Under the pieces are notes generated by a model that made no database searches, was not told the origin of the DNA, and was given only the letters and a program-made list of their open reading frames with translations. Positions 1 to 64,000 of a stretch of 64,000 bases of DNA are shown piece after piece (the first letter of the stretch is position 1; every line of letters begins with the position of its first letter). The DNA is taken from assembly GCF_012163145.1 (NCBI RefSeq), contig NZ_JAAVTX010000006.1, positions 607,192 to 671,191 on the forward strand. The letters are read 5' to 3'. The position numbers and the translations under genes were made by a program. Source of the stretch: Falsiroseomonas frigidaquae. GTDB lineage: Bacteria > Pseudomonadota > Alphaproteobacteria > Acetobacterales > Acetobacteraceae.

Positions 1-1071
1 GACCTACCCGGCCAGGCGGCTGAGACGCGGGCCTGCGACGGCGCCTGGATCCTGCCCGGGCTGATCGATTGCCACACCCACCTGGTCTTCGCCGGCGACC
101 GCGCCCGCGAATTCGAGATGCGGCTGGAGGGCGCGAGCTACGAGGCCATCGCCAAGGCCGGCGGCGGAATCCTCTCCACCGTCCGCGCCACGCGCGACGC
201 CTCCGAGGACGCGCTGGTGAACGCCGCCCTGCCCCGCCTCGACCAGCTTCTGGCCGAGGGCGTCACCACCATCGAGGTGAAGTCCGGCTACGGCCTGGAC
301 CTCGCGACGGAAGCCCGCATGCTGCGCGCCGCCCGCCGCCTGCCCGGGCTGCGCGATGTGTCGTTGCAGACCAGCCTGCTCGCCGCCCATGCGACGCCGC
401 CGGACTATGCCGGCCGCACCGCCGACTACGCACGCCATGTCGCCGAGGACATCGTGCCCGCCATCGCGGCCGAAAACCTGGCCGATGCGGTGGACGCCTT
501 CACCGACAGCGCCATCGGCTTCACCGCCGAGCAGACCGCCTGGGTCTTCGACGCCGCGCAGCGAGCCGGGCTGCGAACCAAACTGCATGCCGACCAGCTG
601 CGCGACGATGGCGGCGCCGCGCTCGCCGCGCGCTACGGCGCGCTCTCCGCCGACCACATCGAATATGCCAGCCCCGAGGGCATCGCCGCCATGGCGCGCG
701 CCGGCACCGTCGGCGTGCTGCTGCCTGGCGCCTTCTACTTCATCCGCGAAACCCACTTCCCCGACGTCGCCGCGATGCGTGCGGCCGGGCTGCGGATGGC
801 GCTGGCAACCGATCTCAACCCCGGCTCCTGCCCCGCGCCATCGCTGCTGCTGATGCTGAACATGGGCTGCACCCTGTTCCGCCTGACGGTGGCGGAGGCG
901 CTGGCCGGCGTCACCACCCATGCCGCCGCCGCCCTGGGGCTTGCCGACCGTGGCGCACTCGCGCCCGGGCTGCGCTGCGACCTGGCGCTCTACGGCATCT
1001 CCCGCCCCGCGGAGCTCTGCTACTGGATCGGCCGGAACCCCTGCCTCGGCCGCGTGGTCGCCGGCCGATGA
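1..1071 (+). CDS. hutI: Imidazolonepropionase HutI (5' end outside window)
   Basis: This amidohydrolase opens the ring of imidazolone-5-propionate to formiminoglutamate, the third step of histidine degradation in the cytoplasm. The frame is open from base 1, so the N-terminus (about 50 residues by comparison with the roughly 400-residue family) is missing; 356 residues are visible. Seen in sequence: the metal-binding [10 protein letters not shown] stretch near the visible start, the [10 protein letters not shown] substrate loop, a later HADQL histidine, the SADHIEY stretch and the metal aspartate in TDLNPGS. The stop overlaps the start of the next gene (ATGA), implying translational coupling. 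The rest of a hut operon would lie to the left. Confidence 0.95.
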
Positions 1072-1478
1072 ATATCGAAGCGATGCAGGTCCGGGTGCGC
1101 GAAGGCGTGCCGCTCGCCGGGGCCTGGGGGATCGAGGTGCTGTCCTATGGCGAGGGCCTCGCCACGCTGCGGCTGCCGGCGAAGGATGATCTGCTGCGGC
1201 CGGGTGGCACCGTCTCCGGCCCCGCGCTGATGGGGCTGGCGGATGTGGCGATGTGGGTGGCGCTGCTGTCGCTGACGGAAGGGCGGGATGAGAGCCTGAC
1301 GGCGAGCCTCGCCATCACCTTCCTGCGCCCGCCACCGGCCACCGCCGTGCTGGCGGAGGCGCGCGTCATCAAGCGCGGGCGGACCCTGTCCTATGGGGAG
1401 GTCATGCTGCGCGCGGAAGGCGCGGCGCAACCCTGCGCACATGTCACCACGAGCTGGGCTGCCACACGGGCAAGGTGA
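1068..1478 (+). CDS. PaaI-like hotdog-fold thioesterase
   Basis: A 136-residue protein with the size and pattern of PaaI-type acyl-CoA thioesterases: an early GAWGIEV segment, a [15 protein letters not shown] helix in the position of the hotdog helix, then [10 protein letters not shown] and a C-terminal beta strand region. The family hydrolyses aryl- or acyl-CoA thioesters in the cytoplasm; the substrate here cannot be read. The ATG at 1068 overlaps the hutI stop by four bases, so it is probably co-translated with hutI although the functional link is unclear. A typical catalytic aspartate can be proposed in the GLADVA helix, but this is inference. Confidence 0.8.
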
Positions 1479-1566
1479 AAACCTCTTCACTTTCGCCCCC
1501 GCCTGCGCCACCTCTCCGCCAGCCCGGAAGGGCCAAGCCCCGGAATGGCCAAGCAAGGAGAACACC

Positions 1567-2256
1567 ATGCGCGCACGCGACCTGATGACCCCTGAGCCCG
1601 TCACCTTCCAGCCCGGCACGCCGATCGCGGTGGCGGCGCGGGCCATGGCGGAACGCGGCTTCTCCGGCGCACCGGTGGTGGATGCGGAGGGCAGGCTGCT
1701 CGGCATGCTGACGGAAGGCGACCTGCTGCGCCGCCTGGCCGCGCCGGCCGATGCGCCGCAATCCTGGATCGCCGGCCTGTTCCAATCGGCCAGCGCGCAG
1801 GCCGACCGCTTCGCCCGCGCCCATGGCCAGACCGCCGGCGATGCGATGACCCGCGGCGCCGTGACGGCAACGGAGGATACGCCGGTGGAAACGCTGGCCA
1901 AGGCGATGGAGGAACGCGCCATCCGCCGCATCCCCGTGCTGCGCGACGGGCGCCTCGTCGGCATCGTCTCCCGCGCCGACCTGATCCGCGCGCTGCTGCA
2001 GCCGAAGGAGGAGCTGGTGGCGGATGCGCCGGATGAACGCATCCGCCGCGCGCTGGCGAAGGCGATGAAGGAGCAGCCCTGGATCGACGCCTTCGCCATC
2101 TTCTTCGATGTGAAGGATGGCGTGGTGTCCTTCCACGGCTATTGCCGCAACGACGCGGTGCTGCGCGGGCTGAAGGTGCTGGCGGAGACCATCTCCGGCG
2201 TGCGCGGCGTGGACATGAAGGTGGAGCAGACCACGCTGGACGCGGTGGCCGGCTGA
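1567..2256 (+). CDS. CBS-pair protein with C-terminal BON domain
   Basis: A 229-residue cytoplasmic protein. Residues 1-60 form one CBS motif beginning RDLMTPEPVTF and ending GMLTEGDLLRR. Residues 90-145 form the second, beginning AMTRGAVTA and ending GIVSRADLIRAL. The last 75 residues resemble a BON domain (a KDGVVSFHGYCRN strand pair and a closing VRGVDMKV). CBS pairs usually bind adenine nucleotides and act as regulatory modules; CBS-BON proteins are common in Alphaproteobacteria but their partners are mostly unknown. The ATG at 1567 was chosen because AAGGAG lies 6-7 bases upstream; the frame is open further left but has no such signal. It overlaps the next gene by one base. Confidence 0.88.
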   Translation: MRARDLMTPEPVTFQPGTPIAVAARAMAERGFSGAPVVDAEGRLLGMLTEGDLLRRLAAPADAPQSWIAGLFQSASAQADRFARAHGQTAGDAMTRGAVTATEDTPVETLAKAMEERAIRRIPVLRDGRLVGIVSRADLIRALLQPKEELVADAPDERIRRALAKAMKEQPWIDAFAIFFDVKDGVVSFHGYCRNDAVLRGLKVLAETISGVRGVDMKVEQTTLDAVAG

Positions 2257-3623
2257 TGCAGGGGCCGCGCGTGCCGCGCCGCGCCGTGCTCGCCCTGCCG
2301 GCGGGCCTCGTCGCGCCGCCTGCGGCCCGCGCCGACACGGCACTGACCGGCGCGGACGCGCTGCTGCTGGTCCTCAGCGACCTGCACTCCGCCATGGAAC
2401 GTGCCGCCGCCATGCTCGGCGCCATGGATGCCGTGCTGGCGGCGAATCGCGGCGTGCCGGCCTTCATCCTGCTGAATGGCGATGTGTTCGAGCGGGGCAA
2501 TGCGGTCGCGCTTCGCAGCGACGGGGCGGCGGATTGGGCCTTCCTCGCCGCGCTGCGCCGTCGCGCGCCGGTGGTGCTGAACATCGGCAACCACGAGACG
2601 GCGCTGATCGACGATTTGGCGGAGGTGGTGGCGCGCGCCCGTGCGCTGGATCTGCGCGTCGTCTCCAACCTGCGCGACTGGCGCACCGGCCTGCCCTTCG
2701 CGGAAGTCTCCGCCGGCTTTCGCCTGCCGGACAAGCGGCGGTTGCGTGTCGTCGGCCTGGCCACCGACGCGGCCGCCACCTACCGCGCCCCCGCCCGCGC
2801 GCTGATCGACATGCCGGAGCCGGTGGCCTGGGCGCGCGAACGCCTGCACGGCCTGTTCGCGGAGGCCGAGGCGCGGGTGCTGCTGAGCCATGCCGGCGTC
2901 GCCGCGGATCGTGCCATCCTGCCGCTGCTGCCCGGCGGCACGCTGCTGGTGGGCGGGCATGAGCATCTGCGCTTCGCCCATGCGGAAGGCGCCACGCGCT
3001 ACCTGCATTGCGGATCCTGGAACCGCGCGCTGACCGTGGTCGGGCTGGGCCTCGGCGGTCCCACGCCGCAGATCAAGGTGCGGGAAGTGGCGGTGGAGCC
3101 GGGCCAGGCGGAGGATGCCGCCCATGCCGCCCTGGTGCGGCAGGTCACGTCCGACCATCTGGCGCCGGAGGATGCGGAGGTGCTGTTCCACCTGCCCGCC
3201 CCCCTGCCCCTGCCGCAGGCCGCGCGCGCCGCCTGCGCCGCGCTGGCGCGCGCCACCGGCAGCCGGGCCGGGCTGCTCGGCCATACCGGCTTCGGCACCG
3301 GCCTGCCGGGCGGGCCCGTGCGGCGGCTGGATTTCGACGCCTTCCTGCGCTTCGACGGACCGGTGTTTCGCGGCAACGCCGACCTCGCAGCGCTGGCCAG
3401 CATGGCGCCGCGGCTGAACCAGGATGAGGCGGTGCCCCTGGCGGGACGTATCGGCGACTACGCCTATGTCGACCAGCTGCCGCGCCAGCCCGCCCTGCTG
3501 GCCAGCAATGGCTGGGTGCGGATGAACGCGGCGCATTTCCTGGGCGCCGCCGCGCCGCGCTTCGATGCGGTTCCGGATCTGGCACTGAAATCGCTGGTGG
3601 CGGCGGCGCTGGCTCGGCGCTGA
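2256..3623 (+). CDS. Exported metallophosphoesterase / 5'-nucleotidase-like protein
   Basis: A 455-residue protein with an N-terminal RR-containing leader (PRVPRRAVLALPAG, cleavage likely after AARA), so it is probably periplasmic and perhaps Tat-exported. The metallophosphoesterase metal motifs appear in order: SDLHS (residues 41-45), NGD (74-76), GNHE (111-114), SHAG and GGHEH (about 233-237). The C-terminal half, with LGHTGFGTGLPGG and a late RIGDYAYVDQLP stretch, resembles the C-terminal domain of UshA-type 5'-nucleotidases, but that is a weaker call. The substrate is probably a nucleotide or sugar phosphate. Its ATG shares a base with the stop of the CBS-BON gene. Confidence 0.82.
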   Translation: MQGPRVPRRAVLALPAGLVAPPAARADTALTGADALLLVLSDLHSAMERAAAMLGAMDAVLAANRGVPAFILLNGDVFERGNAVALRSDGAADWAFLAALRRRAPVVLNIGNHETALIDDLAEVVARARALDLRVVSNLRDWRTGLPFAEVSAGFRLPDKRRLRVVGLATDAAATYRAPARALIDMPEPVAWARERLHGLFAEAEARVLLSHAGVAADRAILPLLPGGTLLVGGHEHLRFAHAEGATRYLHCGSWNRALTVVGLGLGGPTPQIKVREVAVEPGQAEDAAHAALVRQVTSDHLAPEDAEVLFHLPAPLPLPQAARAACAALARATGSRAGLLGHTGFGTGLPGGPVRRLDFDAFLRFDGPVFRGNADLAALASMAPRLNQDEAVPLAGRIGDYAYVDQLPRQPALLASNGWVRMNAAHFLGAAAPRFDAVPDLALKSLVAAALARR

Positions 3624-3788
3624 TGACGGCTTCGCGACCGGCTTTTGTCTTGAAATCGTCAAGAACCGGGACCACGCTCCAGTAAGAGGCCCGGGTCCCT
3701 CTGGCGGTGTCCCCCCGGTCACCGCGATGTCGGGCCTCCCAACCGCCGCGCCCCCGCGCAGCGACGGAAAGCGGAGGTCGAGGGCGTC

Positions 3789-4010
3789 ATGGAGGGTGTA
3801 AGCAGCGCGTCGGGTGGTGCGCTGAAGCTGCGTCTGGTCGAGAGGCTTTCCGACCTGGAGCGGCTGATCGCGGTGGAACAGGCGCGATCCGCGCCCGATA
3901 CGGCGCTGATCCGCCGGCTGAGCCGGGAGAAGCTGCTGGCCAAGGATCGCATGGCCGCCCTCGGCGGCTGCGGCATGCCACGCTGGGCGCGGGAGGATGG
4001 CGCGAGCTAG
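3789..4010 (+). CDS. Small YdcH/DUF465-like protein
   Basis: A 73-residue ORF whose central part (LKLRLVERLSDLERLI, then APDTALIRRLSREKLLAKD) has the helix-turn-helix hairpin rhythm of YdcH/DUF465 proteins: a charged helix, an AP-rich turn, and a second helix of the RRLKREKLxLKD type. These small proteins are abundant in Alphaproteobacteria and have no firm function. The start ATG is preceded by GGAGG about 15 bases upstream, which is rather far. The assignment rests on pattern resemblance and could be wrong. Confidence 0.5.
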   Translation: MEGVSSASGGALKLRLVERLSDLERLIAVEQARSAPDTALIRRLSREKLLAKDRMAALGGCGMPRWAREDGAS

Positions 4011-4089
4011 AGCCGCTTCACCGCAAGCGAAGACGGCGAAACGGCTCCATCCATCCATGTGCATGCATTTTCGATCGCCTTGCGAAGCC

Positions 4090-4111
4090 GCAGGGCGTGA
4101 AGATGCCCTGC
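4090..4111. terminator. Stem-loop just past the EamA stop codon
   Basis: GCAGGGC (4090-4096) pairs with GCCCTGC (4105-4111) around an 8-base loop, and flanking GAAGC/GCTTC can extend the stem with a bulge. It sits one base beyond the stop of the minus-strand EamA gene. No clear T-run follows. Confidence 0.4.
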
Positions 4112-4112
4112 T

Positions 4113-5006
4113 TCAGCTCCGCCGTCCGGTGACCAGCACCGCGACCAGCATTGCCCCCACGGCCACCATCACCCCGGCCAGCTTGGCCAAGCCCAGTGGC
4201 TCGTTCAGGATCAGCACGGACAGCAGCACCGCGGCCACCGGCACCATGGTGGTCAGGCAGGCGGTGCGCGTCGCGCCCATCATCTCCCCGGCGCGGGCAT
4301 ACAGCGTGGTCGCGATGGCGGAGGAGAGCACGCCCTGCGCGAAGCCCTGCAGCAGGTTGGTCTGCCAGGGCATCTCCGGCACCACGCCGCCGCCCAGCAG
4401 CAGCCAGGGCGGCAGCAGCACCAGGGCCGACAGCACGCACATGGCGGCATTGCCGGCCAGCGCCGGAATCCGCCAGCGCCGCAGCAGCACCGTGAAGGCG
4501 CCCCAGACCGAGCCGGCGCACATCAGGATGAGGTCGCCGCGCCAGGCCCCCGGATGGCTGCCACCGATGCCGTCCCAGCCGATCATCAGGATGCCGGAGA
4601 CGATGAAGCCGAGCGCGATCGCCCGTCCGCGCGTCGGCCATTCGCCCAGCAGCGGAATCGCGATGACGGCGCCCATGACGGCGGAGGTGATCGGCGCGAT
4701 GGTGCCACCATGGCTGGCCGGCGCATGCACCAGCCCCCAGCCGAATAGCAGCGCATTGGCCGCGCCGCCGGTGGCGACCAGGCCCAGCAGCTTCGGCAGA
4801 CCGATTTCGGCCAGCACGCGACGTGCCCGCCAGGCGAAGGGCAGCAGCACCAGCGCGGCGGCGCTGTAGCGCAGCACGGCCAGGTCCAGCGGCGAATAGC
4901 CCGCCACGGTACCGCTGCGCGCGACCACCGCCTGTCCGCCCCAGATGAGCGCCGCGGCGAGGCCGAACAGCAGGCCGATGACGATGTTGCGGCCCGGAAG
5001 GCTCAC
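4113..5006 (-). CDS. EamA/DMT-family inner-membrane exporter
   Basis: A 297-residue polytopic protein with about ten hydrophobic segments in two repeated halves, the layout of the drug/metabolite transporter superfamily (EamA domains, RhaT-like). The first half begins IGLLFGLAAALIWGGQAVVARSG, a typical EamA first helix; the second half repeats the pattern after LILMCAGSVWGAF. Substrates in this family include amino acids and metabolites and cannot be predicted. The start is GTG at 5006; no better ATG exists upstream. It is transcribed away from the next minus-strand gene and ends at a stem-loop. Confidence 0.88.
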   Translation of the reverse strand: MSLPGRNIVIGLLFGLAAALIWGGQAVVARSGTVAGYSPLDLAVLRYSAAALVLLPFAWRARRVLAEIGLPKLLGLVATGGAANALLFGWGLVHAPASHGGTIAPITSAVMGAVIAIPLLGEWPTRGRAIALGFIVSGILMIGWDGIGGSHPGAWRGDLILMCAGSVWGAFTVLLRRWRIPALAGNAAMCVLSALVLLPPWLLLGGGVVPEMPWQTNLLQGFAQGVLSSAIATTLYARAGEMMGATRTACLTTMVPVAAVLLSVLILNEPLGLAKLAGVMVAVGAMLVAVLVTGRRS

Positions 5007-5079
5007 GCGCGCGAGGGGACAGGATTCACCGCGCGACCCTACGCCGCCGCGGCGCGACTTCCCAGGGGGGCGCCTGGCG

Positions 5080-5604
5080 TCAGGCGGCGTGGATCTCGTT
5101 CAGATCCTGCCCGAAGCGGTCATAGCCGATGCCGTAGCAGTGGATGGAAATGGCGGTGCGGCAGGAGAGGTTGGCCAGGCGGTGGATCAGCAGCGGGTCC
5201 GCCGCGCCATGGCTGCCCTCGCCCGGGCGCAGCAGATGCGTGGCGTGGGGTTGCGGGCCATCCTCCGCCGCCTCGGCCGGGCTGTACCAGGTTTCCGTCA
5301 GCGTGCCCTGGTGCACGGCGAAGGCGCACCAGGCCTTGTGGCCATGCACGGGGGACATCTGCCCGGGGCGCCAGACCAGCGCGACCACCGCATAGCCACC
5401 CTCCGGGTCGCTGTGCAGCAGGTGGCGCACATAACGGTCCGGGCAGCAGGGACAGGCGAGGCCCTCCAGCAACGCTGGGTCCGCCGCGAAGGCCTGGAGC
5501 GCGGCGCCCACCGCCTGCGGCCGGTCCACCAGGGGCATGCGGGCCGCGGCGGCGACGCCGGCAAGCATGGTCTCACGTGCGGGGCGGGTGCGGATGAAGG
5601 TCAT
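5080..5604 (-). CDS. Cysteine dioxygenase-type thiol dioxygenase (cupin)
   Basis: This 174-residue protein matches the cysteine dioxygenase type I family, non-haem iron enzymes that oxidise a thiol (cysteine or 3-mercaptopropionate) to the sulfinate. The iron-binding cupin motif is visible as PVHGHKAWCAFAVHQG, giving two His ligands; a third His lies in LLIHRLAN, and SIHCYGIGYD supplies the conserved Tyr region. The sequence looks more like bacterial 3-mercaptopropionate or generic thiol dioxygenases than mammalian enzymes, but substrate specificity is inference. I chose the ATG at 5604; an in-frame TTG at 5634 would add ten residues. AGAGGA lies 14 bases upstream of the ATG, slightly far. 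Confidence 0.82.
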   Translation of the reverse strand: MTFIRTRPARETMLAGVAAAARMPLVDRPQAVGAALQAFAADPALLEGLACPCCPDRYVRHLLHSDPEGGYAVVALVWRPGQMSPVHGHKAWCAFAVHQGTLTETWYSPAEAAEDGPQPHATHLLRPGEGSHGAADPLLIHRLANLSCRTAISIHCYGIGYDRFGQDLNEIHAA

Positions 5605-5788
5605 GGGCGTGCGGATTGTCCTCTTCTGAGGCAAATCTAGACGCGAATTTTTTCACGAGGCAAGCGAAAAGGAGAGTTATCTTTCTGAATGGGCGCCTCC
5701 GGCAGGTGTTTCATGCCAGCACACCGCCCCCTCTGGCCGAACGGACCGCGTGCGTTAAGGTGTGGGATACAAGTTGGAGATCCCCGCC

Positions 5789-6748
5789 ATGCATCGCCGC
5801 ACCCTGCTTGCCGCCCCAGCCCTTGCCGCCGCCCTGGCCCTGGCCGCCCCCGCCTGTGCCCAATCCGCCCGCCGCCCGCTGCGGCTGGTGGTGCCCTTCC
5901 CCGCTGGCGGCACCGCCGACCTGCTGGGCCGGCTGGCGGCGCGCGAGATCGAGGCGGGGCTGGGCAGCCCCGTGGTGGTGGAGAACCGGGCCGGCGCGGG
6001 CGGTGCCATCGGGTCGGATTCCGTGGCGCGCGGCCCGGCGGAGGGCACTATCCTGCTGTCCAACATCGCCAGCCAGGCGATCGGCCCGGCGGTGAACCGC
6101 AGCGTGCCCTACAACCCGGTCACGGATTTCCGCCACATCGCGCTGGTCGCGGCCGTTCCGTCGGCCATCGCCGTGGCGGCCGACGGGCCGATCCGCACCA
6201 TGGCGGACCTCGTCGCGCGGGCGAAGGCGCAGGCCGGCGCGGTGCGCTTCGGCTCCACCGGCATCGGCACCTCCTCCCATGTGAAGCTGGAACTGCTGAA
6301 GCGCGCCGCCGGGGTGGACATCACCCATGTGCCCTATCGCGGCAGCGCGCCGGCCACCACGGATGTCATCGGCGGCCAGGTGGAGGGGCTGATCGCGGCG
6401 GTGCCGGATATCGGCAACAACGACCGGCTGCGCCTGCTGGCCATCACGCTGCCGGAGCGTGCGACCCGGTGGCCGAACGTGCCGACGGTGGTGGAGGCGG
6501 GCTTCCCGACGCTGGTCGCCACCAACTGGTTCGGCCTGTCCGGCCCCGCCGGGATGCCGGCGGAGCAGGCCGCCGAAATCAACCGTGCCGTGGTCGCCGG
6601 CCTCAATACGCCGGCGATGATCGAGCGCCTGGCCCAGCTCGGCGCGCCGCCCAACCGGATGAGCCCGGCCGAGTACAGCGAGATGGTGTCGAGCGAAGTC
6701 ACCCGCTGGGCCGACATCGCCCGCAGCGCGAATATCCGCGTCGAATGA
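5789..6748 (+). CDS. Bug/TctC-family periplasmic substrate-binding protein
   Basis: A 319-residue binding protein of the tripartite tricarboxylate transporter (Bug) family. A signal peptide (residues 1-23, ending PACAQ) precedes the family's opening strand LRLVVPFPAGGTADLLGR, then VVVENRAGAGGAIGSD and the FGSTGIGTSSH and THVPYRGS stretches. Bug proteins bind carboxylates or other small anions by water-mediated contacts; the ligand is not predictable. The ATG at 5789 is preceded by TTGGAGA. No TctA/TctB genes lie next to it, so it is an orphan receptor that would have to work with membrane subunits elsewhere. Its stop overlaps the next start (ATGA). Confidence 0.92.
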   Translation: MHRRTLLAAPALAAALALAAPACAQSARRPLRLVVPFPAGGTADLLGRLAAREIEAGLGSPVVVENRAGAGGAIGSDSVARGPAEGTILLSNIASQAIGPAVNRSVPYNPVTDFRHIALVAAVPSAIAVAADGPIRTMADLVARAKAQAGAVRFGSTGIGTSSHVKLELLKRAAGVDITHVPYRGSAPATTDVIGGQVEGLIAAVPDIGNNDRLRLLAITLPERATRWPNVPTVVEAGFPTLVATNWFGLSGPAGMPAEQAAEINRAVVAGLNTPAMIERLAQLGAPPNRMSPAEYSEMVSSEVTRWADIARSANIRVE

Positions 6749-7464
6749 GCGGCGAGACGACGGCGGAGCTGGAAGCCCGCCTGGCCGAGGTGAAGGCCAA
6801 GCGCGGCTACCTGCTGCCGCATCACGGGCTGATGGCGCTGGCTTTTCCCAAATTGCTGGCCGGCTACGACGCGGCCTATACGGCCCTCGCGCTCGATGAC
6901 CGGGTGCTGAGCCATCACGACCGCGAATTCGTCTGGATGGCGGTGCTGGCCGCGACGGATGAGGCGCTGGCGACGCACCACATCGCCAAGTTCCGCGCCG
7001 CCGGCGGCACCGACGAGATGATCGGGGCCACCTTCGCGGCGGCGGCCCTGGCCATCGGCGCGGAAGCCTTCGACTTCGCCGCGCGCGACTGGGGCCGCCA
7101 GCTGGCCCCCTTCGACCCGCAGGCAAGCTATGTGGCGACGCTGCGCATCGTGGCCCCCGCCGCGCCGATCCGGCTGGTGCACCTGGCGGGGCTCGCAGTG
7201 CAGGTCTGCCGCGCCCGCTGGCGCCCCTTCGGCTGGCACCTCCAGGCCGCCTATGCCGATGGGGTGGAGGAGGAGGCGATGGCGGAGGCGATCAGCCTGG
7301 CGATGTTCCCCGGCAGCGTGCCGCGCTTCGTCGAGGCCTGTGGCCACTGGCGCGGCCTGATCGCCGACGGCACCCTGCCCGCCAGCCCGCGTTTCCGGGC
7401 CTGGGCGGCACTGACCGGCCAGGGTGGACATGACGAGGCGACGGGCCTCGCCAAGCCGGGGTAG
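6745..7464 (+). CDS. AhpD-like (carboxymuconolactone decarboxylase family) protein
   Basis: A 239-residue protein that resembles two tandem carboxymuconolactone-decarboxylase/AhpD-like helical modules. Visible marks are an early LPHHGLMALAFPKLLAGYDAAY, then LSHHDREFVWMAVLAATDEALATHH, and a repeat-like arrangement in the second half. The peroxidatic CxxC motif of true AhpD is absent, so a redox role is doubtful. It is translationally coupled to the upstream Bug gene, which suggests it acts on the same imported compound, but no reaction can be named. Confidence 0.65.
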   Translation: MSGETTAELEARLAEVKAKRGYLLPHHGLMALAFPKLLAGYDAAYTALALDDRVLSHHDREFVWMAVLAATDEALATHHIAKFRAAGGTDEMIGATFAAAALAIGAEAFDFAARDWGRQLAPFDPQASYVATLRIVAPAAPIRLVHLAGLAVQVCRARWRPFGWHLQAAYADGVEEEAMAEAISLAMFPGSVPRFVEACGHWRGLIADGTLPASPRFRAWAALTGQGGHDEATGLAKPG

Positions 7465-7471
7465 GCGCTGG

Positions 7472-7504
7472 AAGCCCTCTCCACCCGCAGGGGGGGGAGG
7501 GCTT
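7472..7504. terminator. Bidirectional terminator between the AhpD-like gene and leuB
   Basis: AAGCCCTC (7472-7479) pairs with GAGGGCTT (7497-7504), followed by TT on the plus strand. It lies in the 51-base gap between two converging genes. Confidence 0.7.
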
Positions 7505-7515
7505 TTGCAAACCTG

Positions 7516-8628
7516 CTAAAGCCTGGCCAGCACCGCGTCGCCCATCGCTTCCGTGCCGAGCGCCGGTTCGCCCGCCAATGCGATATCGGCAGACCGTGCG
7601 CCGGCATCCAGCGCCGCGGTCACCGCCGCCTCCACCTCCCGCGCCGCCGCCTCGACGCCCGCCGACCAGCGCAGCAGCAGCGCCACGGACAGGATGGCGG
7701 CGAGCGGGTTGGCCACCCCCTTGCCCGCGATATCCGGTGCCGAGCCATGCACCGGCTCATACAGCGCCCGCCGCCTTCCATCCGGTTTCGGGACGGAAAG
7801 GCTGCCGCTGGGCAGCATGCCGAGGCTGCCGGCCATTCCCGCGGCGGCGTCCGACAGCACGTCGCCGAACAGGTTGTCGGTCAGGATCACGTCGAAGCGC
7901 TTCGGGTCCCGGTTCAGCATCAGGCCGCAGGTATCGGCCAGCATGTGGTCCAGCTTCACGTCGCGGAACTCGTCGTGGTGCAGCGCCGTCACCACCTGGC
8001 GCCACAGCGCACCGGCCTCCATCACATTGGCCTTGTCAACGCTGGTCAGCACGCCACGCCGGCCGCGTGCCAGGGCGAAGGCGAAGCGGGCGGCGCGGAT
8101 GATCTGGTCCTCGTCATAGATATGCGTGTTGATGCCGCGCCGCCTGCCATCCGCATCGCGTTCGATCCCGCGCGGCTCGCCGTAATAGACGCCGCCCGAA
8201 AGCTCCCGCACGAAGACCAGATCCACCCCGGCGAGCGTCCGCGGCTTGAAGGGGGAGACCTCGTCCAGCGCGCGCTCCGTCCGCACCGGGCGCAGATTCG
8301 CGAAAAGGCCGAGGCGGCGGCGCAGCGACAGCAGGCTGCCGCGGGCGCGTTCCTCGGCCGGCATGCCGGCGCGGTCCAGGCTGTCCACCGCGCCGAACAG
8401 AACGGCATCGGTGCGATCCACCGCGGCATGGGTGGCCGCCGGCATCAGACTGCCGGTGGCGCGCCAGGTGGCGTTGCCATAGGGCTGTTCCTCGATCTGC
8501 ATCGGCAAGGCGTATTTCGCCTGCATGTGGCGCAGCACGCGTAGCGCCTGGGCAGTGACCTCCGGCCCTATGCCGTCCCCGCCGAGGACCAGGACATGCA
8601 GGGGGCGGGTGGCGGCAGATGGCGTCAT
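7516..8628 (-). CDS. leuB: 3-isopropylmalate dehydrogenase LeuB
   Basis: This 370-residue enzyme oxidatively decarboxylates 3-isopropylmalate in leucine biosynthesis, using NAD and a divalent metal. Family signatures in order: GGDGIGPEV near residue 15, the FANLRPVR loop and the ELSGGVYYGEPRG motif typical of LeuB rather than isocitrate dehydrogenase. Next come the metal-binding aspartates in TDNLFGDVLSDAAAGMAGS and the cofactor stretch EPVHGSAPDIAGKG. The ATG at 8628 gives the usual family length; an in-frame ATG at 8658 would add ten residues. It is not next to leuCD here. The first glycine-rich stretch (VLVLGGDG) is slightly unusual but intact. Confidence 0.93.
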   Translation of the reverse strand: MTPSAATRPLHVLVLGGDGIGPEVTAQALRVLRHMQAKYALPMQIEEQPYGNATWRATGSLMPAATHAAVDRTDAVLFGAVDSLDRAGMPAEERARGSLLSLRRRLGLFANLRPVRTERALDEVSPFKPRTLAGVDLVFVRELSGGVYYGEPRGIERDADGRRRGINTHIYDEDQIIRAARFAFALARGRRGVLTSVDKANVMEAGALWRQVVTALHHDEFRDVKLDHMLADTCGLMLNRDPKRFDVILTDNLFGDVLSDAAAGMAGSLGMLPSGSLSVPKPDGRRRALYEPVHGSAPDIAGKGVANPLAAILSVALLLRWSAGVEAAAREVEAAVTAALDAGARSADIALAGEPALGTEAMGDAVLARL

Positions 8629-8757
8629 CTCGGGTGTCCGGCAAAGTTGGGCAGGCATGGCGCAGCCCCTGGCGCCCGACGTCAAGCCACGCCGCCCCAT
8701 TAGCCTTGCAGCAGGTTGCTTTGCAGCAGGGGGTGGCGCCGTGGCATGTAGGGGGCG

Positions 8758-9573
8758 ATGCAAGATGCCTCCCCCACCCGCCGACCGGCCGTGCTCGTGC
8801 TGGGCATGCACCGTTCCGGCACCTCCGCCCTGACTCGCGTGCTGTCGCTGCACGGCCTCACCCTGCCCGCCAGGGTGATGCAGCCGGCGCCGGACAATCC
8901 GCGCGGCTTCTGGGAATCGGCGGCCGTCGCCGCGCTGGATGACCGCATCCTGGCCGCCGCCGGCAGCCGCTACGACGACCCGCGCCCGTTGCCCCCCGGC
9001 CTGCTGCCGGATGCGGAGCGGGAGGCCTTCATCGCCGAGGCGCTGGCCCTGCTCGGCACCGAATTCCCCGGCACGGATCCCTTCGTGCTGAAGGACCCGC
9101 GCATCTGCCGCCTGCTGGATGTGTGGCGCCCGGCGCTGGAACGCTTCGGCGCCGCGCCACTCGCCCTGCTGCCGGTGCGCAACCCGCTGGAGGTCGTGCG
9201 GTCCCTGGAGGCCCGGCAGCAGATGCCGAAGGCACAGGCGCTGCTGCTATGGCTGTCGCATGTGGTGGCCGCCGAACAGGGCAGCCGAGGGCTGCCGCGC
9301 GCCGTGGTGCATTACGACGACCTGCTGCGCGACTGGCGCGGCTTCCTTGCCCGGCTCGGCGTGCCGGTGCTGCGCGACACGGCGCTGGAGACGGTGGCCT
9401 TCCTGACCCCGGCGCTGCGGCACCATGAGGCGGATACCGACACGCTGCTGCGCGATGCCGAGGTGCCGGCCGCGGTGAAGCGCGTCTACGCCGAACTTCG
9501 CCGGGCGCCGGCCGAGCCCGGGCTGGACCCGGAGCCCTTCGACGCGGCCGCCGCCTGGCTTGCCACCGCCTGA
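8758..9573 (+). CDS. Sulfotransferase-like P-loop protein
   Basis: A 271-residue protein beginning with LVLGMHRSGTSALTRVL, the 5'-phosphosulfate-binding loop of the sulfotransferase superfamily, and carrying an internal LLPVRNPLEVVRSLEAR stretch that fits the 3'-phosphate-binding region. The family transfers sulfate from PAPS to carbohydrates or small molecules; bacterial members with the GMHRSGTS start often sit in polysaccharide gene sets, but none is nearby. It is divergent from leuB across a 129-base gap that must hold both promoters. The acceptor is unknown. Confidence 0.75.
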   Translation: MQDASPTRRPAVLVLGMHRSGTSALTRVLSLHGLTLPARVMQPAPDNPRGFWESAAVAALDDRILAAAGSRYDDPRPLPPGLLPDAEREAFIAEALALLGTEFPGTDPFVLKDPRICRLLDVWRPALERFGAAPLALLPVRNPLEVVRSLEARQQMPKAQALLLWLSHVVAAEQGSRGLPRAVVHYDDLLRDWRGFLARLGVPVLRDTALETVAFLTPALRHHEADTDTLLRDAEVPAAVKRVYAELRRAPAEPGLDPEPFDAAAAWLATA

Positions 9574-9668
9574 ATCCACCCTCTTGCGGAACGGGCGCCG
9601 CGGCCCGCATTCTGCCCGCCACGAAAAGCCGGCCGGCAAAGGTGCGGCGGAGTATGGGAGGGGTTACG

Positions 9669-10709
9669 ATGACCAGCCTGATCACCCGGCGCATCGCGCT
9701 GGCCGCCGCCGCCGGCGCGCTCGCCGCACCGCATGTCGCCCGGGCGCAGACCCGCTACAAATCCGAATACAAGCTTTCCGTCGTCGGCAACCGCACCATC
9801 CCGCTGGCCGATGGCGCCTTCCGCTGGGCGGAGCTGGTGACGGAGCGTTCGGGCGGGCGGATCAACGTGAAGGTCTATCCGGGCAGCCAGCTCGTCGGCG
9901 GCGACCAGACGCGGGAACTGGTGGCGATGCGCCAGGGCGTGATCGACTTCGCGGTGTTCTCCACCATCAACATCTCGCCGCAGATCCGCGAGATGAACCT
10001 GTTCTCCCTGCCCTTCCTGCTGCAGGACAGCCGCGGCTTCGACGCCATCATCAAGGGCCCGATCGGCGCCGAGCTGTTCCGCACGCTGGAATCGCGGGAC
10101 GTGCAGCCGGTGGCCTGGGGCGAGAACGGCTTCCGCGAGATCTCCAACAGCAAGAAGGCGATCCGTACGCCGGATGACCTGCGCGGCATGAAGATCCGCT
10201 TCGCCGCGGGCGCGATCTTCGCCGAGATCTTCACCGCCCTCGGCGCCAACCCGGTGCAGATGTCCTTCGCGGATCTGCAGCCGGCGCTGTCCACCGGCGC
10301 GGTGGATGGGCAGGAGAATCCGGTGAACCTGTTCCTCGGCTTCCGGATGGACACGCTGGCGCAGCGGCATTTGACCATCTGGAACTACGTGGCGGATGCC
10401 GGGATCTTCCTGCTGACCAAGCCGGTGCTGGCCAGCTTCACGCCGGAAGACCAGGCGCTGGTGCGGGACTGCGCGCAGCAGGCGGCGCAGGAACAGATCG
10501 CCGCCAGCCGGAAGGGCCTCGGCGCCAATGGCGACCGCTCCTCGCTGGATGAGTTGGCGCGGCGCAACGTGACGGTGACCATCCTGTCGGATGCGGAGAA
10601 GCAGGCCTTCGCCCGCGCCACCCGCAGCGTCTACGACAAATACGCGCAGACCGTCGGCACCGACCTGGTGCGCCGCGCCGAAGCCGCGGTGACCGCCGCG
10701 CGCGCCTGA
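9669..10709 (+). CDS. dctP: TRAP transporter substrate-binding protein (DctP type)
   Basis: A 346-residue periplasmic receptor of a TRAP transporter. A signal peptide (residues 1-27, ending HVARAQ) is followed by the DctP fold: an early ERSGGRINVKVYPGSQL with the typical VYP-x-SQLG element, then GMKIRFAAG and the ligand-contact region DLQPALSTGAVDGQENP. The Arg in the GMKIR strand is the usual carboxylate-binding residue, so an organic acid ligand is likely. The ATG at 9669 was chosen because GGGAGGGG lies 6-13 bases upstream. DctQ and DctM follow, with a strong stem-loop between this gene and DctQ. Confidence 0.93.
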   Translation: MTSLITRRIALAAAAGALAAPHVARAQTRYKSEYKLSVVGNRTIPLADGAFRWAELVTERSGGRINVKVYPGSQLVGGDQTRELVAMRQGVIDFAVFSTINISPQIREMNLFSLPFLLQDSRGFDAIIKGPIGAELFRTLESRDVQPVAWGENGFREISNSKKAIRTPDDLRGMKIRFAAGAIFAEIFTALGANPVQMSFADLQPALSTGAVDGQENPVNLFLGFRMDTLAQRHLTIWNYVADAGIFLLTKPVLASFTPEDQALVRDCAQQAAQEQIAASRKGLGANGDRSSLDELARRNVTVTILSDAEKQAFARATRSVYDKYAQTVGTDLVRRAEAAVTAARA

Positions 10710-10718
10710 GAGACTGCC

Positions 10719-10744
10719 GGCGCGGGGGCGTTTCCCCCCGCGCC
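10719..10744. terminator. Intercistronic stem-loop after dctP
   Basis: GGCGCGGGGG (10719-10728) pairs perfectly with CCCCCGCGCC (10735-10744) around a 6-base loop. It lies ten bases past the dctP stop and 18 before dctQ, with no T-run. It probably stabilises the dctP transcript or attenuates read-through, giving more receptor than membrane subunits. Confidence 0.6.
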
Positions 10745-10762
10745 CGCCTGCGGGATTGCCCC

Positions 10763-11272
10763 ATGACCGAGCACGCCGACATCCAGGCCCCCGGCCTGCA
10801 ATTGGGGGAGGCCCCGCCGCGCATCCCGGTCACGGTGGAAGGCGCGATCGGCGCCGCCATCATGGGCGTGCTCGCGCTGATCACCTTCGGCAATGTAGTG
10901 GTGCGCTACTTCACCAACGTGTCCTTCGCCTTCACCGAGGAATATTCGGTGGCGCTGATGGTGGTGATGTCCTTCGTCGGCGCCGCCGCGGCCTTCGGCA
11001 ATGACCGCCACATCCGCATGACCTTCTTCACCGAGCGCCTGCCGGTGAAGCTGGCGCGCCTGGTCGAGCAGCTGGTGCTGGCCGCCTGCCTGTTCATCTT
11101 CGGCTGCATCGCCTGGTATGGCGCCTGGTACACCTGGGACGAATACCGCTTCGAAGTGCTGTCCCCCGGCCTCGGCGTGCCGTCCTGGTACTACACCGTC
11201 TGGATGCCGTTGCTGTCCGCCGTGATCTGCCTGCGCATCCTTGGGCGGATGATCCGCGTCGCGAGGGCCTGA
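10763..11272 (+). CDS. dctQ: TRAP transporter small membrane subunit (DctQ type)
   Basis: A 169-residue protein with four predicted membrane helices, the usual topology of the small TRAP subunit. Family marks are EGAIGAAIMGVLALITFGNVVVRYF in the first helix, a following FTEEYS and the later FFTERLPVKLARLVEQL. DctQ anchors the complex and helps dock the binding protein onto DctM. It starts 18 bases after the dctP stem-loop and ends 5 bases before dctM, so the three are one operon. Confidence 0.92.
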   Translation: MTEHADIQAPGLQLGEAPPRIPVTVEGAIGAAIMGVLALITFGNVVVRYFTNVSFAFTEEYSVALMVVMSFVGAAAAFGNDRHIRMTFFTERLPVKLARLVEQLVLAACLFIFGCIAWYGAWYTWDEYRFEVLSPGLGVPSWYYTVWMPLLSAVICLRILGRMIRVARA

Positions 11273-11277
11273 CAGCC

Positions 11278-12573
11278 ATGGTGCTCGAAGGCTCCCTCAT
11301 CCTGCTCGGCGTGTTCTTCGCGCTGCTGTTCCTCGGCGTGCCGATCGGCGTTTCGCTCGGCCTGGCGGGCTTCCTGGTGATCGCGGTGGAAGGGCTCGGC
11401 ATCATGGCCCTGCCCACCAACATCTGGACCGGCATCGCCAAATACCCTCTGCTGGCGCTGCCGATGTTCGTCCTCGCCGGTATGGTGTTCGAACGCGCCG
11501 GCGTCGCCGCGCGCCTCGTCGTCTTCGCCCAGGCCCTGGTCGGGCCGCGGCGCGGGGCGCTGGCCATCGTCGCCGTGCTGGTCTGCCTGGTGCTCGGCGG
11601 CATCAGCGGGTCCGGCGCGGCGGATTCGGCGGCCGTCGCGGCGGTGATGCTGCCGGCGATGCTCAAGCAGGGCTACCCGCGCGCCTATTCCGCCAGCCTG
11701 ATCGCCGCCGCCGGGTCCACCGCCGTACTGATCCCGCCCTCCATCCCCTTCATCGTCTATGCGGTGCTGGTGCCCGGTGTCTCGGTGCCCGCGCTGTTCC
11801 TCGGCGGCGTCGTGCCCGGCCTGCTGGCGGGCCTGGCACTGCTGGTGCCGGCCATCGTCCTGGCGCGCATCCACGGCTTCGGCCTGCCGCCGGTCGGGGA
11901 AGTGCGCCCGCCGCTCTGGGCCTCCTTCAAGGACGCGATCTGGGGGCTTCTCGCGCCCATCGTCATCCTGGGCGGCCTGCGCTCCGGCGCCTTCACGCCG
12001 ACCGAAGCGGCCGTCGTCGCCGTGTTCTACGGGCTGTTCGTCGGGCTGTTCATCTACCGCGTGCTGCGCTGGGCCGATATCTACGCCGTGCTGCGCGACA
12101 GCGCCGAGATCAGCGCCGTGGTGCTGATGATCATCGCACTCGCCAGCATCTTCGCCCATGCCGGCAGCACCGTCGGCGCCTTCGACGCCCTGGCACAGAC
12201 CCTGGTCGGCATCACCGCCAACGAAACCATCATGCTGCTGATGATCACCGCCCTGGTGCTGGTGGCCGGCATGCTGATCGACGCCATCTCGATCTTCCTG
12301 GTCTTCCTGCCGATCCTGCTGCCCATCGCCCGCGCCTTCGAATGGGACCTGACCTGGTTCGGCATCCTGCTGACCATGAACGTCGCCATCGGCGCCTTCA
12401 CCCCACCCATGGCAGTGAACCTGATGGTCACCTGCAAAGTGGCCGGCGCCTCGATGGAATCCACCATCCCCTGGGTGATCTGGTTCGTCCTGGCGATGCT
12501 GACAGCCCTGCTGCTGATCGCCTTCATCCCCGACCTGGCCCTGTTCCTGCCACGCGCGTTCGGGGATCTATAG
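11278..12573 (+). CDS. dctM: TRAP transporter large permease subunit (DctM type)
   Basis: A 431-residue, highly hydrophobic protein with about 12-13 membrane segments, the sodium-coupled transport subunit of TRAP systems. Family marks include the opening LLGVFFALLFLGVPIGVSLGLA, the GGISGSGAADSAAVAAVMLPAM element, the re-entrant AAAGSTAVLIPPSIPFIVYAV and the closing NVAIGAFTPPMAVNLMV. It lies 5 bases after dctQ. Downstream is a dense run of palindromes that separates it from the convergent AbgB-like gene. Confidence 0.94.
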   Translation: MVLEGSLILLGVFFALLFLGVPIGVSLGLAGFLVIAVEGLGIMALPTNIWTGIAKYPLLALPMFVLAGMVFERAGVAARLVVFAQALVGPRRGALAIVAVLVCLVLGGISGSGAADSAAVAAVMLPAMLKQGYPRAYSASLIAAAGSTAVLIPPSIPFIVYAVLVPGVSVPALFLGGVVPGLLAGLALLVPAIVLARIHGFGLPPVGEVRPPLWASFKDAIWGLLAPIVILGGLRSGAFTPTEAAVVAVFYGLFVGLFIYRVLRWADIYAVLRDSAEISAVVLMIIALASIFAHAGSTVGAFDALAQTLVGITANETIMLLMITALVLVAGMLIDAISIFLVFLPILLPIARAFEWDLTWFGILLTMNVAIGAFTPPMAVNLMVTCKVAGASMESTIPWVIWFVLAMLTALLLIAFIPDLALFLPRAFGDL

Positions 12574-12595
12574 GCGCTGTTGGCACGGGTGGCTT

Positions 12596-12620
12596 GCAGG
12601 AGGGGCGCTGCCCCTCCTGC
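12596..12620. repeat. Palindrome 1 of an intergenic cluster
   Basis: GCAGGAGGGGC (12596-12606) pairs with its exact complement at 12610-12620 around a 3-base loop. It is the first strong hairpin after dctM and can act as its terminator. Confidence 0.75.
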
Positions 12621-12630
12621 ACCTCCCAGC

Positions 12631-12648
12631 AAAGGGCTTTGGCCCTTT
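12631..12648. repeat. Palindrome 2 of the intergenic cluster
   Basis: AAAGGGC (12631-12637) pairs with GCCCTTT (12642-12648) around a 4-base loop. Confidence 0.65.
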
Positions 12649-12662
12649 GAACCCATGAATCA

Positions 12663-12737
12663 TAAGCGGTGAAGCGGAGGGGGTCGGCGGTACCGCTGAA
12701 CAAGCGGTCGCTTCAGCCCCCTCCGCTTCACCGCTTA
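12663..12737. repeat. Large nested inverted repeat, 21-bp perfect arms
   Basis: The 21 bases at 12663-12683 are the exact reverse complement of 12717-12737. The 33-base interior holds a second hairpin (ACCGCT and AGCGGT around GAACA, 12691-12707). This nested structure sits between convergent genes and does not code. It has the look of an extragenic palindromic repeat family member. Confidence 0.85.
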
Positions 12738-12750
12738 AAGTCCTCGCGGT

Positions 12751-12771
12751 CCAGGGGCCCGAGGCCCCTGG
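12751..12771. repeat. Palindrome 4 of the intergenic cluster
   Basis: CCAGGGGCC (12751-12759) pairs with GGCCCCTGG (12763-12771) around a 3-base loop. Confidence 0.7.
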
Positions 12772-12779
12772 CATGGGGG

Positions 12780-12806
12780 TGCAGGGGGAACAGCGTTCCC
12801 CCTGCA
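12780..12806. terminator. Palindrome 5, terminator-like hairpin
   Basis: TGCAGGGGGAAC (12780-12791) pairs with GTTCCCCCTGCA (12795-12806), a perfect 12-bp stem with a 3-base loop. It lies 23 bases beyond the stop of the minus-strand AbgB-like gene and probably ends its transcript. Confidence 0.7.
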
Positions 12807-12828
12807 ATCACCGGCGCAACAGGCGCCT

Positions 12829-14253
12829 TCAGACCGAGACGCTCATGTCCAGGGCCGGCTTGGCGTCGGCGGGCAGTGGGCTCTCATACGGCTTGCCGCC
12901 GGTGCGCTTGGCGTGGTCGGCCTTGGCTTCGGCGATGAGGTTCGGGTTCTGCAGCGCGTCGATGGCGGTGCCGGCCATCACCTTGGCGACGTGGACCATG
13001 CCCTTATGGGCGGCCGGCAGCTTGCCCTGGCCGGTGAGCTGCCAGGAGTGGAAGGGCGTGCCGATGGCGCAGGTGGCGCCGCGGGCCTGCACGGTGGGCA
13101 CTTTCCAGGAAACGTCGCCGACATCGGTGGAGCCGATCATCGGCACGCCCTTGGCGTTTTCAGGCACCACCTGTTCGCAGAGCACTTCGCCCTCGCGCGG
13201 CTCGACGCCGACGCGGCGCCAGGCGGAGAGGATGTCTTCCTCCGACAGGGTCGCCTGGAATTCGGCGGCCTTGGCGCGGTCCGCATCGTCCCATTCCGGC
13301 GCGCCGATGCGGGCCAGGTTGGCGTGCATCGCCTTCTCCAGCGCCGTGTTGCCGAGCAGGTTGGAGACGGCGGAGATGACGCGGGTGGAGACGGTGCATT
13401 CCGTCATCAGCGCCGCGCCATCGGCGATCTTGCGGACGCGGGTCACCAGGGCGTTCAGCTCGGTCACGTTGCGGGCGCGGATCAGGTAGCGGACCTTGGC
13501 GGTGGACTGCACCACGTTCGGCGCGATGCCGCCGGCATCCAGGTAGGCGTAGTGGATGCGGGCGTCGGAGGGCATGTGCTCCCGCATGTAGTTCACGCCG
13601 ACATTCATCAGTTCCACCGCATCGAGCGCGGAACGGCCGAGATGCGGCGCGGCCGCGGCGTGGCTGGCGCGGCCGACGAACGAGAAGTCGATGCGGGTAT
13701 TGGCGAGGGAGATCGCGTCATCGACGCCGGCGAAGCTGGCCGGGTGCCAGGTGATGGCGATGTCGACATCGTCGAAGGCGCCGTCGCGCACCATGAAGCC
13801 CTTGGCGGCGCCGCCTTCCTCGGCCGGGCAGCCGTAGTAGCGCACGCGGCCGGGCAGGCCGTTGGCCTTCAGCCAGTCCTTCACCGCGGCGGCGGCCATC
13901 AGGCTGGCGGAGCCGAGCAGGTTGTGGCCGCAGCCATGGCCGCGGGACTCGCCCGGCACGGGGCGCGGCTCGGTGACGCCGGCTTCCTGGGACAGGCCGG
14001 GCAGCGCGTCGTATTCACCGAGGATGGCGATGATGGGGCCACCCTCCCCCGCCTCGCCCATCACCGCGGTGGGGATGCCGGCGACATTGGTGGTCACCTT
14101 GAAGCCTTCGGCCTCCAGCATCGCCTTGTGCTCGGCGCTGCTGCGATGTTCGTCGTAGCAGAGCTCCGGCATGCCCCAGATCTTGTCCGAGAGCTCGACA
14201 TAGGGCTCGCGCCGCTGGTCGACGAGCTGCCAGATCTGTTCCGAATTCTGCAT
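12829..14253 (-). CDS. abgB: M20 peptidase family amidohydrolase, AbgB-like
   Basis: A 474-residue metal-dependent amidohydrolase of the M20D family. It resembles AbgB, a subunit of p-aminobenzoyl-glutamate hydrolase, more than the carbamoylases. Visible marks: the early ELSDKIWGMPELCYDE, the metal region GEYDALPGLSQEAG followed by GHGCGHNLLGS, the CPAEEGGAAKGFMV glutamate stretch, the RASHAAAAPHLGRSALDA dimerisation region and the late PFHSWQL. The ATG at 14253 is preceded by AAGGAG, and the protein matches the roughly 480-residue family length. It may release amino acids from N-acyl or N-aroyl amino acids; the actual substrate is not shown. No AbgA partner lies beside it. Confidence 0.87.
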   Translation of the reverse strand: MQNSEQIWQLVDQRREPYVELSDKIWGMPELCYDEHRSSAEHKAMLEAEGFKVTTNVAGIPTAVMGEAGEGGPIIAILGEYDALPGLSQEAGVTEPRPVPGESRGHGCGHNLLGSASLMAAAAVKDWLKANGLPGRVRYYGCPAEEGGAAKGFMVRDGAFDDVDIAITWHPASFAGVDDAISLANTRIDFSFVGRASHAAAAPHLGRSALDAVELMNVGVNYMREHMPSDARIHYAYLDAGGIAPNVVQSTAKVRYLIRARNVTELNALVTRVRKIADGAALMTECTVSTRVISAVSNLLGNTALEKAMHANLARIGAPEWDDADRAKAAEFQATLSEEDILSAWRRVGVEPREGEVLCEQVVPENAKGVPMIGSTDVGDVSWKVPTVQARGATCAIGTPFHSWQLTGQGKLPAAHKGMVHVAKVMAGTAIDALQNPNLIAEAKADHAKRTGGKPYESPLPADAKPALDMSVSV

Positions 14254-14369
14254 GAGAGGCTCCTTCCCGAAAGCCTGAGTATCGCCCGGATCGGGCGGGC
14301 CGGCCAGCGGGCAGGACAACTCCGCAAGCCGGGCCGCGTTGAGCGTGAGCAACCGGAAAGGAATGCGGC

Positions 14370-14714
14370 ATGCAGATCCAGGTCAACACGCCCGACGGCG
14401 CCGGCGGCGCCGACCTCATCGCCAGCGTGGAACAGGCGGTGTCCGAGGCGGTGGGGCGGTTCGAGGACCATCTGACACGGGTCGAGGTGCATCTCAGCGA
14501 TGTGAACGCGGCCAAGGGCGGTGACCGGGACAAGCGCTGCCTGGTGGAGGCACGCCCCACCGGCAAGGCGCCGATCGCGGTCAGCCACCAGGCGGCCACG
14601 GTGCCGATGGCGATGAACGGGGCGCTGGGCAAGCTCGGCCGGGCGCTGGATACGGCGCTGGCCTCGCGCACCGACCACAAGGGCAATGCCTCGGTCCGCT
14701 ACGACGACGTGTAG
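14370..14714 (+). CDS. HPF/RaiA-like ribosome-associated protein
   Basis: A 114-residue protein with the alternating pattern of the ribosome hibernation factor fold: IQVNTPDG strand, a helix around SVEQAVSEAVGRFEDHL, then VEVHLSDVNAAKGGDRDKRCLVEARP and a final helix. It resembles the short proteins annotated as HPF/RaiA family ribosome-associated, but the C-terminal dimerisation domain of long HPF is absent and the tail HKGNASVRYDDV is its own. It may bind the small subunit in stationary phase, which is inference. AAGGA lies 8 bases before the ATG. It is divergent from the AbgB-like gene. Confidence 0.65.
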   Translation: MQIQVNTPDGAGGADLIASVEQAVSEAVGRFEDHLTRVEVHLSDVNAAKGGDRDKRCLVEARPTGKAPIAVSHQAATVPMAMNGALGKLGRALDTALASRTDHKGNASVRYDDV

Positions 14715-14898
14715 GCAGACGTGCCCAGGGGGGCGTTCGTTAGGGATATGGCAATATCCGCCGATCCCGGGCATGATGCGCGGGCTGCGGCTGCGGAATG
14801 ATTCCTGACGCTGCGCCATGAAGGCGCCCCGCAGCCCGCGCCAGAATGGCGCCCCATGCCGGCCCGATCCAGGCGCCGAGGATGCAAAGGGCCCTGAG

Positions 14899-15858
14899 AT
14901 GCCGGAGCTGTCGCTCATCTCCATCGTGCTGATCGTGCTGCTGCTGCTGGCGGTGTTCACCGTCGCGCAGGGCGTCCGCACCGTGCCCCAGGGGCAGGTC
15001 TGGACGGTGGAGCGCTTCGGCGCCTTCACCCGCCTGCTGTCCCCGGGCCTGAACATCATCATCCCCTTCGTCGATGGCATCGGCCACAAGCTGAACGTCC
15101 AGGAAGTGGTGCTGGACATCCCGGAACAGTCCGTCATCACCAAGGACAACGCCACGGTCGCGGTGGACGGCATCGTCTATTACCGCGTGATGGACCCGGC
15201 CAAGGCCGCCTATGCGGTGCAGGACCTGACCCAGGCGCTGGTCGCCATGGCGATGACCAACATCCGGGCCGTGATCGGCGAGATGGACCTGGACCAGACA
15301 CTTTCGTCGCGCGACCGCATCAACACCTCGCTGCTCAACATCCTGGATGGCGCGACGGACCCCTGGGGTGCCAAGGTCAGCCGCGTCGAGATCCGCAAGA
15401 TCGAGCCGCCGGAGACCCTGATTCGCGCCATGAACCTGCAGATGACAGCCGAACGCGAGCGTCGCGCCAGCGTGGCGAAGGCCGAGGGCGAGAAGCAGGC
15501 TCTGGTGCTGCAGGCGGAAGGCCGCCGCGACGCCGCGCTGCGCGACGCCGAGGCGCGGGAGGCGCTGGCCCAGGCGGAGGCGAACGCAACCCGCATGGTG
15601 GCGGACGCCGCCGCCGGCGCGGGCGCCGATGCGCTGCGCTACTTCATCGCCGAGAAATACGTGAAGGCCTTCGAGGCGATGGCCGCCAACCCATCCTCCC
15701 GCCTGGTCATCGTGCCGATGGAAAGCGCGGCGCTGGCGGGTGGCATTACCCAGGCCATGGAATTGCTGCGCGGGCTTCCCGCCGCTGGTCCGGCAACGCC
15801 CCCCGCCTCACCCGGTGGCGGGCTTCTGCCGGGGGATCGGCCGTGGAACCGGGCCTGA
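14899..15858 (+). CDS. SPFH/stomatin-family membrane protein (QmcA-like)
   Basis: A 319-residue band-7 protein. One N-terminal membrane helix (residues 4-24, ending FTVAQGV) is followed by the SPFH domain (VPQGQVWTVERFGAFTRLL through about residue 190), with the characteristic TKDNATVAVDGIVYYRV and AMTNIRAVIGEMDLD elements. Then comes a long charged coiled-coil (residues about 180-240, rich in E, R, A). Such proteins form large ring or cage assemblies on the inner membrane and influence membrane quality control. The ATG at 14899 starts just before the membrane helix. It overlaps the following NfeD gene by 16 bases, the usual pairing. Confidence 0.92.
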   Translation: MPELSLISIVLIVLLLLAVFTVAQGVRTVPQGQVWTVERFGAFTRLLSPGLNIIIPFVDGIGHKLNVQEVVLDIPEQSVITKDNATVAVDGIVYYRVMDPAKAAYAVQDLTQALVAMAMTNIRAVIGEMDLDQTLSSRDRINTSLLNILDGATDPWGAKVSRVEIRKIEPPETLIRAMNLQMTAERERRASVAKAEGEKQALVLQAEGRRDAALRDAEAREALAQAEANATRMVADAAAGAGADALRYFIAEKYVKAFEAMAANPSSRLVIVPMESAALAGGITQAMELLRGLPAAGPATPPASPGGGLLPGDRPWNRA

Positions 15859-16295
15859 TCTGGATCCTGCTCGGACTGGTCGCGCTGGGCGCGGAGCTGG
15901 TACTGCCAGGGGTCTACCTGTTGTGGGCCGGATTGGCCGCGATCGGCACCGGGGTGGTGATGCTGGTGGCCGGCGATGCCGGCTTCGGGGTGGATGTGCT
16001 GGTTTTTCTCGCCATGCTGGCGGCCGGGGTAGCGGCCTCGCTGGCCACGCGACGCTTCCGCAGCCGCACCGCGCAGCAGGTGAATGCGCCCGATTCGGGG
16101 CTGGCCGGCCGGCGCGCGACCTTGCTGCACGGGCCGGACAACAGCCTGCGCGTGCGGCTGGGGGATAGCGAATGGCCGGCGCGGCTGGCGCCTGGCGTCG
16201 CCACCCCGGTGCCCGGCGCGGCGGTGCAGGTGGAGGCGGTGGACGGCGTGGTGCTGGTGGTGCGGCCGCTGCCCGATCTCGGCCAGGCCGCCTGA
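15843..16295 (+). CDS. NfeD-family membrane protein
   Basis: A 150-residue protein with two to three N-terminal membrane segments (residues 4-70: WILLGLVALGAELVLPGVYLL, then VDVLVFLAMLAAGVAASLA) and a soluble OB-fold tail. The tail shows the NfeD pattern SGLAGRRATLLHGP and a late VDGVVLVVRPL. NfeD partners with SPFH proteins and is encoded directly after one here, starting with GTG inside the SPFH gene. This short form lacks the ClpP-like protease domain of long NfeD. Its stop overlaps the next ATG by one base. Confidence 0.88.
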   Translation: MEPGLIWILLGLVALGAELVLPGVYLLWAGLAAIGTGVVMLVAGDAGFGVDVLVFLAMLAAGVAASLATRRFRSRTAQQVNAPDSGLAGRRATLLHGPDNSLRVRLGDSEWPARLAPGVATPVPGAAVQVEAVDGVVLVVRPLPDLGQAA

Positions 16296-16975
16296 TGCGG
16301 CGCGCCCTGCCTGCCTTGCTGCTGGCGCTGGCCGCCGCCCCTGCCCCGGCACAGGCCACTTCGGACCCGATGGAGGGGCTGAACCGCCGCATCCACGGCT
16401 TCAACCGCCTGGTGCAGGCGCATGTGCTGGACCCGGTGGTCGCAGCCTACGTCACCCACGCCCCGGCGCCGGTCCGTACCGGCATCGCCAACGCCTTCGC
16501 CAATCTGCGGGAGCCGCTGACGGCGCTGTCCGGGCTGGCGGTCGGGGATTTCGGCCTCGCCTGGAATGCGACGGCGCGCTTCGGCATCAATTCCAGCCTC
16601 GGCCTCGGCGGCGTGCGGGACAGCGCGGCGGAATGGGGCTGGCCACGGCGCGAGGCGGGACCCGCGGATGCGGTCTGCGCCTGGGGCGTGCCGAGCGGCC
16701 CATATGTCGTGCTGCCGATCCTCGGCCCCTCCACGCTGCGCGACGCCGGTGCGCTGCTGGCGAGCAGCGCCGGTCTGGCGCAGGCGCTCGGGCCGCAGAT
16801 CTTCATCCCGTGGCGCGGCGGCGACCTGATGGTGGAATACAGCGCGATCGCGGCGGAACTTGGCCGGGTCGAGGCGCAGTCGCTGGACGCCTATGCGGTC
16901 TATCGCAGCGCCTACCTGCAGCGCCGCGCCGCCGCCTGCCCGATCGACCGTGCGGCCGCCGCAACGGAAGACTGA
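16295..16975 (+). CDS. mlaA: MlaA/VacJ-family outer-membrane phospholipid protein
   Basis: A 226-residue protein of the MlaA family, which removes mislocalised phospholipids from the outer leaflet of the outer membrane and hands them to the Mla pathway. Seen: a signal peptide (residues 1-22), then DPMEGLNRRIHGFNRLV (the family's DP-E-NR-I--FN element), ANLREPLTALSGLAVGD, the GVPSGPYVVLPILGPSTLRDA signature and YAVYRSAYLQRR. No lipobox cysteine is visible near the cleavage site, so unlike E. coli MlaA it may not be a lipoprotein. It is coupled to nfeD by one base. mlaBCDEF genes are not in the window. Confidence 0.9.
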   Translation: MRRALPALLLALAAAPAPAQATSDPMEGLNRRIHGFNRLVQAHVLDPVVAAYVTHAPAPVRTGIANAFANLREPLTALSGLAVGDFGLAWNATARFGINSSLGLGGVRDSAAEWGWPRREAGPADAVCAWGVPSGPYVVLPILGPSTLRDAGALLASSAGLAQALGPQIFIPWRGGDLMVEYSAIAAELGRVEAQSLDAYAVYRSAYLQRRAAACPIDRAAAATED

Positions 16976-17097
16976 CTTCGGCGAAATGAAGTGGGCCCGC
17001 CGCCTCTCTCCTGGCTTGAAGCCGCCGCGCAACCCGGCCTAGCCTGCCCGCCAAGCGCCCGGGAGCAACCTGGGCGCAGTGGAGGAGAGACGATCCA

Positions 17098-18087
17098 ATG
17101 ACCCTGCTGTCCCGCCGTACCCTGCTGGCCGCCAGCGGCGCCGCGCTGACCGCACCGCTCGCCATGCCGGCCCTCGGCCAGGGCAACTGGCCGAACCGTC
17201 CGATCCAGCTCATCGTGCCGTGGGGTGCCGGTGGCGGCACCGATGCCACCGCGCGCATCGTCGCCAGCCTGCTGGAGCGCGACCTCGGCCAGCCGGTGAA
17301 TGTGGTGAACCGCACCGGCGGGTCGGGCGTGGTCGGGCATTCCGCCATCGCGACGGCGCAGCCGGATGGCTACACCATCGGCATGATCACGGTGGAAATC
17401 ACCATGATGCATTGGCAGGGGCTGACCCAGCTCAACCCCACCTCCTACACCCCGCTGGCGCTGATGAATTCGGACCCGCCCGGCGTGCAGGTGGCGACCA
17501 ATTCGCCCTATGCCGACATCAAGGCGCTGGCGGATGCCATCAAGGCGCGGCCGGCCGGCACCTTCAAGGCCAGCGGCACCGGCCAGGGCGGCATCTGGCA
17601 TCTGGCGCTGGTCGGCTGGCTGCAGGCGATGGGGCTGAAGGGCGACCATGTGCGGTGGGTTCCGTCCAACGGCGCCGCACCGGCGATGCAGGAACTGGCG
17701 GCCGGCGGCGTCGACATCGTCACCTGCTCGGTGCCGGAGGCGCGCGCGATGATCGATGCGGGCCGCGCCAAGTCGCTGGCCATCATGGCGCCGGAGCGCA
17801 ATGCGATGTTCGCGCAGGTGCCGACGCTGAACGAGACGCTGGGCATCAACTACTCGGTCGGCGCCTGGCGCGGCATCGCAGGGCCGAAGAACCTGCCGGC
17901 CCCGGTCACGCAGCGCATGGCCACCGCGCTGAAGGCGGCCTACGACAACCCGCAGTTCAAGGAGTTCATGACCAGCCGCGGCTTCGGCACGGTCTGGCAG
18001 GACGCGGCCGGCTTCGCCAGCTTCATGGCGGAAGGCGACCGCGCCATGGGCGAGGCGATGCGCGGCGCGGGCCTGGCGCGCGGCTGA
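17098..18087 (+). CDS. tctC: TctC-family substrate-binding protein of a tripartite tricarboxylate transporter
   Basis: A 329-residue periplasmic receptor with an RR-containing leader (LSRRTLLAASGAAL, cleavage near ALGQ). It shows the Bug opening strand PIQLIVPWGAGGGTDATAR, then VNVVNRTGGSGVVGHS. The ligand loops TGQGGIWH and the following sequence are family-typical although more diverged than in the other Bug proteins here. GGAGGAGA precedes the ATG by about 8 bases. It is the first gene of a complete tctCBA set, so it is the only Bug protein in the window that sits with its own membrane subunits. The ligand is probably a small carboxylate. Confidence 0.93.
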   Translation: MTLLSRRTLLAASGAALTAPLAMPALGQGNWPNRPIQLIVPWGAGGGTDATARIVASLLERDLGQPVNVVNRTGGSGVVGHSAIATAQPDGYTIGMITVEITMMHWQGLTQLNPTSYTPLALMNSDPPGVQVATNSPYADIKALADAIKARPAGTFKASGTGQGGIWHLALVGWLQAMGLKGDHVRWVPSNGAAPAMQELAAGGVDIVTCSVPEARAMIDAGRAKSLAIMAPERNAMFAQVPTLNETLGINYSVGAWRGIAGPKNLPAPVTQRMATALKAAYDNPQFKEFMTSRGFGTVWQDAAGFASFMAEGDRAMGEAMRGAGLARG

Positions 18088-18093
18088 TTATTC

Positions 18094-18116
18094 GGGGGGC
18101 GGCGCCGCCGCCCCCC
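18094..18116. terminator. Intercistronic stem-loop after tctC
   Basis: GGGGGGCGGC (18094-18103) pairs perfectly with GCCGCCCCCC (18107-18116) around a 3-base loop, six bases past the tctC stop and 29 before tctB. No T-run follows. The position mirrors the stem-loop after dctP, consistent with higher expression of the receptor than of the membrane subunits. Confidence 0.65.
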
Positions 18117-18145
18117 TCTGCCTCGCGGCGTCCGGAAGACAGATA

Positions 18146-18610
18146 ATGCGATTGAACGATGCCCTGCTGGGCGCGATCCTGCTGGGATTCGCCGGGTGGA
18201 TCTGGTGGCTGACCAGCTTCTTCCCCTCCTTCCCCGGCCAGGACTACGGCCCGAACCTGTTCCCCCGTATCCTCGCCACGGGCATCGGCCTCTGCGCGCT
18301 GGTGCTGGTGCTGCGCGGGGTGCGGAATCGGGCGCCGCTGCTGGTGGTGGAGGGCTGGGTGGTGCAGCCCCGCCGGGTGATCTCCTTCCTGCTGATCCCG
18401 CTGGCGGCCTTGGCCTATATCCTGGTCTCCGACCCGCTGGGCTTCATCCCGACCGCCTTCCTGCTGCTGCTCGGCCTGTCCCTGTGGTTCCAGGCGCGGC
18501 CGCTGGTGGCGCTGCCGGTGGCGGCGGGCATGACCTTTCTGGTGCACTGGTTCTTCGCCGGGCTGATGCGCGTGCCGCTGCCGCGCGGCGTGCTCGACAG
18601 CGTGTTGTGA
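18146..18610 (+). CDS. tctB: TctB-family small membrane subunit
   Basis: A 154-residue protein with four predicted membrane helices, the usual make-up of the small subunit of tripartite tricarboxylate transporters. It carries the opening LNDALLGAILLGFAGWIWWL, the QDYGPNLFPRILATG element that is the family's hallmark, and the FIPTAFLLLLGLSLWF segment. It lies between tctC and tctA, 10 bases before tctA. Confidence 0.92.
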   Translation: MRLNDALLGAILLGFAGWIWWLTSFFPSFPGQDYGPNLFPRILATGIGLCALVLVLRGVRNRAPLLVVEGWVVQPRRVISFLLIPLAALAYILVSDPLGFIPTAFLLLLGLSLWFQARPLVALPVAAGMTFLVHWFFAGLMRVPLPRGVLDSVL

Positions 18611-18620
18611 GGATCGCCTG

Positions 18621-20114
18621 ATGGACCCGCTGCTGCAGGCCTTCGGGCTGGTCTTCGACCCCTTCGTGCTGGCCGTAATCGGCCTGTCCGCCGTGTTCGG
18701 CATGTTCGTCGGCGCCATGCCGGGGCTGACCGCGACCATGGCGACCGCGCTGCTGGTGCCGGTGACCTTCTTCATGCCACCGGTGCCGGCACTCGGCGCC
18801 ATCGTCACCGCGACCACCATGGCGATCTTCGCCGGCGACATCCCGGGTGCCATGCTGCGGATGCCCGGCACGCCAGCCTCGGCTGCCTATGCCGATGAAT
18901 CCTACGCCATGACGCAGAAGGGGCAGTTGAACCTCTGCATGGGCGCCAACCTGGTGTTCTCGGTCGGCGGCGGGCTGATCGGCGTCGCCGTGCTGATCGG
19001 CTTCGCGCCGATGCTGGCGGAAGTCGCCATCAACTTCTCGTCCTATGAATACTTCTGGCTCGCCTGCCTTGGTCTCACCTGCGCGGTGTTCATGTCCAAC
19101 GCCGACCCGGTGAAGGGCTTCCTTTCGCTGTTCTTCGGGTTGCTGCTGGCCACCGTCGGCATCGATCCGGCCGCCGGCTTCCCGCGCTTCACCTTCGACG
19201 ACGTGAACCTGATGGGCGGCGTGAACTTCATCGCCACCATGATCGGCATGTTCGCGGTCAGCGAGCTGATGCGCGGCGCGGTGACGGTGGATCTGGTGAC
19301 AAGGGCGGTGCCGCAGGCGGTGGGCAGCCTGTTCCGCGGCCTCGGCGACGTCACGCGCCGCTACTGGTGGAATTTCCTGCGCGGCAGCTTCATCGGCACC
19401 GCCATTGGCGCCCTGCCCGGCGCCGGCGCCGACATCGCCGCCTGGATCAGCTACGCCGTCTCCAAGCGCTTCTCGAAGCAGCCGGAGAAATTCGGCACCG
19501 GGGAGGTGGAGGGCATCGTCGATGCCACCTCCGCCAACAATTCCGCCCTCGGCAGCGCCTGGATCCCGGCGCTGGTCTTCGGCATTCCGGGCGACAGCAT
19601 CACCGCCATCGTCATCGGCGTGCTCTACATGAAGGGCATGAACCCCGGACCCACGGTGTTCCAGGAGAACCCGCAGCTCATCTATTCCGTGTTCCTGATC
19701 TTCATCCTGGCCAACATCATCATGCTGCCGCTGGGCTGGGCTGCCATCAAGTCGGCGCGGCAGATCCTGCGCGTGCCGCGCAACCTGCTGCTGCCGGTGA
19801 TCCTGCTGTTCTGCCTGGTGGGCAGCTTCGCCATGACCAACAGCCTGTATGGCGTGGTGCTGATGCTGGCCATGGGCATCCTCGGCTGGATCATGGAGGA
19901 GCACGGCATCCCCATCGCGCCGCTGATCCTGGGCCTGGTGCTGGGGGAGATGCTGGAACAGACCTTCGTGCAATCCATGATCAAGGCGGATGGTGCCTTC
20001 CTGGAGTTCTTCAGCCGCCCAATCGCCGGCAGCCTCGGCGTCTTCACCCTGCTGATCTGGCTGGTGATGCTGGGGCGCGGGTTCCGGCGGGCGCCGGTGC
20101 CCGCGGCGGCATGA
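18621..20114 (+). CDS. tctA: TctA-family large permease subunit
   Basis: A 497-residue protein with about 11-12 membrane segments. Its family signatures are the GAMPGLTATMATALLVPVTF loop, the paired GDIPGAMLRMPGTPASAAY loop and the GALPGAGADIAAWISYAVSK and GIPGDSITAI repeats of the second half. It is the proton- or sodium-driven channel part of the tripartite tricarboxylate transporter. The stop overlaps the start of the MaoC-like gene, which suggests that the imported acid is converted to a CoA ester handled by that protein. Confidence 0.95.
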   Translation: MDPLLQAFGLVFDPFVLAVIGLSAVFGMFVGAMPGLTATMATALLVPVTFFMPPVPALGAIVTATTMAIFAGDIPGAMLRMPGTPASAAYADESYAMTQKGQLNLCMGANLVFSVGGGLIGVAVLIGFAPMLAEVAINFSSYEYFWLACLGLTCAVFMSNADPVKGFLSLFFGLLLATVGIDPAAGFPRFTFDDVNLMGGVNFIATMIGMFAVSELMRGAVTVDLVTRAVPQAVGSLFRGLGDVTRRYWWNFLRGSFIGTAIGALPGAGADIAAWISYAVSKRFSKQPEKFGTGEVEGIVDATSANNSALGSAWIPALVFGIPGDSITAIVIGVLYMKGMNPGPTVFQENPQLIYSVFLIFILANIIMLPLGWAAIKSARQILRVPRNLLLPVILLFCLVGSFAMTNSLYGVVLMLAMGILGWIMEEHGIPIAPLILGLVLGEMLEQTFVQSMIKADGAFLEFFSRPIAGSLGVFTLLIWLVMLGRGFRRAPVPAAA

Positions 20115-20554
20115 CGCCGCTCCGCTCCGCCGACGACCTCGCCCCCGGCATGGCCTTCGACCTCGGCGGCTTCGTGCTGCCGCGGGCCGAGGTGCTGGAA
20201 TTCGCCCGCCGCTGGGACCCGCAGCCCTTCCACCTGGATGAGGAGGCTGCACGGCATTCGGTGTTCGGTCGCCTGGTCGCCAGCGGCCTGCACACCTACT
20301 CCGCCGCGGTCGGCCACCTGATCCGTAGCGGCTTGCTGGCCGAGATCAACCTGGCCGGCGGCGGCGCGGAGCTGACCTGGCCGGCACCGCTCGACCCGGA
20401 TGAGCCGGTGACCATGCGCCTGGTGGTGGAGGAGATCCGCACCAGCCGCAGCAAGCCGGCGATGGCGGTGGCGAAGCTGCGCTACCTGGTGACCACGGCA
20501 CGCAACGGCACGGTGGTGCTGGATGCGCTGGGCACGCATTTCCTGAAGCGCTGA
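20111..20554 (+). CDS. MaoC-like (R)-hydratase domain protein
   Basis: A 147-residue hotdog-fold protein of the MaoC dehydratase family. Visible marks are the hydratase signature around FARRWDPQPFHLDEEAARHSVFGRLVASGLHTYS, which holds the catalytic Asp and His of enoyl-CoA hydratase 2, and a final strand ALGTHFLKR. Such proteins hydrate enoyl-CoA esters or act as mesaconyl-CoA hydratase-like enzymes. Coupling to tctA by an ATGA overlap implies a role in using the transported acid; the substrate is inference. Confidence 0.85.
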   Translation: MTPLRSADDLAPGMAFDLGGFVLPRAEVLEFARRWDPQPFHLDEEAARHSVFGRLVASGLHTYSAAVGHLIRSGLLAEINLAGGGAELTWPAPLDPDEPVTMRLVVEEIRTSRSKPAMAVAKLRYLVTTARNGTVVLDALGTHFLKR

Positions 20555-20587
20555 AACGCCACAAGGCGCGGCGCGCCGAAACGCAAA

Positions 20588-20615
20588 ACGGCGCGGGGGT
20601 TGCCCCCCGCGCCGT
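20588..20615. terminator. Bidirectional terminator between the MaoC-like gene and fusA
   Basis: ACGGCGCGGGGG (20588-20599) pairs with CCCCCGCGCCGT (20604-20615), a perfect 12-bp stem with a 4-base loop; AAAA lies on the left side, giving a T-run for the minus strand. It lies between two converging genes. Confidence 0.85.
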
Positions 20616-20640
20616 CCGCTGTCGCCGATCCCGGATGGGA

Positions 20641-22722
20641 TCAGGCGGACTTCTTCATGATTTCCTCGGCGACGTTGCGCGGCACCGGGTCGTAGTGGTG
20701 GAACTGCATCGAGAAGCTGGCGCGGCCCTTGGTCATGCCACGCAGGTTCGAGATGTAGCCGAACATTTCCTTCAGCGGCACATGCGCCCGGACGATAACC
20801 GAGGTGCCGGCCATGTCCTGCGACTGGATGACGCCGCGGCGGCGGTTCAGGTCGCCAACGACGTCGCCGACATGGTCGGACGGCGTGGTGACTTCCACGT
20901 CCATGATCGGCTCCAGGATCACCGGGCCGGCCTTCTTCATGCCTTCGCGGAAGCAGGCCTTGGCGGCGATTTCGAAGGCCAGGGCCGACGAGTCGACGTC
21001 GTGGTACTTGCCGTCCACCAGGGTGTACTTGAAGTCCACCGTCGGGAAGCCGGCCAGCACGCCGGTATCGGCCTGCACCTTGATGCCCTTTTCCACCGCC
21101 GGGATGTATTCGCGCGGCACCGAACCACCGGTGGTGCCGTTGACGAATTCAACACCTTCGGTCCGCTCCTTGGGCTCGAAGGTGATCTTGACCTCGGCGT
21201 ACTGGCCCGAGCCACCCGACTGCTTCTTGTGGGTGTAGATCTCGGTGTGGCTCTTGGTGATCGTCTCGCGGTAGGCCACCTGCGGCGCGCCGATATGAGC
21301 ATCCACGCCGTATTCGCGCATCAGGCGGTCGACGATGATCTCGAGGTGCAACTCGCCCATGCCGGACAGGATGGTCTGGCCGGTTTCCTGGTCGGTCCGC
21401 AGGCGCAGGCTGGGGTCCTCGCCCGCCAGCTTCTGCAGGCCGAGCGTCATCTTCTCGACGCCCTCCTTGGTCTTCGGCTCGACGGAGATGTCGATGACCG
21501 GCACCGGGAAGGCCATGCGCTCCAGGATCACCGGGTCGGAGGCATCGGCCAGGGTGTCGCCCGTGCCGGTGTCCTTCAAGCCCACGAAGGCCGCGATGTC
21601 GCCGGCGAAGACTTCCTTGATTTCCTCGCGCTTGTCGGCGTGCATCTGGAACATGCGGCCGATCCGCTCACGCGAGTCCTTGGTGGTGTTCATCACCATG
21701 TCGCCCTGGCGCAGCGTGCCGCGATAGACGCGCACGAAGGTCAGGTTGCCATACTTGTCGTTGATGATCTTGAACGCCAGGCCGGCGAAGGGGGCGTCGG
21801 CATCGGCCGGGATCACCTTGCGGTCGGCGGTCTCGTCCTCGCCCTCGGCCGGAGCCACCTTGATGCCCGGGATGTCGATCGGGCTCGGCAGGTAGTCCAG
21901 CACTGCGTCGAGCAGCGGCTGCACGCCCTTGTTCTTGAAGGCAGTGCCGCACAGCACCGGGCGGAACTCGCCGCTGATGGTGCCCTTCTTGATGCACTTC
22001 TTCAGGGTCTCGACGCTGACGTCGCCCTTATCGAAGTATTCCTCCATCGCCGTCTCGTCGATGCCGACGGCGGTGTCCACCAGCTTCTGGCGGTACTCGG
22101 CGGCCTTTTCCTTCAGGTCATCCGGGATGTCCTGGTATTCGTATTGCGCGCCCAGATCGTCGCCGAACCAGATGATCGCCTTCATCTCGACCAGGTCGAC
22201 GACGCCCTTGAAGGTGTCCTCGATGCCGATCGGCAGCTGCAGGGCCACCCAGTTGATGCCCAGCTTCTCGGTCAGCGTGTCCGCGGCGCGATAGAAATCG
22301 GCGCCCGTACGGTCCAGCTTGTTGATGAAGATGATGCGCGGGACGTTGTAGCGGTCCGCCAGGCGCCAATTCGTCTCGGACTGCGGCTGCACGCCGGCAA
22401 CGCCCTCGATGATGAAGATGGCGCCGTCGAGCACGCGCAGCGACCGGTTGACCTCGATGTTGAAGTCGATGTGGCCGGGGGTGTCGATGACGTTGATCCG
22501 GTGATCCTTCCAGATGGCGGTCACGGCGGCGGAGGTGATGGTGATCCCCCGCTCGCGCTCCTGCGCCATGTAGTCGGTCGTCGTGTTGCCGTCATGGACC
22601 TCACCGATACGGTGGGACTTGCCGGTGTAGTACAGGATCCGCTCGGTCGTGGTGGTCTTCCCGGCATCGATATGCGCGGTGATGCCGATGTTGCGGATCA
22701 GGGCCAGTTCAGTGCGCGCCAC
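20641..22722 (-). CDS. fusA: Elongation factor G
   Basis: A 693-residue translational GTPase that drives tRNA-mRNA translocation and, with RRF, ribosome recycling. GTPase motifs are in place: AHIDAGKT (16-23), DTPGH (80-84) and NKLD (134-137). Domains II to V follow to full length, with [12 protein letters not shown] in domain IV and the closing [18 protein letters not shown]. The start is GTG at 22722 with TGGAGA upstream; no in-frame ATG fits. Switch I reads [17 protein letters not shown] instead of the more common MDWMEQEQERGITI, possibly a lineage feature. The gene stands alone between terminator and divergent gene, not in a str operon with rpsL-rpsG-tuf. Confidence 0.97.
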
Positions 22723-22957
22723 GATGGGTCTCCATAGGCGAAAGCGGGTCCGACCGCGGGCTTCCGCCCGTTGCCGCCCGCGCAATGATTCCGAGAATTT
22801 AACCGAGTCTAGGCTTCTCGTGGCGGGACATGCCCTCTCCAGCCGGTTTTTGCAAGCTCTGCCGGTCGAGATCGGGCGGGTTCCGCCCCGCCGGCGCGGC
22901 CAGCAACCACCACCGCGGCCGCTGCGTTGCACAGCCGAACAGGACAGGAGGCGGCGG

Positions 22958-23284
22958 ATGGCCGAACGATTTCCGATCTATCGCTACGAGACGCAGCATC
23001 CGGACGGAGGGTCGGAGGCCCGCTACTCCTTCGCGCCAATGGAGGGCGTGGGCTATGCCGGCCGCGGCAGCGCCACCAGCGCCGGGGACGCAGACACCCC
23101 CGCCACGGAAGCCCGCCCCGCCGGTTATCTGGAAGCGCCCGCCGGCTCCCACATCGTCAATGTCGAGCCGCCGACGCTGGAGGTGCCGGGCCGCGGCCAG
23201 GTGGACGTCTCCGCGGTGATCGGCGTGACCGATGGCGAGACCTCTGAACTCAGCGACGTGGTGCGCTGGCATCCGGAAGGCTGA
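22958..23284 (+). CDS. Hypothetical 108-residue acidic protein
   Basis: I do not recognise this protein. It begins [18 protein letters not shown], has a low-complexity middle rich in Ala, Gly, Pro and Thr, and ends with a strand-like stretch ([17 protein letters not shown], then [12 protein letters not shown]). There is no signal peptide, membrane helix or cysteine. AGGAGG lies 10 bases before the ATG at 22958, which supports translation. It is divergent from fusA and 52 bases upstream of queA in the same direction. Confidence 0.5.
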
Positions 23285-23336
23285 CCAGGCCGGGCGAACT
23301 GGACAAGGCGGTCCGGGCGGGTCACATGCCGCGCCC

Positions 23337-24419
23337 ATGCCCGAGGCGCCCCCCCAGCCCCCCCTCCGCACCGAGGATTTCGACTTCGCGCTGCCGGAAG
23401 GCCTGATTGCCCAGGCCCCGGCCCGCCCGCGCGATGCGGCGCGGCTGCTGGTGGTGCGGCCGGACGGGCTGGCGGACCGAGGCGTGCTGGACCTGCCCGG
23501 ACTGCTGCAGCCGGGCGACGTGCTGGTGGTGAACGACACGCGCGTCATCCCCGCCCGGCTGAAGGCCCGCCGCGGCGAGGCGCGCATCGAGATCATGCTG
23601 AACCGCGCCGAGGGCGGCGGGCTGTGGCAGGCGCTGGTCCGGAATGCCCGGCGACTGCGTGTGGGCGACGTGGTGGAGATCGAGGGCGCGCCGGGCTGCA
23701 CCGCGCGCGTGGTGGAACGCCAGGACGGCGGCTCCGCCCTGTTCGATTTCGGCCCAGACCAGGCGGCGCTGGCCGCGGCGCTGGAACAGGCCGGCGAGAT
23801 CCCCCTTCCCCCCTATATCCAGCGGGACAGCAAGCCGGGCGCCGAGGATGCGGCGGACTACCAGACCATCTTCGCCCGCCACCCCGGCGCCGTCGCCGCC
23901 CCCACCGCCAGCCTGCATTTCACCGACCAGCTGCTGGCCGCCCTCGATGAGCGCGGGATCACGCGCGTGCCGGTGACCCTGCATGTCGGCGCCGGCACCT
24001 TCCTGCCGGTGCGGGACGAGGACCCGCGGGCGCATCGTATCCACCAGGAATGGTGCGAGATGCCGGCGGCCTCCGCGGCCGCCATCAACACCGCCCGCGC
24101 CGCCGGCCGGCGCATCGTGGCGGTGGGCACCACCGCGCTGCGGACGCTGGAAAGCGCGGCGGCGGAGGATGGCACGGTGGCGCCGTTCCGCGGCCTGACC
24201 GGCATCTACATCTTGCCCGGCCACCGCTTCCGCGTGGCGGATGCGCTGCTGACCAACTTTCATCTACCAAAATCAACGCTTCTGATGCTGGTCTCGGCCT
24301 TCGCCGGCACAAGGCGGATGCGCGGGGCCTATGCCCATGCGATCCGCGAAGGCTACCGCTTCTTCTCCTATGGCGACGGCAGCCTGCTGTTCCGCTGCGA
24401 CCAGGACCTATCCGAGTGA
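23337..24419 (+). CDS. queA: S-adenosylmethionine:tRNA ribosyltransferase-isomerase QueA
   Basis: A 360-residue enzyme that transfers and isomerises the ribosyl moiety of SAM to preQ1-modified tRNA, giving epoxyqueuosine. Family signatures: [27 protein letters not shown] at the start, [16 protein letters not shown], the PLPPYI element, [11 protein letters not shown] and the [14 protein letters not shown] motif, then [13 protein letters not shown]-type and [18 protein letters not shown]. Length is normal. It is the first gene of a queuosine cluster and overlaps tgt by four bases. Confidence 0.97.
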
Positions 24420-25540
24420 CCCTGCATTGGAAGATGGCCGCCCGCGATGGCGCGGCGCGCGCCGGCATGCTGCATACCGCGCATGGCGAGGTGCCGACGC
24501 CGGTCTTCATGCCGGTCGGCACCGCCGGCACGGTGAAGGCGATGACGGCGGATGCGGTGCGCTCCACCGGCGCGCGGATGGTGCTCGGCAACACCTATCA
24601 CCTGATGCTGCGGCCGGGGGCGGAGCGCGTGGCGCGCCTCGGCGGGCTGCACAGGATGATGGACTGGCACGGCCCGATCCTGACGGATTCCGGCGGCTTC
24701 CAGGTGATGTCGTTGTCCGGGCTGCGGAAACTCGACCAGGACGGCGTGACCTTCCAGAGCCATATCGACGGCTCGAAGCACCGCATCACGCCGGAACGCA
24801 GCATCGAGATCCAGCATCTGCTCGGCGCCGACGTCACCATGTGCTTCGACGAATGCACCCCTTTTCCGGCGACCGAGGAGCAGGCCGCCAACAGCATGCG
24901 CCTGTCCATGCGCTGGGCGGCACGGTCCCGCCAGGCCTTTGTCGCACGCGAGGGCCACGGGCTGTTCGGCATCGTCCAGGGCAGCATTTTCGAAAGTCTG
25001 CGGCGCGAGAGCGTGGCCGCGCTGACCGCCATCGGCTTCGAGGGCTATGCGATCGGCGGCCTCGCCGTGGGCGAGGGCCAGGCGGAGATGCTGCGCGTGC
25101 TGGACTTCACCGCGCCCCTGCTGCCCGAGGGCGCGCCGCGCTACCTGATGGGGGTGGGTACCCCCTCCGACCTGATCGAGTCCGTCCGCCGCGGCGTGGA
25201 CATGTTCGACTGCGTGATCCCGACCCGCTCCGGCCGCACCGGCCGGGCCTATACCAGCCGGGGCGTGCTGAACCTGCGGAATGCGAAGCATGCCGAGGAT
25301 ACGCGGCCGCTGGACCCGGATTGCGACTGCCCCGCCTGCCGCAACCATTCCCGCGCCTATCTGCACCACCTGATCAAGGCGGAGGAGATGCTGGGCCCGA
25401 TGCTGCTGACCTGGCACAATATCCGCTACTACCAGACGCTGATGGCGCGGCTGCGCACCGCCATCCTGGAAGGCCGCTTCGACGCCGAGGCAGCGGCGAT
25501 CGAGGCGGGCTGGAGCGCCGAGGACCCCTCCCCGGCGTAG
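24416..25540 (+). CDS. tgt: tRNA-guanine transglycosylase Tgt
   Basis: A 374-residue enzyme that swaps guanine 34 in GUN-anticodon tRNAs (His, Asp, Asn, Tyr) for preQ1. The catalytic aspartates appear in [17 protein letters not shown] and in the [12 protein letters not shown] nucleophile motif; the zinc site is formed by CDCPAC and a following His in HSRAYLHHL. The start is GTG at 24416 in a GTGA overlap with queA; an ATG 18 bases on would remove six residues. It is coupled to queA, as in many bacteria. Confidence 0.97.
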
Positions 25541-25662
25541 CGATGGGGCAAGGCGGGGCAGGCCAGCGGCAGCCCCATGGCAGCCAGGACCCCGCGCATC
25601 CTCGCCCCCTGCCCGGCCCGCTGCTATAGCGCCGGCCAATTCAGGCTAGCGGAACACAGGCG

Positions 25663-26139
25663 GTGACCGAACCCTCCATCTCGACCGACACCAGCGGGCT
25701 CACCCTGCTTGGGCGCCAGGCCGGCGCGCCGGACAATCCGGATGCGGCGGTGCTGGAACGCGTGCCCAATCCGCATCCCGGCACGCGCTACTGTGTTCGC
25801 TTCACCGCGCCCGAATTCACCTCGCTGTGTCCCATGACTGGCCAGCCCGACTTCGCCCATCTGGTGATCGACTACATCCCCGGCGACTGGCTGGTGGAGA
25901 GCAAGTCGCTGAAGCTGTACCTGACCGCCTTCCGCAACCACGGCGCTTTTCATGAATCCTGCACCGTCGGAATCGCCAAGCGGCTGATCGCCGAGCTGGC
26001 GCCGGAATGGCTGCGGATCGGCGGCTACTGGTACCCGCGCGGCGGCATCCCGATCGACGTCTTCTTCCAGTCCGGCGAGGCGCCGGCCGGCGTCTGGATC
26101 CCCGCCCAGGACGTGCCGGGATATCGTGGCCGCGGCTAG
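25663..26139 (+). CDS. queF: NADPH-dependent 7-cyano-7-deazaguanine reductase QueF
   Basis: A 158-residue short-form QueF, which reduces the nitrile preQ0 to the amine preQ1. The nucleophilic cysteine lies at residue 56 in [13 protein letters not shown], and the QueF signature [15 protein letters not shown] follows; HESC and the CTVG region supply the rest of the active site. The start is GTG at 25663, 122 bases after tgt in a gap with no visible signal. It sits between tgt and queG, in pathway company. Confidence 0.95.
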
Positions 26140-26149
26140 CGGCCCGGGC

Positions 26150-27180
<1,031 letters not shown>

Positions 27181-27184
<4 letters not shown>

Positions 27185-27873
27185 GGGATGATGCCGCGCT
27201 GGTGCTGTTCAGCGGCGGGCAGGACAGCGCCACCTGCCTGGCCTGGGCGCTGGACCGCTTCGGCCATGTGGAGACGCTCGGCTTCGACTACGGCCAGCGC
27301 CACGTGATCGAGCTGGAAACCCGCGCCGCGATGCGCGAGGCGCTGTGCCGGGAGGCCGCCTGGGCGGCCAGGCTGGGCGAGGATCACGTGCTCGACCTCC
27401 GCGCGCTGGGCGGCATCAGCGACACCTCCCTGACCCGCGAGGTCGCCATCGAGATGGAGACGGGCGGCCTGCCCAATACCTTCGTCCCCGGCCGCAACCT
27501 GATCTTCCTGACCTTCGCCGCCGCCCTGGCCTATCGCCGCGGCATCCGCCACATCGTCACCGGCGTCTGCGAGACGGATTATTCCGGCTACCCGGATTGC
27601 CGCGACGACACCATCAAGGCGCTGCAGGTCGCCATCAACCTCGGCATGGAGCGCCGCTTCGTGCTGCACACGCCGCTGATGTGGCGCGACAAGGCCGCGA
27701 CCTGGGAACTGGCCGAGACGCTAGGCGGCGCCGCGCTGGTGGACTCGATCCGGACGGTGACGCATTCCTGCTATCTCGGCGACCGGACGCCGCATGAATG
27801 GGGTGCCGGCTGCGGCACCTGCCCGGCTTGCGAATTGCGCGCCGCGGGATGGAGACGCTACCGATGCACCTGA
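27181..27873 (+). CDS. queC: 7-cyano-7-deazaguanine synthase QueC
   Basis: A 230-residue ATP-dependent enzyme that turns 7-carboxy-7-deazaguanine and ammonia into preQ0. The PP-loop motif [14 protein letters not shown] (11 onward) binds ATP; the zinc site includes HSCYLGDR and the C-terminal [23 protein letters not shown] is a strong family signature. It is coupled to queG by an ATGA overlap, and the transporter gene starts inside its 3' end. Confidence 0.97.
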
Positions 27874-28415
27874 CCAGCCGCCAGCAGGGCTTCCTGTTCC
27901 TCGCGGGCTTCGGCCTGTGCATCCCGGCGGCCAATTGGCTGATCGGGAATGTCGGCACGGTCTGCGTGCCGCAGGGGCCGTGCCTGATCCCGGTCGCGCC
28001 CGGCATTACGGCTCCGTCCGGCGTGCTGATGATCGGCCTGGCGCTGGTGCTGCGGGACCTGGTGCAGCGGCGGCTGGGGGTGGGCTGGGCCTTCGGCGCC
28101 ATCCTTGCCGGTACGGCGCTGTCCGCCCTGCTGGCGCCGCCGGCCCTGGTGCTGGCCTCCGCCGTGGCCTTCCTGCTGTCGGAGCTGGCGGATCTGGCGG
28201 TCTATACGCCGCTCGCCCGGCGCCGCCTGGTGCTCGCCGTGCTGGCCAGCGGGCTGGTGGGGCTGGCGGTGGACAGCGTGGCCTTCCTGCTGCTGGCCTT
28301 CGGCAACCTCGACTATCTGTCCGGCCAGGTGCTGGGCAAGCTGTGGATGGTGCTGGCCGCCCTGCCGCTGGTGCGCTGGCTGCGGGCGCGGGATGAAAGG
28401 CTGGGGCTGGCGTGA
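27864..28415 (+). CDS. yhhQ: VUT/YhhQ-family queuosine-precursor transporter
   Basis: A 183-residue protein with five to six membrane segments, of the VUT (YhhQ) family that imports the precursors preQ0/preQ1. Family marks are an early LIGNVGTVC, the [22 protein letters not shown] element and [16 protein letters not shown] with its conserved Ser-Glu. I chose the ATG at 27864; one at 27849 would add five residues. It overlaps the queC end by ten bases and is overlapped by the next gene. Presence of a transporter beside synthesis genes suggests that the cell can both make and salvage the base. Confidence 0.85.
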
Positions 28416-29065
28416 AGGTCCTCATCCTCCGCAACAGCGAGACCGCGCCGGAAGGCGCCCTCGGCGACTGGCTGGCCGCCCAGGGCCATGCGCTGGAGGT
28501 GGTCAGCGGGGCGGATGTGACGCCCGGGCAGATGCAGGACGCGGCGCTGGTGGTGATGCTCGGCTCGCCCCATGGCTTGTACCAGACGGAAATCCCCTGG
28601 ATCGCGGCACAGCGACCGATGGTCGCCGCGCGGCTTGCCGCCCGGAAGCCCACAATCGGCATCTGCTTCGGCGCCCAGATGATGGCGGCCGCGGCCGGGG
28701 GCGAAGTCGCGCGCCACCCGGATGGCCGCTTCTTCCGCGGCTGGCTGGGCATCGAGGACACGGCAGATCCGGCGCTTTCCGGCCCCTGGCCGCGCTGGCA
28801 TGGCGATGTCATCACCCCACCGCCGGGGGCGGAGGTGATCGCCCGCGACGCCGGCACGGTGCAGGCCTTCCGGCTGCCCAACGCCATCGCGGTGCAATTC
28901 CACCCGGAGGCGACGCCGGAGCTGTTGCAAAGCTGGGCGGCCCTGTCCCCGCCCGGCGCCGTGGATGCCGGGGCATTGGCCGCGGACAGCGCCCGCCTCT
29001 TCCCCGCCCGCGCCGCGGCGCGGGATGCGCTGTTCGCCGCGCTGCTGCGGCAGGCCGGCGCATGA
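28412..29065 (+). CDS. Class I glutamine amidotransferase-like protein
   Basis: A 217-residue stand-alone GATase1 domain, like the GMP-synthase-type amidotransferase subfamily. The catalytic Cys is in GICFGAQMMAAAAGG, the His and Glu in VQFHPEATPELL. Such proteins release ammonia from glutamine for a partner enzyme or act on gamma-glutamyl bonds; the partner is not evident. The start is GTG, overlapping the yhhQ stop by four bases, so it belongs to the same transcript as the queuosine genes. A role in feeding ammonia to QueC is possible but unproven, since QueC uses free ammonium. Confidence 0.82.
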   Translation: MKVLILRNSETAPEGALGDWLAAQGHALEVVSGADVTPGQMQDAALVVMLGSPHGLYQTEIPWIAAQRPMVAARLAARKPTIGICFGAQMMAAAAGGEVARHPDGRFFRGWLGIEDTADPALSGPWPRWHGDVITPPPGAEVIARDAGTVQAFRLPNAIAVQFHPEATPELLQSWAALSPPGAVDAGALAADSARLFPARAAARDALFAALLRQAGA

Positions 29066-29565
29066 TTCCGGTACTGGAGACGCCACGCCTGCGCCTGCGC
29101 CCGCACACGGCGTCGGATTTCGAGGCGGTGGCGGAGCTCTGGGCCAATCCGGAGGTCACGCGCCACATCAGCGGCCGCCCCGCGACGCGGGAGGAAAGCT
29201 GGGCGCGGATGCTGCGCTATGCCGGGCTGTGGACGCTGTGTGGCTTCGGCTACTGGGCGGTGGAGGACCGCGCCACGGGCGCCTTCCTCGGCGATGTCGG
29301 CTTCGCCGATTTCCAGCGCGCGATCGACCCGCCACCGCCCGCCCTGCCGGAGATCGGCTGGGTCCTGGCGCCGCACGCCCATGGCCGCGGCGTGGCGACG
29401 GAGGCCGCCGGCGCCGCGCTGGCCTGGCTCGGCCGCCCCTGCTTCTGCATCATCGCCCCGGCGCATGAAGGGTCACTGCGCGTCGCGGCCAAGCTCGGCT
29501 TCCAGCGCCAGGGCCTGGCCCGCTACCGCGACGATGCCATCGCGGTGCTGGTCAGGCCGGGCTGA
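29062..29565 (+). CDS. GNAT-family N-acetyltransferase (RimJ/RimL-like)
   Basis: A 167-residue acetyltransferase. It has the LETPRLRLRPHTASDFEAVAELW start of the RimJ/RimL-like subgroup and a mid-protein EIGWVLAPHAHGRGVATEAAGAAL. That stretch is the acetyl-CoA pyrophosphate loop, with the R-G-x-A motif reading GRGVAT. SLRVAAKLGFQRQG supplies the C-terminal motif B. The substrate could be a ribosomal protein N-terminus, an amine or an antibiotic. The ATG overlaps the amidotransferase stop, making this the last gene of the queuosine-led transcript. Confidence 0.85.
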   Translation: MIPVLETPRLRLRPHTASDFEAVAELWANPEVTRHISGRPATREESWARMLRYAGLWTLCGFGYWAVEDRATGAFLGDVGFADFQRAIDPPPPALPEIGWVLAPHAHGRGVATEAAGAALAWLGRPCFCIIAPAHEGSLRVAAKLGFQRQGLARYRDDAIAVLVRPG

Positions 29566-29571
29566 ACCGCC

Positions 29572-30540
29572 TCAGTCCGGCTGGATATTGGCGGCGCGGA
29601 CCAGCGCGCCCCAGGTCTCCACCTGCCCGCGGAAGAAGGTGCCGCATTCGGCCGGCGTGGACAGCACCAGGCGGGCCTGCTGCGTCTCCGTCATAACCGT
29701 CCGCGCGCGCTCCTCGGAGAGTGTCTCCTTCAGCGCCGCGTTCATGCGGTTCACCATCTCCGCCGGCGTGCCATGCGGGGCGAAGACGGCCCACCAGGCC
29801 TCGGCCTCCATGCCCGGGAAGCCGGCTTCCGCGGCGGTCTGGGTCTCCGACAGGCGGGACAGGCGCTGCGGGCCGAATTGCAGCAGGGGCCGCAGCGACC
29901 CGCCGGTGATGTGCGGCAGCATCAGCGCGGCGCTGCCGATCATCATGTCCACATGCCCGGCCACGGCATCATTCACCGCCAGGCCGCCGCTGCGATAGGG
30001 CACATGGGTCATCCGCGCGCCGGCCTTCTCGCCCAGGCGGATCATCGACAGGTGGCCAATCGTGCCATTGCCGGTGGAGCCGTAGGAGACGCCGTCCGGC
30101 CGCGCCTTCGCCGCCGCGACCACATCCGCCATGGTCTGGAACGGCTTGTCCGGCCGCGTCGCCACCGCATAGGGCGACCCGCCGATCAGCATGACCGGGT
30201 CCAGGTCCTTCAGCACGTCGAAGGGCGGGTTGCGCAGCAGCGCCGGGATGGTGGAGTGGCTGTCGAAGGTCAGCAGCCAGGTCTGCCCATCCGGCCGCGC
30301 CTTGGCCACCAGATCCGCGCCGATGGAGCCGGCGGCGCCGGAGCGGTTCTCCACCACCACATTCGCCCCCAGCCGCTGCTGCAGCCCCGGGGAGACCAGG
30401 CGCGCCACCGCATCCGTGGACCCGCCCGGGCCAAAGGGCACGACGATGCGGATGGTGGGGGTCTGGGCGCGCGCCAGGTTGGGCGCGGCCAAAAGCGCGG
30501 CCATGGCGCCGAGCCCGGCGCGGCGGGTGATCTGGGTCAT
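29572..30540 (-). CDS. Bug/TctC-family substrate-binding protein
   Basis: A 322-residue periplasmic receptor. The signal peptide carries TRRAG and ends LARAQ (residue 26). Next come IRIVVPFGPGGSTDAVARLV, VVVENRSGAAGSIGADLVAK and the YGSTGNGTIGHLS and MTHVPYRSG ligand loops. It is the last gene of the seven-gene minus-strand cluster, 30 bases after the decarboxylase-like gene, and has no TctA/B beside it. It converges with the GNAT gene across six bases. The ligand is likely the aromatic or heterocyclic acid degraded by the neighbouring enzymes. Confidence 0.92.
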   Translation of the reverse strand: MTQITRRAGLGAMAALLAAPNLARAQTPTIRIVVPFGPGGSTDAVARLVSPGLQQRLGANVVVENRSGAAGSIGADLVAKARPDGQTWLLTFDSHSTIPALLRNPPFDVLKDLDPVMLIGGSPYAVATRPDKPFQTMADVVAAAKARPDGVSYGSTGNGTIGHLSMIRLGEKAGARMTHVPYRSGGLAVNDAVAGHVDMMIGSAALMLPHITGGSLRPLLQFGPQRLSRLSETQTAAEAGFPGMEAEAWWAVFAPHGTPAEMVNRMNAALKETLSEERARTVMTETQQARLVLSTPAECGTFFRGQVETWGALVRAANIQPD

Positions 30541-30570
30541 TCTTGTTTCCTCCCGTGTCGCGCGGCCCCG

Positions 30571-31527
30571 TCAGGTGCCGTGCGTGGATCTCTCGAACAA
30601 CTCCTCCACCGCAACGGGATGCGCCGTCAACCCATCCGCCTTGGCGTAGCGGCACATGGCGTCCAGTTCGGCGCGGTTGCGGGTGAAGCCATAGGGCCAG
30701 GGGTCGCCGCCCATCATCTCCGTCTGCGCCGCCGCCTCCGCCACGATCCAGGGCAGCGACACGCGCAGCACGTTGCCCAGGCTGAGATCGGCCACCGCCC
30801 GGTCCTTGGCGGCGGTGAAGGCGTTGAACACCGCCATGGCCAGCCCTGGCTGGTCCTCCGCCAGCGTCCGGCGGATGGCGATGCAATGCATGATCGGGAA
30901 GAAGCCGGTGGCGCGGCAATAGGCCTCCTCCTCCGCCCGGCTGTTCGGGAACAGCCGCGCCACGGGGGCGCTGCCATCAAGGAAGCAGGCCGGCGGGCGC
31001 GGGCCGATGAAGGCGTCGATGCGGCCCTCGGCCAGCATCCCCTCCAGCGTCTCGCCTTCCGGGATCACCTGCATGTCGATCCCCGGCGGCAGGGACAGCG
31101 GCGTCCGCTCCCCGGCGGAGCGCCAGCAGATGGTGGACATCGGCACACCGTAATAGGTCCGCATCATGCCGCGCACCCACATCGCCGCGGTCTGCTGGTA
31201 TTCCGGCACGCCGATGGTGCGCCCCGCCAGGTCCTTCGGCCCGGTGATGCCGCGATCCGTGCGGATATAGATGGCGGAATGGCGGAAGGCGCGGGAGGGA
31301 TAGACCGGCACGCCGATATAGCGGCTGTCACCGCGCGCCACGGACAGGATGTGGCTCGCCATGGAAAGCTCGGTGATGTCGTACTGCGCGTCCCGCATGG
31401 CGATGCGGAACAGGTCCTCCGGCTCCCCGGCCGTGGCGATGATCTCCTGCTCCCCGATGGCGATGCGCCCATCGAGGATCGGCTGCGTGCGGTCGCTGCG
31501 GGTGCAGGCAAGGGTGAGCTTGGTCAT
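30571..31527 (-). CDS. 4,5-dihydroxyphthalate decarboxylase-like protein
   Basis: A 318-residue protein with a periplasmic-binding-protein-like fold of the type shared by 4,5-dihydroxyphthalate decarboxylase (Pht5) and NMT1-like proteins. Visible marks are TLACTRSDRTQPILDGRI at the start, the MRDAQYDITELSMASHI element with its Glu, IYIRTDRGITGPKDLAGRTIGVPEYQQTAAMW and DAFIGPRPPACF. There is no signal peptide, so it is cytoplasmic, as expected for the enzyme rather than a transporter receptor. Family members decarboxylate dihydroxyphthalate to protocatechuate; the true substrate here is unknown. It follows the molybdenum subunit by five bases. Confidence 0.75.
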   Translation of the reverse strand: MTKLTLACTRSDRTQPILDGRIAIGEQEIIATAGEPEDLFRIAMRDAQYDITELSMASHILSVARGDSRYIGVPVYPSRAFRHSAIYIRTDRGITGPKDLAGRTIGVPEYQQTAAMWVRGMMRTYYGVPMSTICWRSAGERTPLSLPPGIDMQVIPEGETLEGMLAEGRIDAFIGPRPPACFLDGSAPVARLFPNSRAEEEAYCRATGFFPIMHCIAIRRTLAEDQPGLAMAVFNAFTAAKDRAVADLSLGNVLRVSLPWIVAEAAAQTEMMGGDPWPYGFTRNRAELDAMCRYAKADGLTAHPVAVEELFERSTHGT

Positions 31528-31532
31528 GCGGA

Positions 31533-33662
31533 TCAGGGGGCCTTGGCAATGTTCTCGGGCGTGAAGGGCCAGTGGCGCAGGCGAATGTCCAGGGCATCGC
31601 TGATCGCATTCGCGATGGCGCCGATCACCGGCCCCATGCTGCATTCCCCGGCGCCCAGCGGCGGCGCCTCCGGCCGCGCCACCAGGCTGGCCTCGATGCG
31701 CGGCACCTCGGAGAAGCGCAGGATCGGGTAGCTCTCCCAGCCATCGGAGGTGACGCGCCGCGCATCATGCTGCACGGCTTCCAGCAGGCAGAGCGAGGTG
31801 GCCTGGATGGCGCCGCCCTCGATCTGGTTCAGCGTGCCGTCGGGGTTGATCACCTCCCCCACATCGGCGGCGAGCCACAGGCGGCGGCAGAGGACGCGCT
31901 CCGCCGCCTCGATCTCCGCCACCGCGGCGCACCAGGCGCCGGTGCCCTTGTAGCGCGCGACGGCGAGGCCCATGCCGAAGCCCTCCCGCCGCACGCGGCC
32001 GGACCAGTTCGCCATTTCCGCGGCGCGGGCCAGCACGTCCCGCGCGCGGGCATCCTCCAGCTGGCCCAGGCGGTAGGCCAGCGGGTCGGCGCCGCTGGCG
32101 GCGGCGAACTCGTCCATCACGCTCTCGATCGCCCAGACATTGGCGAGCGCGCCGAGGCCACGCAGCGCACTGGTGCGCAGCGGCATCTCGGCCAGATGCG
32201 TCATGCGGACCTGCAGCGCCGGGATGGCGTAGCCCGGCACCGCATTGCGCTGCGCCCCGCCGCCGCCGGCCAGCGGCGGGTTGATGGCGTTCGGCACGGC
32301 GAAAGGCTCGGCCAGCATCGAGGCGGCGAGCAGCGTCGGCAATTGCCCCCGCCCCGGCCGGCCGGAATGACCGTTGGAGGTGACGTGCTGCGACCAGCGC
32401 AGCAGCCGCCCGCCGGCATCCGCCTCCGCCGCCACATCCACCAGCATGGCCGGCGAGACCGGGCCCCAGCCGAGCTCCTCCGCCCGCGTCCAGAGCACCC
32501 GCACCGGCGTGCCGGGGTTGGCGCGCGCGAGCAGCGCGGCTTCCAGCGCCACGTCGTCGGCGCCGTTATGGCCGTAGCAGCCGGCGCCCTCGACATGCTG
32601 GATGTGGAAGGCTTCGGCCGGCAGGCGCATCGCCTTCACCAGGTCGGCGCGGAGGTTGTAGATGCCCTGGCTGTGGGTCCAGATCCTTGCCACCTCGCCC
32701 TCCCACAGCGCCACGGCGCAGCAGGTGCCGATCGAGCCATGGGTGACGAAGGGCCGGTAGAACCTGGCCGAGATCCGGTTCGCCGGGTCCGGCGTCTCGG
32801 CGGCGCGTTCCAGCACGGTGGTCGTCTCGCCGGGCGCCGCGGCCAGCCAGTCCTCGACCTGCTCCGGCAGCGTGTCCCGTGCGTCCCATTCGGCGCGGGC
32901 CGCAATCCGCAGGGCGGCCGCCTCCGCATGGTGTTCCTGCGCGGCGAGGACGGCCAGGAAGCCGCCATCGCGGTGGATCACGGCGCCGCCGGGCAGCGGG
33001 CCTTCCCGCACCGAGAGCAGCGTCGCGCCGCGCGCCGACGGCCGCACGATGCGGGCGTGCAGCATCCCGGGCAGGCGCAGATCCTGGATGAAGCGCGGCT
33101 GGCCGAACACCTTCTCCGGCAGGTCGAGCCGGGCGGTGGAGGTGCCGGTGATGCGGCGTTGGTCCGCCCGCTTCGGCGTGGCGTCCGGGCTGGCCTCCAC
33201 AGCCAGCAGCGCGGCCCCGGCCAGCGACCAGTAGCTGCCGAGCAGGCGGCCGTCCGGCGCCAGGAAGTCGCCATCCCGCACCGTGATGTCATCCCGCGAC
33301 ACGCCGCTGCGCTGCGCGATGACACTGAGGAAGATGCCGCGCGCCTCGGCGCAGGCATGGCGGATCGCCATGCCGGATTCCTGCACGGAGAGGCTGCCGC
33401 TGGTCACCGCCTCATCCGGGCTGGTCGGCGTGGCCGCCGCCTGCACGCGGATGCGCGGCAGTGCCACGTCCAGCTCCTCCGCCGCGATCTGGGCGAGCGC
33501 GGTCAGGATGCCCTGCCCCAGCTCCACCTTGCCCGGCGTCAGCACCACCACCCCTTCGGGCAGCATCCGCAGCCATTGGTCGAGGCGCCGGTTCACCTGC
33601 AGGCTGCCCGGCAGCTTCGGCCGCCCATCGGCGGGCTGCGGCCCGAGGAAGGCGAGGTTCAT
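31533..33662 (-). CDS. Molybdenum hydroxylase large subunit (IorB-like)
   Basis: A 709-residue molybdopterin-cytosine-dinucleotide subunit of the xanthine oxidase family, closest in pattern to isoquinoline 1-oxidoreductase beta. Seen: TPGKVELGQGILTALAQIAAEEL, the VFGQPRFIQDLRLPGMLHARIVRP element, HVEGAGCYGHNGADDVALEAALLA and ADVGEVINPDGTLNQIEGGAIQ. Near the end, GAGECSMGPVIGAIANAI holds the catalytic Glu. Family members hydroxylate N-heterocycles or aldehydes. No signal peptide is present, unlike several IorB proteins. Its ATG overlaps the stop of the small subunit. The usual c-type cytochrome partner is absent. Confidence 0.9.
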   Translation of the reverse strand: MNLAFLGPQPADGRPKLPGSLQVNRRLDQWLRMLPEGVVVLTPGKVELGQGILTALAQIAAEELDVALPRIRVQAAATPTSPDEAVTSGSLSVQESGMAIRHACAEARGIFLSVIAQRSGVSRDDITVRDGDFLAPDGRLLGSYWSLAGAALLAVEASPDATPKRADQRRITGTSTARLDLPEKVFGQPRFIQDLRLPGMLHARIVRPSARGATLLSVREGPLPGGAVIHRDGGFLAVLAAQEHHAEAAALRIAARAEWDARDTLPEQVEDWLAAAPGETTTVLERAAETPDPANRISARFYRPFVTHGSIGTCCAVALWEGEVARIWTHSQGIYNLRADLVKAMRLPAEAFHIQHVEGAGCYGHNGADDVALEAALLARANPGTPVRVLWTRAEELGWGPVSPAMLVDVAAEADAGGRLLRWSQHVTSNGHSGRPGRGQLPTLLAASMLAEPFAVPNAINPPLAGGGGAQRNAVPGYAIPALQVRMTHLAEMPLRTSALRGLGALANVWAIESVMDEFAAASGADPLAYRLGQLEDARARDVLARAAEMANWSGRVRREGFGMGLAVARYKGTGAWCAAVAEIEAAERVLCRRLWLAADVGEVINPDGTLNQIEGGAIQATSLCLLEAVQHDARRVTSDGWESYPILRFSEVPRIEASLVARPEAPPLGAGECSMGPVIGAIANAISDALDIRLRHWPFTPENIAKAP

Positions 33663-34123
33663 AGCGCCATCTCCTCCGCCGCCCGCAGGATGGCGCGGAT
33701 GATCCGGTTGTGGCTGCCGCAGCGGCAGAGATGCGGGTCGAGCGCCGCCCGCACCTGGTCCTCGCTCGGCCGCGGTACCTCCCGCAGCAGCGCCACGGCG
33801 CGGATCTGGATGCCCGACAGGCAGAAGCCGCATTGCCCCGCCTGCAATTCCAGCAAAGCACGCTGCACCGGGTGCGGCGCCTCGGCCGTGCCGAGGCCCT
33901 CCACGGTGGTCACGCGCCGCCCGTCGACCGCCGAGACCGGCAAGGTGCAGGCAAACTGGGGAAGATCGTCCACCAGCACCAGGCAGGCGCCGCATTGCTC
34001 GGCACCGCAGCCGAAGCGCGTGCCCGAAAGGCCGAGCGGGCCGCGCAGCGCCGCCAGCAGCGAGGCCTCCGGTTCGATCGGCGCGGCCACCGCCGCGCCG
34101 TTCAGGTGGAAGCTGGTGCTCAA
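33659..34123 (-). CDS. Molybdenum hydroxylase 2Fe-2S subunit (IorA-like)
   Basis: A 154-residue electron-transfer subunit with the two [2Fe-2S] clusters of the family. The ferredoxin-type cluster uses FGCGAEQCGACLVLVDD and the later Cys in QFACTLPV; the second uses QCGFCLSG and the C-terminal LCRCGSHNRI. It passes electrons from the molybdenum subunit to an acceptor. The start is TTG at 34123, in a TTGA overlap with the upstream Bug gene; no ATG lies nearby. The stop overlaps the large-subunit ATG. Confidence 0.94.
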   Translation of the reverse strand: MSTSFHLNGAAVAAPIEPEASLLAALRGPLGLSGTRFGCGAEQCGACLVLVDDLPQFACTLPVSAVDGRRVTTVEGLGTAEAPHPVQRALLELQAGQCGFCLSGIQIRAVALLREVPRPSEDQVRAALDPHLCRCGSHNRIIRAILRAAEEMAL

Positions 34124-35097
34124 GCCGGGGTCATCTTCGCCATGCGGACGAATTCGGCCTGCTTGGTGATGTCGGCCCGCACGAAAGCCTCGAACGCCTC
34201 GATGGTCATGGTGCGCGGCTGCGCACCAAGGCGGAGCTGCGCCGCGCGAGTCTCTGGCAGCGCCAGGATGCGGTTGATCTCCGTATTCAGCTTCTGCCGG
34301 ATCTCCAGCGGCGTCGCCGCCGGCGCCATGAAGCCGAGCCAGATGGAGGCCTCGTAGCCCGGCAGCGCCTCCGCCACCGCGGGAAGGTTGGGCATCAGGC
34401 TGCTGCGCTCCGGTCCCGTGGTGGCGAAGCCGCGCACGCTGCCGCCCTCGATCTGCGGCGCCATGGTGGGGATGGCGTCGAACATGATCGGCACGGTGCC
34501 GGCCACCAGCGCCGTGCGCGCCTCGTTCGAGCCGCGGAAGGGCACATGCGTCGCCTCCGCATTAGCCATCGCCAGGAACACCGCGCCGGCGACGTGATAG
34601 GGCGTGCCGGGGCCGGAGGAGGCGTAGTCGTACTTCCCCGGATTGGCCCGCAGCAGCGCGATCAATTCCTGCAGATTGGTGGCGGGGATGGAGGGATGCA
34701 CCGCCAGCACGTGGTGCGCGATGTTGATCGAGGCGACCGGCGCCAGGTCCCGCATCAGCACATAGGGCCGGTTCGGCAGCAGCGTCTCATTCGCCGTGTG
34801 GGTGTTCGACATCAGCAGCAGCGTGTGACCATCCGGGGCCGACTTCGCCACGGCATCCGTGCCGATGCTGGCGCCGGCGCCGGGGCGGTTCTCCACCACG
34901 AAGGACTGGCCAAAGGCCTTCGACAGCGGCTCTGCCAGGAAGCGCGCCGCGACATCGGCCGAGCCGCCGAGGCCGAAGGGCACCACGATGCGCACGTTGC
35001 GGGAGGGCCAGGCGCCCTGCGCCCGCAACACGCCCGGCGCGGCGAGCGCGCCCGCGGCAGCCCCTGTGGCCGCCAATACCAGCCTGCGTCCGATCAT
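34120..35097 (-). CDS. Bug/TctC-family substrate-binding protein
   Basis: A 325-residue periplasmic receptor: signal peptide GRRLVLAATGAAAGALAAPG to about residue 24, then VRIVVPFGLGGSADVAARF, VVENRPGAGASIGTDAVAK, the YASSGPGTPYHVAG ligand loop and THVPFRGS. It is translationally coupled to the 2Fe-2S subunit, a tight link between an uptake receptor and a catabolic hydroxylase, so the two probably deal with the same compound. It is distinct in sequence from the Bug protein at the other end of the cluster. The ATG at 35097 precedes the signal peptide. Confidence 0.93.
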   Translation of the reverse strand: MIGRRLVLAATGAAAGALAAPGVLRAQGAWPSRNVRIVVPFGLGGSADVAARFLAEPLSKAFGQSFVVENRPGAGASIGTDAVAKSAPDGHTLLLMSNTHTANETLLPNRPYVLMRDLAPVASINIAHHVLAVHPSIPATNLQELIALLRANPGKYDYASSGPGTPYHVAGAVFLAMANAEATHVPFRGSNEARTALVAGTVPIMFDAIPTMAPQIEGGSVRGFATTGPERSSLMPNLPAVAEALPGYEASIWLGFMAPAATPLEIRQKLNTEINRILALPETRAAQLRLGAQPRTMTIEAFEAFVRADITKQAEFVRMAKMTPA

Positions 35098-35169
35098 GGT
35101 CCTGTTCCCTTCCCTGCAAACGATTGGGGGGAGGATCGCCCCGCGGCGCAGCCAGGGCAAGTGCCGGGG

Positions 35170-35751
35170 TCAGAAACGCGCCATCCGCCCCTGCACCTGC
35201 GCCAGGAAGGCCGCCCGCCGCGCCGCATCGGCGCGGTTCATGTCGTACAGCGCCTGGTAGCCGATCTCGGCCCGCCCGCCGGTGATCAGCCGGAAATACC
35301 GCGTCACCGCCTTGCGCGGCGGGTCGCCGGCCAGCATGGCGGTCCAGCGCGGGCGGCCATAGGTGCTGATGCCGGCGACCTTGCGGATATGCAGCAGGTT
35401 GGGCTTCGCCACGCCATCCTCCAGCCGGAAGGACACGCCGGGCAGCAGCACGCGGTCCATCCAGCCCTTCAGGATCGCAGGCAGGCCGAAGCACCAGGTG
35501 GGGAAGGACAGCACCAGCGCCTCCGCCTCCTCCAGCCGGCGCAGGTAATCCTCCACCGGGGCACGATTGCCGGGGATCTCGTGGTAGCCGCGGCGTTCGG
35601 CGGCGGAAAGCACGGGGTTGAAGCCTTCGGCATACAGGTCGCACAGATCCACCACATGCCCCGCCTGGCGCAGCCCCTCCCGCGCCGCATCGCGGATGGC
35701 GGCGTGGAAGCTCTCCTCCAGCGGATGCGCGTAGAGGTACAGCACGCGCAT
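35170..35751 (-). CDS. NAD(P)H:quinone oxidoreductase-like flavodoxin-fold protein
   Basis: A 193-residue protein of the NQO1/MdaB-like flavodoxin fold. Visible: VLYLYAHPLEESFHAAIRDAA (FMN/FAD phosphate region), VVDLCDLYAEGFNPVLS, LVLSFPTWCFGLPAILKGWMDRVLLPG, typical of the family's PxWxxxxPAxLKGxxDR motif, and a STYGRPRW loop. The reaction is two-electron reduction of a quinone or related acceptor. It is overlapped by one base with the upstream cupin gene. A close paralogue of identical length lies at 36283-36864 in the opposite direction. Confidence 0.87.
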   Translation of the reverse strand: MRVLYLYAHPLEESFHAAIRDAAREGLRQAGHVVDLCDLYAEGFNPVLSAAERRGYHEIPGNRAPVEDYLRRLEEAEALVLSFPTWCFGLPAILKGWMDRVLLPGVSFRLEDGVAKPNLLHIRKVAGISTYGRPRWTAMLAGDPPRKAVTRYFRLITGGRAEIGYQALYDMNRADAARRAAFLAQVQGRMARF

Positions 35752-36191
35752 CAACCGGCCCCCGCGATCACGGCGATATCCTCGGCCACCAGTTCCACCG
35801 GGATGCCGTTGCGGATCAGCTCCGCAAAACCCTCGTTGGGCGCCATGAAGGTGAGGCAGTACAGCTTCTCCGCCGTATCGTTGACCACGACATGCTCCAC
35901 GCCCGGCCGCAGCACGAAGGCATCGCCGGGGCCGACCGGCATCTCCACCCCATCGGCAAAGGCCTTTCCGGAGCCCTTCAGGACGAAGAAGCATTCCTCC
36001 GCCACCTGGTGGGTGTTCGGCGGCGTGCGGCCGCCCGGTTCGAAGATCTCCACCACCAGGGTGAAGGACACGCCATCCGCCACCGGGTCGAACAGGCAGG
36101 CGAAGTAGTTGCTGTCACCCGGCGCGATGCGGAAGCCGCGCAGATCGGCGGCACGCCGGGCGAGGACGGGGACGGACATCATCGGCGGCAT
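35751..36191 (-). CDS. Single-domain cupin protein
   Basis: A 146-residue cupin. Its first motif is read in the TPPNTHQVAEECFFVLKGSG stretch (His and Glu present) and its second in GPGDAFVLRPGVEHVVVND (His present), so a metal site is plausible. It may be an isomerase, a dioxygenase-like enzyme or a sensor for the cluster; the function is not readable. It is the first gene of the seven-gene minus-strand set, and its region upstream (36192-36282) must hold the promoter shared divergently with the second quinone-reductase-like gene. The start could be Met 1, 4 or 5. Confidence 0.78.
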   Translation of the reverse strand: MPPMMSVPVLARRAADLRGFRIAPGDSNYFACLFDPVADGVSFTLVVEIFEPGGRTPPNTHQVAEECFFVLKGSGKAFADGVEMPVGPGDAFVLRPGVEHVVVNDTAEKLYCLTFMAPNEGFAELIRNGIPVELVAEDIAVIAGAG

Positions 36192-36282
36192 ATCTCCATT
36201 GCAGCATCGGGGCGGAGCCCCGTTGCGGTATCAGCCCGTAGCGTTGCATGAGCCATGCCACGACCACAAAGGCCCCTCCCCG

Positions 36283-36864
36283 ATGCGCGTGCTGATGATC
36301 CATTGCCACCCCCGCGCGGACAGCTTCTCCGCCGCCCTGCGGGATGCGGCGCGGCGGGCGCTGGAGGCGCGCGGCCATGTGGTGGAACTGCGCGACCTGT
36401 ATGCGGAGGGCTTCGACCCGGTGCTGTCCGCCGAGGAACGCGGCCGCTACCACGACGTGGCCGAGAACCTGGCCGGGATCGAGGACCATGTCGAAAGCCT
36501 GCGCCGGGCCGATGCGCTGCTGCTGGTCTATCCCACCTGGTGGTACGGCATGCCGGCCATGCTGAAGGGCTGGTTCGACCGCATCTGGGCGCCCGGCGTC
36601 GCCTTCCGCCTGGGCGAAAGCGCGATCGAGCCGCTGCTGACCAATATCCGCCGGATCGGCGTGGTCACCACCTATGGCTCGCCGCATTGGCTGCTCTGGT
36701 ATATCGGCCGCATCGACCGCAAGCTGCTGGGACGCGGCATCCGCAGGCTCTGCGCGCGCGACTGCCGCACGGACTGGCACACGCTGACCCGGATGGACCA
36801 CCGCACCCGGCCGGAATGCGCGGCCTTCCTGGCGCGGGTCGAGAAGGCGCTGGCGCGGTGGTAG
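36283..36864 (+). CDS. NAD(P)H:quinone oxidoreductase-like protein, paralogue
   Basis: A 193-residue flavodoxin-fold oxidoreductase, paralogue of the gene at 35170-35751. It carries VLMIHCHPRADSFSAALRDAA, VVELRDLYAEGFDPVLSAEE, LLVYPTWWYGMPAMLKGWFDR and a TTYGSPHW loop. Both copies share DLYAEGF-PVLS and the W-Y-G-P-LKGW-DR motif, so a duplication and divergence is clear. It is transcribed divergently from the cupin gene. It likely reduces quinones or nitro/hydroxy aromatics with NAD(P)H. Confidence 0.87.
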   Translation: MRVLMIHCHPRADSFSAALRDAARRALEARGHVVELRDLYAEGFDPVLSAEERGRYHDVAENLAGIEDHVESLRRADALLLVYPTWWYGMPAMLKGWFDRIWAPGVAFRLGESAIEPLLTNIRRIGVVTTYGSPHWLLWYIGRIDRKLLGRGIRRLCARDCRTDWHTLTRMDHRTRPECAAFLARVEKALARW

Positions 36865-36926
36865 GCCGGCCGCTTCCGCATCGGCCTGCCGGCTGATACT
36901 CCCGAATCATGAGGCAGGAGCAGGTC

Positions 36927-38171
36927 ATGCAGGTCAGCGAACAGCGGCAATGGGACCGCCTGATGCAGATGGCGCAACTCGGCGCCATCCCCGGCGATGG
37001 CGTGAACCGCGCGGCGCTGAGCGACCTGGACCACCAGTCCCGCCGCCTGCTGCTGTCCTGGGCGCTGCCGCTGGGCCTGGCGCCGTCCGTCGATGCGCTG
37101 GGCAATCTGTTCCTGCGGCATGAGGGAACGGACCCATCCCTGCCCCCGGTGCTGGCCGGCAGCCACATGGACAGCCAGCCGAAGGGCGGCCGCTTCGACG
37201 GCATCTGGGGCGTGCTGGCGGCGCTGGAGGCGGTGCAGGCGATCCGCGAGGCCGGCATCGCGACGAAGCGCGCCATCGAGATCGTCGCCTGGACCAACGA
37301 GGAAGGCGGCCGCTTCGCCCCCGGCTGCATGGGCAGCATGGCCTTTTCCGGATACCGCCCGCCCGGCACCTGGGATGATGTGAAGGACAAGGACGGCCTG
37401 CGCTTCGGCGACGAACTGGCGCGGCTGCTGGCGGCGGAGGCCGACATCCCCCGCCGGCCGCTCGGCTTCACCCCCTTCGCCTATGTCGAGCCGCATATCG
37501 AACAGGGCCCGCTGCTGGAGGCGGAGGGGCTGGATATCGGCGTGGTCACCGGCATCCAGGGCAGCCGCTGGTTCCTGGTGGAGATCGCCGGCAAGACCGA
37601 CCACGCCGGCACCGCCCCGCTGTCGCTGCGGCAGGATGCGGTGCAGGACATGCTGCGCGCCATCACCGCACTGAATGCGCTGACGGCGGACCCGGAGGAT
37701 GTGCTGCGTTTCACGGTGGGGCGGGTCGAGGTATTTCCCAACTCTTCCAATACCGTGGCGGACCTGGCGCGCTTCAGCATCGACCTGCGCCACCCGGATG
37801 CGGCGGTGCTGACGGCGCGCGGCGATGCCGTGGCGGCCACGGTGCAGGGCGCCATGGTGAAGTGCCGCGCCACGGTGACCGAGACCTTCAACGCGCTGCC
37901 CGCCCGCTTCGACCCGATGGTGCAGGATGCCACGGAAGCCGCGGCGCGGCGGCTCGGCCTGGGCATCAACCGCATGCCCTCCGGCGCCTTCCATGACGCG
38001 CAGTTCCTGGTGCCGCTCTGCCCCAGTGGGATGATCTTCATCCCGTCGCGCGGCGGCATCAGCCACCATCCGGCGGAATATTCCACGCCCGGGCAGGTAG
38101 CCAACGGGGCTGCGGTGCTGGCGGGGGTGCTGGTGGATCTCGCGGACGCTGATCCTCGCATCCCTGCGTAA
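36927..38171 (+). CDS. M20-family amidase/hydantoinase (N-carbamoylase-like)
   Basis: A 414-residue zinc-dependent hydrolase of the allantoate amidohydrolase/N-carbamoyl-L-amino-acid hydrolase group. Signatures: LAGSHMDSQPKGGRFDGIWGVLAALE (metal His and Asp), IVAWTNEEGGRFAPGCMGS (two Glu), YVEPHIEQGPLLE (metal His), KTDHAGTAPLSLRQDA and the late MIFIPSRGGISHHPAEYS (metal His). Candidate substrates include ureido acids, allantoate and N-carbamoyl amino acids. The ATG at 36927 was preferred because GGAG lies six bases upstream; an ATG at 36909 would add six residues. Confidence 0.9.
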   Translation: MQVSEQRQWDRLMQMAQLGAIPGDGVNRAALSDLDHQSRRLLLSWALPLGLAPSVDALGNLFLRHEGTDPSLPPVLAGSHMDSQPKGGRFDGIWGVLAALEAVQAIREAGIATKRAIEIVAWTNEEGGRFAPGCMGSMAFSGYRPPGTWDDVKDKDGLRFGDELARLLAAEADIPRRPLGFTPFAYVEPHIEQGPLLEAEGLDIGVVTGIQGSRWFLVEIAGKTDHAGTAPLSLRQDAVQDMLRAITALNALTADPEDVLRFTVGRVEVFPNSSNTVADLARFSIDLRHPDAAVLTARGDAVAATVQGAMVKCRATVTETFNALPARFDPMVQDATEAAARRLGLGINRMPSGAFHDAQFLVPLCPSGMIFIPSRGGISHHPAEYSTPGQVANGAAVLAGVLVDLADADPRIPA

Positions 38172-38359
38172 TGGCTTGCGCATTGCCCAACGGGCGCCAC
38201 GATCGCCATGCTAGAGGAAACTTGAACGGCAGCCGCGGCGACCTGCCTGCGGCTTGAGGGTTGTCGTTGCGCGGCCAATCAGGCGCCGCGCGTGAGCTGC
38301 CTCGCAGCGCCCAGCAATTCAGGCGGACGGACATTCCGGCCGACCGGAGTGACCGTTAG

Positions 38360-39799
38360 ATGCCGATGCCCCAATGCGAATGGTCCGGTACTCCTCTTGG
38401 ACCGCAAAAGGACTGGCCGCTGTCCCTCGCGGCGATCTACCGGCTGATGATGCACTCTCGGCAGCCGATGTTCATCGCCTGGGGACCGGAACTCACCTTT
38501 CTCTACAACGAGCCCTACGCGGTCATTCTTGGCCCGCGCCATCCACACGCCTTCGCCCGGCGCTTCGATCAGGTCTGGGCGGATATCTGGCCGGACATCA
38601 AGCCCCTGGTCGGCCGCGCCCTGGCCGGTGAATCCACCTGGCGGGAGAACATGCACCTGCTGATGACCCGGCATGGCTATCCGGAGGACACCTGGTACAC
38701 CTTCTCCTACAGCCCGCTGCATGACGATGCCGGCCGCATCGCCGGCATGTTCTGCACCTGCATCGAAACCACCCGCCAGGTGCTGGCCGAGCGGGCGCTG
38801 CGGGAGAATGAGGGGCGTTTCCGCGCCCTGCTGGACGCCGCGCCCGCCATGATGTGGGTGACCGACCGGCACGGCAACTGCACCCATTTGAACCGGAGCT
38901 GGTACGCCTTCACCGGGCAGACGCCCGTCACCGGCCTCGGCCATGGCTGGCTCGAGGCGGTGCATCCGGAGGACCGGCCGGTCGCGGCGCGGCTGTTCGA
39001 GGAAGCCGTCCGCAACAAGGCCACGCTGCGCCTGGATTACCGCCTGCGCCATGTCGATGGTGCATGGCGCTACGCGACCGATGCGGCCCAGCCGCGGCTC
39101 GATGAGAATGGCGTCTATCTCGGCCATGTCGGCTCGGTACTCGACATCACCGAAAGGCGGCAGGCGGAGGAACGCCAGACCCTGCTGGCGCGGGAGGTGG
39201 ACCACCGCGCCAAGAACGTTCTCGCCGTGGTTCAGGCGATGGTGCGGCTGACACGCGCCGCTGATGTGGACGGCTACGCGCAGGCCCTGCAGGGCCGGGT
39301 CGCGGCGCTGGCCCGCGCGCATACGCTGCTGGCTGCCGATAGCTGGGCGGCGGCCGACCTCGGCACGTTGCTCGCCGGCGAACTCACCGCCTTCCTCGGC
39401 GTGGAACGGGAGGCGCGTGTCACGATCGAGGGGCCGGCAGTGGCGCTGCCGCCCGCCGCGGCCCAGCCGCTGACCATGATCGTGCATGAGCTGGCGACCA
39501 ACGCGATCAAGCATGGGGCGCTGTCGGTGGAGGCGGGGCGGCTGGATGTACGCTGGTCGACGCTGGCCGGGTGGCTGCGCCTGGCCTGGACCGAGCGCGG
39601 CGGCCCGCTTGTCCCCGGCGCCCCGCGGCGCCTCGGCTTCGGCACGCGGGTGCTGGATGGCACGGTGCGGGGGCAGCTCGGCGGCCGGCTGCACATGGAT
39701 TGGCGGGCGGAGGGGCTGGCCTGCGTGCTGGATCTGCCGCTGACCAGCCAGGCGGAGGAAAGGGCGGAGCAGCCCGGGCTGGTCTGGGGCGCGGACTAG
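38360..39799 (+). CDS. HWE-family sensor histidine kinase with PAS domains
   Basis: A 479-residue soluble kinase. An N-terminal PAS-like domain (residues about 20-140, with WGPELTFLYNEPYAVILG) is followed by a second PAS/PAC (about 150-265, FRALLDAAPAMMWVTDRHG through GSVLDITERRQAEE). Next is the HWE dimerisation/phosphoacceptor region with His282 in REVDHRAKNVLAVVQAMVR, then the ATP-binding domain with the N-box VHELATNAIKHGALS. No membrane helix is present, so it senses a cytoplasmic signal. No response regulator is adjacent, so it is an orphan kinase. Confidence 0.9.
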   Translation: MPMPQCEWSGTPLGPQKDWPLSLAAIYRLMMHSRQPMFIAWGPELTFLYNEPYAVILGPRHPHAFARRFDQVWADIWPDIKPLVGRALAGESTWRENMHLLMTRHGYPEDTWYTFSYSPLHDDAGRIAGMFCTCIETTRQVLAERALRENEGRFRALLDAAPAMMWVTDRHGNCTHLNRSWYAFTGQTPVTGLGHGWLEAVHPEDRPVAARLFEEAVRNKATLRLDYRLRHVDGAWRYATDAAQPRLDENGVYLGHVGSVLDITERRQAEERQTLLAREVDHRAKNVLAVVQAMVRLTRAADVDGYAQALQGRVAALARAHTLLAADSWAAADLGTLLAGELTAFLGVEREARVTIEGPAVALPPAAAQPLTMIVHELATNAIKHGALSVEAGRLDVRWSTLAGWLRLAWTERGGPLVPGAPRRLGFGTRVLDGTVRGQLGGRLHMDWRAEGLACVLDLPLTSQAEERAEQPGLVWGAD

Positions 39800-39869
39800 C
39801 TTCCCGCCCAGGCCTTGCCGGGGCGGCCCGCAGGGCGCAGAAGGCGCCCGATTCCACACGGCCAGGCGC

Positions 39870-41117
39870 ATGAACGACCGCATCTCCCTCCCCAAGGACC
39901 GCATCAGGATCCTGCTGCTCGAAGGCATCGCCGACAGCGCGGTGGACCTGTTCGGCCAGGCCGACTACGCGACCATCCACCGCGAGAAGAAGGCGCTTGA
40001 AGGCCAGGCGCTGATCGAGGCGGTGAAGGGCGTGCATATCCTCGGCATCCGGTCCCGCACCGAGGTGACGGAGGAGGTGCTGGCCGCCGCCGACCGGCTG
40101 ATCGCCATCGGCTGCTTCTGCATCGGCACCAACCAGGTGGACCTCCGCGCCGCCGCCCGGCGCGGCATCGCCGTGTTCAACGCCCCCTTCAGCAACACCC
40201 GCAGCGTGGCGGAGCTGACGCTGGCGGAATCGGTGATGCTGATGCGCGGCATCGTCGATAAATCCGTCTCTGCCCATGCCGGCGGCTGGGACAAATCAGC
40301 GGCCAATAGCTGGGAGATGCGCGGCAAGACGCTCGGCATCATCGGCTATGGCAATATCGGCAGCCAGCTCTCGGTGCTCGCCGAGGCCTTCGGCATGCGG
40401 GTGATCTACCACGACCACACAGGCAAGCTGCCGCATGGCAATGCCTCGCCGGCCGCGAACCTGCACGACCTGCTGGCGCAGTCGGACGTGGTGACCATCC
40501 ATGTGCCGGAGACACCGGACACGATCGGCATGATGGGCGCGCGCGAATTCGCCGCGATGAAGCCCTCCGCCGTGTTCATCAACAATGCCCGCGGCACCGT
40601 CGTGGATGTGGAGGCGCTGGCCGCCGCGCTGCGCGAAAAGCGCATCCTCGGCGCCGCGCTGGACGTGTTCCCCGAGGAGCCGAAGCGCAACGGGGAGGCC
40701 TTCGTCTCCCCCCTGCAGGGCCTGCCCAACGTCATCCTGACCCCGCATATCGGTGGCAGCACGGCCGAGGCGCAGGACCGCATCGGGCAGGAAGTGGCGC
40801 GCAAGCTGGTGGACTACTCGGACACCGGCGCCACCATGGGCAGCGTCAACCTGCCGCAGGTGCAGCTTCCGGCGCGGCCGACCGGGGCGCGCTGGACGCA
40901 TCTGCACCGCGACGCGCCCGGCATCCTGTCCCAGATGAACGCCTGCTTCGGCCGGCGCGGGCTGAACATCGCGGCGCAGTACTACCAGACGGATTCCGAG
41001 CTCGGCTACGTGGTGGTGGAAAGCGTCGGGGCGCGGGCGGAGGCGGAATCCATCCTGGCCGAGCTGCGGGCCCTGCCCGGCACGGTGCGCGCAAGGTTGA
41101 TCTACGAGCGGCGCTGA
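39870..41117 (+). CDS. serA: D-3-phosphoglycerate dehydrogenase SerA
   Basis: A 415-residue NAD-dependent enzyme that starts serine biosynthesis by oxidising 3-phosphoglycerate. Signatures: [12 protein letters not shown] near the start, [13 protein letters not shown], the nucleotide-binding [21 protein letters not shown], the active-site [25 protein letters not shown] and [17 protein letters not shown] (catalytic His). A C-terminal ACT domain (residues about 340-415, [19 protein letters not shown]) would bind serine for feedback inhibition. This short form, about 410 residues, is the E. coli type. Confidence 0.93.
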
Positions 41118-41178
41118 GTGCCTCGACCCGCTTGACCCTTGGGCTAGCTTGCCACCCAGAAATCAAGAGGAGGTGGCC

Positions 41179-43770
41179 ATGGCGACGTTGATCGGCGGTG
41201 AGGCAGCGGAATTGCTGGCGCCCGATTCCGGCACCGAGGCCGATGTGCTGTTCGGCATGGGCGGGGCGGATACGCTGCTCGGCGGGCTCGGGGCGGACCT
41301 GCTCTCGGGCGGCGCCGGCAATGACCTGCTCGAAGGTGGCCGCGGCGCGGACCGCCTGAGCGGCGGCGAGGGCGCGGACAGCTTCCGCTTCCGCAGCCTT
41401 GCCGAACTGGCCGGCGACAGCATCGGCGATTTCACCGGCGATGACCGCCTGGTCTTCGACTTCGCCACCAGTTGGCGCCTGCTGGGCGCGGCGCCGTTCA
41501 GCGGCGCCGGCCAGGAGATCCGCTTCACCATCGTCACCACCAGTCTCGGCTCCTCGACCCGGCTGGAATTCGATGCCGACGGAAGCGGGGCCGCGCCGCT
41601 GGTGCTGACCCTCGCCGGCCAGCATGACTTCGCTCTGACCGCGCCCGGCGTGCTCGGCAAGGTGATGCCGCTCGATCGCCTGGGCACCAGCGCCAACGAG
41701 GTGATGAACGGCACGGCGGCGGCCGATACGCTGCTCGGCGCAGGCGGCAACGATATCCTGCGCGGCGGCGATGGCGCCGACTGGCTGCATGGCGGCGCCG
41801 GCAACGACACGCTGCGCGGCGGCAACGGCGCGGACACGCTCTCCGGCGGCGTCGGCGCCGACATCTTCATCTTCCCCCTGCTGTCGGAGGTGGATGGCGA
41901 CCTGATCCGCGACCTGCGGGCCGAGGATCTCTTGAACCTGTCCGGGCTCGCCGGCTTCACCTTCCTGGCCGATGCCGCCTTCAGCGGTCGGGCCGGCGAA
42001 TTCCGCTACAGCCTCGGCGGCGGCCAGGGTCGCCTCGAACTGGATCTCGATGGCGATGCGCTTGCCGATGCCAGCCTGACGCTGGCCGGCCTTACCGGCC
42101 CGCTGGTGCAGGTCGCGCCCGGCAGCCTGCTCCTGCGGACCGGCGGCCGCACCGACCTGCAGGGCTCGGAGGCGGCGGAGACGCTGGAAGGCGGACAGGG
42201 GGCCGACAGCCTGATGGGGCTGGGCGGCGCCGACCTGCTCCGCGGCGGCGCCTTCCGCGATACGCTGGATGGTGGTGCAGGGGCGGATACGCTGGAGGGC
42301 GGCAGCGGCGATGACCAGCTGCGCGGCGGGGCCGATGCCGATCTGCTGCGCGGTGGCGAGGGCGCCGATACGCTGTTCGGCGGCGACGGCGACGACACGC
42401 TGGTCGGCGGCCTCGGCGCCGACAGCCTGCTGGGCGGCGAAGGCGCCAACTACTTCGTCTTCGGCTCCATCGCCGAGCTGGACGGCGACTGGCTGGGTCC
42501 GACGGGCTGGCAGGACCGCATCGACCTCTCGGCCCTGTCCGGCTTCCGCTTCCTCGGCGAGGCGAATTTCGACGGGCTGCCGGGCGCCATCGTGCAGACC
42601 AGCCTCGGGCTGCTGTTCGACCTGGATGGCGATGGCCAGGCGGATGTGACGCTCCGCCTGGAGGCGCCGCTGCAGGAGACCGCGCCGGGCAGCCTGGTGC
42701 TGCAATTCGTCCAGGGCCACTGGATGTTCGGCGACGACGTGGCGGAGACGCTCATCGGCGGCGCCGGCAGGGATACGCTGCAGGGCAATGGCGGGGCGGA
42801 CCTGCTGCTGGGCGGCGCCGCCGGTGACACGCTGCGCGGCGGCGACGGCGCCGACACGCTGCTTGGCGGCAGCGGGATCGATGTGCTGGACGGCGGCGAT
42901 GGCGACGACGTGCTGATCGGCGGGCTGGGTGCGGAGGGCATGGTCGGCGGCGCCGGGGCGGACCGCTTCGTGTTCGGTTCGGTGGAGGAGCTTGGCTGGG
43001 ACCCGGCCCTGCACCGCTTCACCGGCCGCGACTGGATCGGCGGGCTGGACTTCGACGATGTGATCGATCTCTCCGGTATTCCCGGCCTGCGTGTGGTGCA
43101 GGCCTTCACCGGGCAGGCGGGCGAGGTGCTGATCACGCCGGATGCGCTGGTCGTCGACCTCGACGGCGTTGCGCTGGAGACGCCGCTCGCCGAGTTGCCC
43201 GGTCTCTACACGGCACTGGGGGGTTCGCCCGACAGCGCCGATCTCGCCGAGACCAGCCCCGGCAGCCTGCTGTTCCAGCGCCAACCGCTTCTCGTCACCG
43301 GAACGGAGGGCAACGATTCGCTGTCCGTCGCGGGTGAGCGCAGCGTGGTTCGCGGCCTTGGTGGCGACGACACTGTGTACATTCGCGGCAGCGGTCGCCG
43401 CGATACGGTGGAAGGCGGCGAAGGGCAGGACGCCTTCCACGTGCAATGGCAGGGCACCCTAAGTGCCGCAATCACCGATCTCGAGGTTGGCGAGACCGTG
43501 ACGATGGTGGGGGACTACCAATTCTCATGGTACCTCCCGACCCTGCAGTTCCGCGGAGAATCCGCATTCACCGGCGAAGTTCCCGAGATCCGGCTGGCGC
43601 GCGATGTCTGGGTGGATGGCAGCTTCCTGCAGACGGCGCTGCTGGTGAACAGCTATGGCGACACTGCGCCCGAGACGGTGCTGGACCTCAACGGCTTCGC
43701 AGGCACGCTGCTGCTTGAGGAGAACAGCGCCTTCGCCACCACCTTCCGCGCCGCCGACCTGGTGCTGTAG
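41179..43770 (+). CDS. RTX/hemolysin-type calcium-binding repeat protein
   Basis: An 863-residue acidic protein built from blocks of RTX nonapeptides (GGxGxDxLx). Four clusters can be seen, near residues 25-70, 185-235, 330-430 and 525-610. A less regular repeat occurs near 710-760. Between the clusters lie about 100-residue beta-rich linkers that recur with an AELDGD-type turn and LxLDGDGxAD calcium loops. No signal peptide is present; such proteins are normally exported by type I secretion with a C-terminal signal, and the tail is short and hydrophobic. AAGAGGAGG precedes the ATG at 41179. No transporter genes are nearby. Likely a surface or secreted protein of unknown target. Confidence 0.85.
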
Positions 43771-43885
43771 CGCGGCTGCGGGACCAGGACAGTTCCACGC
43801 CGATGGGATTTGAAGGGTGTCGGGCGATTTCGCCCGGCCCGAAAATGCTCTAAGCCGCGCCCCCTCCCCGGCCAAGGCTTCGCCC

Positions 43886-45118
43886 ATGCATCCCGTCATC
43901 GGTATCGATTTCGGCACCACCAACAGCGTGGTCACCGCCCTGGCAGCCGATGGCGGCGTGCGCGTGCTGCGGCATGCGACGGATGACGTTTTCCGCAGCG
44001 TCCTCTGCTTCTGGAACGGCGCTGATGGCCGCACGCGGCACGCCGCCGGGCCGGCGGGCATCGAGGCCTACCTCGATGATCCGCTGGATTCCCGCCTCAT
44101 CATGTCGATGAAGAGCTACCTGGCGCAGCGCAGCTTCCAGGAGACGCGCATCCTCGGCCAGTCCTGGGCGCTGGAGCCGCTGGTAGCGGTGTTCCTGCGC
44201 GCGCTGCTGGCCCCGTTCCGGGACGATCTGGCTGGCGCGAAGGTGGTGGTCGGCCGCCCGGTGCGCTTCGTCGGCGAATCCGCCGATGACACGCTGGGCG
44301 AGCGCCGGCTGCGGAGTGCCTTCGCGCTGGCGGGAATGGAGCAGGTGCAGGTGGCGCTGGAACCGGCCGCCGCCGGGCACCGCTTCGCCCAGGGGCTGGA
44401 CCGCCCGGCCACGGTGCTGGTGGCGGATTTCGGCGGCGGCACCAGCGACTTCTCGCTGCTGCGCTTCGACCCCGGGCCGCCACGCCGGGTCACCGCGCTG
44501 GGCCATTCCGGCGTCGGCGTCGCGGGCGATGCCTTCGACTTCCGGATCATCGACCGCGTCGTCTCGCCGCTGCTCGGCAAGGGCGGCACCTATCGCGTCA
44601 CGGGTACCGACCTGCCGATCCCGCCCGCCTGGTATGGCAGCTTCGCCCGCTGGCACCTGCTGTCCCTGATGCGCGCGCCGAAGACCATGCGCGACATCGA
44701 GGCGGTGGCCCGCACCGCCGAACACCCCGAACAGCTGCACCGCCTGATGCGGCTGGTGAAGGACGAGGCCGGCTACGCGTTGTATCGCGCCGTCTCCGCC
44801 GCCAAGGCCGCGCTGTCCGGCGCCGAACACGCCACCCTCAGCTTCCGCCACGCGGATTTCGAGGTTTCGGCGGAAATCGCACGAAGCGACTTCGAATCCT
44901 GGATCGCGCCGGAACTCGGACAAATGCGGGTCGCTGTGGATGCGGCGCTGGCCGATGCGGGTCTGCCGGCCAGCGCGGTGGACCGCGTCTTCCTCACCGG
45001 CGGATCGTCGCTCGTGCCCGCCGTGCGTCGCATCTTCGAGGATCGCTTCGGCGCGGACCGGGTGGTGGCAGGCGGCGAATTCGTTTCCGTGGCGGAGGGG
45101 CTGGCCCTGATGGGCTGA
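43886..45118 (+). CDS. yegD: Hsp70-family protein lacking the substrate-binding domain (YegD-like)
   Basis: A 410-residue protein consisting of the actin/Hsp70 ATPase fold alone. Phosphate motif 1 is IGIDFGTTNSVV, phosphate motif 2 is VLVADFGGGTSDFSLL, and the adenosine motif is VFLTGGSSLVPAVRRIF. The KVVVGRPVRF stretch and the EPAAAGHRFA stretch are typical of the YegD subgroup. The C-terminal substrate-binding and lid domains of DnaK are absent. Its function is unknown. The ATG at 43886 fits the family start. It converges with the ECF41 sigma gene across a five-base gap. Confidence 0.88.
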   Translation: MHPVIGIDFGTTNSVVTALAADGGVRVLRHATDDVFRSVLCFWNGADGRTRHAAGPAGIEAYLDDPLDSRLIMSMKSYLAQRSFQETRILGQSWALEPLVAVFLRALLAPFRDDLAGAKVVVGRPVRFVGESADDTLGERRLRSAFALAGMEQVQVALEPAAAGHRFAQGLDRPATVLVADFGGGTSDFSLLRFDPGPPRRVTALGHSGVGVAGDAFDFRIIDRVVSPLLGKGGTYRVTGTDLPIPPAWYGSFARWHLLSLMRAPKTMRDIEAVARTAEHPEQLHRLMRLVKDEAGYALYRAVSAAKAALSGAEHATLSFRHADFEVSAEIARSDFESWIAPELGQMRVAVDAALADAGLPASAVDRVFLTGGSSLVPAVRRIFEDRFGADRVVAGGEFVSVAEGLALMG

Positions 45119-45123
45119 TGGGC

Positions 45124-45999
45124 TCAGCCGCGCATCAGCCCAACCAGCTTGGCCGGGTTCCGCACCACATAGATCGCGACGATGCGGCCATCATGCCATT
45201 CCAGCGCCGTCGTCTGCGGCAGCCCATCCGCCTCCAGCGTCACATAGCCGGGCAGCGTGTTGATGCGGCCGACATGCAGCGGCACCGCCTCGCCCGGCCA
45301 TTTGGCGGCCAGGCCCAGGAAGAAGCGCGCTACGCGATCCGCCCCCGTGATCAGGTTGCGCGCCGAGGAGCGGACACCGCCGCCATCGGTGTGCAGCACC
45401 ACATCCGCCGCCAGCATGTCCCGCAAGGGCGCAAGCGCCCCGCCGCGGGAGGCTTCGAAGAAAGCGCGCGCGATGCGGGCCGCCTCGGCCTCCGCCACCG
45501 CGAAGCGGGGCTCCGGCGTGCCCAGCCGCTCCCGCGCCCGCGTCGCCAGCTTGCGGCAGGCGGCGGCATTGCGGCCGAGCAGCTCGGCGATCTCCTCGAA
45601 GGGGGTCTCGAACAGATCGTGCAGCAGGAACACCGCACGCTCCGCCGGCGAAAGGCGTTGCAGCGTCAGGAGGAACGCTACCGACAGATCCTGCGCCTGG
45701 CCCAGCGCCGCGTGCTGCGGGGCTTCCAGATCCTCCACGACCGGCTCCGGCAGCCAGGGGCCGACATAGGATTCCCGCCGATGCGCGGCGGATTTCAGAT
45801 GGTCCAGGCTGAGCCGCGTGGCGATCTTCAGCAGGAAGGCGCGCGGCACCTCCACCGCGTCGCGATCCGCCGCCGACCAGCGCAGGAAAGCCTCCTGCGC
45901 GATATCCTCCGCCTGGGCCCGCGACCCGGTCATGCGGTAGGCGAGGCCCACCAGTTCGGGCCGCACCGCCGTGAAGGCCCGGGTCGCGTCATCCTGCAT
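45124..45999 (-). CDS. ECF41-group RNA polymerase sigma factor
   Basis: A 291-residue sigma factor of the ECF41 (SigJ-like) group. Region 2 is seen in LVGLAYRMTGSRAQAEDIAQEAFLRW (residues about 15-40), region 4 in LSPAERAVFLLHDLFETPFEEIAELLGRN. The C-terminal third (from about residue 175, ARIARAFFEASRGGALAPLRDML) is a SnoaL-like extension that in ECF41 proteins regulates activity in place of an anti-sigma factor. The stop-side neighbour is Hsp70; upstream, three bases away, is the AhpD-like gene that typically accompanies ECF41 factors. A promoter of ECF41 type precedes that gene, indicating autoregulation. Confidence 0.93.
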   Translation of the reverse strand: MQDDATRAFTAVRPELVGLAYRMTGSRAQAEDIAQEAFLRWSAADRDAVEVPRAFLLKIATRLSLDHLKSAAHRRESYVGPWLPEPVVEDLEAPQHAALGQAQDLSVAFLLTLQRLSPAERAVFLLHDLFETPFEEIAELLGRNAAACRKLATRARERLGTPEPRFAVAEAEAARIARAFFEASRGGALAPLRDMLAADVVLHTDGGGVRSSARNLITGADRVARFFLGLAAKWPGEAVPLHVGRINTLPGYVTLEADGLPQTTALEWHDGRIVAIYVVRNPAKLVGLMRG

Positions 46000-46002
46000 C
46001 GG

Positions 46003-46452
46003 TCAGGCAGCCTTAAAGGCCGGCACGGCGCGGAAGCCGATGGCGAGGCGGTTCCAGCTGTTGATGGCGCAGATCAGCAGGCTGAGCGCGACCTTCTCGG
46101 CATCCGTGAAATACTCCGCCAGCCCGTCCCATGCCGCATCCGGGGCGGCGGTGCTGGCGACCAGGGTCAGCGCCTCCGTCCATGCCAGCGCGGCGCGTTC
46201 GCGGGGCGTGTAGTGCGGCGCCTCGCGCCAGGCATTCAGCAGGTACAGCCGCGCCTCCGTCTCGCCGGCCTTGCGGGCATCGGCCGTGTGCATGTCGATG
46301 CAGAAGGCACAGCCATTGATCTGCGAGGCACGAACCTTCACCAGCTCCCGCAGGCTGTGCTCCAGCTCGCTGGAGGCGACCGACTTTTCGAAGGCGAACA
46401 TGGCCTTCATAGCAGTGGGGTTGGCAGCGAAATAGTCCAGGCGGGGTGTCAT
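46003..46452 (-). CDS. AhpD-like carboxymuconolactone decarboxylase family protein, ECF41 partner
   Basis: A 149-residue alkylhydroperoxidase-like protein with the CxxC redox motif in QINGCAFCIDMHTADARKAGE, and SELEHSLRELVKVRASQ before it. The CxxC-xx-H arrangement is that of AhpD-type peroxidase-linked proteins. ECF41 sigma factors are known to sit with a carboxymuconolactone-decarboxylase-like, oxidoreductase or epimerase gene that is their target; this is that gene. GGAG precedes the ATG by 8 bases. It is first in the two-gene operon and preceded by the ECF41-type promoter. Confidence 0.93.
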   Translation of the reverse strand: MTPRLDYFAANPTAMKAMFAFEKSVASSELEHSLRELVKVRASQINGCAFCIDMHTADARKAGETEARLYLLNAWREAPHYTPRERAALAWTEALTLVASTAAPDAAWDGLAEYFTDAEKVALSLLICAINSWNRLAIGFRAVPAFKAA

Positions 46453-46484
46453 GATCCAGCTCCGTGAATTGCGATCATGCACAG

Positions 46485-46511
46485 GACGAGGCAGCGCGCC
46501 CGCATGTGACA
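46485..46511 (-). promoter_or_regulatory. ECF41-type promoter
   Basis: On the minus strand TGTCACA (46511-46505) is followed after exactly 16 bases by CGTC (46488-46485), the reported ECF41 target motif TGTCACA-N16-CGTC. The CGTC ends 32 bases upstream of the AhpD-like ATG. The match is exact in both boxes and spacing, and the position is right for driving the operon that includes the sigma factor itself. Confidence 0.82.
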
Positions 46512-46564
46512 GCACCGGCGGCACTTGGTAGGACCGGGCCGCGCGTCGTGGAACCTCTGGCTGG

Positions 46565-47464
46565 ATGAGTGTCACTCGGGAACACCCGGCCTGGGGCATT
46601 GCGCTCCGGCTGACCGCGACGCTGCTGTTCGCCGTGATGGGGCTGATGGTGCGGTTGGCCTCGGCGGAGGCGCCGGTCGGGCAGATCGTCTTCCACCGCA
46701 GCGCCTGGGCGCTGGTGCCGGTGCTGCTGTACCTGACCTGGCGCGGGCAGTTCCCGCGGGGCCTGCGGACGCGGCATCCGCTCGGCCATGTCCGGCGCAG
46801 CCTGTATGGCTGCGCCTCGATGTTCTTCTCCTTCCTGTCGCTGTCCAAGCTGCCGCTGGCGCTGGCCACCGCGCTCGGCTTCCTGGCGCCGCTGCTGGCG
46901 GTGCCGGTGGGCGTGATCTTCCTGCGCGAAAGGCCGGGGCTGCTGGTGGGCGGTGCGGCCGTGCTGGGCTTCGGCGGCGTGCTGCTGATGCTGGCGCCGG
47001 CCTTCATCGGGCCGACGCTGGATTCCGCCACGCTGGTCGGCGTCGGCGCGGGCCTGGCCACCGCCGCCACCACGCTGGGCGCGCGGGTGGAGGTGAAGCG
47101 GCTGACGGCGACGGAGCTGCCGGGCACCATCGTGCTGTATTTCTCGCTGATCTGCGCGGCGGGTGGGCTGGCGACCTGGCCGCTCGGCTGGGCCGATGTC
47201 TCCGGCACGGCCTTCCTGTTCCTGGTCGGCGCCGGCTTTGCGGGCGGCCTGGCGCATATCTGCATGACCGAAGCGGTGGCGCGCGCGCCGATCTCGCTGC
47301 TGGCGCCCTTCGAATACACGGCGTTGTTGTGGGCGGTGCTGTTCGACCTGCTGATCTTCGGCCTGGTGCCGGCGCTGCCGAGCCTGCTGGGCGCGCTGCT
47401 GGTGGTGGCGGCGGCGGTGCTGGTGGTGTTTGCTGACCGGCTGGGACGGATGTTGGGGCGGTAG
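46565..47464 (+). CDS. EamA/DMT-family exporter
   Basis: A 299-residue polytopic protein with about ten membrane segments in two EamA halves. The first helix region reads WGIALRLTATLLFAVMGLMVRL, the first half closes with GFLAPLLAVPVGVIFLRERP, and the second half contains HICMTEAVARAPISLLAPFEYTALLW, a family-typical closing element. The substrate is unknown. It is divergent from the ECF41 operon; its start lies 54 bases beyond the ECF41 promoter. A second DMT protein at 4113-5006 is not closely alike. Confidence 0.9.
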   Translation: MSVTREHPAWGIALRLTATLLFAVMGLMVRLASAEAPVGQIVFHRSAWALVPVLLYLTWRGQFPRGLRTRHPLGHVRRSLYGCASMFFSFLSLSKLPLALATALGFLAPLLAVPVGVIFLRERPGLLVGGAAVLGFGGVLLMLAPAFIGPTLDSATLVGVGAGLATAATTLGARVEVKRLTATELPGTIVLYFSLICAAGGLATWPLGWADVSGTAFLFLVGAGFAGGLAHICMTEAVARAPISLLAPFEYTALLWAVLFDLLIFGLVPALPSLLGALLVVAAAVLVVFADRLGRMLGR

Positions 47465-47484
47465 CTCTTGCCGCCCTCACCCAA

Positions 47485-47513
47485 CCCTCTCCCCCCGAAG
47501 TGGGGGGAGAGGG
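47485..47513. terminator. Bidirectional terminator between the EamA gene and katG
   Basis: CCCTCTCCCCCC (47485-47496) pairs perfectly with GGGGGGAGAGGG (47502-47513) around a 5-base loop. It lies between two converging genes. Confidence 0.85.
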
Positions 47514-47521
47514 CTTTGGCG

Positions 47522-49864
<2,343 letters not shown>

Positions 49865-49975
49865 CTAGACGTTCCGCTCGCATCAATGGAAGTCTGGCAC
49901 TTCAATGGGATCGATTGAGGTAGCCTATCGGGTCAGTGGCGCTGACGGGTTCGTGTTCCCCTAGGTCAGGCGGCC

Positions 49976-50001
49976 TGACCTTCCCCCCTGCCTGGGATCC
50001 A
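49976..50001 (+). repeat. Left terminal inverted repeat of the IS3-family element
   Basis: The 26 bases start with TGACCT and end at GGATCCA. They match the reverse complement of the right end with two or three differences and a short length variation in the C-run. Confidence 0.75.
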
Positions 50002-50041
50002 GCTGTGATGAAAGAGTTGGCTTCCTTGGAAGGAGGCAGTG

Positions 50042-50319
50042 ATGCCGAGGAAGCGTCGTACGGCGGAGCAGATCATCGCGCTGCTGCGGCAGGCTGAGGT
50101 GGAGTTGGCGCAGGGCCAGACGGTGGGGGAGATCTGCCGCCGGCTCGCGGTCTCGGAGGCGACGTTCTATCGCTGACGATCTGAGTATGGCGGGCTGAAG
50201 GTGGACAGGCGCGTCGGCTGAAGGACCTCGAGCGCGAGAATGCGCGGCTGAAGCGGGCGGTGGCGGAGCTGACGCTCGACAAGCAGATCCTGAAGGAGGC
50301 CGCGGAGGGAAACTTCTAG
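50042..50319 (+). pseudogene. IS3-family orfA, inactivated by a stop and a frameshift
   Basis: The helix-turn-helix transposase subunit begins MPRKRRTAEQIIALLRQAEV after an AAGGAGG ribosome site. After 44 codons a TGA (50174-50176) stands where the family has Trp (FYRW-R, TGG). Beyond it the frame reads SEYGGLKVD and then loses one base near 50206-50207, after which [18 protein letters not shown] continues in a different frame. That frame ends EAAEGNF at the TAG at 50317. Two independent lesions show decay rather than programmed frameshifting. Confidence 0.88.
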
Positions 50320-50342
50320 GCCCTGAGCGCCGCCGGGCTGGC

Positions 50343-51218
50343 GTGCGGCATGTGCAGTTGGCACTCAGGGTGTCCGAGCGCCGCGCCTGCCGCACGCTGG
50401 GCCAGCCGCGGTCGACGCAGCGCAGGGTGCGGGTGGTGTCGTCCGACGAGGTCGCGCTGACCGAGGCGGTGGTGTCGCTTGCGGCGAAGTACGGCCGCTA
50501 CGGCTATCGCCGGATCACGGCGCTGCTGCGGGCCGAGGGCTGGCGTGTAAACGCCAAGCGCGTGGAGCGCATCTGGCGGCGCGAGGGGCTGAAGGTGCCG
50601 CGGCGGCAGCCGAAGCGGGGCCGACTGTGGCTGAACGACGGCTCCTGCGTTCGGCTGCGGCCGTGCTGGCCGGGGCATGTCTGGGCGTATGACTTCGTGC
50701 AGGACCGGACGCATGACGGGCGGCGCTTTCGCATGCTGACGGTGATCGACGAATACACGCGGGAGTGCCTGGCGATCGTGGTGGCGCGGCGGCTGACGTC
50801 GGACGACGTGCTGCAGGTGCTGACGGATCTGTTTGTCGAACGTGGGCCGCCTGGGCACATCCGCTCCGACAACGGGCCGGAGTTCGTGGCGAAGGTGGTG
50901 TGCAGCTGGCTCGGCCAGGTCGGGGTGACGACGCTGTTCATCGAGCCCGGCAGCCCCTGGGAGAACGGCTACAACGAGAGCTTCAACGGCAAGCTGCGGG
51001 ACGAGCTGCTGGACCGAGAGATCTTCTATTCGCTGCGGGAGGCTGAGGTGCTGATCGAGCGCTGGCGGCGCCACTACAACACGGTCAGGCCGCACAGCGC
51101 GCTGGGCTATCGGCCGCCGGCGCCGGAAGCGGTGTTGCCCTGGCCGGCTGGCCCCGACTACGCTCCGCTCCGGCAGGGCCAGCCGGCCAGGCCAGAACAC
51201 GGGCCAAGTCTCTCATAG
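50343..51218 (+). CDS. IS3-family transposase OrfB (DDE integrase)
   Basis: A 291-residue integrase-type transposase subunit, intact in itself. The helix-turn-helix-like region reads [19 protein letters not shown], followed by the rve core with [19 protein letters not shown] (first Asp), [13 protein letters not shown] (second Asp) and [18 protein letters not shown] (Glu). [15 protein letters not shown] closes it, as in IS407-group proteins. It starts with GTG and would normally be made as an OrfAB fusion by a -1 shift from orfA; since orfA is broken, the fusion cannot be made. Confidence 0.92.
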
Positions 51219-51222
51219 CTCG

Positions 51223-51247
51223 TGGATCCCCGGTCAGGGGCAGGTCA
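51223..51247 (-). repeat. Right terminal inverted repeat of the IS3-family element
   Basis: Read on the minus strand it starts TGACCTGCCCCTGACC and ends GGATCCA, mirroring the left end. Confidence 0.75.
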
Positions 51248-51620
51248 CCAATCGAGTTCCACTCGCATCATACTCACGTAAATACTGGCATTTCTTTTAA
51301 GGTTAGACACGTCGTTGTGGCTCTGCACTTCAGTCCACAAGATGCCCGTTGATGACTGGGGGATTTTGGGTTGCGCAGCGTGCAACGTCCAGCTTGGATC
51401 GCTGCAGGAGTGAGCCCTTCGTGCATCACGCCCGGTCAACGCCTCTTACACAAAAGTTGCACAGGCGAATTTTTGACGCGCAAGTTGTTGAAAGCAAATG
51501 GATAAAAGCCTGAGTGGCTATTGAGTGGGAGTGATGCTCGCTCATGCGGGTGGCGCCGAGCTAGCGCCATAGCGCGTATCCGGCGATTTTGGCCCTGAAC
51601 TTCGCCGCATCGGCAGTGCT
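51248..51620. other. AT-richer stretch without a gene
   Basis: About 370 bases between the IS right end and the terminator of the giant-protein operon. Base composition is visibly more AT-rich than the rest of the window, with short T- and A-runs. The only open frame, 64 codons on the minus strand from 51439, has no recognisable protein or ribosome site. No RNA gene or repeat was recognised. Confidence 0.5.
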
Positions 51621-51649
51621 GCGCTCGCGCCAGTACCTGGCGCGAGCGC
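51621..51649. terminator. Stem-loop after the giant-protein operon
   Basis: GCGCTCGCGCCAG (51621-51633) pairs perfectly with CTGGCGCGAGCGC (51637-51649) around TAC. It lies 11 bases beyond the stop of the minus-strand TIGR03032-like gene. No T-run is seen. Confidence 0.7.
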
Positions 51650-51660
51650 GTGATGCCGCC

Positions 51661-52740
51661 CTATGACTCGATGGAAATCACCCGGCGGATCTCGGCGGAG
51701 CGGAAGCCGATGACCGAGGGCCGCGCCTTCGGCAGCACCGCGACATCGTACAACTCGCTGACCACGCCGGAGATGCGCAGCCAGTGCACGACATCGCCGG
51801 TGGCGAGGTCGATGACGCAGAGGCCGCAGCGCGGCGTGGCCTTCTCCGCCTCCAGCCGCTCCTGCAACGGCAGTCCCGCGAAGGTGCGGTTCTCCCGCGG
51901 CTCGGACAGGCCGACAATAGCATGGCCGCCGATGAAGGCGAGGCCGCGCAGATAGCCGGGGCAGAAGGCCATCGGCTCGAACCGGCCCGAGTCCCGATTC
52001 ACCCGCCCGAACTCGCCGGCGCCGGAGTTCAGCACATAGAGGCTGTCCCTGTACCAGCGCGGTGAATGCGGCATGGACAGGCCGGTGCAGACCGCGGCAC
52101 CGCTGGCCACATCCAGCACCACGCCGCCGCCACGGCGATGGTCCCGCCAGCCATCCGCGATATTGGTGGCGGCGACGGCGGTCACATAGGCGGGCCTACC
52201 ATCCTTCATCGCCAACCCGTTCAGATGGCAGCGATCCTCCGCCGCCAGCCGGTCGATGAAGGGCGGCTTCCAGAGCGGTCGGAAGGAATGGGTCTCGCTG
52301 GTGGTGGACAGGCAGGAGAACAGCGTGTTGACGCAGACCAGCCGGCCCTCGGCGTCATAGGCCATGTCGTGCAGGTCCAGGTCGCCGGTGAAGCTGGCGG
52401 TCTGCGGCACATAGACCGCATCCCAGCCCCCCTCCACGCGCGGCCCGTCCGGCACCACCGCATCGACGAAGCTGGTGACCTGGTACAGCCCGCCCACCGC
52501 CATGCGGTTGCCCGACACGGCGATGCCCATCGGCCGTTCCAGCGTGCGCTCGAAGATCGAGAGCCGGTCGGTGTCCCGGTTGCTGCCCAGCAGGATCAGC
52601 TTGCCGGACTGGTAGGTGGACAGCGCCAGGCTCGCCCCGCTCTCCGCCAGCCAGGAGGTGAAGAGGCGGGAGGTGGTGACTTCGAAGCGCGGCTCGGCGG
52701 CCGCCTCAGCCTGCTGGCTCTCGGTGCTCATGCTGTCCAT
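51661..52740 (-). CDS. TIGR03032-like protein of unknown function
   Basis: A 359-residue protein resembling the uncharacterised TIGR03032 family (DUF4915-like). It is built of repeated short strands and looks like a six- or seven-bladed beta-propeller. Visible elements are FTSWLAESGASLALSTYQSGKLILLG near the N-terminus, LDLHDMAYDAEGRLVCVNTLFSCLST, LNGLAMKDGRPAYVTAVAATN, LSMPHSPRWY and GAGEFGRVNRDSGRFEPMAFCPGYLRGLAF. No signal peptide or membrane helix is present. The ATG at 52740 was chosen; TTG at 52752 or ATG at 52731 are possible. It starts within a few bases of the giant protein's stop, so the two are co-transcribed and probably functionally linked. Confidence 0.75.
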   Translation of the reverse strand: MDSMSTESQQAEAAAEPRFEVTTSRLFTSWLAESGASLALSTYQSGKLILLGSNRDTDRLSIFERTLERPMGIAVSGNRMAVGGLYQVTSFVDAVVPDGPRVEGGWDAVYVPQTASFTGDLDLHDMAYDAEGRLVCVNTLFSCLSTTSETHSFRPLWKPPFIDRLAAEDRCHLNGLAMKDGRPAYVTAVAATNIADGWRDHRRGGGVVLDVASGAAVCTGLSMPHSPRWYRDSLYVLNSGAGEFGRVNRDSGRFEPMAFCPGYLRGLAFIGGHAIVGLSEPRENRTFAGLPLQERLEAEKATPRCGLCVIDLATGDVVHWLRISGVVSELYDVAVLPKARPSVIGFRSAEIRRVISIES

Positions 52741-52744
52741 CTGT

Positions 52745-55700
52745 TCAGACAATCAGATCGTCGATGATGATGCTGGCGCTGTTGTGGATGGCCAGCACCG
52801 CGAGGTCGTTCACGCCATCCGACAGCGCCCAGTAGTCATAGGCGCCGCCATCCTGCCCACCCAGGGTCTGGTCCTGCTCGATCAGGGTCCAGTCCCGCAC
52901 CAGGGTCGGCTGGTCAGCGACACCCTCATACAGGCGGATCGTGCTGGTCGCATTGCCGTCGATCACCAGGCGATGCGCCGCATCCGCCCCGGTGAAGCCG
53001 GCATGCGGCGTGTCGGTCAGCGCCATCACATCCTGCGCGCTCAGGCCCAGCGTGGCGCCCGTGGCGATGGCAAGGTTGAAGGCCTCGATGCCGGAAAGAC
53101 GCGTCTCCGGGATCGTGGTCAGGTCGATGGCCAGGCCGTCCTGATCGAAGACGATGGTATCTACGCCATTGCCACCCGACAGGCGGAAGAAATCGGCCGC
53201 GGCCGAGGACAGCAGCAGCAGGTCATCCCCGGCCCCGCCCAGCAGCACCGCGCCGGCATGCTCCGCCATCAGAATGTCGTTCCCAGCCCCGCCGGCCAGC
53301 GTCGTGGAGGCGCCGCCGGTCGCCCGGATGACGCTCTGGACACTGCCGCCGAAGGCGCCGCCATAGACGATGTAGGTCTGGCCGGATTCCGCCGCCGTCC
53401 CATTCGCATATTGTGCGCCGACGAACAGGTCGTCGAAGCCATCCGCGTTCACATCGCCGGCGGCACTGACCACACGGCCGAACTGGTCGCCATTCGCCTC
53501 GCCGAGAAGGCGGAAGCCGTTCTCCGGCGCGAGGGTGGCCAGGTCGATCACCTGGCGCCCATCGACCGCGGTGCCGAAGCCGTCCGCGCCGCCGAAGATC
53601 ACATAGGCATCGCCGCTGCCATCCGGGCCACCGTATCGGGAGCCGATGATGAGATCCTCGAAGCCGTCGCCATTCACGTCGCCGGCCGCGGCCAACCCGA
53701 AGCCGAGCAGCGCGTCCGCATCCTGCCCCTGGATGACGAAGCCCTGCGCGCCGCTCAGCGTCGTCAGGTCGAGCACCTGGCGGCCATCGACCAGCGTGCC
53801 GAAGGCGCCCCCGCCGCCGAACACCACATAGCTGTTGCCCACCTGGTTGCTGCCAGCGCGATCGCCCCGATAGCCGCTGACGATGAGATCATCGAAGCCG
53901 TCGCCATTGATATCGCTCAGGGCGAGGATGGAGCCGGTCACATCCTGGAGCTCATCCCCCAGCACGACGAAGCCCTGCGCCGGTGCCAGCGTCGCGAGGT
54001 CGAGCACCTGCTGTCCGCCGGATGGGCTGCCCGGGCTGCCCTCCTGCCCGAAGACGACATACATCGCACCGGCGAAGCCCGCGGCGAGGCCGCTGAGCGG
54101 CGCGCCCAGCACCAGGTCCGGCCTGCCATCGCCATTGATGTCGCCGCCCCCCAGGACGGCCGAGCCGATGTTCCCGAACTCGCCGCCCATGATGAAACCC
54201 TGCGCCGGGGACAAGGTGCCAAGGTCCAGCACCTGCCGCCCGTCCACCGTGCTGCCGAACCCGGAAGCGCTGCCGAAGACGACGACGCCCGTATTGGTAC
54301 CGCGGACGCCCACCAGCAGGTCGTCCAGGCCATCCCCATTCACGTCGCCGATGCCGGAAACACCGGAGCCGGCCGCGCCATCCGGCACATTGCCTTCGAT
54401 GATGAAGCCCTGTGCCGGAGTCAGGTCCGTCAGGTCGATCACCCGCCGCCCGCCGACCAGCGTGCCGAAGCCCTCGGTCGTGCCAAAGATGACATAGGCC
54501 GCGCCGGCATTCTCGCCGCCGCCATCCGCGCCGATGGCCCCCATGATCAGGTCGTCGATGCCATCGCCATTCACGTCGCCGGCAGAAGCGGCGCTGTTGC
54601 CGAATTCGCCGAGATTTTCGTCGCCCAGCACGAGGAAACCCTGCCCGGCGTCCAGATCGATCAGGTCGAAGACCTGGCGGCCATCCTCGCCGCGGCGGCT
54701 CGATCCCGCAGGGCCGCCGAACAGGACATAGGCCGCGCCGCTGCCGCCACTGCCTCGGGCGGCCAGGACGCTGTCCTGGTAGCCGTCGGCGTTCAGGTCC
54801 CCCACCAGGGAGATGGCCGAGCCCAATTGGTGGCCCAGGCCCTCCCCGCGGATGACGAGGCCCTGATCCGGGGTCAGCGTGGCGGCGGAGATCGCCGCAT
54901 CGCCCCCGGGGAAGGCGCGTGTCACCGCCGCGGCCACGCGGATTTCCGCGCTGCCATCGGTCGAGACCTGCCGCGTATAGGTGACGCCGCCGATGTCGAT
55001 GGTACCGGCATTGCCCCATTGCGCTTCCGTCAGGCGCAGGGTGTCGCCGGCATTGCCGTCCACCATGAGGATGGCCACGCCATCCACGCGCTGCTCCGTC
55101 AGGCCGAGCACCGCCAGGCGGTCCAGCACCAGCGTGTTGCCGCCCGAGCCGGTCAGGTCGATGCGTTCCACGCTGCCGATGCGCGGCGCCGGCACCGTGG
55201 TCAGGTCGAGCGTCAGGGCGTTGCCGGACAGCGCCAGCGTGTCCGTGCCGTTGCCGCCCTCGACCACGCGGAAGCCAGCATCCGCCGCGATCAGCAGGTC
55301 GTCGCCCGCGCCACCGCGCAGCACGTCCAACCCACCGCCGCCCGTCAGCGTGTCGTCGCCGATGCCACCGACCAGCATCTCCGCCGCCACCGTGCCCACG
55401 GTCGTCACCGGATCGAAGGACGCGCCGAAGGCGCCGCCGAACAGGATATAGGCCTCGCCGGCATCGTTGCCCGGCGCGCCCACCATCAGGTCGTCATAGC
55501 CATCCCCGTTCACATCGCCCGCCGAGGACACGCTGGTGCCAGCCAGGGCGATCGCCGCGTCGCCCTGGATGATGAAGCCCTGCGCCGCGGCCAGTTCCGA
55601 CAGGTCGATCACCTGCCGCCCGCCGACATCCACCCCGAAGCCGGAGGCCGTGCCGAACACCACATAGGCCTCGCCGGCAAGATTGCCGCCATCATCGCCG

Positions 55701-58700
55701 TAACGCGCGCCGACGATCAGGTCATCGAACCCGTCGCCATTCACATCGCCTGCCGAGGATACGCTGCCGCCCAACCGGTCGCCGGCCGCGTCGCCCTGGA
55801 TGATGAAGCCCAGCGTCGCGCCCAGCGTCGTCAGGTCGATCACCTGCCGCCCGCCGACATCCACCCCGAAGCCGGAGGCCGTGCCGAACACCACATAGGC
55901 CTCGCCCGCAAAGGCGCCCCCATCAGAACCATACTTGGCACCAACGATCAGGTCGTCGAAGCCATCCCCGTTCACGTCGCCTGCCGAGGACAAGCTGAAG
56001 CCCAACTGGTCGGCAGCCGAATCACCCTGGATAACGAAGCCCTGGGCCGCAGTCAGCGTCGCCAGGTCGATGATCTGCCGCCCGCCGCCATCCACACCGA
56101 AGCCGGCCGCTGTCCCGAACACCACATAGGCCTCGCCGGTGTAGCCATCACCGGCATTGGTCGCACCGACGATGAGATCCGCGAAGCCATCGCCATTCAC
56201 ATCCCCGGCCGAGGACACACTGGCACCAGCGCGATTGCCTGCTTCGCTGCCCTGGATGACGAAACCTTGCGTCGCGTCCAGCGACGCCACGTCGATCACC
56301 TGGCGTCCCCCGATATCCACACCGAAGCCAGAGGCGCCGCCAAAGACGACATAGGCCTCGCCTGCGCCATAGGCACCAAGATCGCCATTCGCAGCACCGA
56401 CGATCAGATCCGCGAAACCATCGCCATTCACGTCCCCAGCCGAGGACACGCTGTTGCCCGTGTGATCATACGCAGCGGCACCCTGGATGACGAAGCCCTG
56501 CGCCGCATCCAGCGTCGCCAGGTCGATCACCTGCCGCCCGTCAACCTCCGCGCCGAAGCCGGACGCCGTGCCGAAGACCACATAGGCCGTGCCCGCCCTT
56601 GGAGCGCCACCGGTGGAATACATGGCACCGACGATCAGATCGACGAAGCCATCGCCGTTCACATCGCCGGCCGAGGAAACGCTGTAGCCTGTACGATCAA
56701 TCGCCGCGGCACCCTGGATGATGAAGCCCTGCGCCGCGTCCAGGGTAGCGACGTCGATCACCTGTCGTCCGCCGACATCCACGCCGAAGCCCGATGCCGT
56801 GCCGAACACCACATAGGCCTCGCCGGCATAGGTTGCACTGCCGAGCTGTGGCGCGCCGAGGATGACATCGGCGAAGCCATCGCCATTCACATCCCCGGCG
56901 AAGGAGACACTGAAGCCGGCATCGCCATCGTCGATAGCGCCCCGAATGATGAAGCCCTGCGCCGCATCCAGCGCCGCCAGGTCGATCACTGGCGCAGGCG
57001 GCACGAAGAACTCGACAGTCACCGCCGCGGCCACGCGGATTTCCGCGCTGCCATCGGTCGAGACCAGCCGCGTATAGGTCACGCCACCGATATCGACGGT
57101 GCCCGCGCTGGCCCAGATGGCCTCCGTCAGTTCCAGCGTATCGCCGGCATCGCCATCCACCGTGAGGATGGCAACGCCATCCACGCGCTGCTCTGTCAGG
57201 CCCAGCACCGCCAGGCGGTCCAGCACCAGCGTGTTGTTGCCCGAACCGGTCAGGTCGATGGCTTCCACGCTCGCGATCCGCGGTGCCGGCACCGTGGTCA
57301 GGTCCAGCGTGATGCCGTTGCCGGACAGCGCCAGCGTATCCGTGCCGTTGCCGCCCTCGACCACGCGGAAGCCCGAATCCGCCGCGATCAGCAGGTCGTC
57401 GCCCGCGCCACCGCGCAGCACGTCCAGCCCGCCGCCGCCCGTCAGCGTATCGTCGCCGATGCCACCGATCAGCATCTCCGCCGCCGCCGTGCCCACGGTC
57501 GTCACCGGATCGGCGGACGCCCCGAAGGCACCGCCAAACAGGATATAGGCCTCGCCGGCAGCATCACCTCCATCATCGCCCCGCGGCGCGCCGACCATCA
57601 AATCATCATAACCATCGCCGTTCACGTCGCCGGCCGAGGACACGCCCCGGCCCGCACGATCGCCAGCCATGTCCCCCTGTATGATGAAGCCCTGCGCTTC
57701 ACCCAGATCCGTCAGGTCAATCACCTGACGTCCACCCACATCCACGCCGAAGCCACTTGCCCCACCGAAGAGGATATAGGCCCTGCCAGAATCCTCGTCG
57801 CCGGCGCCGTAGGCACCGACAATGAGATCGGCGAAGCCGTCGCCATTCACATCTCCGGCCGAGGACACGGATGCGCCGAGGATATCGTACGCGACATCAC
57901 CCTGGATGACGAAACCCTCATCCGCCGCGAGATCCGCCAGATCGATCACCGGCCGGCCCGTGCCAGTGGCACGGCCGAACAGCACATAGGCCTCTCCTGC
58001 ATAGGTGCCACCATCAGCGCCACCCGGTGCGCCGATGACGACATCATCGTAACCATCGCCATCGACATCGCCCGCGGAATGTACCGAGATGCCGGTCTGG
58101 TCGCCGGCCGCGTCACCCTGGATTCTCCACCCGTCAGCAGCCGAAAGATTGGCGAGGTCCGGCATGCTGGCAAAGCCCCCGGCCTTGCCGAGCAGGATAT
58201 AGGCGGCACCTGCTTCGGAAGCGCCTGAGTCGTCAAACGTCGCCCCGATGATGATGTCATCGAAGCCATCGCCATTGACGTCACCGGCAAAACTTGTACC
58301 GGTCCCAAATCGGTCACTATTGGATATACCGCCCATCGCAAAGCCTTGCGACCCGCTGAGGCTGCCGAGATCGAGCACCTGGCGCCCGCCTTCCGCCACG
58401 CCAAATCCAGACGCCGCGCCGAACAGGACATATGCAAGGCCGCGGTCTGCCGTGTAGGTCTGCGGTGCGCCGACCAGCAGATCCGCGAAGCCGTCGCCGT
58501 TGATGTCGCCACCACCAGAGACGCTCCCGCCAGCACGATCATTCGCCGAGCCGCCACGCAGGATGAAGCCCTGCGAGGCTGACAAATTGGACAGGTCCAC
58601 CAACTGCCGTCCATCGACAAGGCTGCCAAACCCATCCGCCGAGCCGAAGACGATATAGGCTTCCCCCGCAAAACTCCCGCCACCGGACGCCCGGAATGAC

Positions 58701-61700
58701 CCGAGGATAAGGTCCGCAAAGCCATCGCCATTGACATCGCCTGCGGAGGACACGCTGCGGCCCATCTGATCGCCAGGGACGTCACCTCGGATGACGAAGC
58801 CCTCCGCAGGTGACAGGCTTCTTGCGTCGACGACCTGCCGCCCTGCGCCGTCGGCGACGCCAAATCCATCACGGCGGCCGAACACCACATAGGCCTCGCC
58901 GTGATTGCCGGCGCCTCCATAGGCGCCAACAATCATGTCGGCGATGCCATCACCATTGACATCGCCGGCCGAGGAGACGGAGGTTCCAGTACGGTCGAAG
59001 TCAGCTTCGCCCTGGATGATGAAGCCCTGCGCCGCGTCCAGCGTCGTCACGTCGATCACCGGAGCGGGTGGCACAAAGGAGCCCACCGTCACCGCCGCCG
59101 CCACACGGATTTCCGCGCTGCCATCGGACGAAACCAGCCGCGTATAGGTCACGCCGCCAATGTCCATCGTGCCGGCGCTGGCCCATTGCGCTTCCGTCAG
59201 GCGCAGCGTGTCGCCGGCATTGCCGTCCACCATGAGGATGGCCACGCCATCCACGCGCTGTTCCGTCAGGCCGAGCACCGCCAGGCGGTCCAGCACCAGC
59301 GTGTTATTGCCCGAACCGGTCAGGTCGATGCGTTCCACGCTGCCGATGCGCGGCGCCGGCACCGTGGTCAGGTCCAGCGTCAGCGTGTTGCCGGACAGCG
59401 CCAGCGTATCGGTGCCGTTGCCGCCCTCCACCACGCGGAAGCCAGCATCCGCCGCGATCAGCAGGTCGTCGCCCCCGCCACCGCGCAGCACGTCCAGCCC
59501 GCCGCCGCCGGTCAGCGTGTCGTCGCCGATGCCGCCGATCAGCATCTCCGCCGCCGCCGTGCCCACGGTCGTCACCGGATCGGAGGACGCGCCGAAGGCG
59601 CCGCCGAACAGGATATAGGCCTCGCCGGCATCGTTGCCGGGCGCGCCCACCATCAGATCGTCATAGCCATCCCCGTTCACGTCGCCCGCCGAGGACACGC
59701 TGGCGCCAGCCTGGGCGAAGGCCGCGTCACCCTGGATGATGAAGCCCTGCGCCGCGCCCAGTTCCGACAGGTCGATCACCTGTCGCCCGCCGACATCCAC
59801 GCCGAAGCCCGATGCCGTGCCGAACACCACATAGGCCTCGCCGCCATCATCGCCGTAGCGCGCGCCGACGATCAGGTCATCGAACCCGTCGCCATTCACA
59901 TCGCCTGCCGAGGATACGCTGCGGCCCAACCGATCGCCGGCCGCGTCGCCCTGGATGATGAAGCCCTGCGCCGCGCCCAGCGTCGCCAGGTCGATCACCT
60001 GCCGCCCACCGACATCCACCCCGAAGCCGGAGGCCGTGCCGAACACCACATAGGCCTTGCCCGCAGAGGAGCCCCCGTCACGATCATATTCGGCACCAAC
60101 GATCAGGTCGTCGAAGCCATCCCCATTCACGTCGCCTGCCGAGGACACGCCGCGGCCCAGATTGTCGGCAGCCGAATCAGCCTGGATGACGAAGCCCTGT
60201 GCCGCAGTCAGCGTCGCCAGGTCGATGATCTGCCGCCCGCCGCCATCCACACCGAAGCCGGCCGCCGTGCCGAACACCACATAGGCCTCGCCGTTTTCGC
60301 CTTGACCGGCGAAGGGCACACCGACGATGAGATCAGCGAAGCCATCGCCATTCACATCACCGGCCGAGGACACACTGGCACCGGCGCCACCGCTTGGTTC
60401 GCTGCCCTGGATGACGAAGCCTTGCGTCGCGTCCAGCGACGCCACGTCGATCACCTGGCGGCCCCCAATATCCACACCGAAGCCCGCGGCGCCGCCGAGG
60501 ACCACATAGGCCTCGCCGGCGAAGTAGCCATTAACATCGCTAGCCGCGGCACCGACGATCAGATCAGCGAAACCATCACCATTCACGTCCCCGACCGAGG
60601 ACACGCTGTTGCCCGCACGATGACCCGCCGCGGCACCCTGGATGACGAAGCCCTGCGCCGCATCCAGCGTGGCGAGGTCGATCACCTGCCGCCCGTCAAC
60701 CTCCGCGCCGAAGCCGGACGCCGTGCCGAAGACCACATAGGCCGTGCCCGCCCTTGGAGCGCCACCGGTGGAATACATGGCACCGACGATCAGATCGACG
60801 AAGCCATCGCCGTTCACATCGCCGGCCGAGGAAACGCTGTAGCCTGTACGATCAATCGCCGCGGCACCCTGGATGATGAAGCCCTGCGCCGCGTCCAGGG
60901 TAGCGACGTCGATCACCTGCCGTCCGCCGACATCCACGCCGAAGCCCGATGCCGTGCCGAACACCACATAGGCCTCGCCGGCATAGGTTGCACTGCCGAG
61001 CTGTGGCGCGCCGAGGATGACATCGGCGAAGCCATCGCCATTCACATCACCGGCGAAGGAGACACTGAAGCCGGCATTGCCATCGTCGATAGCGCCGCGG
61101 ATGATGAAGCCCTGCGCCGCATCCATCGCCGCGAGGTCGATCACCGGCGCCGGCGGCACGAAGAACTCCACGGTCACCGCCGCGGCCACGCGGATTTCCG
61201 CGCTGCCATCGGCCGAGACCAGCCGCGTATAGGTGACACCGCCGATATCGACGGTGCCGGCGCTGGCCCAGCCCAGCTCCGCCAGTTCCAGCCTATCGCC
61301 GGCATTGCCATCCACCGTCACGATGGCCACGCCACCCACGCGCTGCTCCGTCAGCCCGAGCACCGCCAGCCGGTCCAGCATCAGCGTGTTGTCGCCAAAG
61401 CTCGTCAGGTCAATGCGTTCCACGCTGGCGATCCGCGGTGCGGGTACACCTGTCAGGTCGAGGGTGATGCCACTGCCCGACAATGCCACCGTATCCGTGC
61501 CGGTGCCGCCATCGATCGCCAGGAAGTTGGCATCGGCGACGCGCAGCAGGTCGTCCCCTGCCCCGCCCCGCAGCACATCGGCGCCGCCGCCACCGGACAG
61601 CGTATCGTCACCGCGGCCGCCAACATGGCTCCCGGGCAATGTGTCGCCAGCGTCATCGACCGGGACGGAATCGCCCCCGAAGGCACCACCGAACAGGACA

Positions 61701-64000
61701 TAGGCTTCACCCGACTCAGGCTGGCCGAGGCTGCCATAGGCGCCGCCGATCAGCAGGTCGTCGAAGCCATCGCCATTCACATCGCCAGCGGCGACGACCG
61801 CGGTTGCGCCACTCGCCACCCGCAGCGCGAGGCCGCTATCGCCATGCAGATCGCTGAGGTCCACCACCTGGCGGCCATAGGCGTCGGTGACACCGAAGCC
61901 CGCATCGCTGCCGAACAGTACGAAGACATCGCCGGCCGGCTCGCAGCCGCAGGTGCTGAGCAGGATATCGGCAAAGCCATCGCCATTCACATCGCCGGCT
62001 TCGGAGATGCTGAGCCCGACCGTGATATCGTAGCTGGAGCCGCGCAGGACGAAGCCACGATCCGCCGTGAGCAGGTTGAGATCGAGCACCTGGCGGCCAT
62101 TGCCATCGAGATCGCCAAAATCCGCATCCCGGCCGAACACGACATAGACTTCGCCATATCCGTCGGAACTGGTGCCGCCGAAGGGCGAGGTGAGCATGAC
62201 GTCGTCGAAGCCATCGCCATTGACGTCACCGGCCGAGGATATCCGCAGGATCGGCACCTCATAACCGCCCGCGCCCCCGATGACGAAGCCCGCCGCCGGG
62301 CTCAGCGTTTCCGGATCGACGGAGGAGCGGCCGGCGAAATCGGGCGTGCCGGGCGTGGTCGCGCTGCCGAACAGCACATAGGCCCCGTCCAGCGGCGAGA
62401 AGACGATGATATCCGCGAAGCCGTCGCCATTGACGTCACCGGCCGAGTCCACCTGCAGACCAAGCGGGGCCGCGGGGTCGCCGCCGGCGACGACAAAGCC
62501 CTGCGATGGGGTCAGTTCCAGCAGGTTGAGCGTCGGGCGCCCGTCTCCGTCCAGGGCCGAGAGGCCGGAAGCGGCGCCGTAGATGACATAGACCTCACCG
62601 CCGACGCCGGCATAGTTGGTGCCGAGGATGACGTCGTCGAAGCCATCGCCGTTGACGTCACCGGCCGCCGCGATGCTGAGCATGCCGATGCCATAGGCGT
62701 CGTCCGCGCCATATGTGCCGCGGAGCTGGAAGCCCTGTTCCGCGGTCAGCGCATCCAGATCCACCACCTGGCGGCCCGCGCCGTCGGTCGCGCCAAAGCC
62801 TGATCCGCTTCCGAAGACCAGATAGGCGACACCCAGGTTCGGGTTGGCCGTATCCGTGAAGCGGGCGCTGATGATGAGATCCGCAAAGCCGTCGCCATTC
62901 ACATCACCCGCGGAGGAGACGGCAAAGCCGGTGAGCGCATCGGCACCCTGGGCACGCAGCACGAAGCCCTCGGTGGGCGTCAGCGCCGCGACATCCAGGA
63001 TCTGCCGTCCTTCGGCATCTGTGGTGCCGAAACCATCTCTGCTGCCAAGGATGACATAGGCCTCGCCTGTGCCGCCATTCGCGGCGGGAGCTCCAACGAT
63101 GAGATCGGCGACGCCATCGCCGTTCACGTCACCCAGACCGCTGACGGAGAAGCCCAGAAGATCGCCGGTCGTGCCGCCGACGACGATGAACCCTTCGCTC
63201 GCCGTCAGTTGTTCAACATCCGTCGCGTCATTCGCGCCGGTCACCGTCACCGTGATCGTTCGCGACGCCGTGCCGTCCACCGACGTCACCGTCAGCGTCT
63301 CGCTGACCTCCTCCCCCGCGGCCAAGCCCTGCGTCGCCGCAAGGCCGTTGTCCAGCGCGTAGCTCCACACGCCCGTCGACGCGTCAAAGCTGAATGCACC
63401 ATAGGTCCCGGACAGGTCCGCAGGCTCCGCAAAGCCGGCCTCGCCCGTGTCGGCATCGGACACGACCAGCGTCCCGCCGATCGTATCCGCGCTGTCCTCC
63501 GTCAGGCTCCCCGTCGCAGGCCCGCTGATGGCAGCGCCGTCATTCGCGCCCGTCACCGTCACCGTGATCGTCCGCGACGCCGTGCCGTCCACCGACGTCA
63601 CCGTCAGCGTCTCGCTGACCTCCTCCCCCGCCGCCAAGCCCTGCGTCGCCGCAAGGCCGTTGTCCAGCGCGTAGCTCCACACACCCGTCGATGCGTCGAA
63701 GCTGAATGCACCATAGGTCCTGGACAGGTCCGCAGGCTCCGCAAAGCCGGCCTCGTCGCCATCCGCATCCGTCGCGACCAGCGTCCCGCCGATCGTATCC
63801 GCGCTGTCCTCCGTCAGGCTCCCCGTCGCCGGGTCGCTGATGGCAGCGCCGTCATTCGCGCCCGTCACCGTCACCGTGATCGTCCGCGACGCCGTGCCAT
63901 CCACCGACGTCACCGTCAGCGTCTCGCTGACCTCCTCCCCCGCCGCCAAGCCCTGCGTCGCCGCAAGGCCGTTGTCCAGCGCGTAGCTCCACACGCCCGT
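52745..64000 (-). CDS. Giant VCBS/FG-GAP/RTX surface protein (N-terminus outside window)
   Basis: More than 3,750 residues are visible and the frame is open to the right edge, so the true protein is longer. From the N-terminal side: VCBS repeats of 104 residues (about 63230-64000), then five modules. Each module has seven FG-GAP repeats (GDVNGDGFADLIVGA with a calcium-binding DxNxDG loop) followed by an RTX-like block (GGIGDDTLTGGGGLDVLRGG). A linker ending in DRLAVLGLTEQRV plus a short strand region comes next. The C-terminal 200 residues are unique and end in a hydrophobic IIIDDLIV tail, as in type I-secreted proteins. It is probably an extracellular calcium-stabilised adhesin; the target is unknown. 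Confidence 0.88.
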   Translation of the reverse strand, partial: TGVWSYALDNGLAATQGLAAGEEVSETLTVTSVDGTASRTITVTVTGANDGAAISDPATGSLTEDSADTIGGTLVATDADGDEAGFAEPADLSRTYGAFSFDASTGVWSYALDNGLAATQGLAAGEEVSETLTVTSVDGTASRTITVTVTGANDGAAISGPATGSLTEDSADTIGGTLVVSDADTGEAGFAEPADLSGTYGAFSFDASTGVWSYALDNGLAATQGLAAGEEVSETLTVTSVDGTASRTITVTVTGANDATDVEQLTASEGFIVVGGTTGDLLGFSVSGLGDVNGDGVADLIVGAPAANGGTGEAYVILGSRDGFGTTDAEGRQILDVAALTPTEGFVLRAQGADALTGFAVSSAGDVNGDGFADLIISARFTDTANPNLGVAYLVFGSGSGFGATDGAGRQVVDLDALTAEQGFQLRGTYGADDAYGIGMLSIAAAGDVNGDGFDDVILGTNYAGVGGEVYVIYGAASGLSALDGDGRPTLNLLELTPSQGFVVAGGDPAAPLGLQVDSAGDVNGDGFADIIVFSPLDGAYVLFGSATTPGTPDFAGRSSVDPETLSPAAGFVIGGAGGYEVPILRISSAGDVNGDGFDDVMLTSPFGGTSSDGYGEVYVVFGRDADFGDLDGNGRQVLDLNLLTADRGFVLRGSSYDITVGLSISEAGDVNGDGFADILLSTCGCEPAGDVFVLFGSDAGFGVTDAYGRQVVDLSDLHGDSGLALRVASGATAVVAAGDVNGDGFDDLLIGGAYGSLGQPESGEAYVLFGGAFGGDSVPVDDAGDTLPGSHVGGRGDDTLSGGGGADVLRGGAGDDLLRVADANFLAIDGGTGTDTVALSGSGITLDLTGVPAPRIASVERIDLTSFGDNTLMLDRLAVLGLTEQRVGGVAIVTVDGNAGDRLELAELGWASAGTVDIGGVTYTRLVSADGSAEIRVAAAVTVEFFVPPAPVIDLAAMDAAQGFIIRGAIDDGNAGFSVSFAGDVNGDGFADVILGAPQLGSATYAGEAYVVFGTASGFGVDVGGRQVIDVATLDAAQGFIIQGAAAIDRTGYSVSSAGDVNGDGFVDLIVGAMYSTGGAPRAGTAYVVFGTASGFGAEVDGRQVIDLATLDAAQGFVIQGAAAGHRAGNSVSSVGDVNGDGFADLIVGAAASDVNGYFAGEAYVVLGGAAGFGVDIGGRQVIDVASLDATQGFVIQGSEPSGGAGASVSSAGDVNGDGFADLIVGVPFAGQGENGEAYVVFGTAAGFGVDGGGRQIIDLATLTAAQGFVIQADSAADNLGRGVSSAGDVNGDGFDDLIVGAEYDRDGGSSAGKAYVVFGTASGFGVDVGGRQVIDLATLGAAQGFIIQGDAAGDRLGRSVSSAGDVNGDGFDDLIVGARYGDDGGEAYVVFGTASGFGVDVGGRQVIDLSELGAAQGFIIQGDAAFAQAGASVSSAGDVNGDGYDDLMVGAPGNDAGEAYILFGGAFGASSDPVTTVGTAAAEMLIGGIGDDTLTGGGGLDVLRGGGGDDLLIAADAGFRVVEGGNGTDTLALSGNTLTLDLTTVPAPRIGSVERIDLTGSGNNTLVLDRLAVLGLTEQRVDGVAILMVDGNAGDTLRLTEAQWASAGTMDIGGVTYTRLVSSDGSAEIRVAAAVTVGSFVPPAPVIDVTTLDAAQGFIIQGEADFDRTGTSVSSAGDVNGDGIADMIVGAYGGAGNHGEAYVVFGRRDGFGVADGAGRQVVDARSLSPAEGFVIRGDVPGDQMGRSVSSAGDVNGDGFADLILGSFRASGGGSFAGEAYIVFGSADGFGSLVDGRQLVDLSNLSASQGFILRGGSANDRAGGSVSGGGDINGDGFADLLVGAPQTYTADRGLAYVLFGAASGFGVAEGGRQVLDLGSLSGSQGFAMGGISNSDRFGTGTSFAGDVNGDGFDDIIIGATFDDSGASEAGAAYILLGKAGGFASMPDLANLSAADGWRIQGDAAGDQTGISVHSAGDVDGDGYDDVVIGAPGGADGGTYAGEAYVLFGRATGTGRPVIDLADLAADEGFVIQGDVAYDILGASVSSAGDVNGDGFADLIVGAYGAGDEDSGRAYILFGGASGFGVDVGGRQVIDLTDLGEAQGFIIQGDMAGDRAGRGVSSAGDVNGDGYDDLMVGAPRGDDGGDAAGEAYILFGGAFGASADPVTTVGTAAAEMLIGGIGDDTLTGGGGLDVLRGGAGDDLLIAADSGFRVVEGGNGTDTLALSGNGITLDLTTVPAPRIASVEAIDLTGSGNNTLVLDRLAVLGLTEQRVDGVAILTVDGDAGDTLELTEAIWASAGTVDIGGVTYTRLVSTDGSAEIRVAAAVTVEFFVPPAPVIDLAALDAAQGFIIRGAIDDGDAGFSVSFAGDVNGDGFADVILGAPQLGSATYAGEAYVVFGTASGFGVDVGGRQVIDVATLDAAQGFIIQGAAAIDRTGYSVSSAGDVNGDGFVDLIVGAMYSTGGAPRAGTAYVVFGTASGFGAEVDGRQVIDLATLDAAQGFVIQGAAAYDHTGNSVSSAGDVNGDGFADLIVGAANGDLGAYGAGEAYVVFGGASGFGVDIGGRQVIDVASLDATQGFVIQGSEAGNRAGASVSSAGDVNGDGFADLIVGATNAGDGYTGEAYVVFGTAAGFGVDGGGRQIIDLATLTAAQGFVIQGDSAADQLGFSLSSAGDVNGDGFDDLIVGAKYGSDGGAFAGEAYVVFGTASGFGVDVGGRQVIDLTTLGATLGFIIQGDAAGDRLGGSVSSAGDVNGDGFDDLIVGARYGDDGGNLAGEAYVVFGTASGFGVDVGGRQVIDLSELAAAQGFIIQGDAAIALAGTSVSSAGDVNGDGYDDLMVGAPGNDAGEAYILFGGAFGASFDPVTTVGTVAAEMLVGGIGDDTLTGGGGLDVLRGGAGDDLLIAADAGFRVVEGGNGTDTLALSGNALTLDLTTVPAPRIGSVERIDLTGSGGNTLVLDRLAVLGLTEQRVDGVAILMVDGNAGDTLRLTEAQWGNAGTIDIGGVTYTRQVSTDGSAEIRVAAAVTRAFPGGDAAISAATLTPDQGLVIRGEGLGHQLGSAISLVGDLNADGYQDSVLAARGSGGSGAAYVLFGGPAGSSRRGEDGRQVFDLIDLDAGQGFLVLGDENLGEFGNSAASAGDVNGDGIDDLIMGAIGADGGGENAGAAYVIFGTTEGFGTLVGGRRVIDLTDLTPAQGFIIEGNVPDGAAGSGVSGIGDVNGDGLDDLLVGVRGTNTGVVVFGSASGFGSTVDGRQVLDLGTLSPAQGFIMGGEFGNIGSAVLGGGDINGDGRPDLVLGAPLSGLAAGFAGAMYVVFGQEGSPGSPSGGQQVLDLATLAPAQGFVVLGDELQDVTGSILALSDINGDGFDDLIVSGYRGDRAGSNQVGNSYVVFGGGGAFGTLVDGRQVLDLTTLSGAQGFVIQGQDADALLGFGLAAAGDVNGDGFEDLIIGSRYGGPDGSGDAYVIFGGADGFGTAVDGRQVIDLATLAPENGFRLLGEANGDQFGRVVSAAGDVNADGFDDLFVGAQYANGTAAESGQTYIVYGGAFGGSVQSVIRATGGASTTLAGGAGNDILMAEHAGAVLLGGAGDDLLLLSSAAADFFRLSGGNGVDTIVFDQDGLAIDLTTIPETRLSGIEAFNLAIATGATLGLSAQDVMALTDTPHAGFTGADAAHRLVIDGNATSTIRLYEGVADQPTLVRDWTLIEQDQTLGGQDGGAYDYWALSDGVNDLAVLAIHNSASIIIDDLIV
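54990..57100 (-). repeat. Module copy A of the giant gene
   Basis: Roughly 2.1 kb holding the fourth set of seven FG-GAP repeats and its RTX block. It is near-identical to 59157-61255, with long stretches of matching DNA at an offset of 4,155 bp (for example around 56621 and 56862). The boundaries are approximate. Confidence 0.8.
59157..61255 (-). repeat. Module copy B of the giant gene
   Basis: Holds the second set of seven FG-GAP repeats and its RTX block, matching 54990-57100. The offset shifts from 4,155 to 4,167 bp toward the C-terminal end, showing small indels of whole codons. The boundaries are approximate. Confidence 0.8.
63231..64000 (-). repeat. Tandem 312-bp VCBS repeats
   Basis: The segment beginning TTCGCGCC recurs at 63231, 63543 and 63855, exactly 312 bp apart. 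The units are nearly identical and encode 104-residue VCBS domains (TVTGANDGAAIS, LTEDSADTIGGTL, VWSYALDNGLAATQGL). The array runs off the right edge. Confidence 0.93.

Follow-up and report, generated by a model that had tools for sequence, protein, structure and literature searches.

Integrin alpha subunits are defined by thigh and calf domains beside the propeller, and RTX adhesins carry their RTX block at the C-terminus, the usual adhesin having a single RTX region near its end. In bacteria, integrin-type seven-bladed propellers, sometimes two in tandem, are described in the main text of Chouhan 2011 (PMC3192720), and that of Rigden 2011 (PMC3123361) presents three tandem seven-bladed calcium propellers in Npun_R4253 from Nostoc punctiforme. 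For Bap1, a biofilm matrix protein of V. cholerae, the available text of PMC3789753 reports four FG-GAP repeats and two VCBS domains. At the end of the window, by which we mean the whole stretch of 64,000 nucleotides analysed, we observe a giant gene with five sets of seven FG-GAP blades, each followed by an RTX block (Table 1).

Table 1. Features of the giant gene and its neighbour, in window positions except for the in-frame stop on contig C5.
Feature	Position	Strand	Remarks
DUF4915 (PF16261) gene	51661..52752	-	directly downstream of the giant gene; E 1.2e-130, 435.8 bits vs cut-off 35
Giant propeller-RTX gene	52745-64000	-	one open frame, 3751 codons without stop
C-terminal RTX block and tail	52745..53338	-	197 aa; related to linkers 1-4
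Propeller 5, seven blades	53339..54907	-	residues 3032-3554; own HMM
Linker 4	54908..55417	-	170 aa; RTX block and small domain
Propeller 4, seven blades	55418..56995	-	residues 2336-2861; own HMM
Linker 3	56996..57511	-	172 aa; RTX block and small domain
Propeller 3, seven blades	57512..59065	-	residues 1646-2163; the one modelled
Linker 2	59066..59581	-	172 aa; RTX block and small domain
Propeller 2, seven blades	59582..61150	-	residues 951-1473; own HMM
Linker 1	61151..61669	-	173 aa; RTX block and small domain with LDRLAVLGL
Propeller 1, seven FG-GAP blades	61670..63232	-	residues 257-777; motif, Pfam, own HMM
VCBS repeats	63239..64000	-	residues 1-254 of the open frame; TIGR01965, 3 stretches; contig end falls inside a repeat
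In-frame stop	L007:1963-1965 (contig C5)		separates two RTX-like frames that presumably encode the N-terminal part of the giant protein

The claim of an earlier note on this DNA, that 35 calcium loops fall into five sets of seven, is borne out by three counts that agree. The motif D[VIL][ND][GA]DG occurs 35 times in the translated frame, grouped 7+7+7+7+7, at a spacing of 68-82 aa within sets and 239-245 aa between sets; Pfam FG-GAP gives 35 stretches (E 1.5e-228); and an HMM made from the 35 blades returns 35 domains of 65-108 bits each. The modules repeat with a period of 690-698 aa. A Dx[DN]xDG loop is present in every blade (35/35), and the description of all loops as GDVNGDG-like holds except that one of them starts with SD rather than GD. 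With the blades masked, the VCBS part, the four linkers and the C-terminus score at most 0.4 bits, and thus no eighth blade is detectable, in line with the earlier note. A profile search of the genome contigs yields 35 FG-GAP matches at E ≤ 0.01, all of them in this gene. The VCBS repeats stand N-terminal to all five blade sets, where they had been placed before. An RTX block does follow every set, but its text varies, where the earlier note had the same block throughout: set 2 has GGGGDDLL, set 5 has GGAGNDIL where GGxGDDTL was expected, and the LDRLAVLGL linker is found in four sets of the five. PF00353 recognizes GGxGxDxLx calcium nonapeptides in 4 stretches, with an E of 3.9e-13 and 49.5 bits where 23 would suffice.

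Structure prediction covered one module of the five, module 3 with both of its flanking linkers. The model is confident, closes as a propeller and matches integrin alpha heads. Counting against it are the Foldseek TM-scores to the integrin rows shown, 0.36-0.39 when scaled by the length of a model that contains both linkers, and an rmsd of 5-9 Å. The counts in sequence for all five sets, together with the model for module 3 only, support a series of five integrin-type propellers of seven blades each, with RTX parts connecting them. The propellers proposed in the earlier note are therefore upheld, whereas its RTX spacers are better read as retained C-terminal tails, for reasons that lie in the relatives.

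When we scanned 84,980 species genomes with the join of blade 7, RTX block and blade 1, we obtained at least 584 pattern matches and 372 relatives, the best 80 of which were kept and correspond to 78 loci. Among the matches listed, many Proteobacteria carry the unit of seven blades plus RTX, as do some Planctomycetes and cyanobacteria; the idea that the architecture is unique to this gene is rejected. In those best 80 of 372 relatives, 67 of the 78 loci hold at least one seven-bladed set, and at the DNA level the blade count is seven in 126 of 145 sets. This count leaves out blades below 10 bits, one-blade sets and any set at the edge of a locus. The 19 exceptions comprise sets of 2 to 6 blades (6, for example, in L010, L024 and L065), three sets of 8 and one run of 21; the eight-bladed ones are the first sets of L019 and L061 from Nitrosomonas, with eight calcium loops, and that of the alphaproteobacterial L036, with seven. 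Counted by frame, seven blades are found in 124 of 167 untruncated sets and in 110 of the 133 with RTX after them, some of the remaining rows being sets split by a frame break (L057, 3+4). There is thus a strong tendency to seven blades in the relatives. The repeated unit for which the earlier note proposed a domain-architecture search does exist elsewhere. The strict seven is not peculiar to this gene; because most relatives also have sevens, it goes with the fold. By frame, proteins of the relatives contain 1 to 6 blade groups, and five RTX-followed sets per protein is the maximum among the matches listed. Four sets of seven each occur in L012 (Acetobacteraceae) and L078 (Limnohabitans), and three in the planctomycete L031. 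A Ponticaulis protein of 3558 aa (L083:5015-15688, plus strand) has five sets of seven and a weak sixth with no RTX pattern match, and multi-propeller chains are therefore possible without RTX.

The linkers show clear kinship with the C-terminal tails. An HMM of the four internal linkers matches residues 8-138 of the tail of this protein (E 7.4e-22, one-sequence search) and, with no choice by length, 62 of the 63 C-terminal tails that follow a seven-set in relatives, missing only that of L058. Median lengths are 175 aa for these 63 tails, 174 aa for the 31 tails of one-propeller proteins and 179.5 aa for 52 linkers in relatives. In a subset selected by length (tails of 120-260 aa, linkers of 150-250 aa, hence alike in length by choice), the HMM matches 46/47 tails and 34/34 linkers and is covered to at least 80% in 25/47 and 29/34, respectively. 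Because only 25 of the 47 tails reach this coverage, the tail is less conserved towards its end, the place expected for a secretion signal, which counts against the explanation favored below; the tail of this protein is presumed to carry a type I secretion signal. One-propeller proteins of 643-707 aa stand side by side in the Nitrosomonas loci L037 and L054. Since the same tail ends one-propeller proteins in relatives, the sequence comparison favors reading the internal linkers as kept C-terminal tails over reading them as plain spacers.

DNA comparison of the modules suggests how the array has been built. Identity between modules 2 and 4 is 93.1%, and the two are alike throughout, although the module between them, module 3, is 72-73% identical to either. 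Among modules 1-3 the propeller part is 43-75% identical, mostly 54-65%, and the linker end reaches 74-93% for module 1 against modules 2 and 3 (last three 150-column windows) and 82-96% for module 2 against module 3 (last five windows). Module 5 is the most diverged, and its end lacks this greater likeness, with 49-59% in the last three windows. In sets 1, 2 and 5, blades at the same position are no more alike than blades at other positions (0.44-0.51 for both), and likeness within a set is 0.68 for set 2 and 0.70 for set 4. Position-wise inheritance of blades between sets is rejected for sets 1, 2 and 5 and retained between sets 2 and 4. Because same-position blades are no closer, while those within a set are close, blades are renewed inside the propeller with the count staying at seven. 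That propellers can arise by amplification of a single blade is already known, according to the available text of PMC9218822.

The start codon of the giant gene is not visible because contig C16 stops at window base 64000. At the terminus of contig C5 stands the same VCBS repeat, 91% identical to the query repeat and oriented as expected for a continuation, and we infer that C5 joins C16, with any VCBS repeats lost between them. Contig C5 has a frame of 654 aa and, upstream of it, one of 268 aa rich in RTX-like repeats; the presumed N-terminal part thus opens with RTX-like sequence, at the end of the protein where a LapA-type retained adhesin would carry its retention module and LapG site. The one in-frame stop that separates both frames may reflect either gene decay or an assembly fault, and because of it this copy of the gene may be broken. 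Long antisense open frames lie over the repeats on the plus strand (window 52616-58228, 1870 aa; 58901-62803, 1300 aa) and are most likely by-products of the repeat codons.

The explanation that we consider probable as a whole, although well short of certain, is that the 3751 aa are at least the C-terminal portion of a giant extracellular RTX protein, in which five complete propeller-RTX units are fused head to tail into an exported chain, a putative adhesin or matrix protein. Each unit would consist of a closed seven-bladed, calcium-loop, integrin-type propeller and, behind it, about 172 aa made up of an RTX block and a small domain. Type I substrates exit C-terminus first, and the folding of RTX sequence on calcium reportedly ratchets export. 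The giant protein, probably secreted, would leave in this way through one type I system encoded elsewhere in the genome. Given C-terminus-first export and the order of propeller then RTX, each RTX block would leave the channel ahead of its own propeller, bind calcium, fold and ratchet that propeller outward. Outside the cell, the chain would form a string of discs that bind ligands and are stiffened by calcium, and its most probable role would be that of an adhesin or matrix protein. Type I secretion models do score over cut-off in the genome, TIGR01843 at 3 places and TIGR01842 at 1 (contigs C17, C14 and C13). Against this explanation, a scan of ten neighbouring genes in the window, from 36.9 kb to 52.8 kb, found no type I secretion gene, so that T1SS genes as neighbours are rejected for these ten, and HlyD-like frames lie near only 5 of the 78 related loci (best 80 of 372 relatives). 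A second RTX protein of 873 aa, with 10 HemolysinCabind stretches, is encoded about 9 kb away (window 41149-43770, plus strand).

The closest alternative holds that the RTX blocks are calcium-stiffened spacers only, with no export role, and that the alternation arose by duplicating one propeller-plus-spacer cassette. The greater likeness of linker-end DNA than of propeller DNA among modules 1-3 fits recombination between cassettes at the linkers, and calcium in linkers is described in the available text of PMC7493085 as stiffening RTX adhesins. A plain spacer does not predict, however, that the linker should resemble the tail of one-propeller proteins in both family and length, and we regard this reading as rather unlikely. 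Less likely still is that the copy here has decayed or been misassembled, in which case its periodicity would tell little about function in this genome. Although the contig breaks inside the VCBS repeats and the presumed N-terminal RTX part on C5 contains a stop, 3751 codons remain open, third-position GC of the frame is 0.80 and all 35 loops are intact, and long-standing decay would be expected to spread across so long a frame. An RTX toxin, whether pore-forming or enzymatic, in which the propellers would bind the receptor, seems very improbable: no catalytic, acylated or pore-forming domain scores above cut-off in the 3751 aa (Pfam, NCBIfam), and where RTX toxin and serralysin models do match, far under cut-off (NF033943, 58.1 bits against 1000), their best stretches sit in or beside the RTX blocks.

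The DUF4915 gene is a candidate partner of the giant gene; according to which start codon is chosen, it overlaps that gene by 8 nt or lies 4 nt away from it. The family has one match only in this genome (profile search of the genome contigs), and a sequence search for relatives of solved structure gave none that was significant (best E 0.22). Giant exported-type frames adjoin DUF4915 in 19 of 47 DUF-centred loci; a seven-bladed set is present in 9 and absent from 38, and DUF4915 as an exclusive propeller partner is rejected on the latter count. Its neighbours, often few bases apart, include seven-bladed propeller-RTX chains, other calcium-repeat giants and autotransporters. In some loci the DUF4915 gene also adjoins a gene for an O-GlcNAc-transferase-like TPR/GT41 protein or for a 2OG-Fe(II) oxygenase, which would suit a substrate that is modified or retained ahead of its export. 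Tentatively, DUF4915 proteins might act in the cytoplasm as partners dedicated to giant exported repeat proteins, or as enzymes that modify them; in the propeller chains, each unit would be ratcheted out in turn by its own RTX tail. If true, this link would give an uncharacterised family its first working hypothesis. In genus and family relatives (L126-L129, L131), DUF4915 stands beside giant opposite-strand frames whose repeats (RTX, DxDGDG or ELWxTDG) suggest propellers of other types. Also beside the DUF4915 gene in the window is an integrase core with HTH_21 (50343-51218, plus strand), which we take to be IS3-like.

Should the fusion of propeller-RTX units be correct, bacteria would make giant surface proteins from entire secreted units joined together, every one bringing a calcium-driven export tail of its own, and the same fold as that of animal integrin heads would sit at the core of those units. 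The natural series of 1 to 5 units would then offer a test of how several very large discs get through a single type I channel, in proteins that keep the blade number at seven while blades are renewed within each set.

Like the propellers described in the main text of PMC3192720, those of the giant protein are built from seven FG-GAP repeats, and each of their blades has a calcium loop. The Rhodobacterales HTCC 2654 proteins described there contain two sets, whereas here there are five, with an RTX tail behind each one; a term search of that main text finds neither RTX nor hemolysin. Npun_R4253 likewise has three propellers against five here, and RTX is absent, by the same kind of search, from the main text of PMC3123361. 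Neither FG-GAP nor VCBS was returned by a term search of the available text of a review of RTX proteins (PMC3034196), and we found no description of propellers alternating with RTX tails in the open-access literature, searched mostly by title and the start of the abstract. The giant protein also differs from an integrin alpha head in having a calcium loop in all seven blades and an RTX tail per propeller; thigh and calf domains were not found, FG-GAP, FG-GAP_3 and HemolysinCabind being the only Pfam families above cut-off in the 3751 aa. An RTX block at the C-terminus is common to it and the RTX adhesins. With those of beta-sandwich type, as described in the available text of PMC7493085, it shares its giant, repetitive build and calcium-dependent tandem repeats, but what is repeated here is a propeller that has its own RTX tail. 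The suggestion that the architecture was undescribed is accordingly half right, as far as these sources extend: tandem seven-bladed calcium propellers are published, and none of these sources describes their alternation with RTX tails, seen here in five RTX-followed sets.
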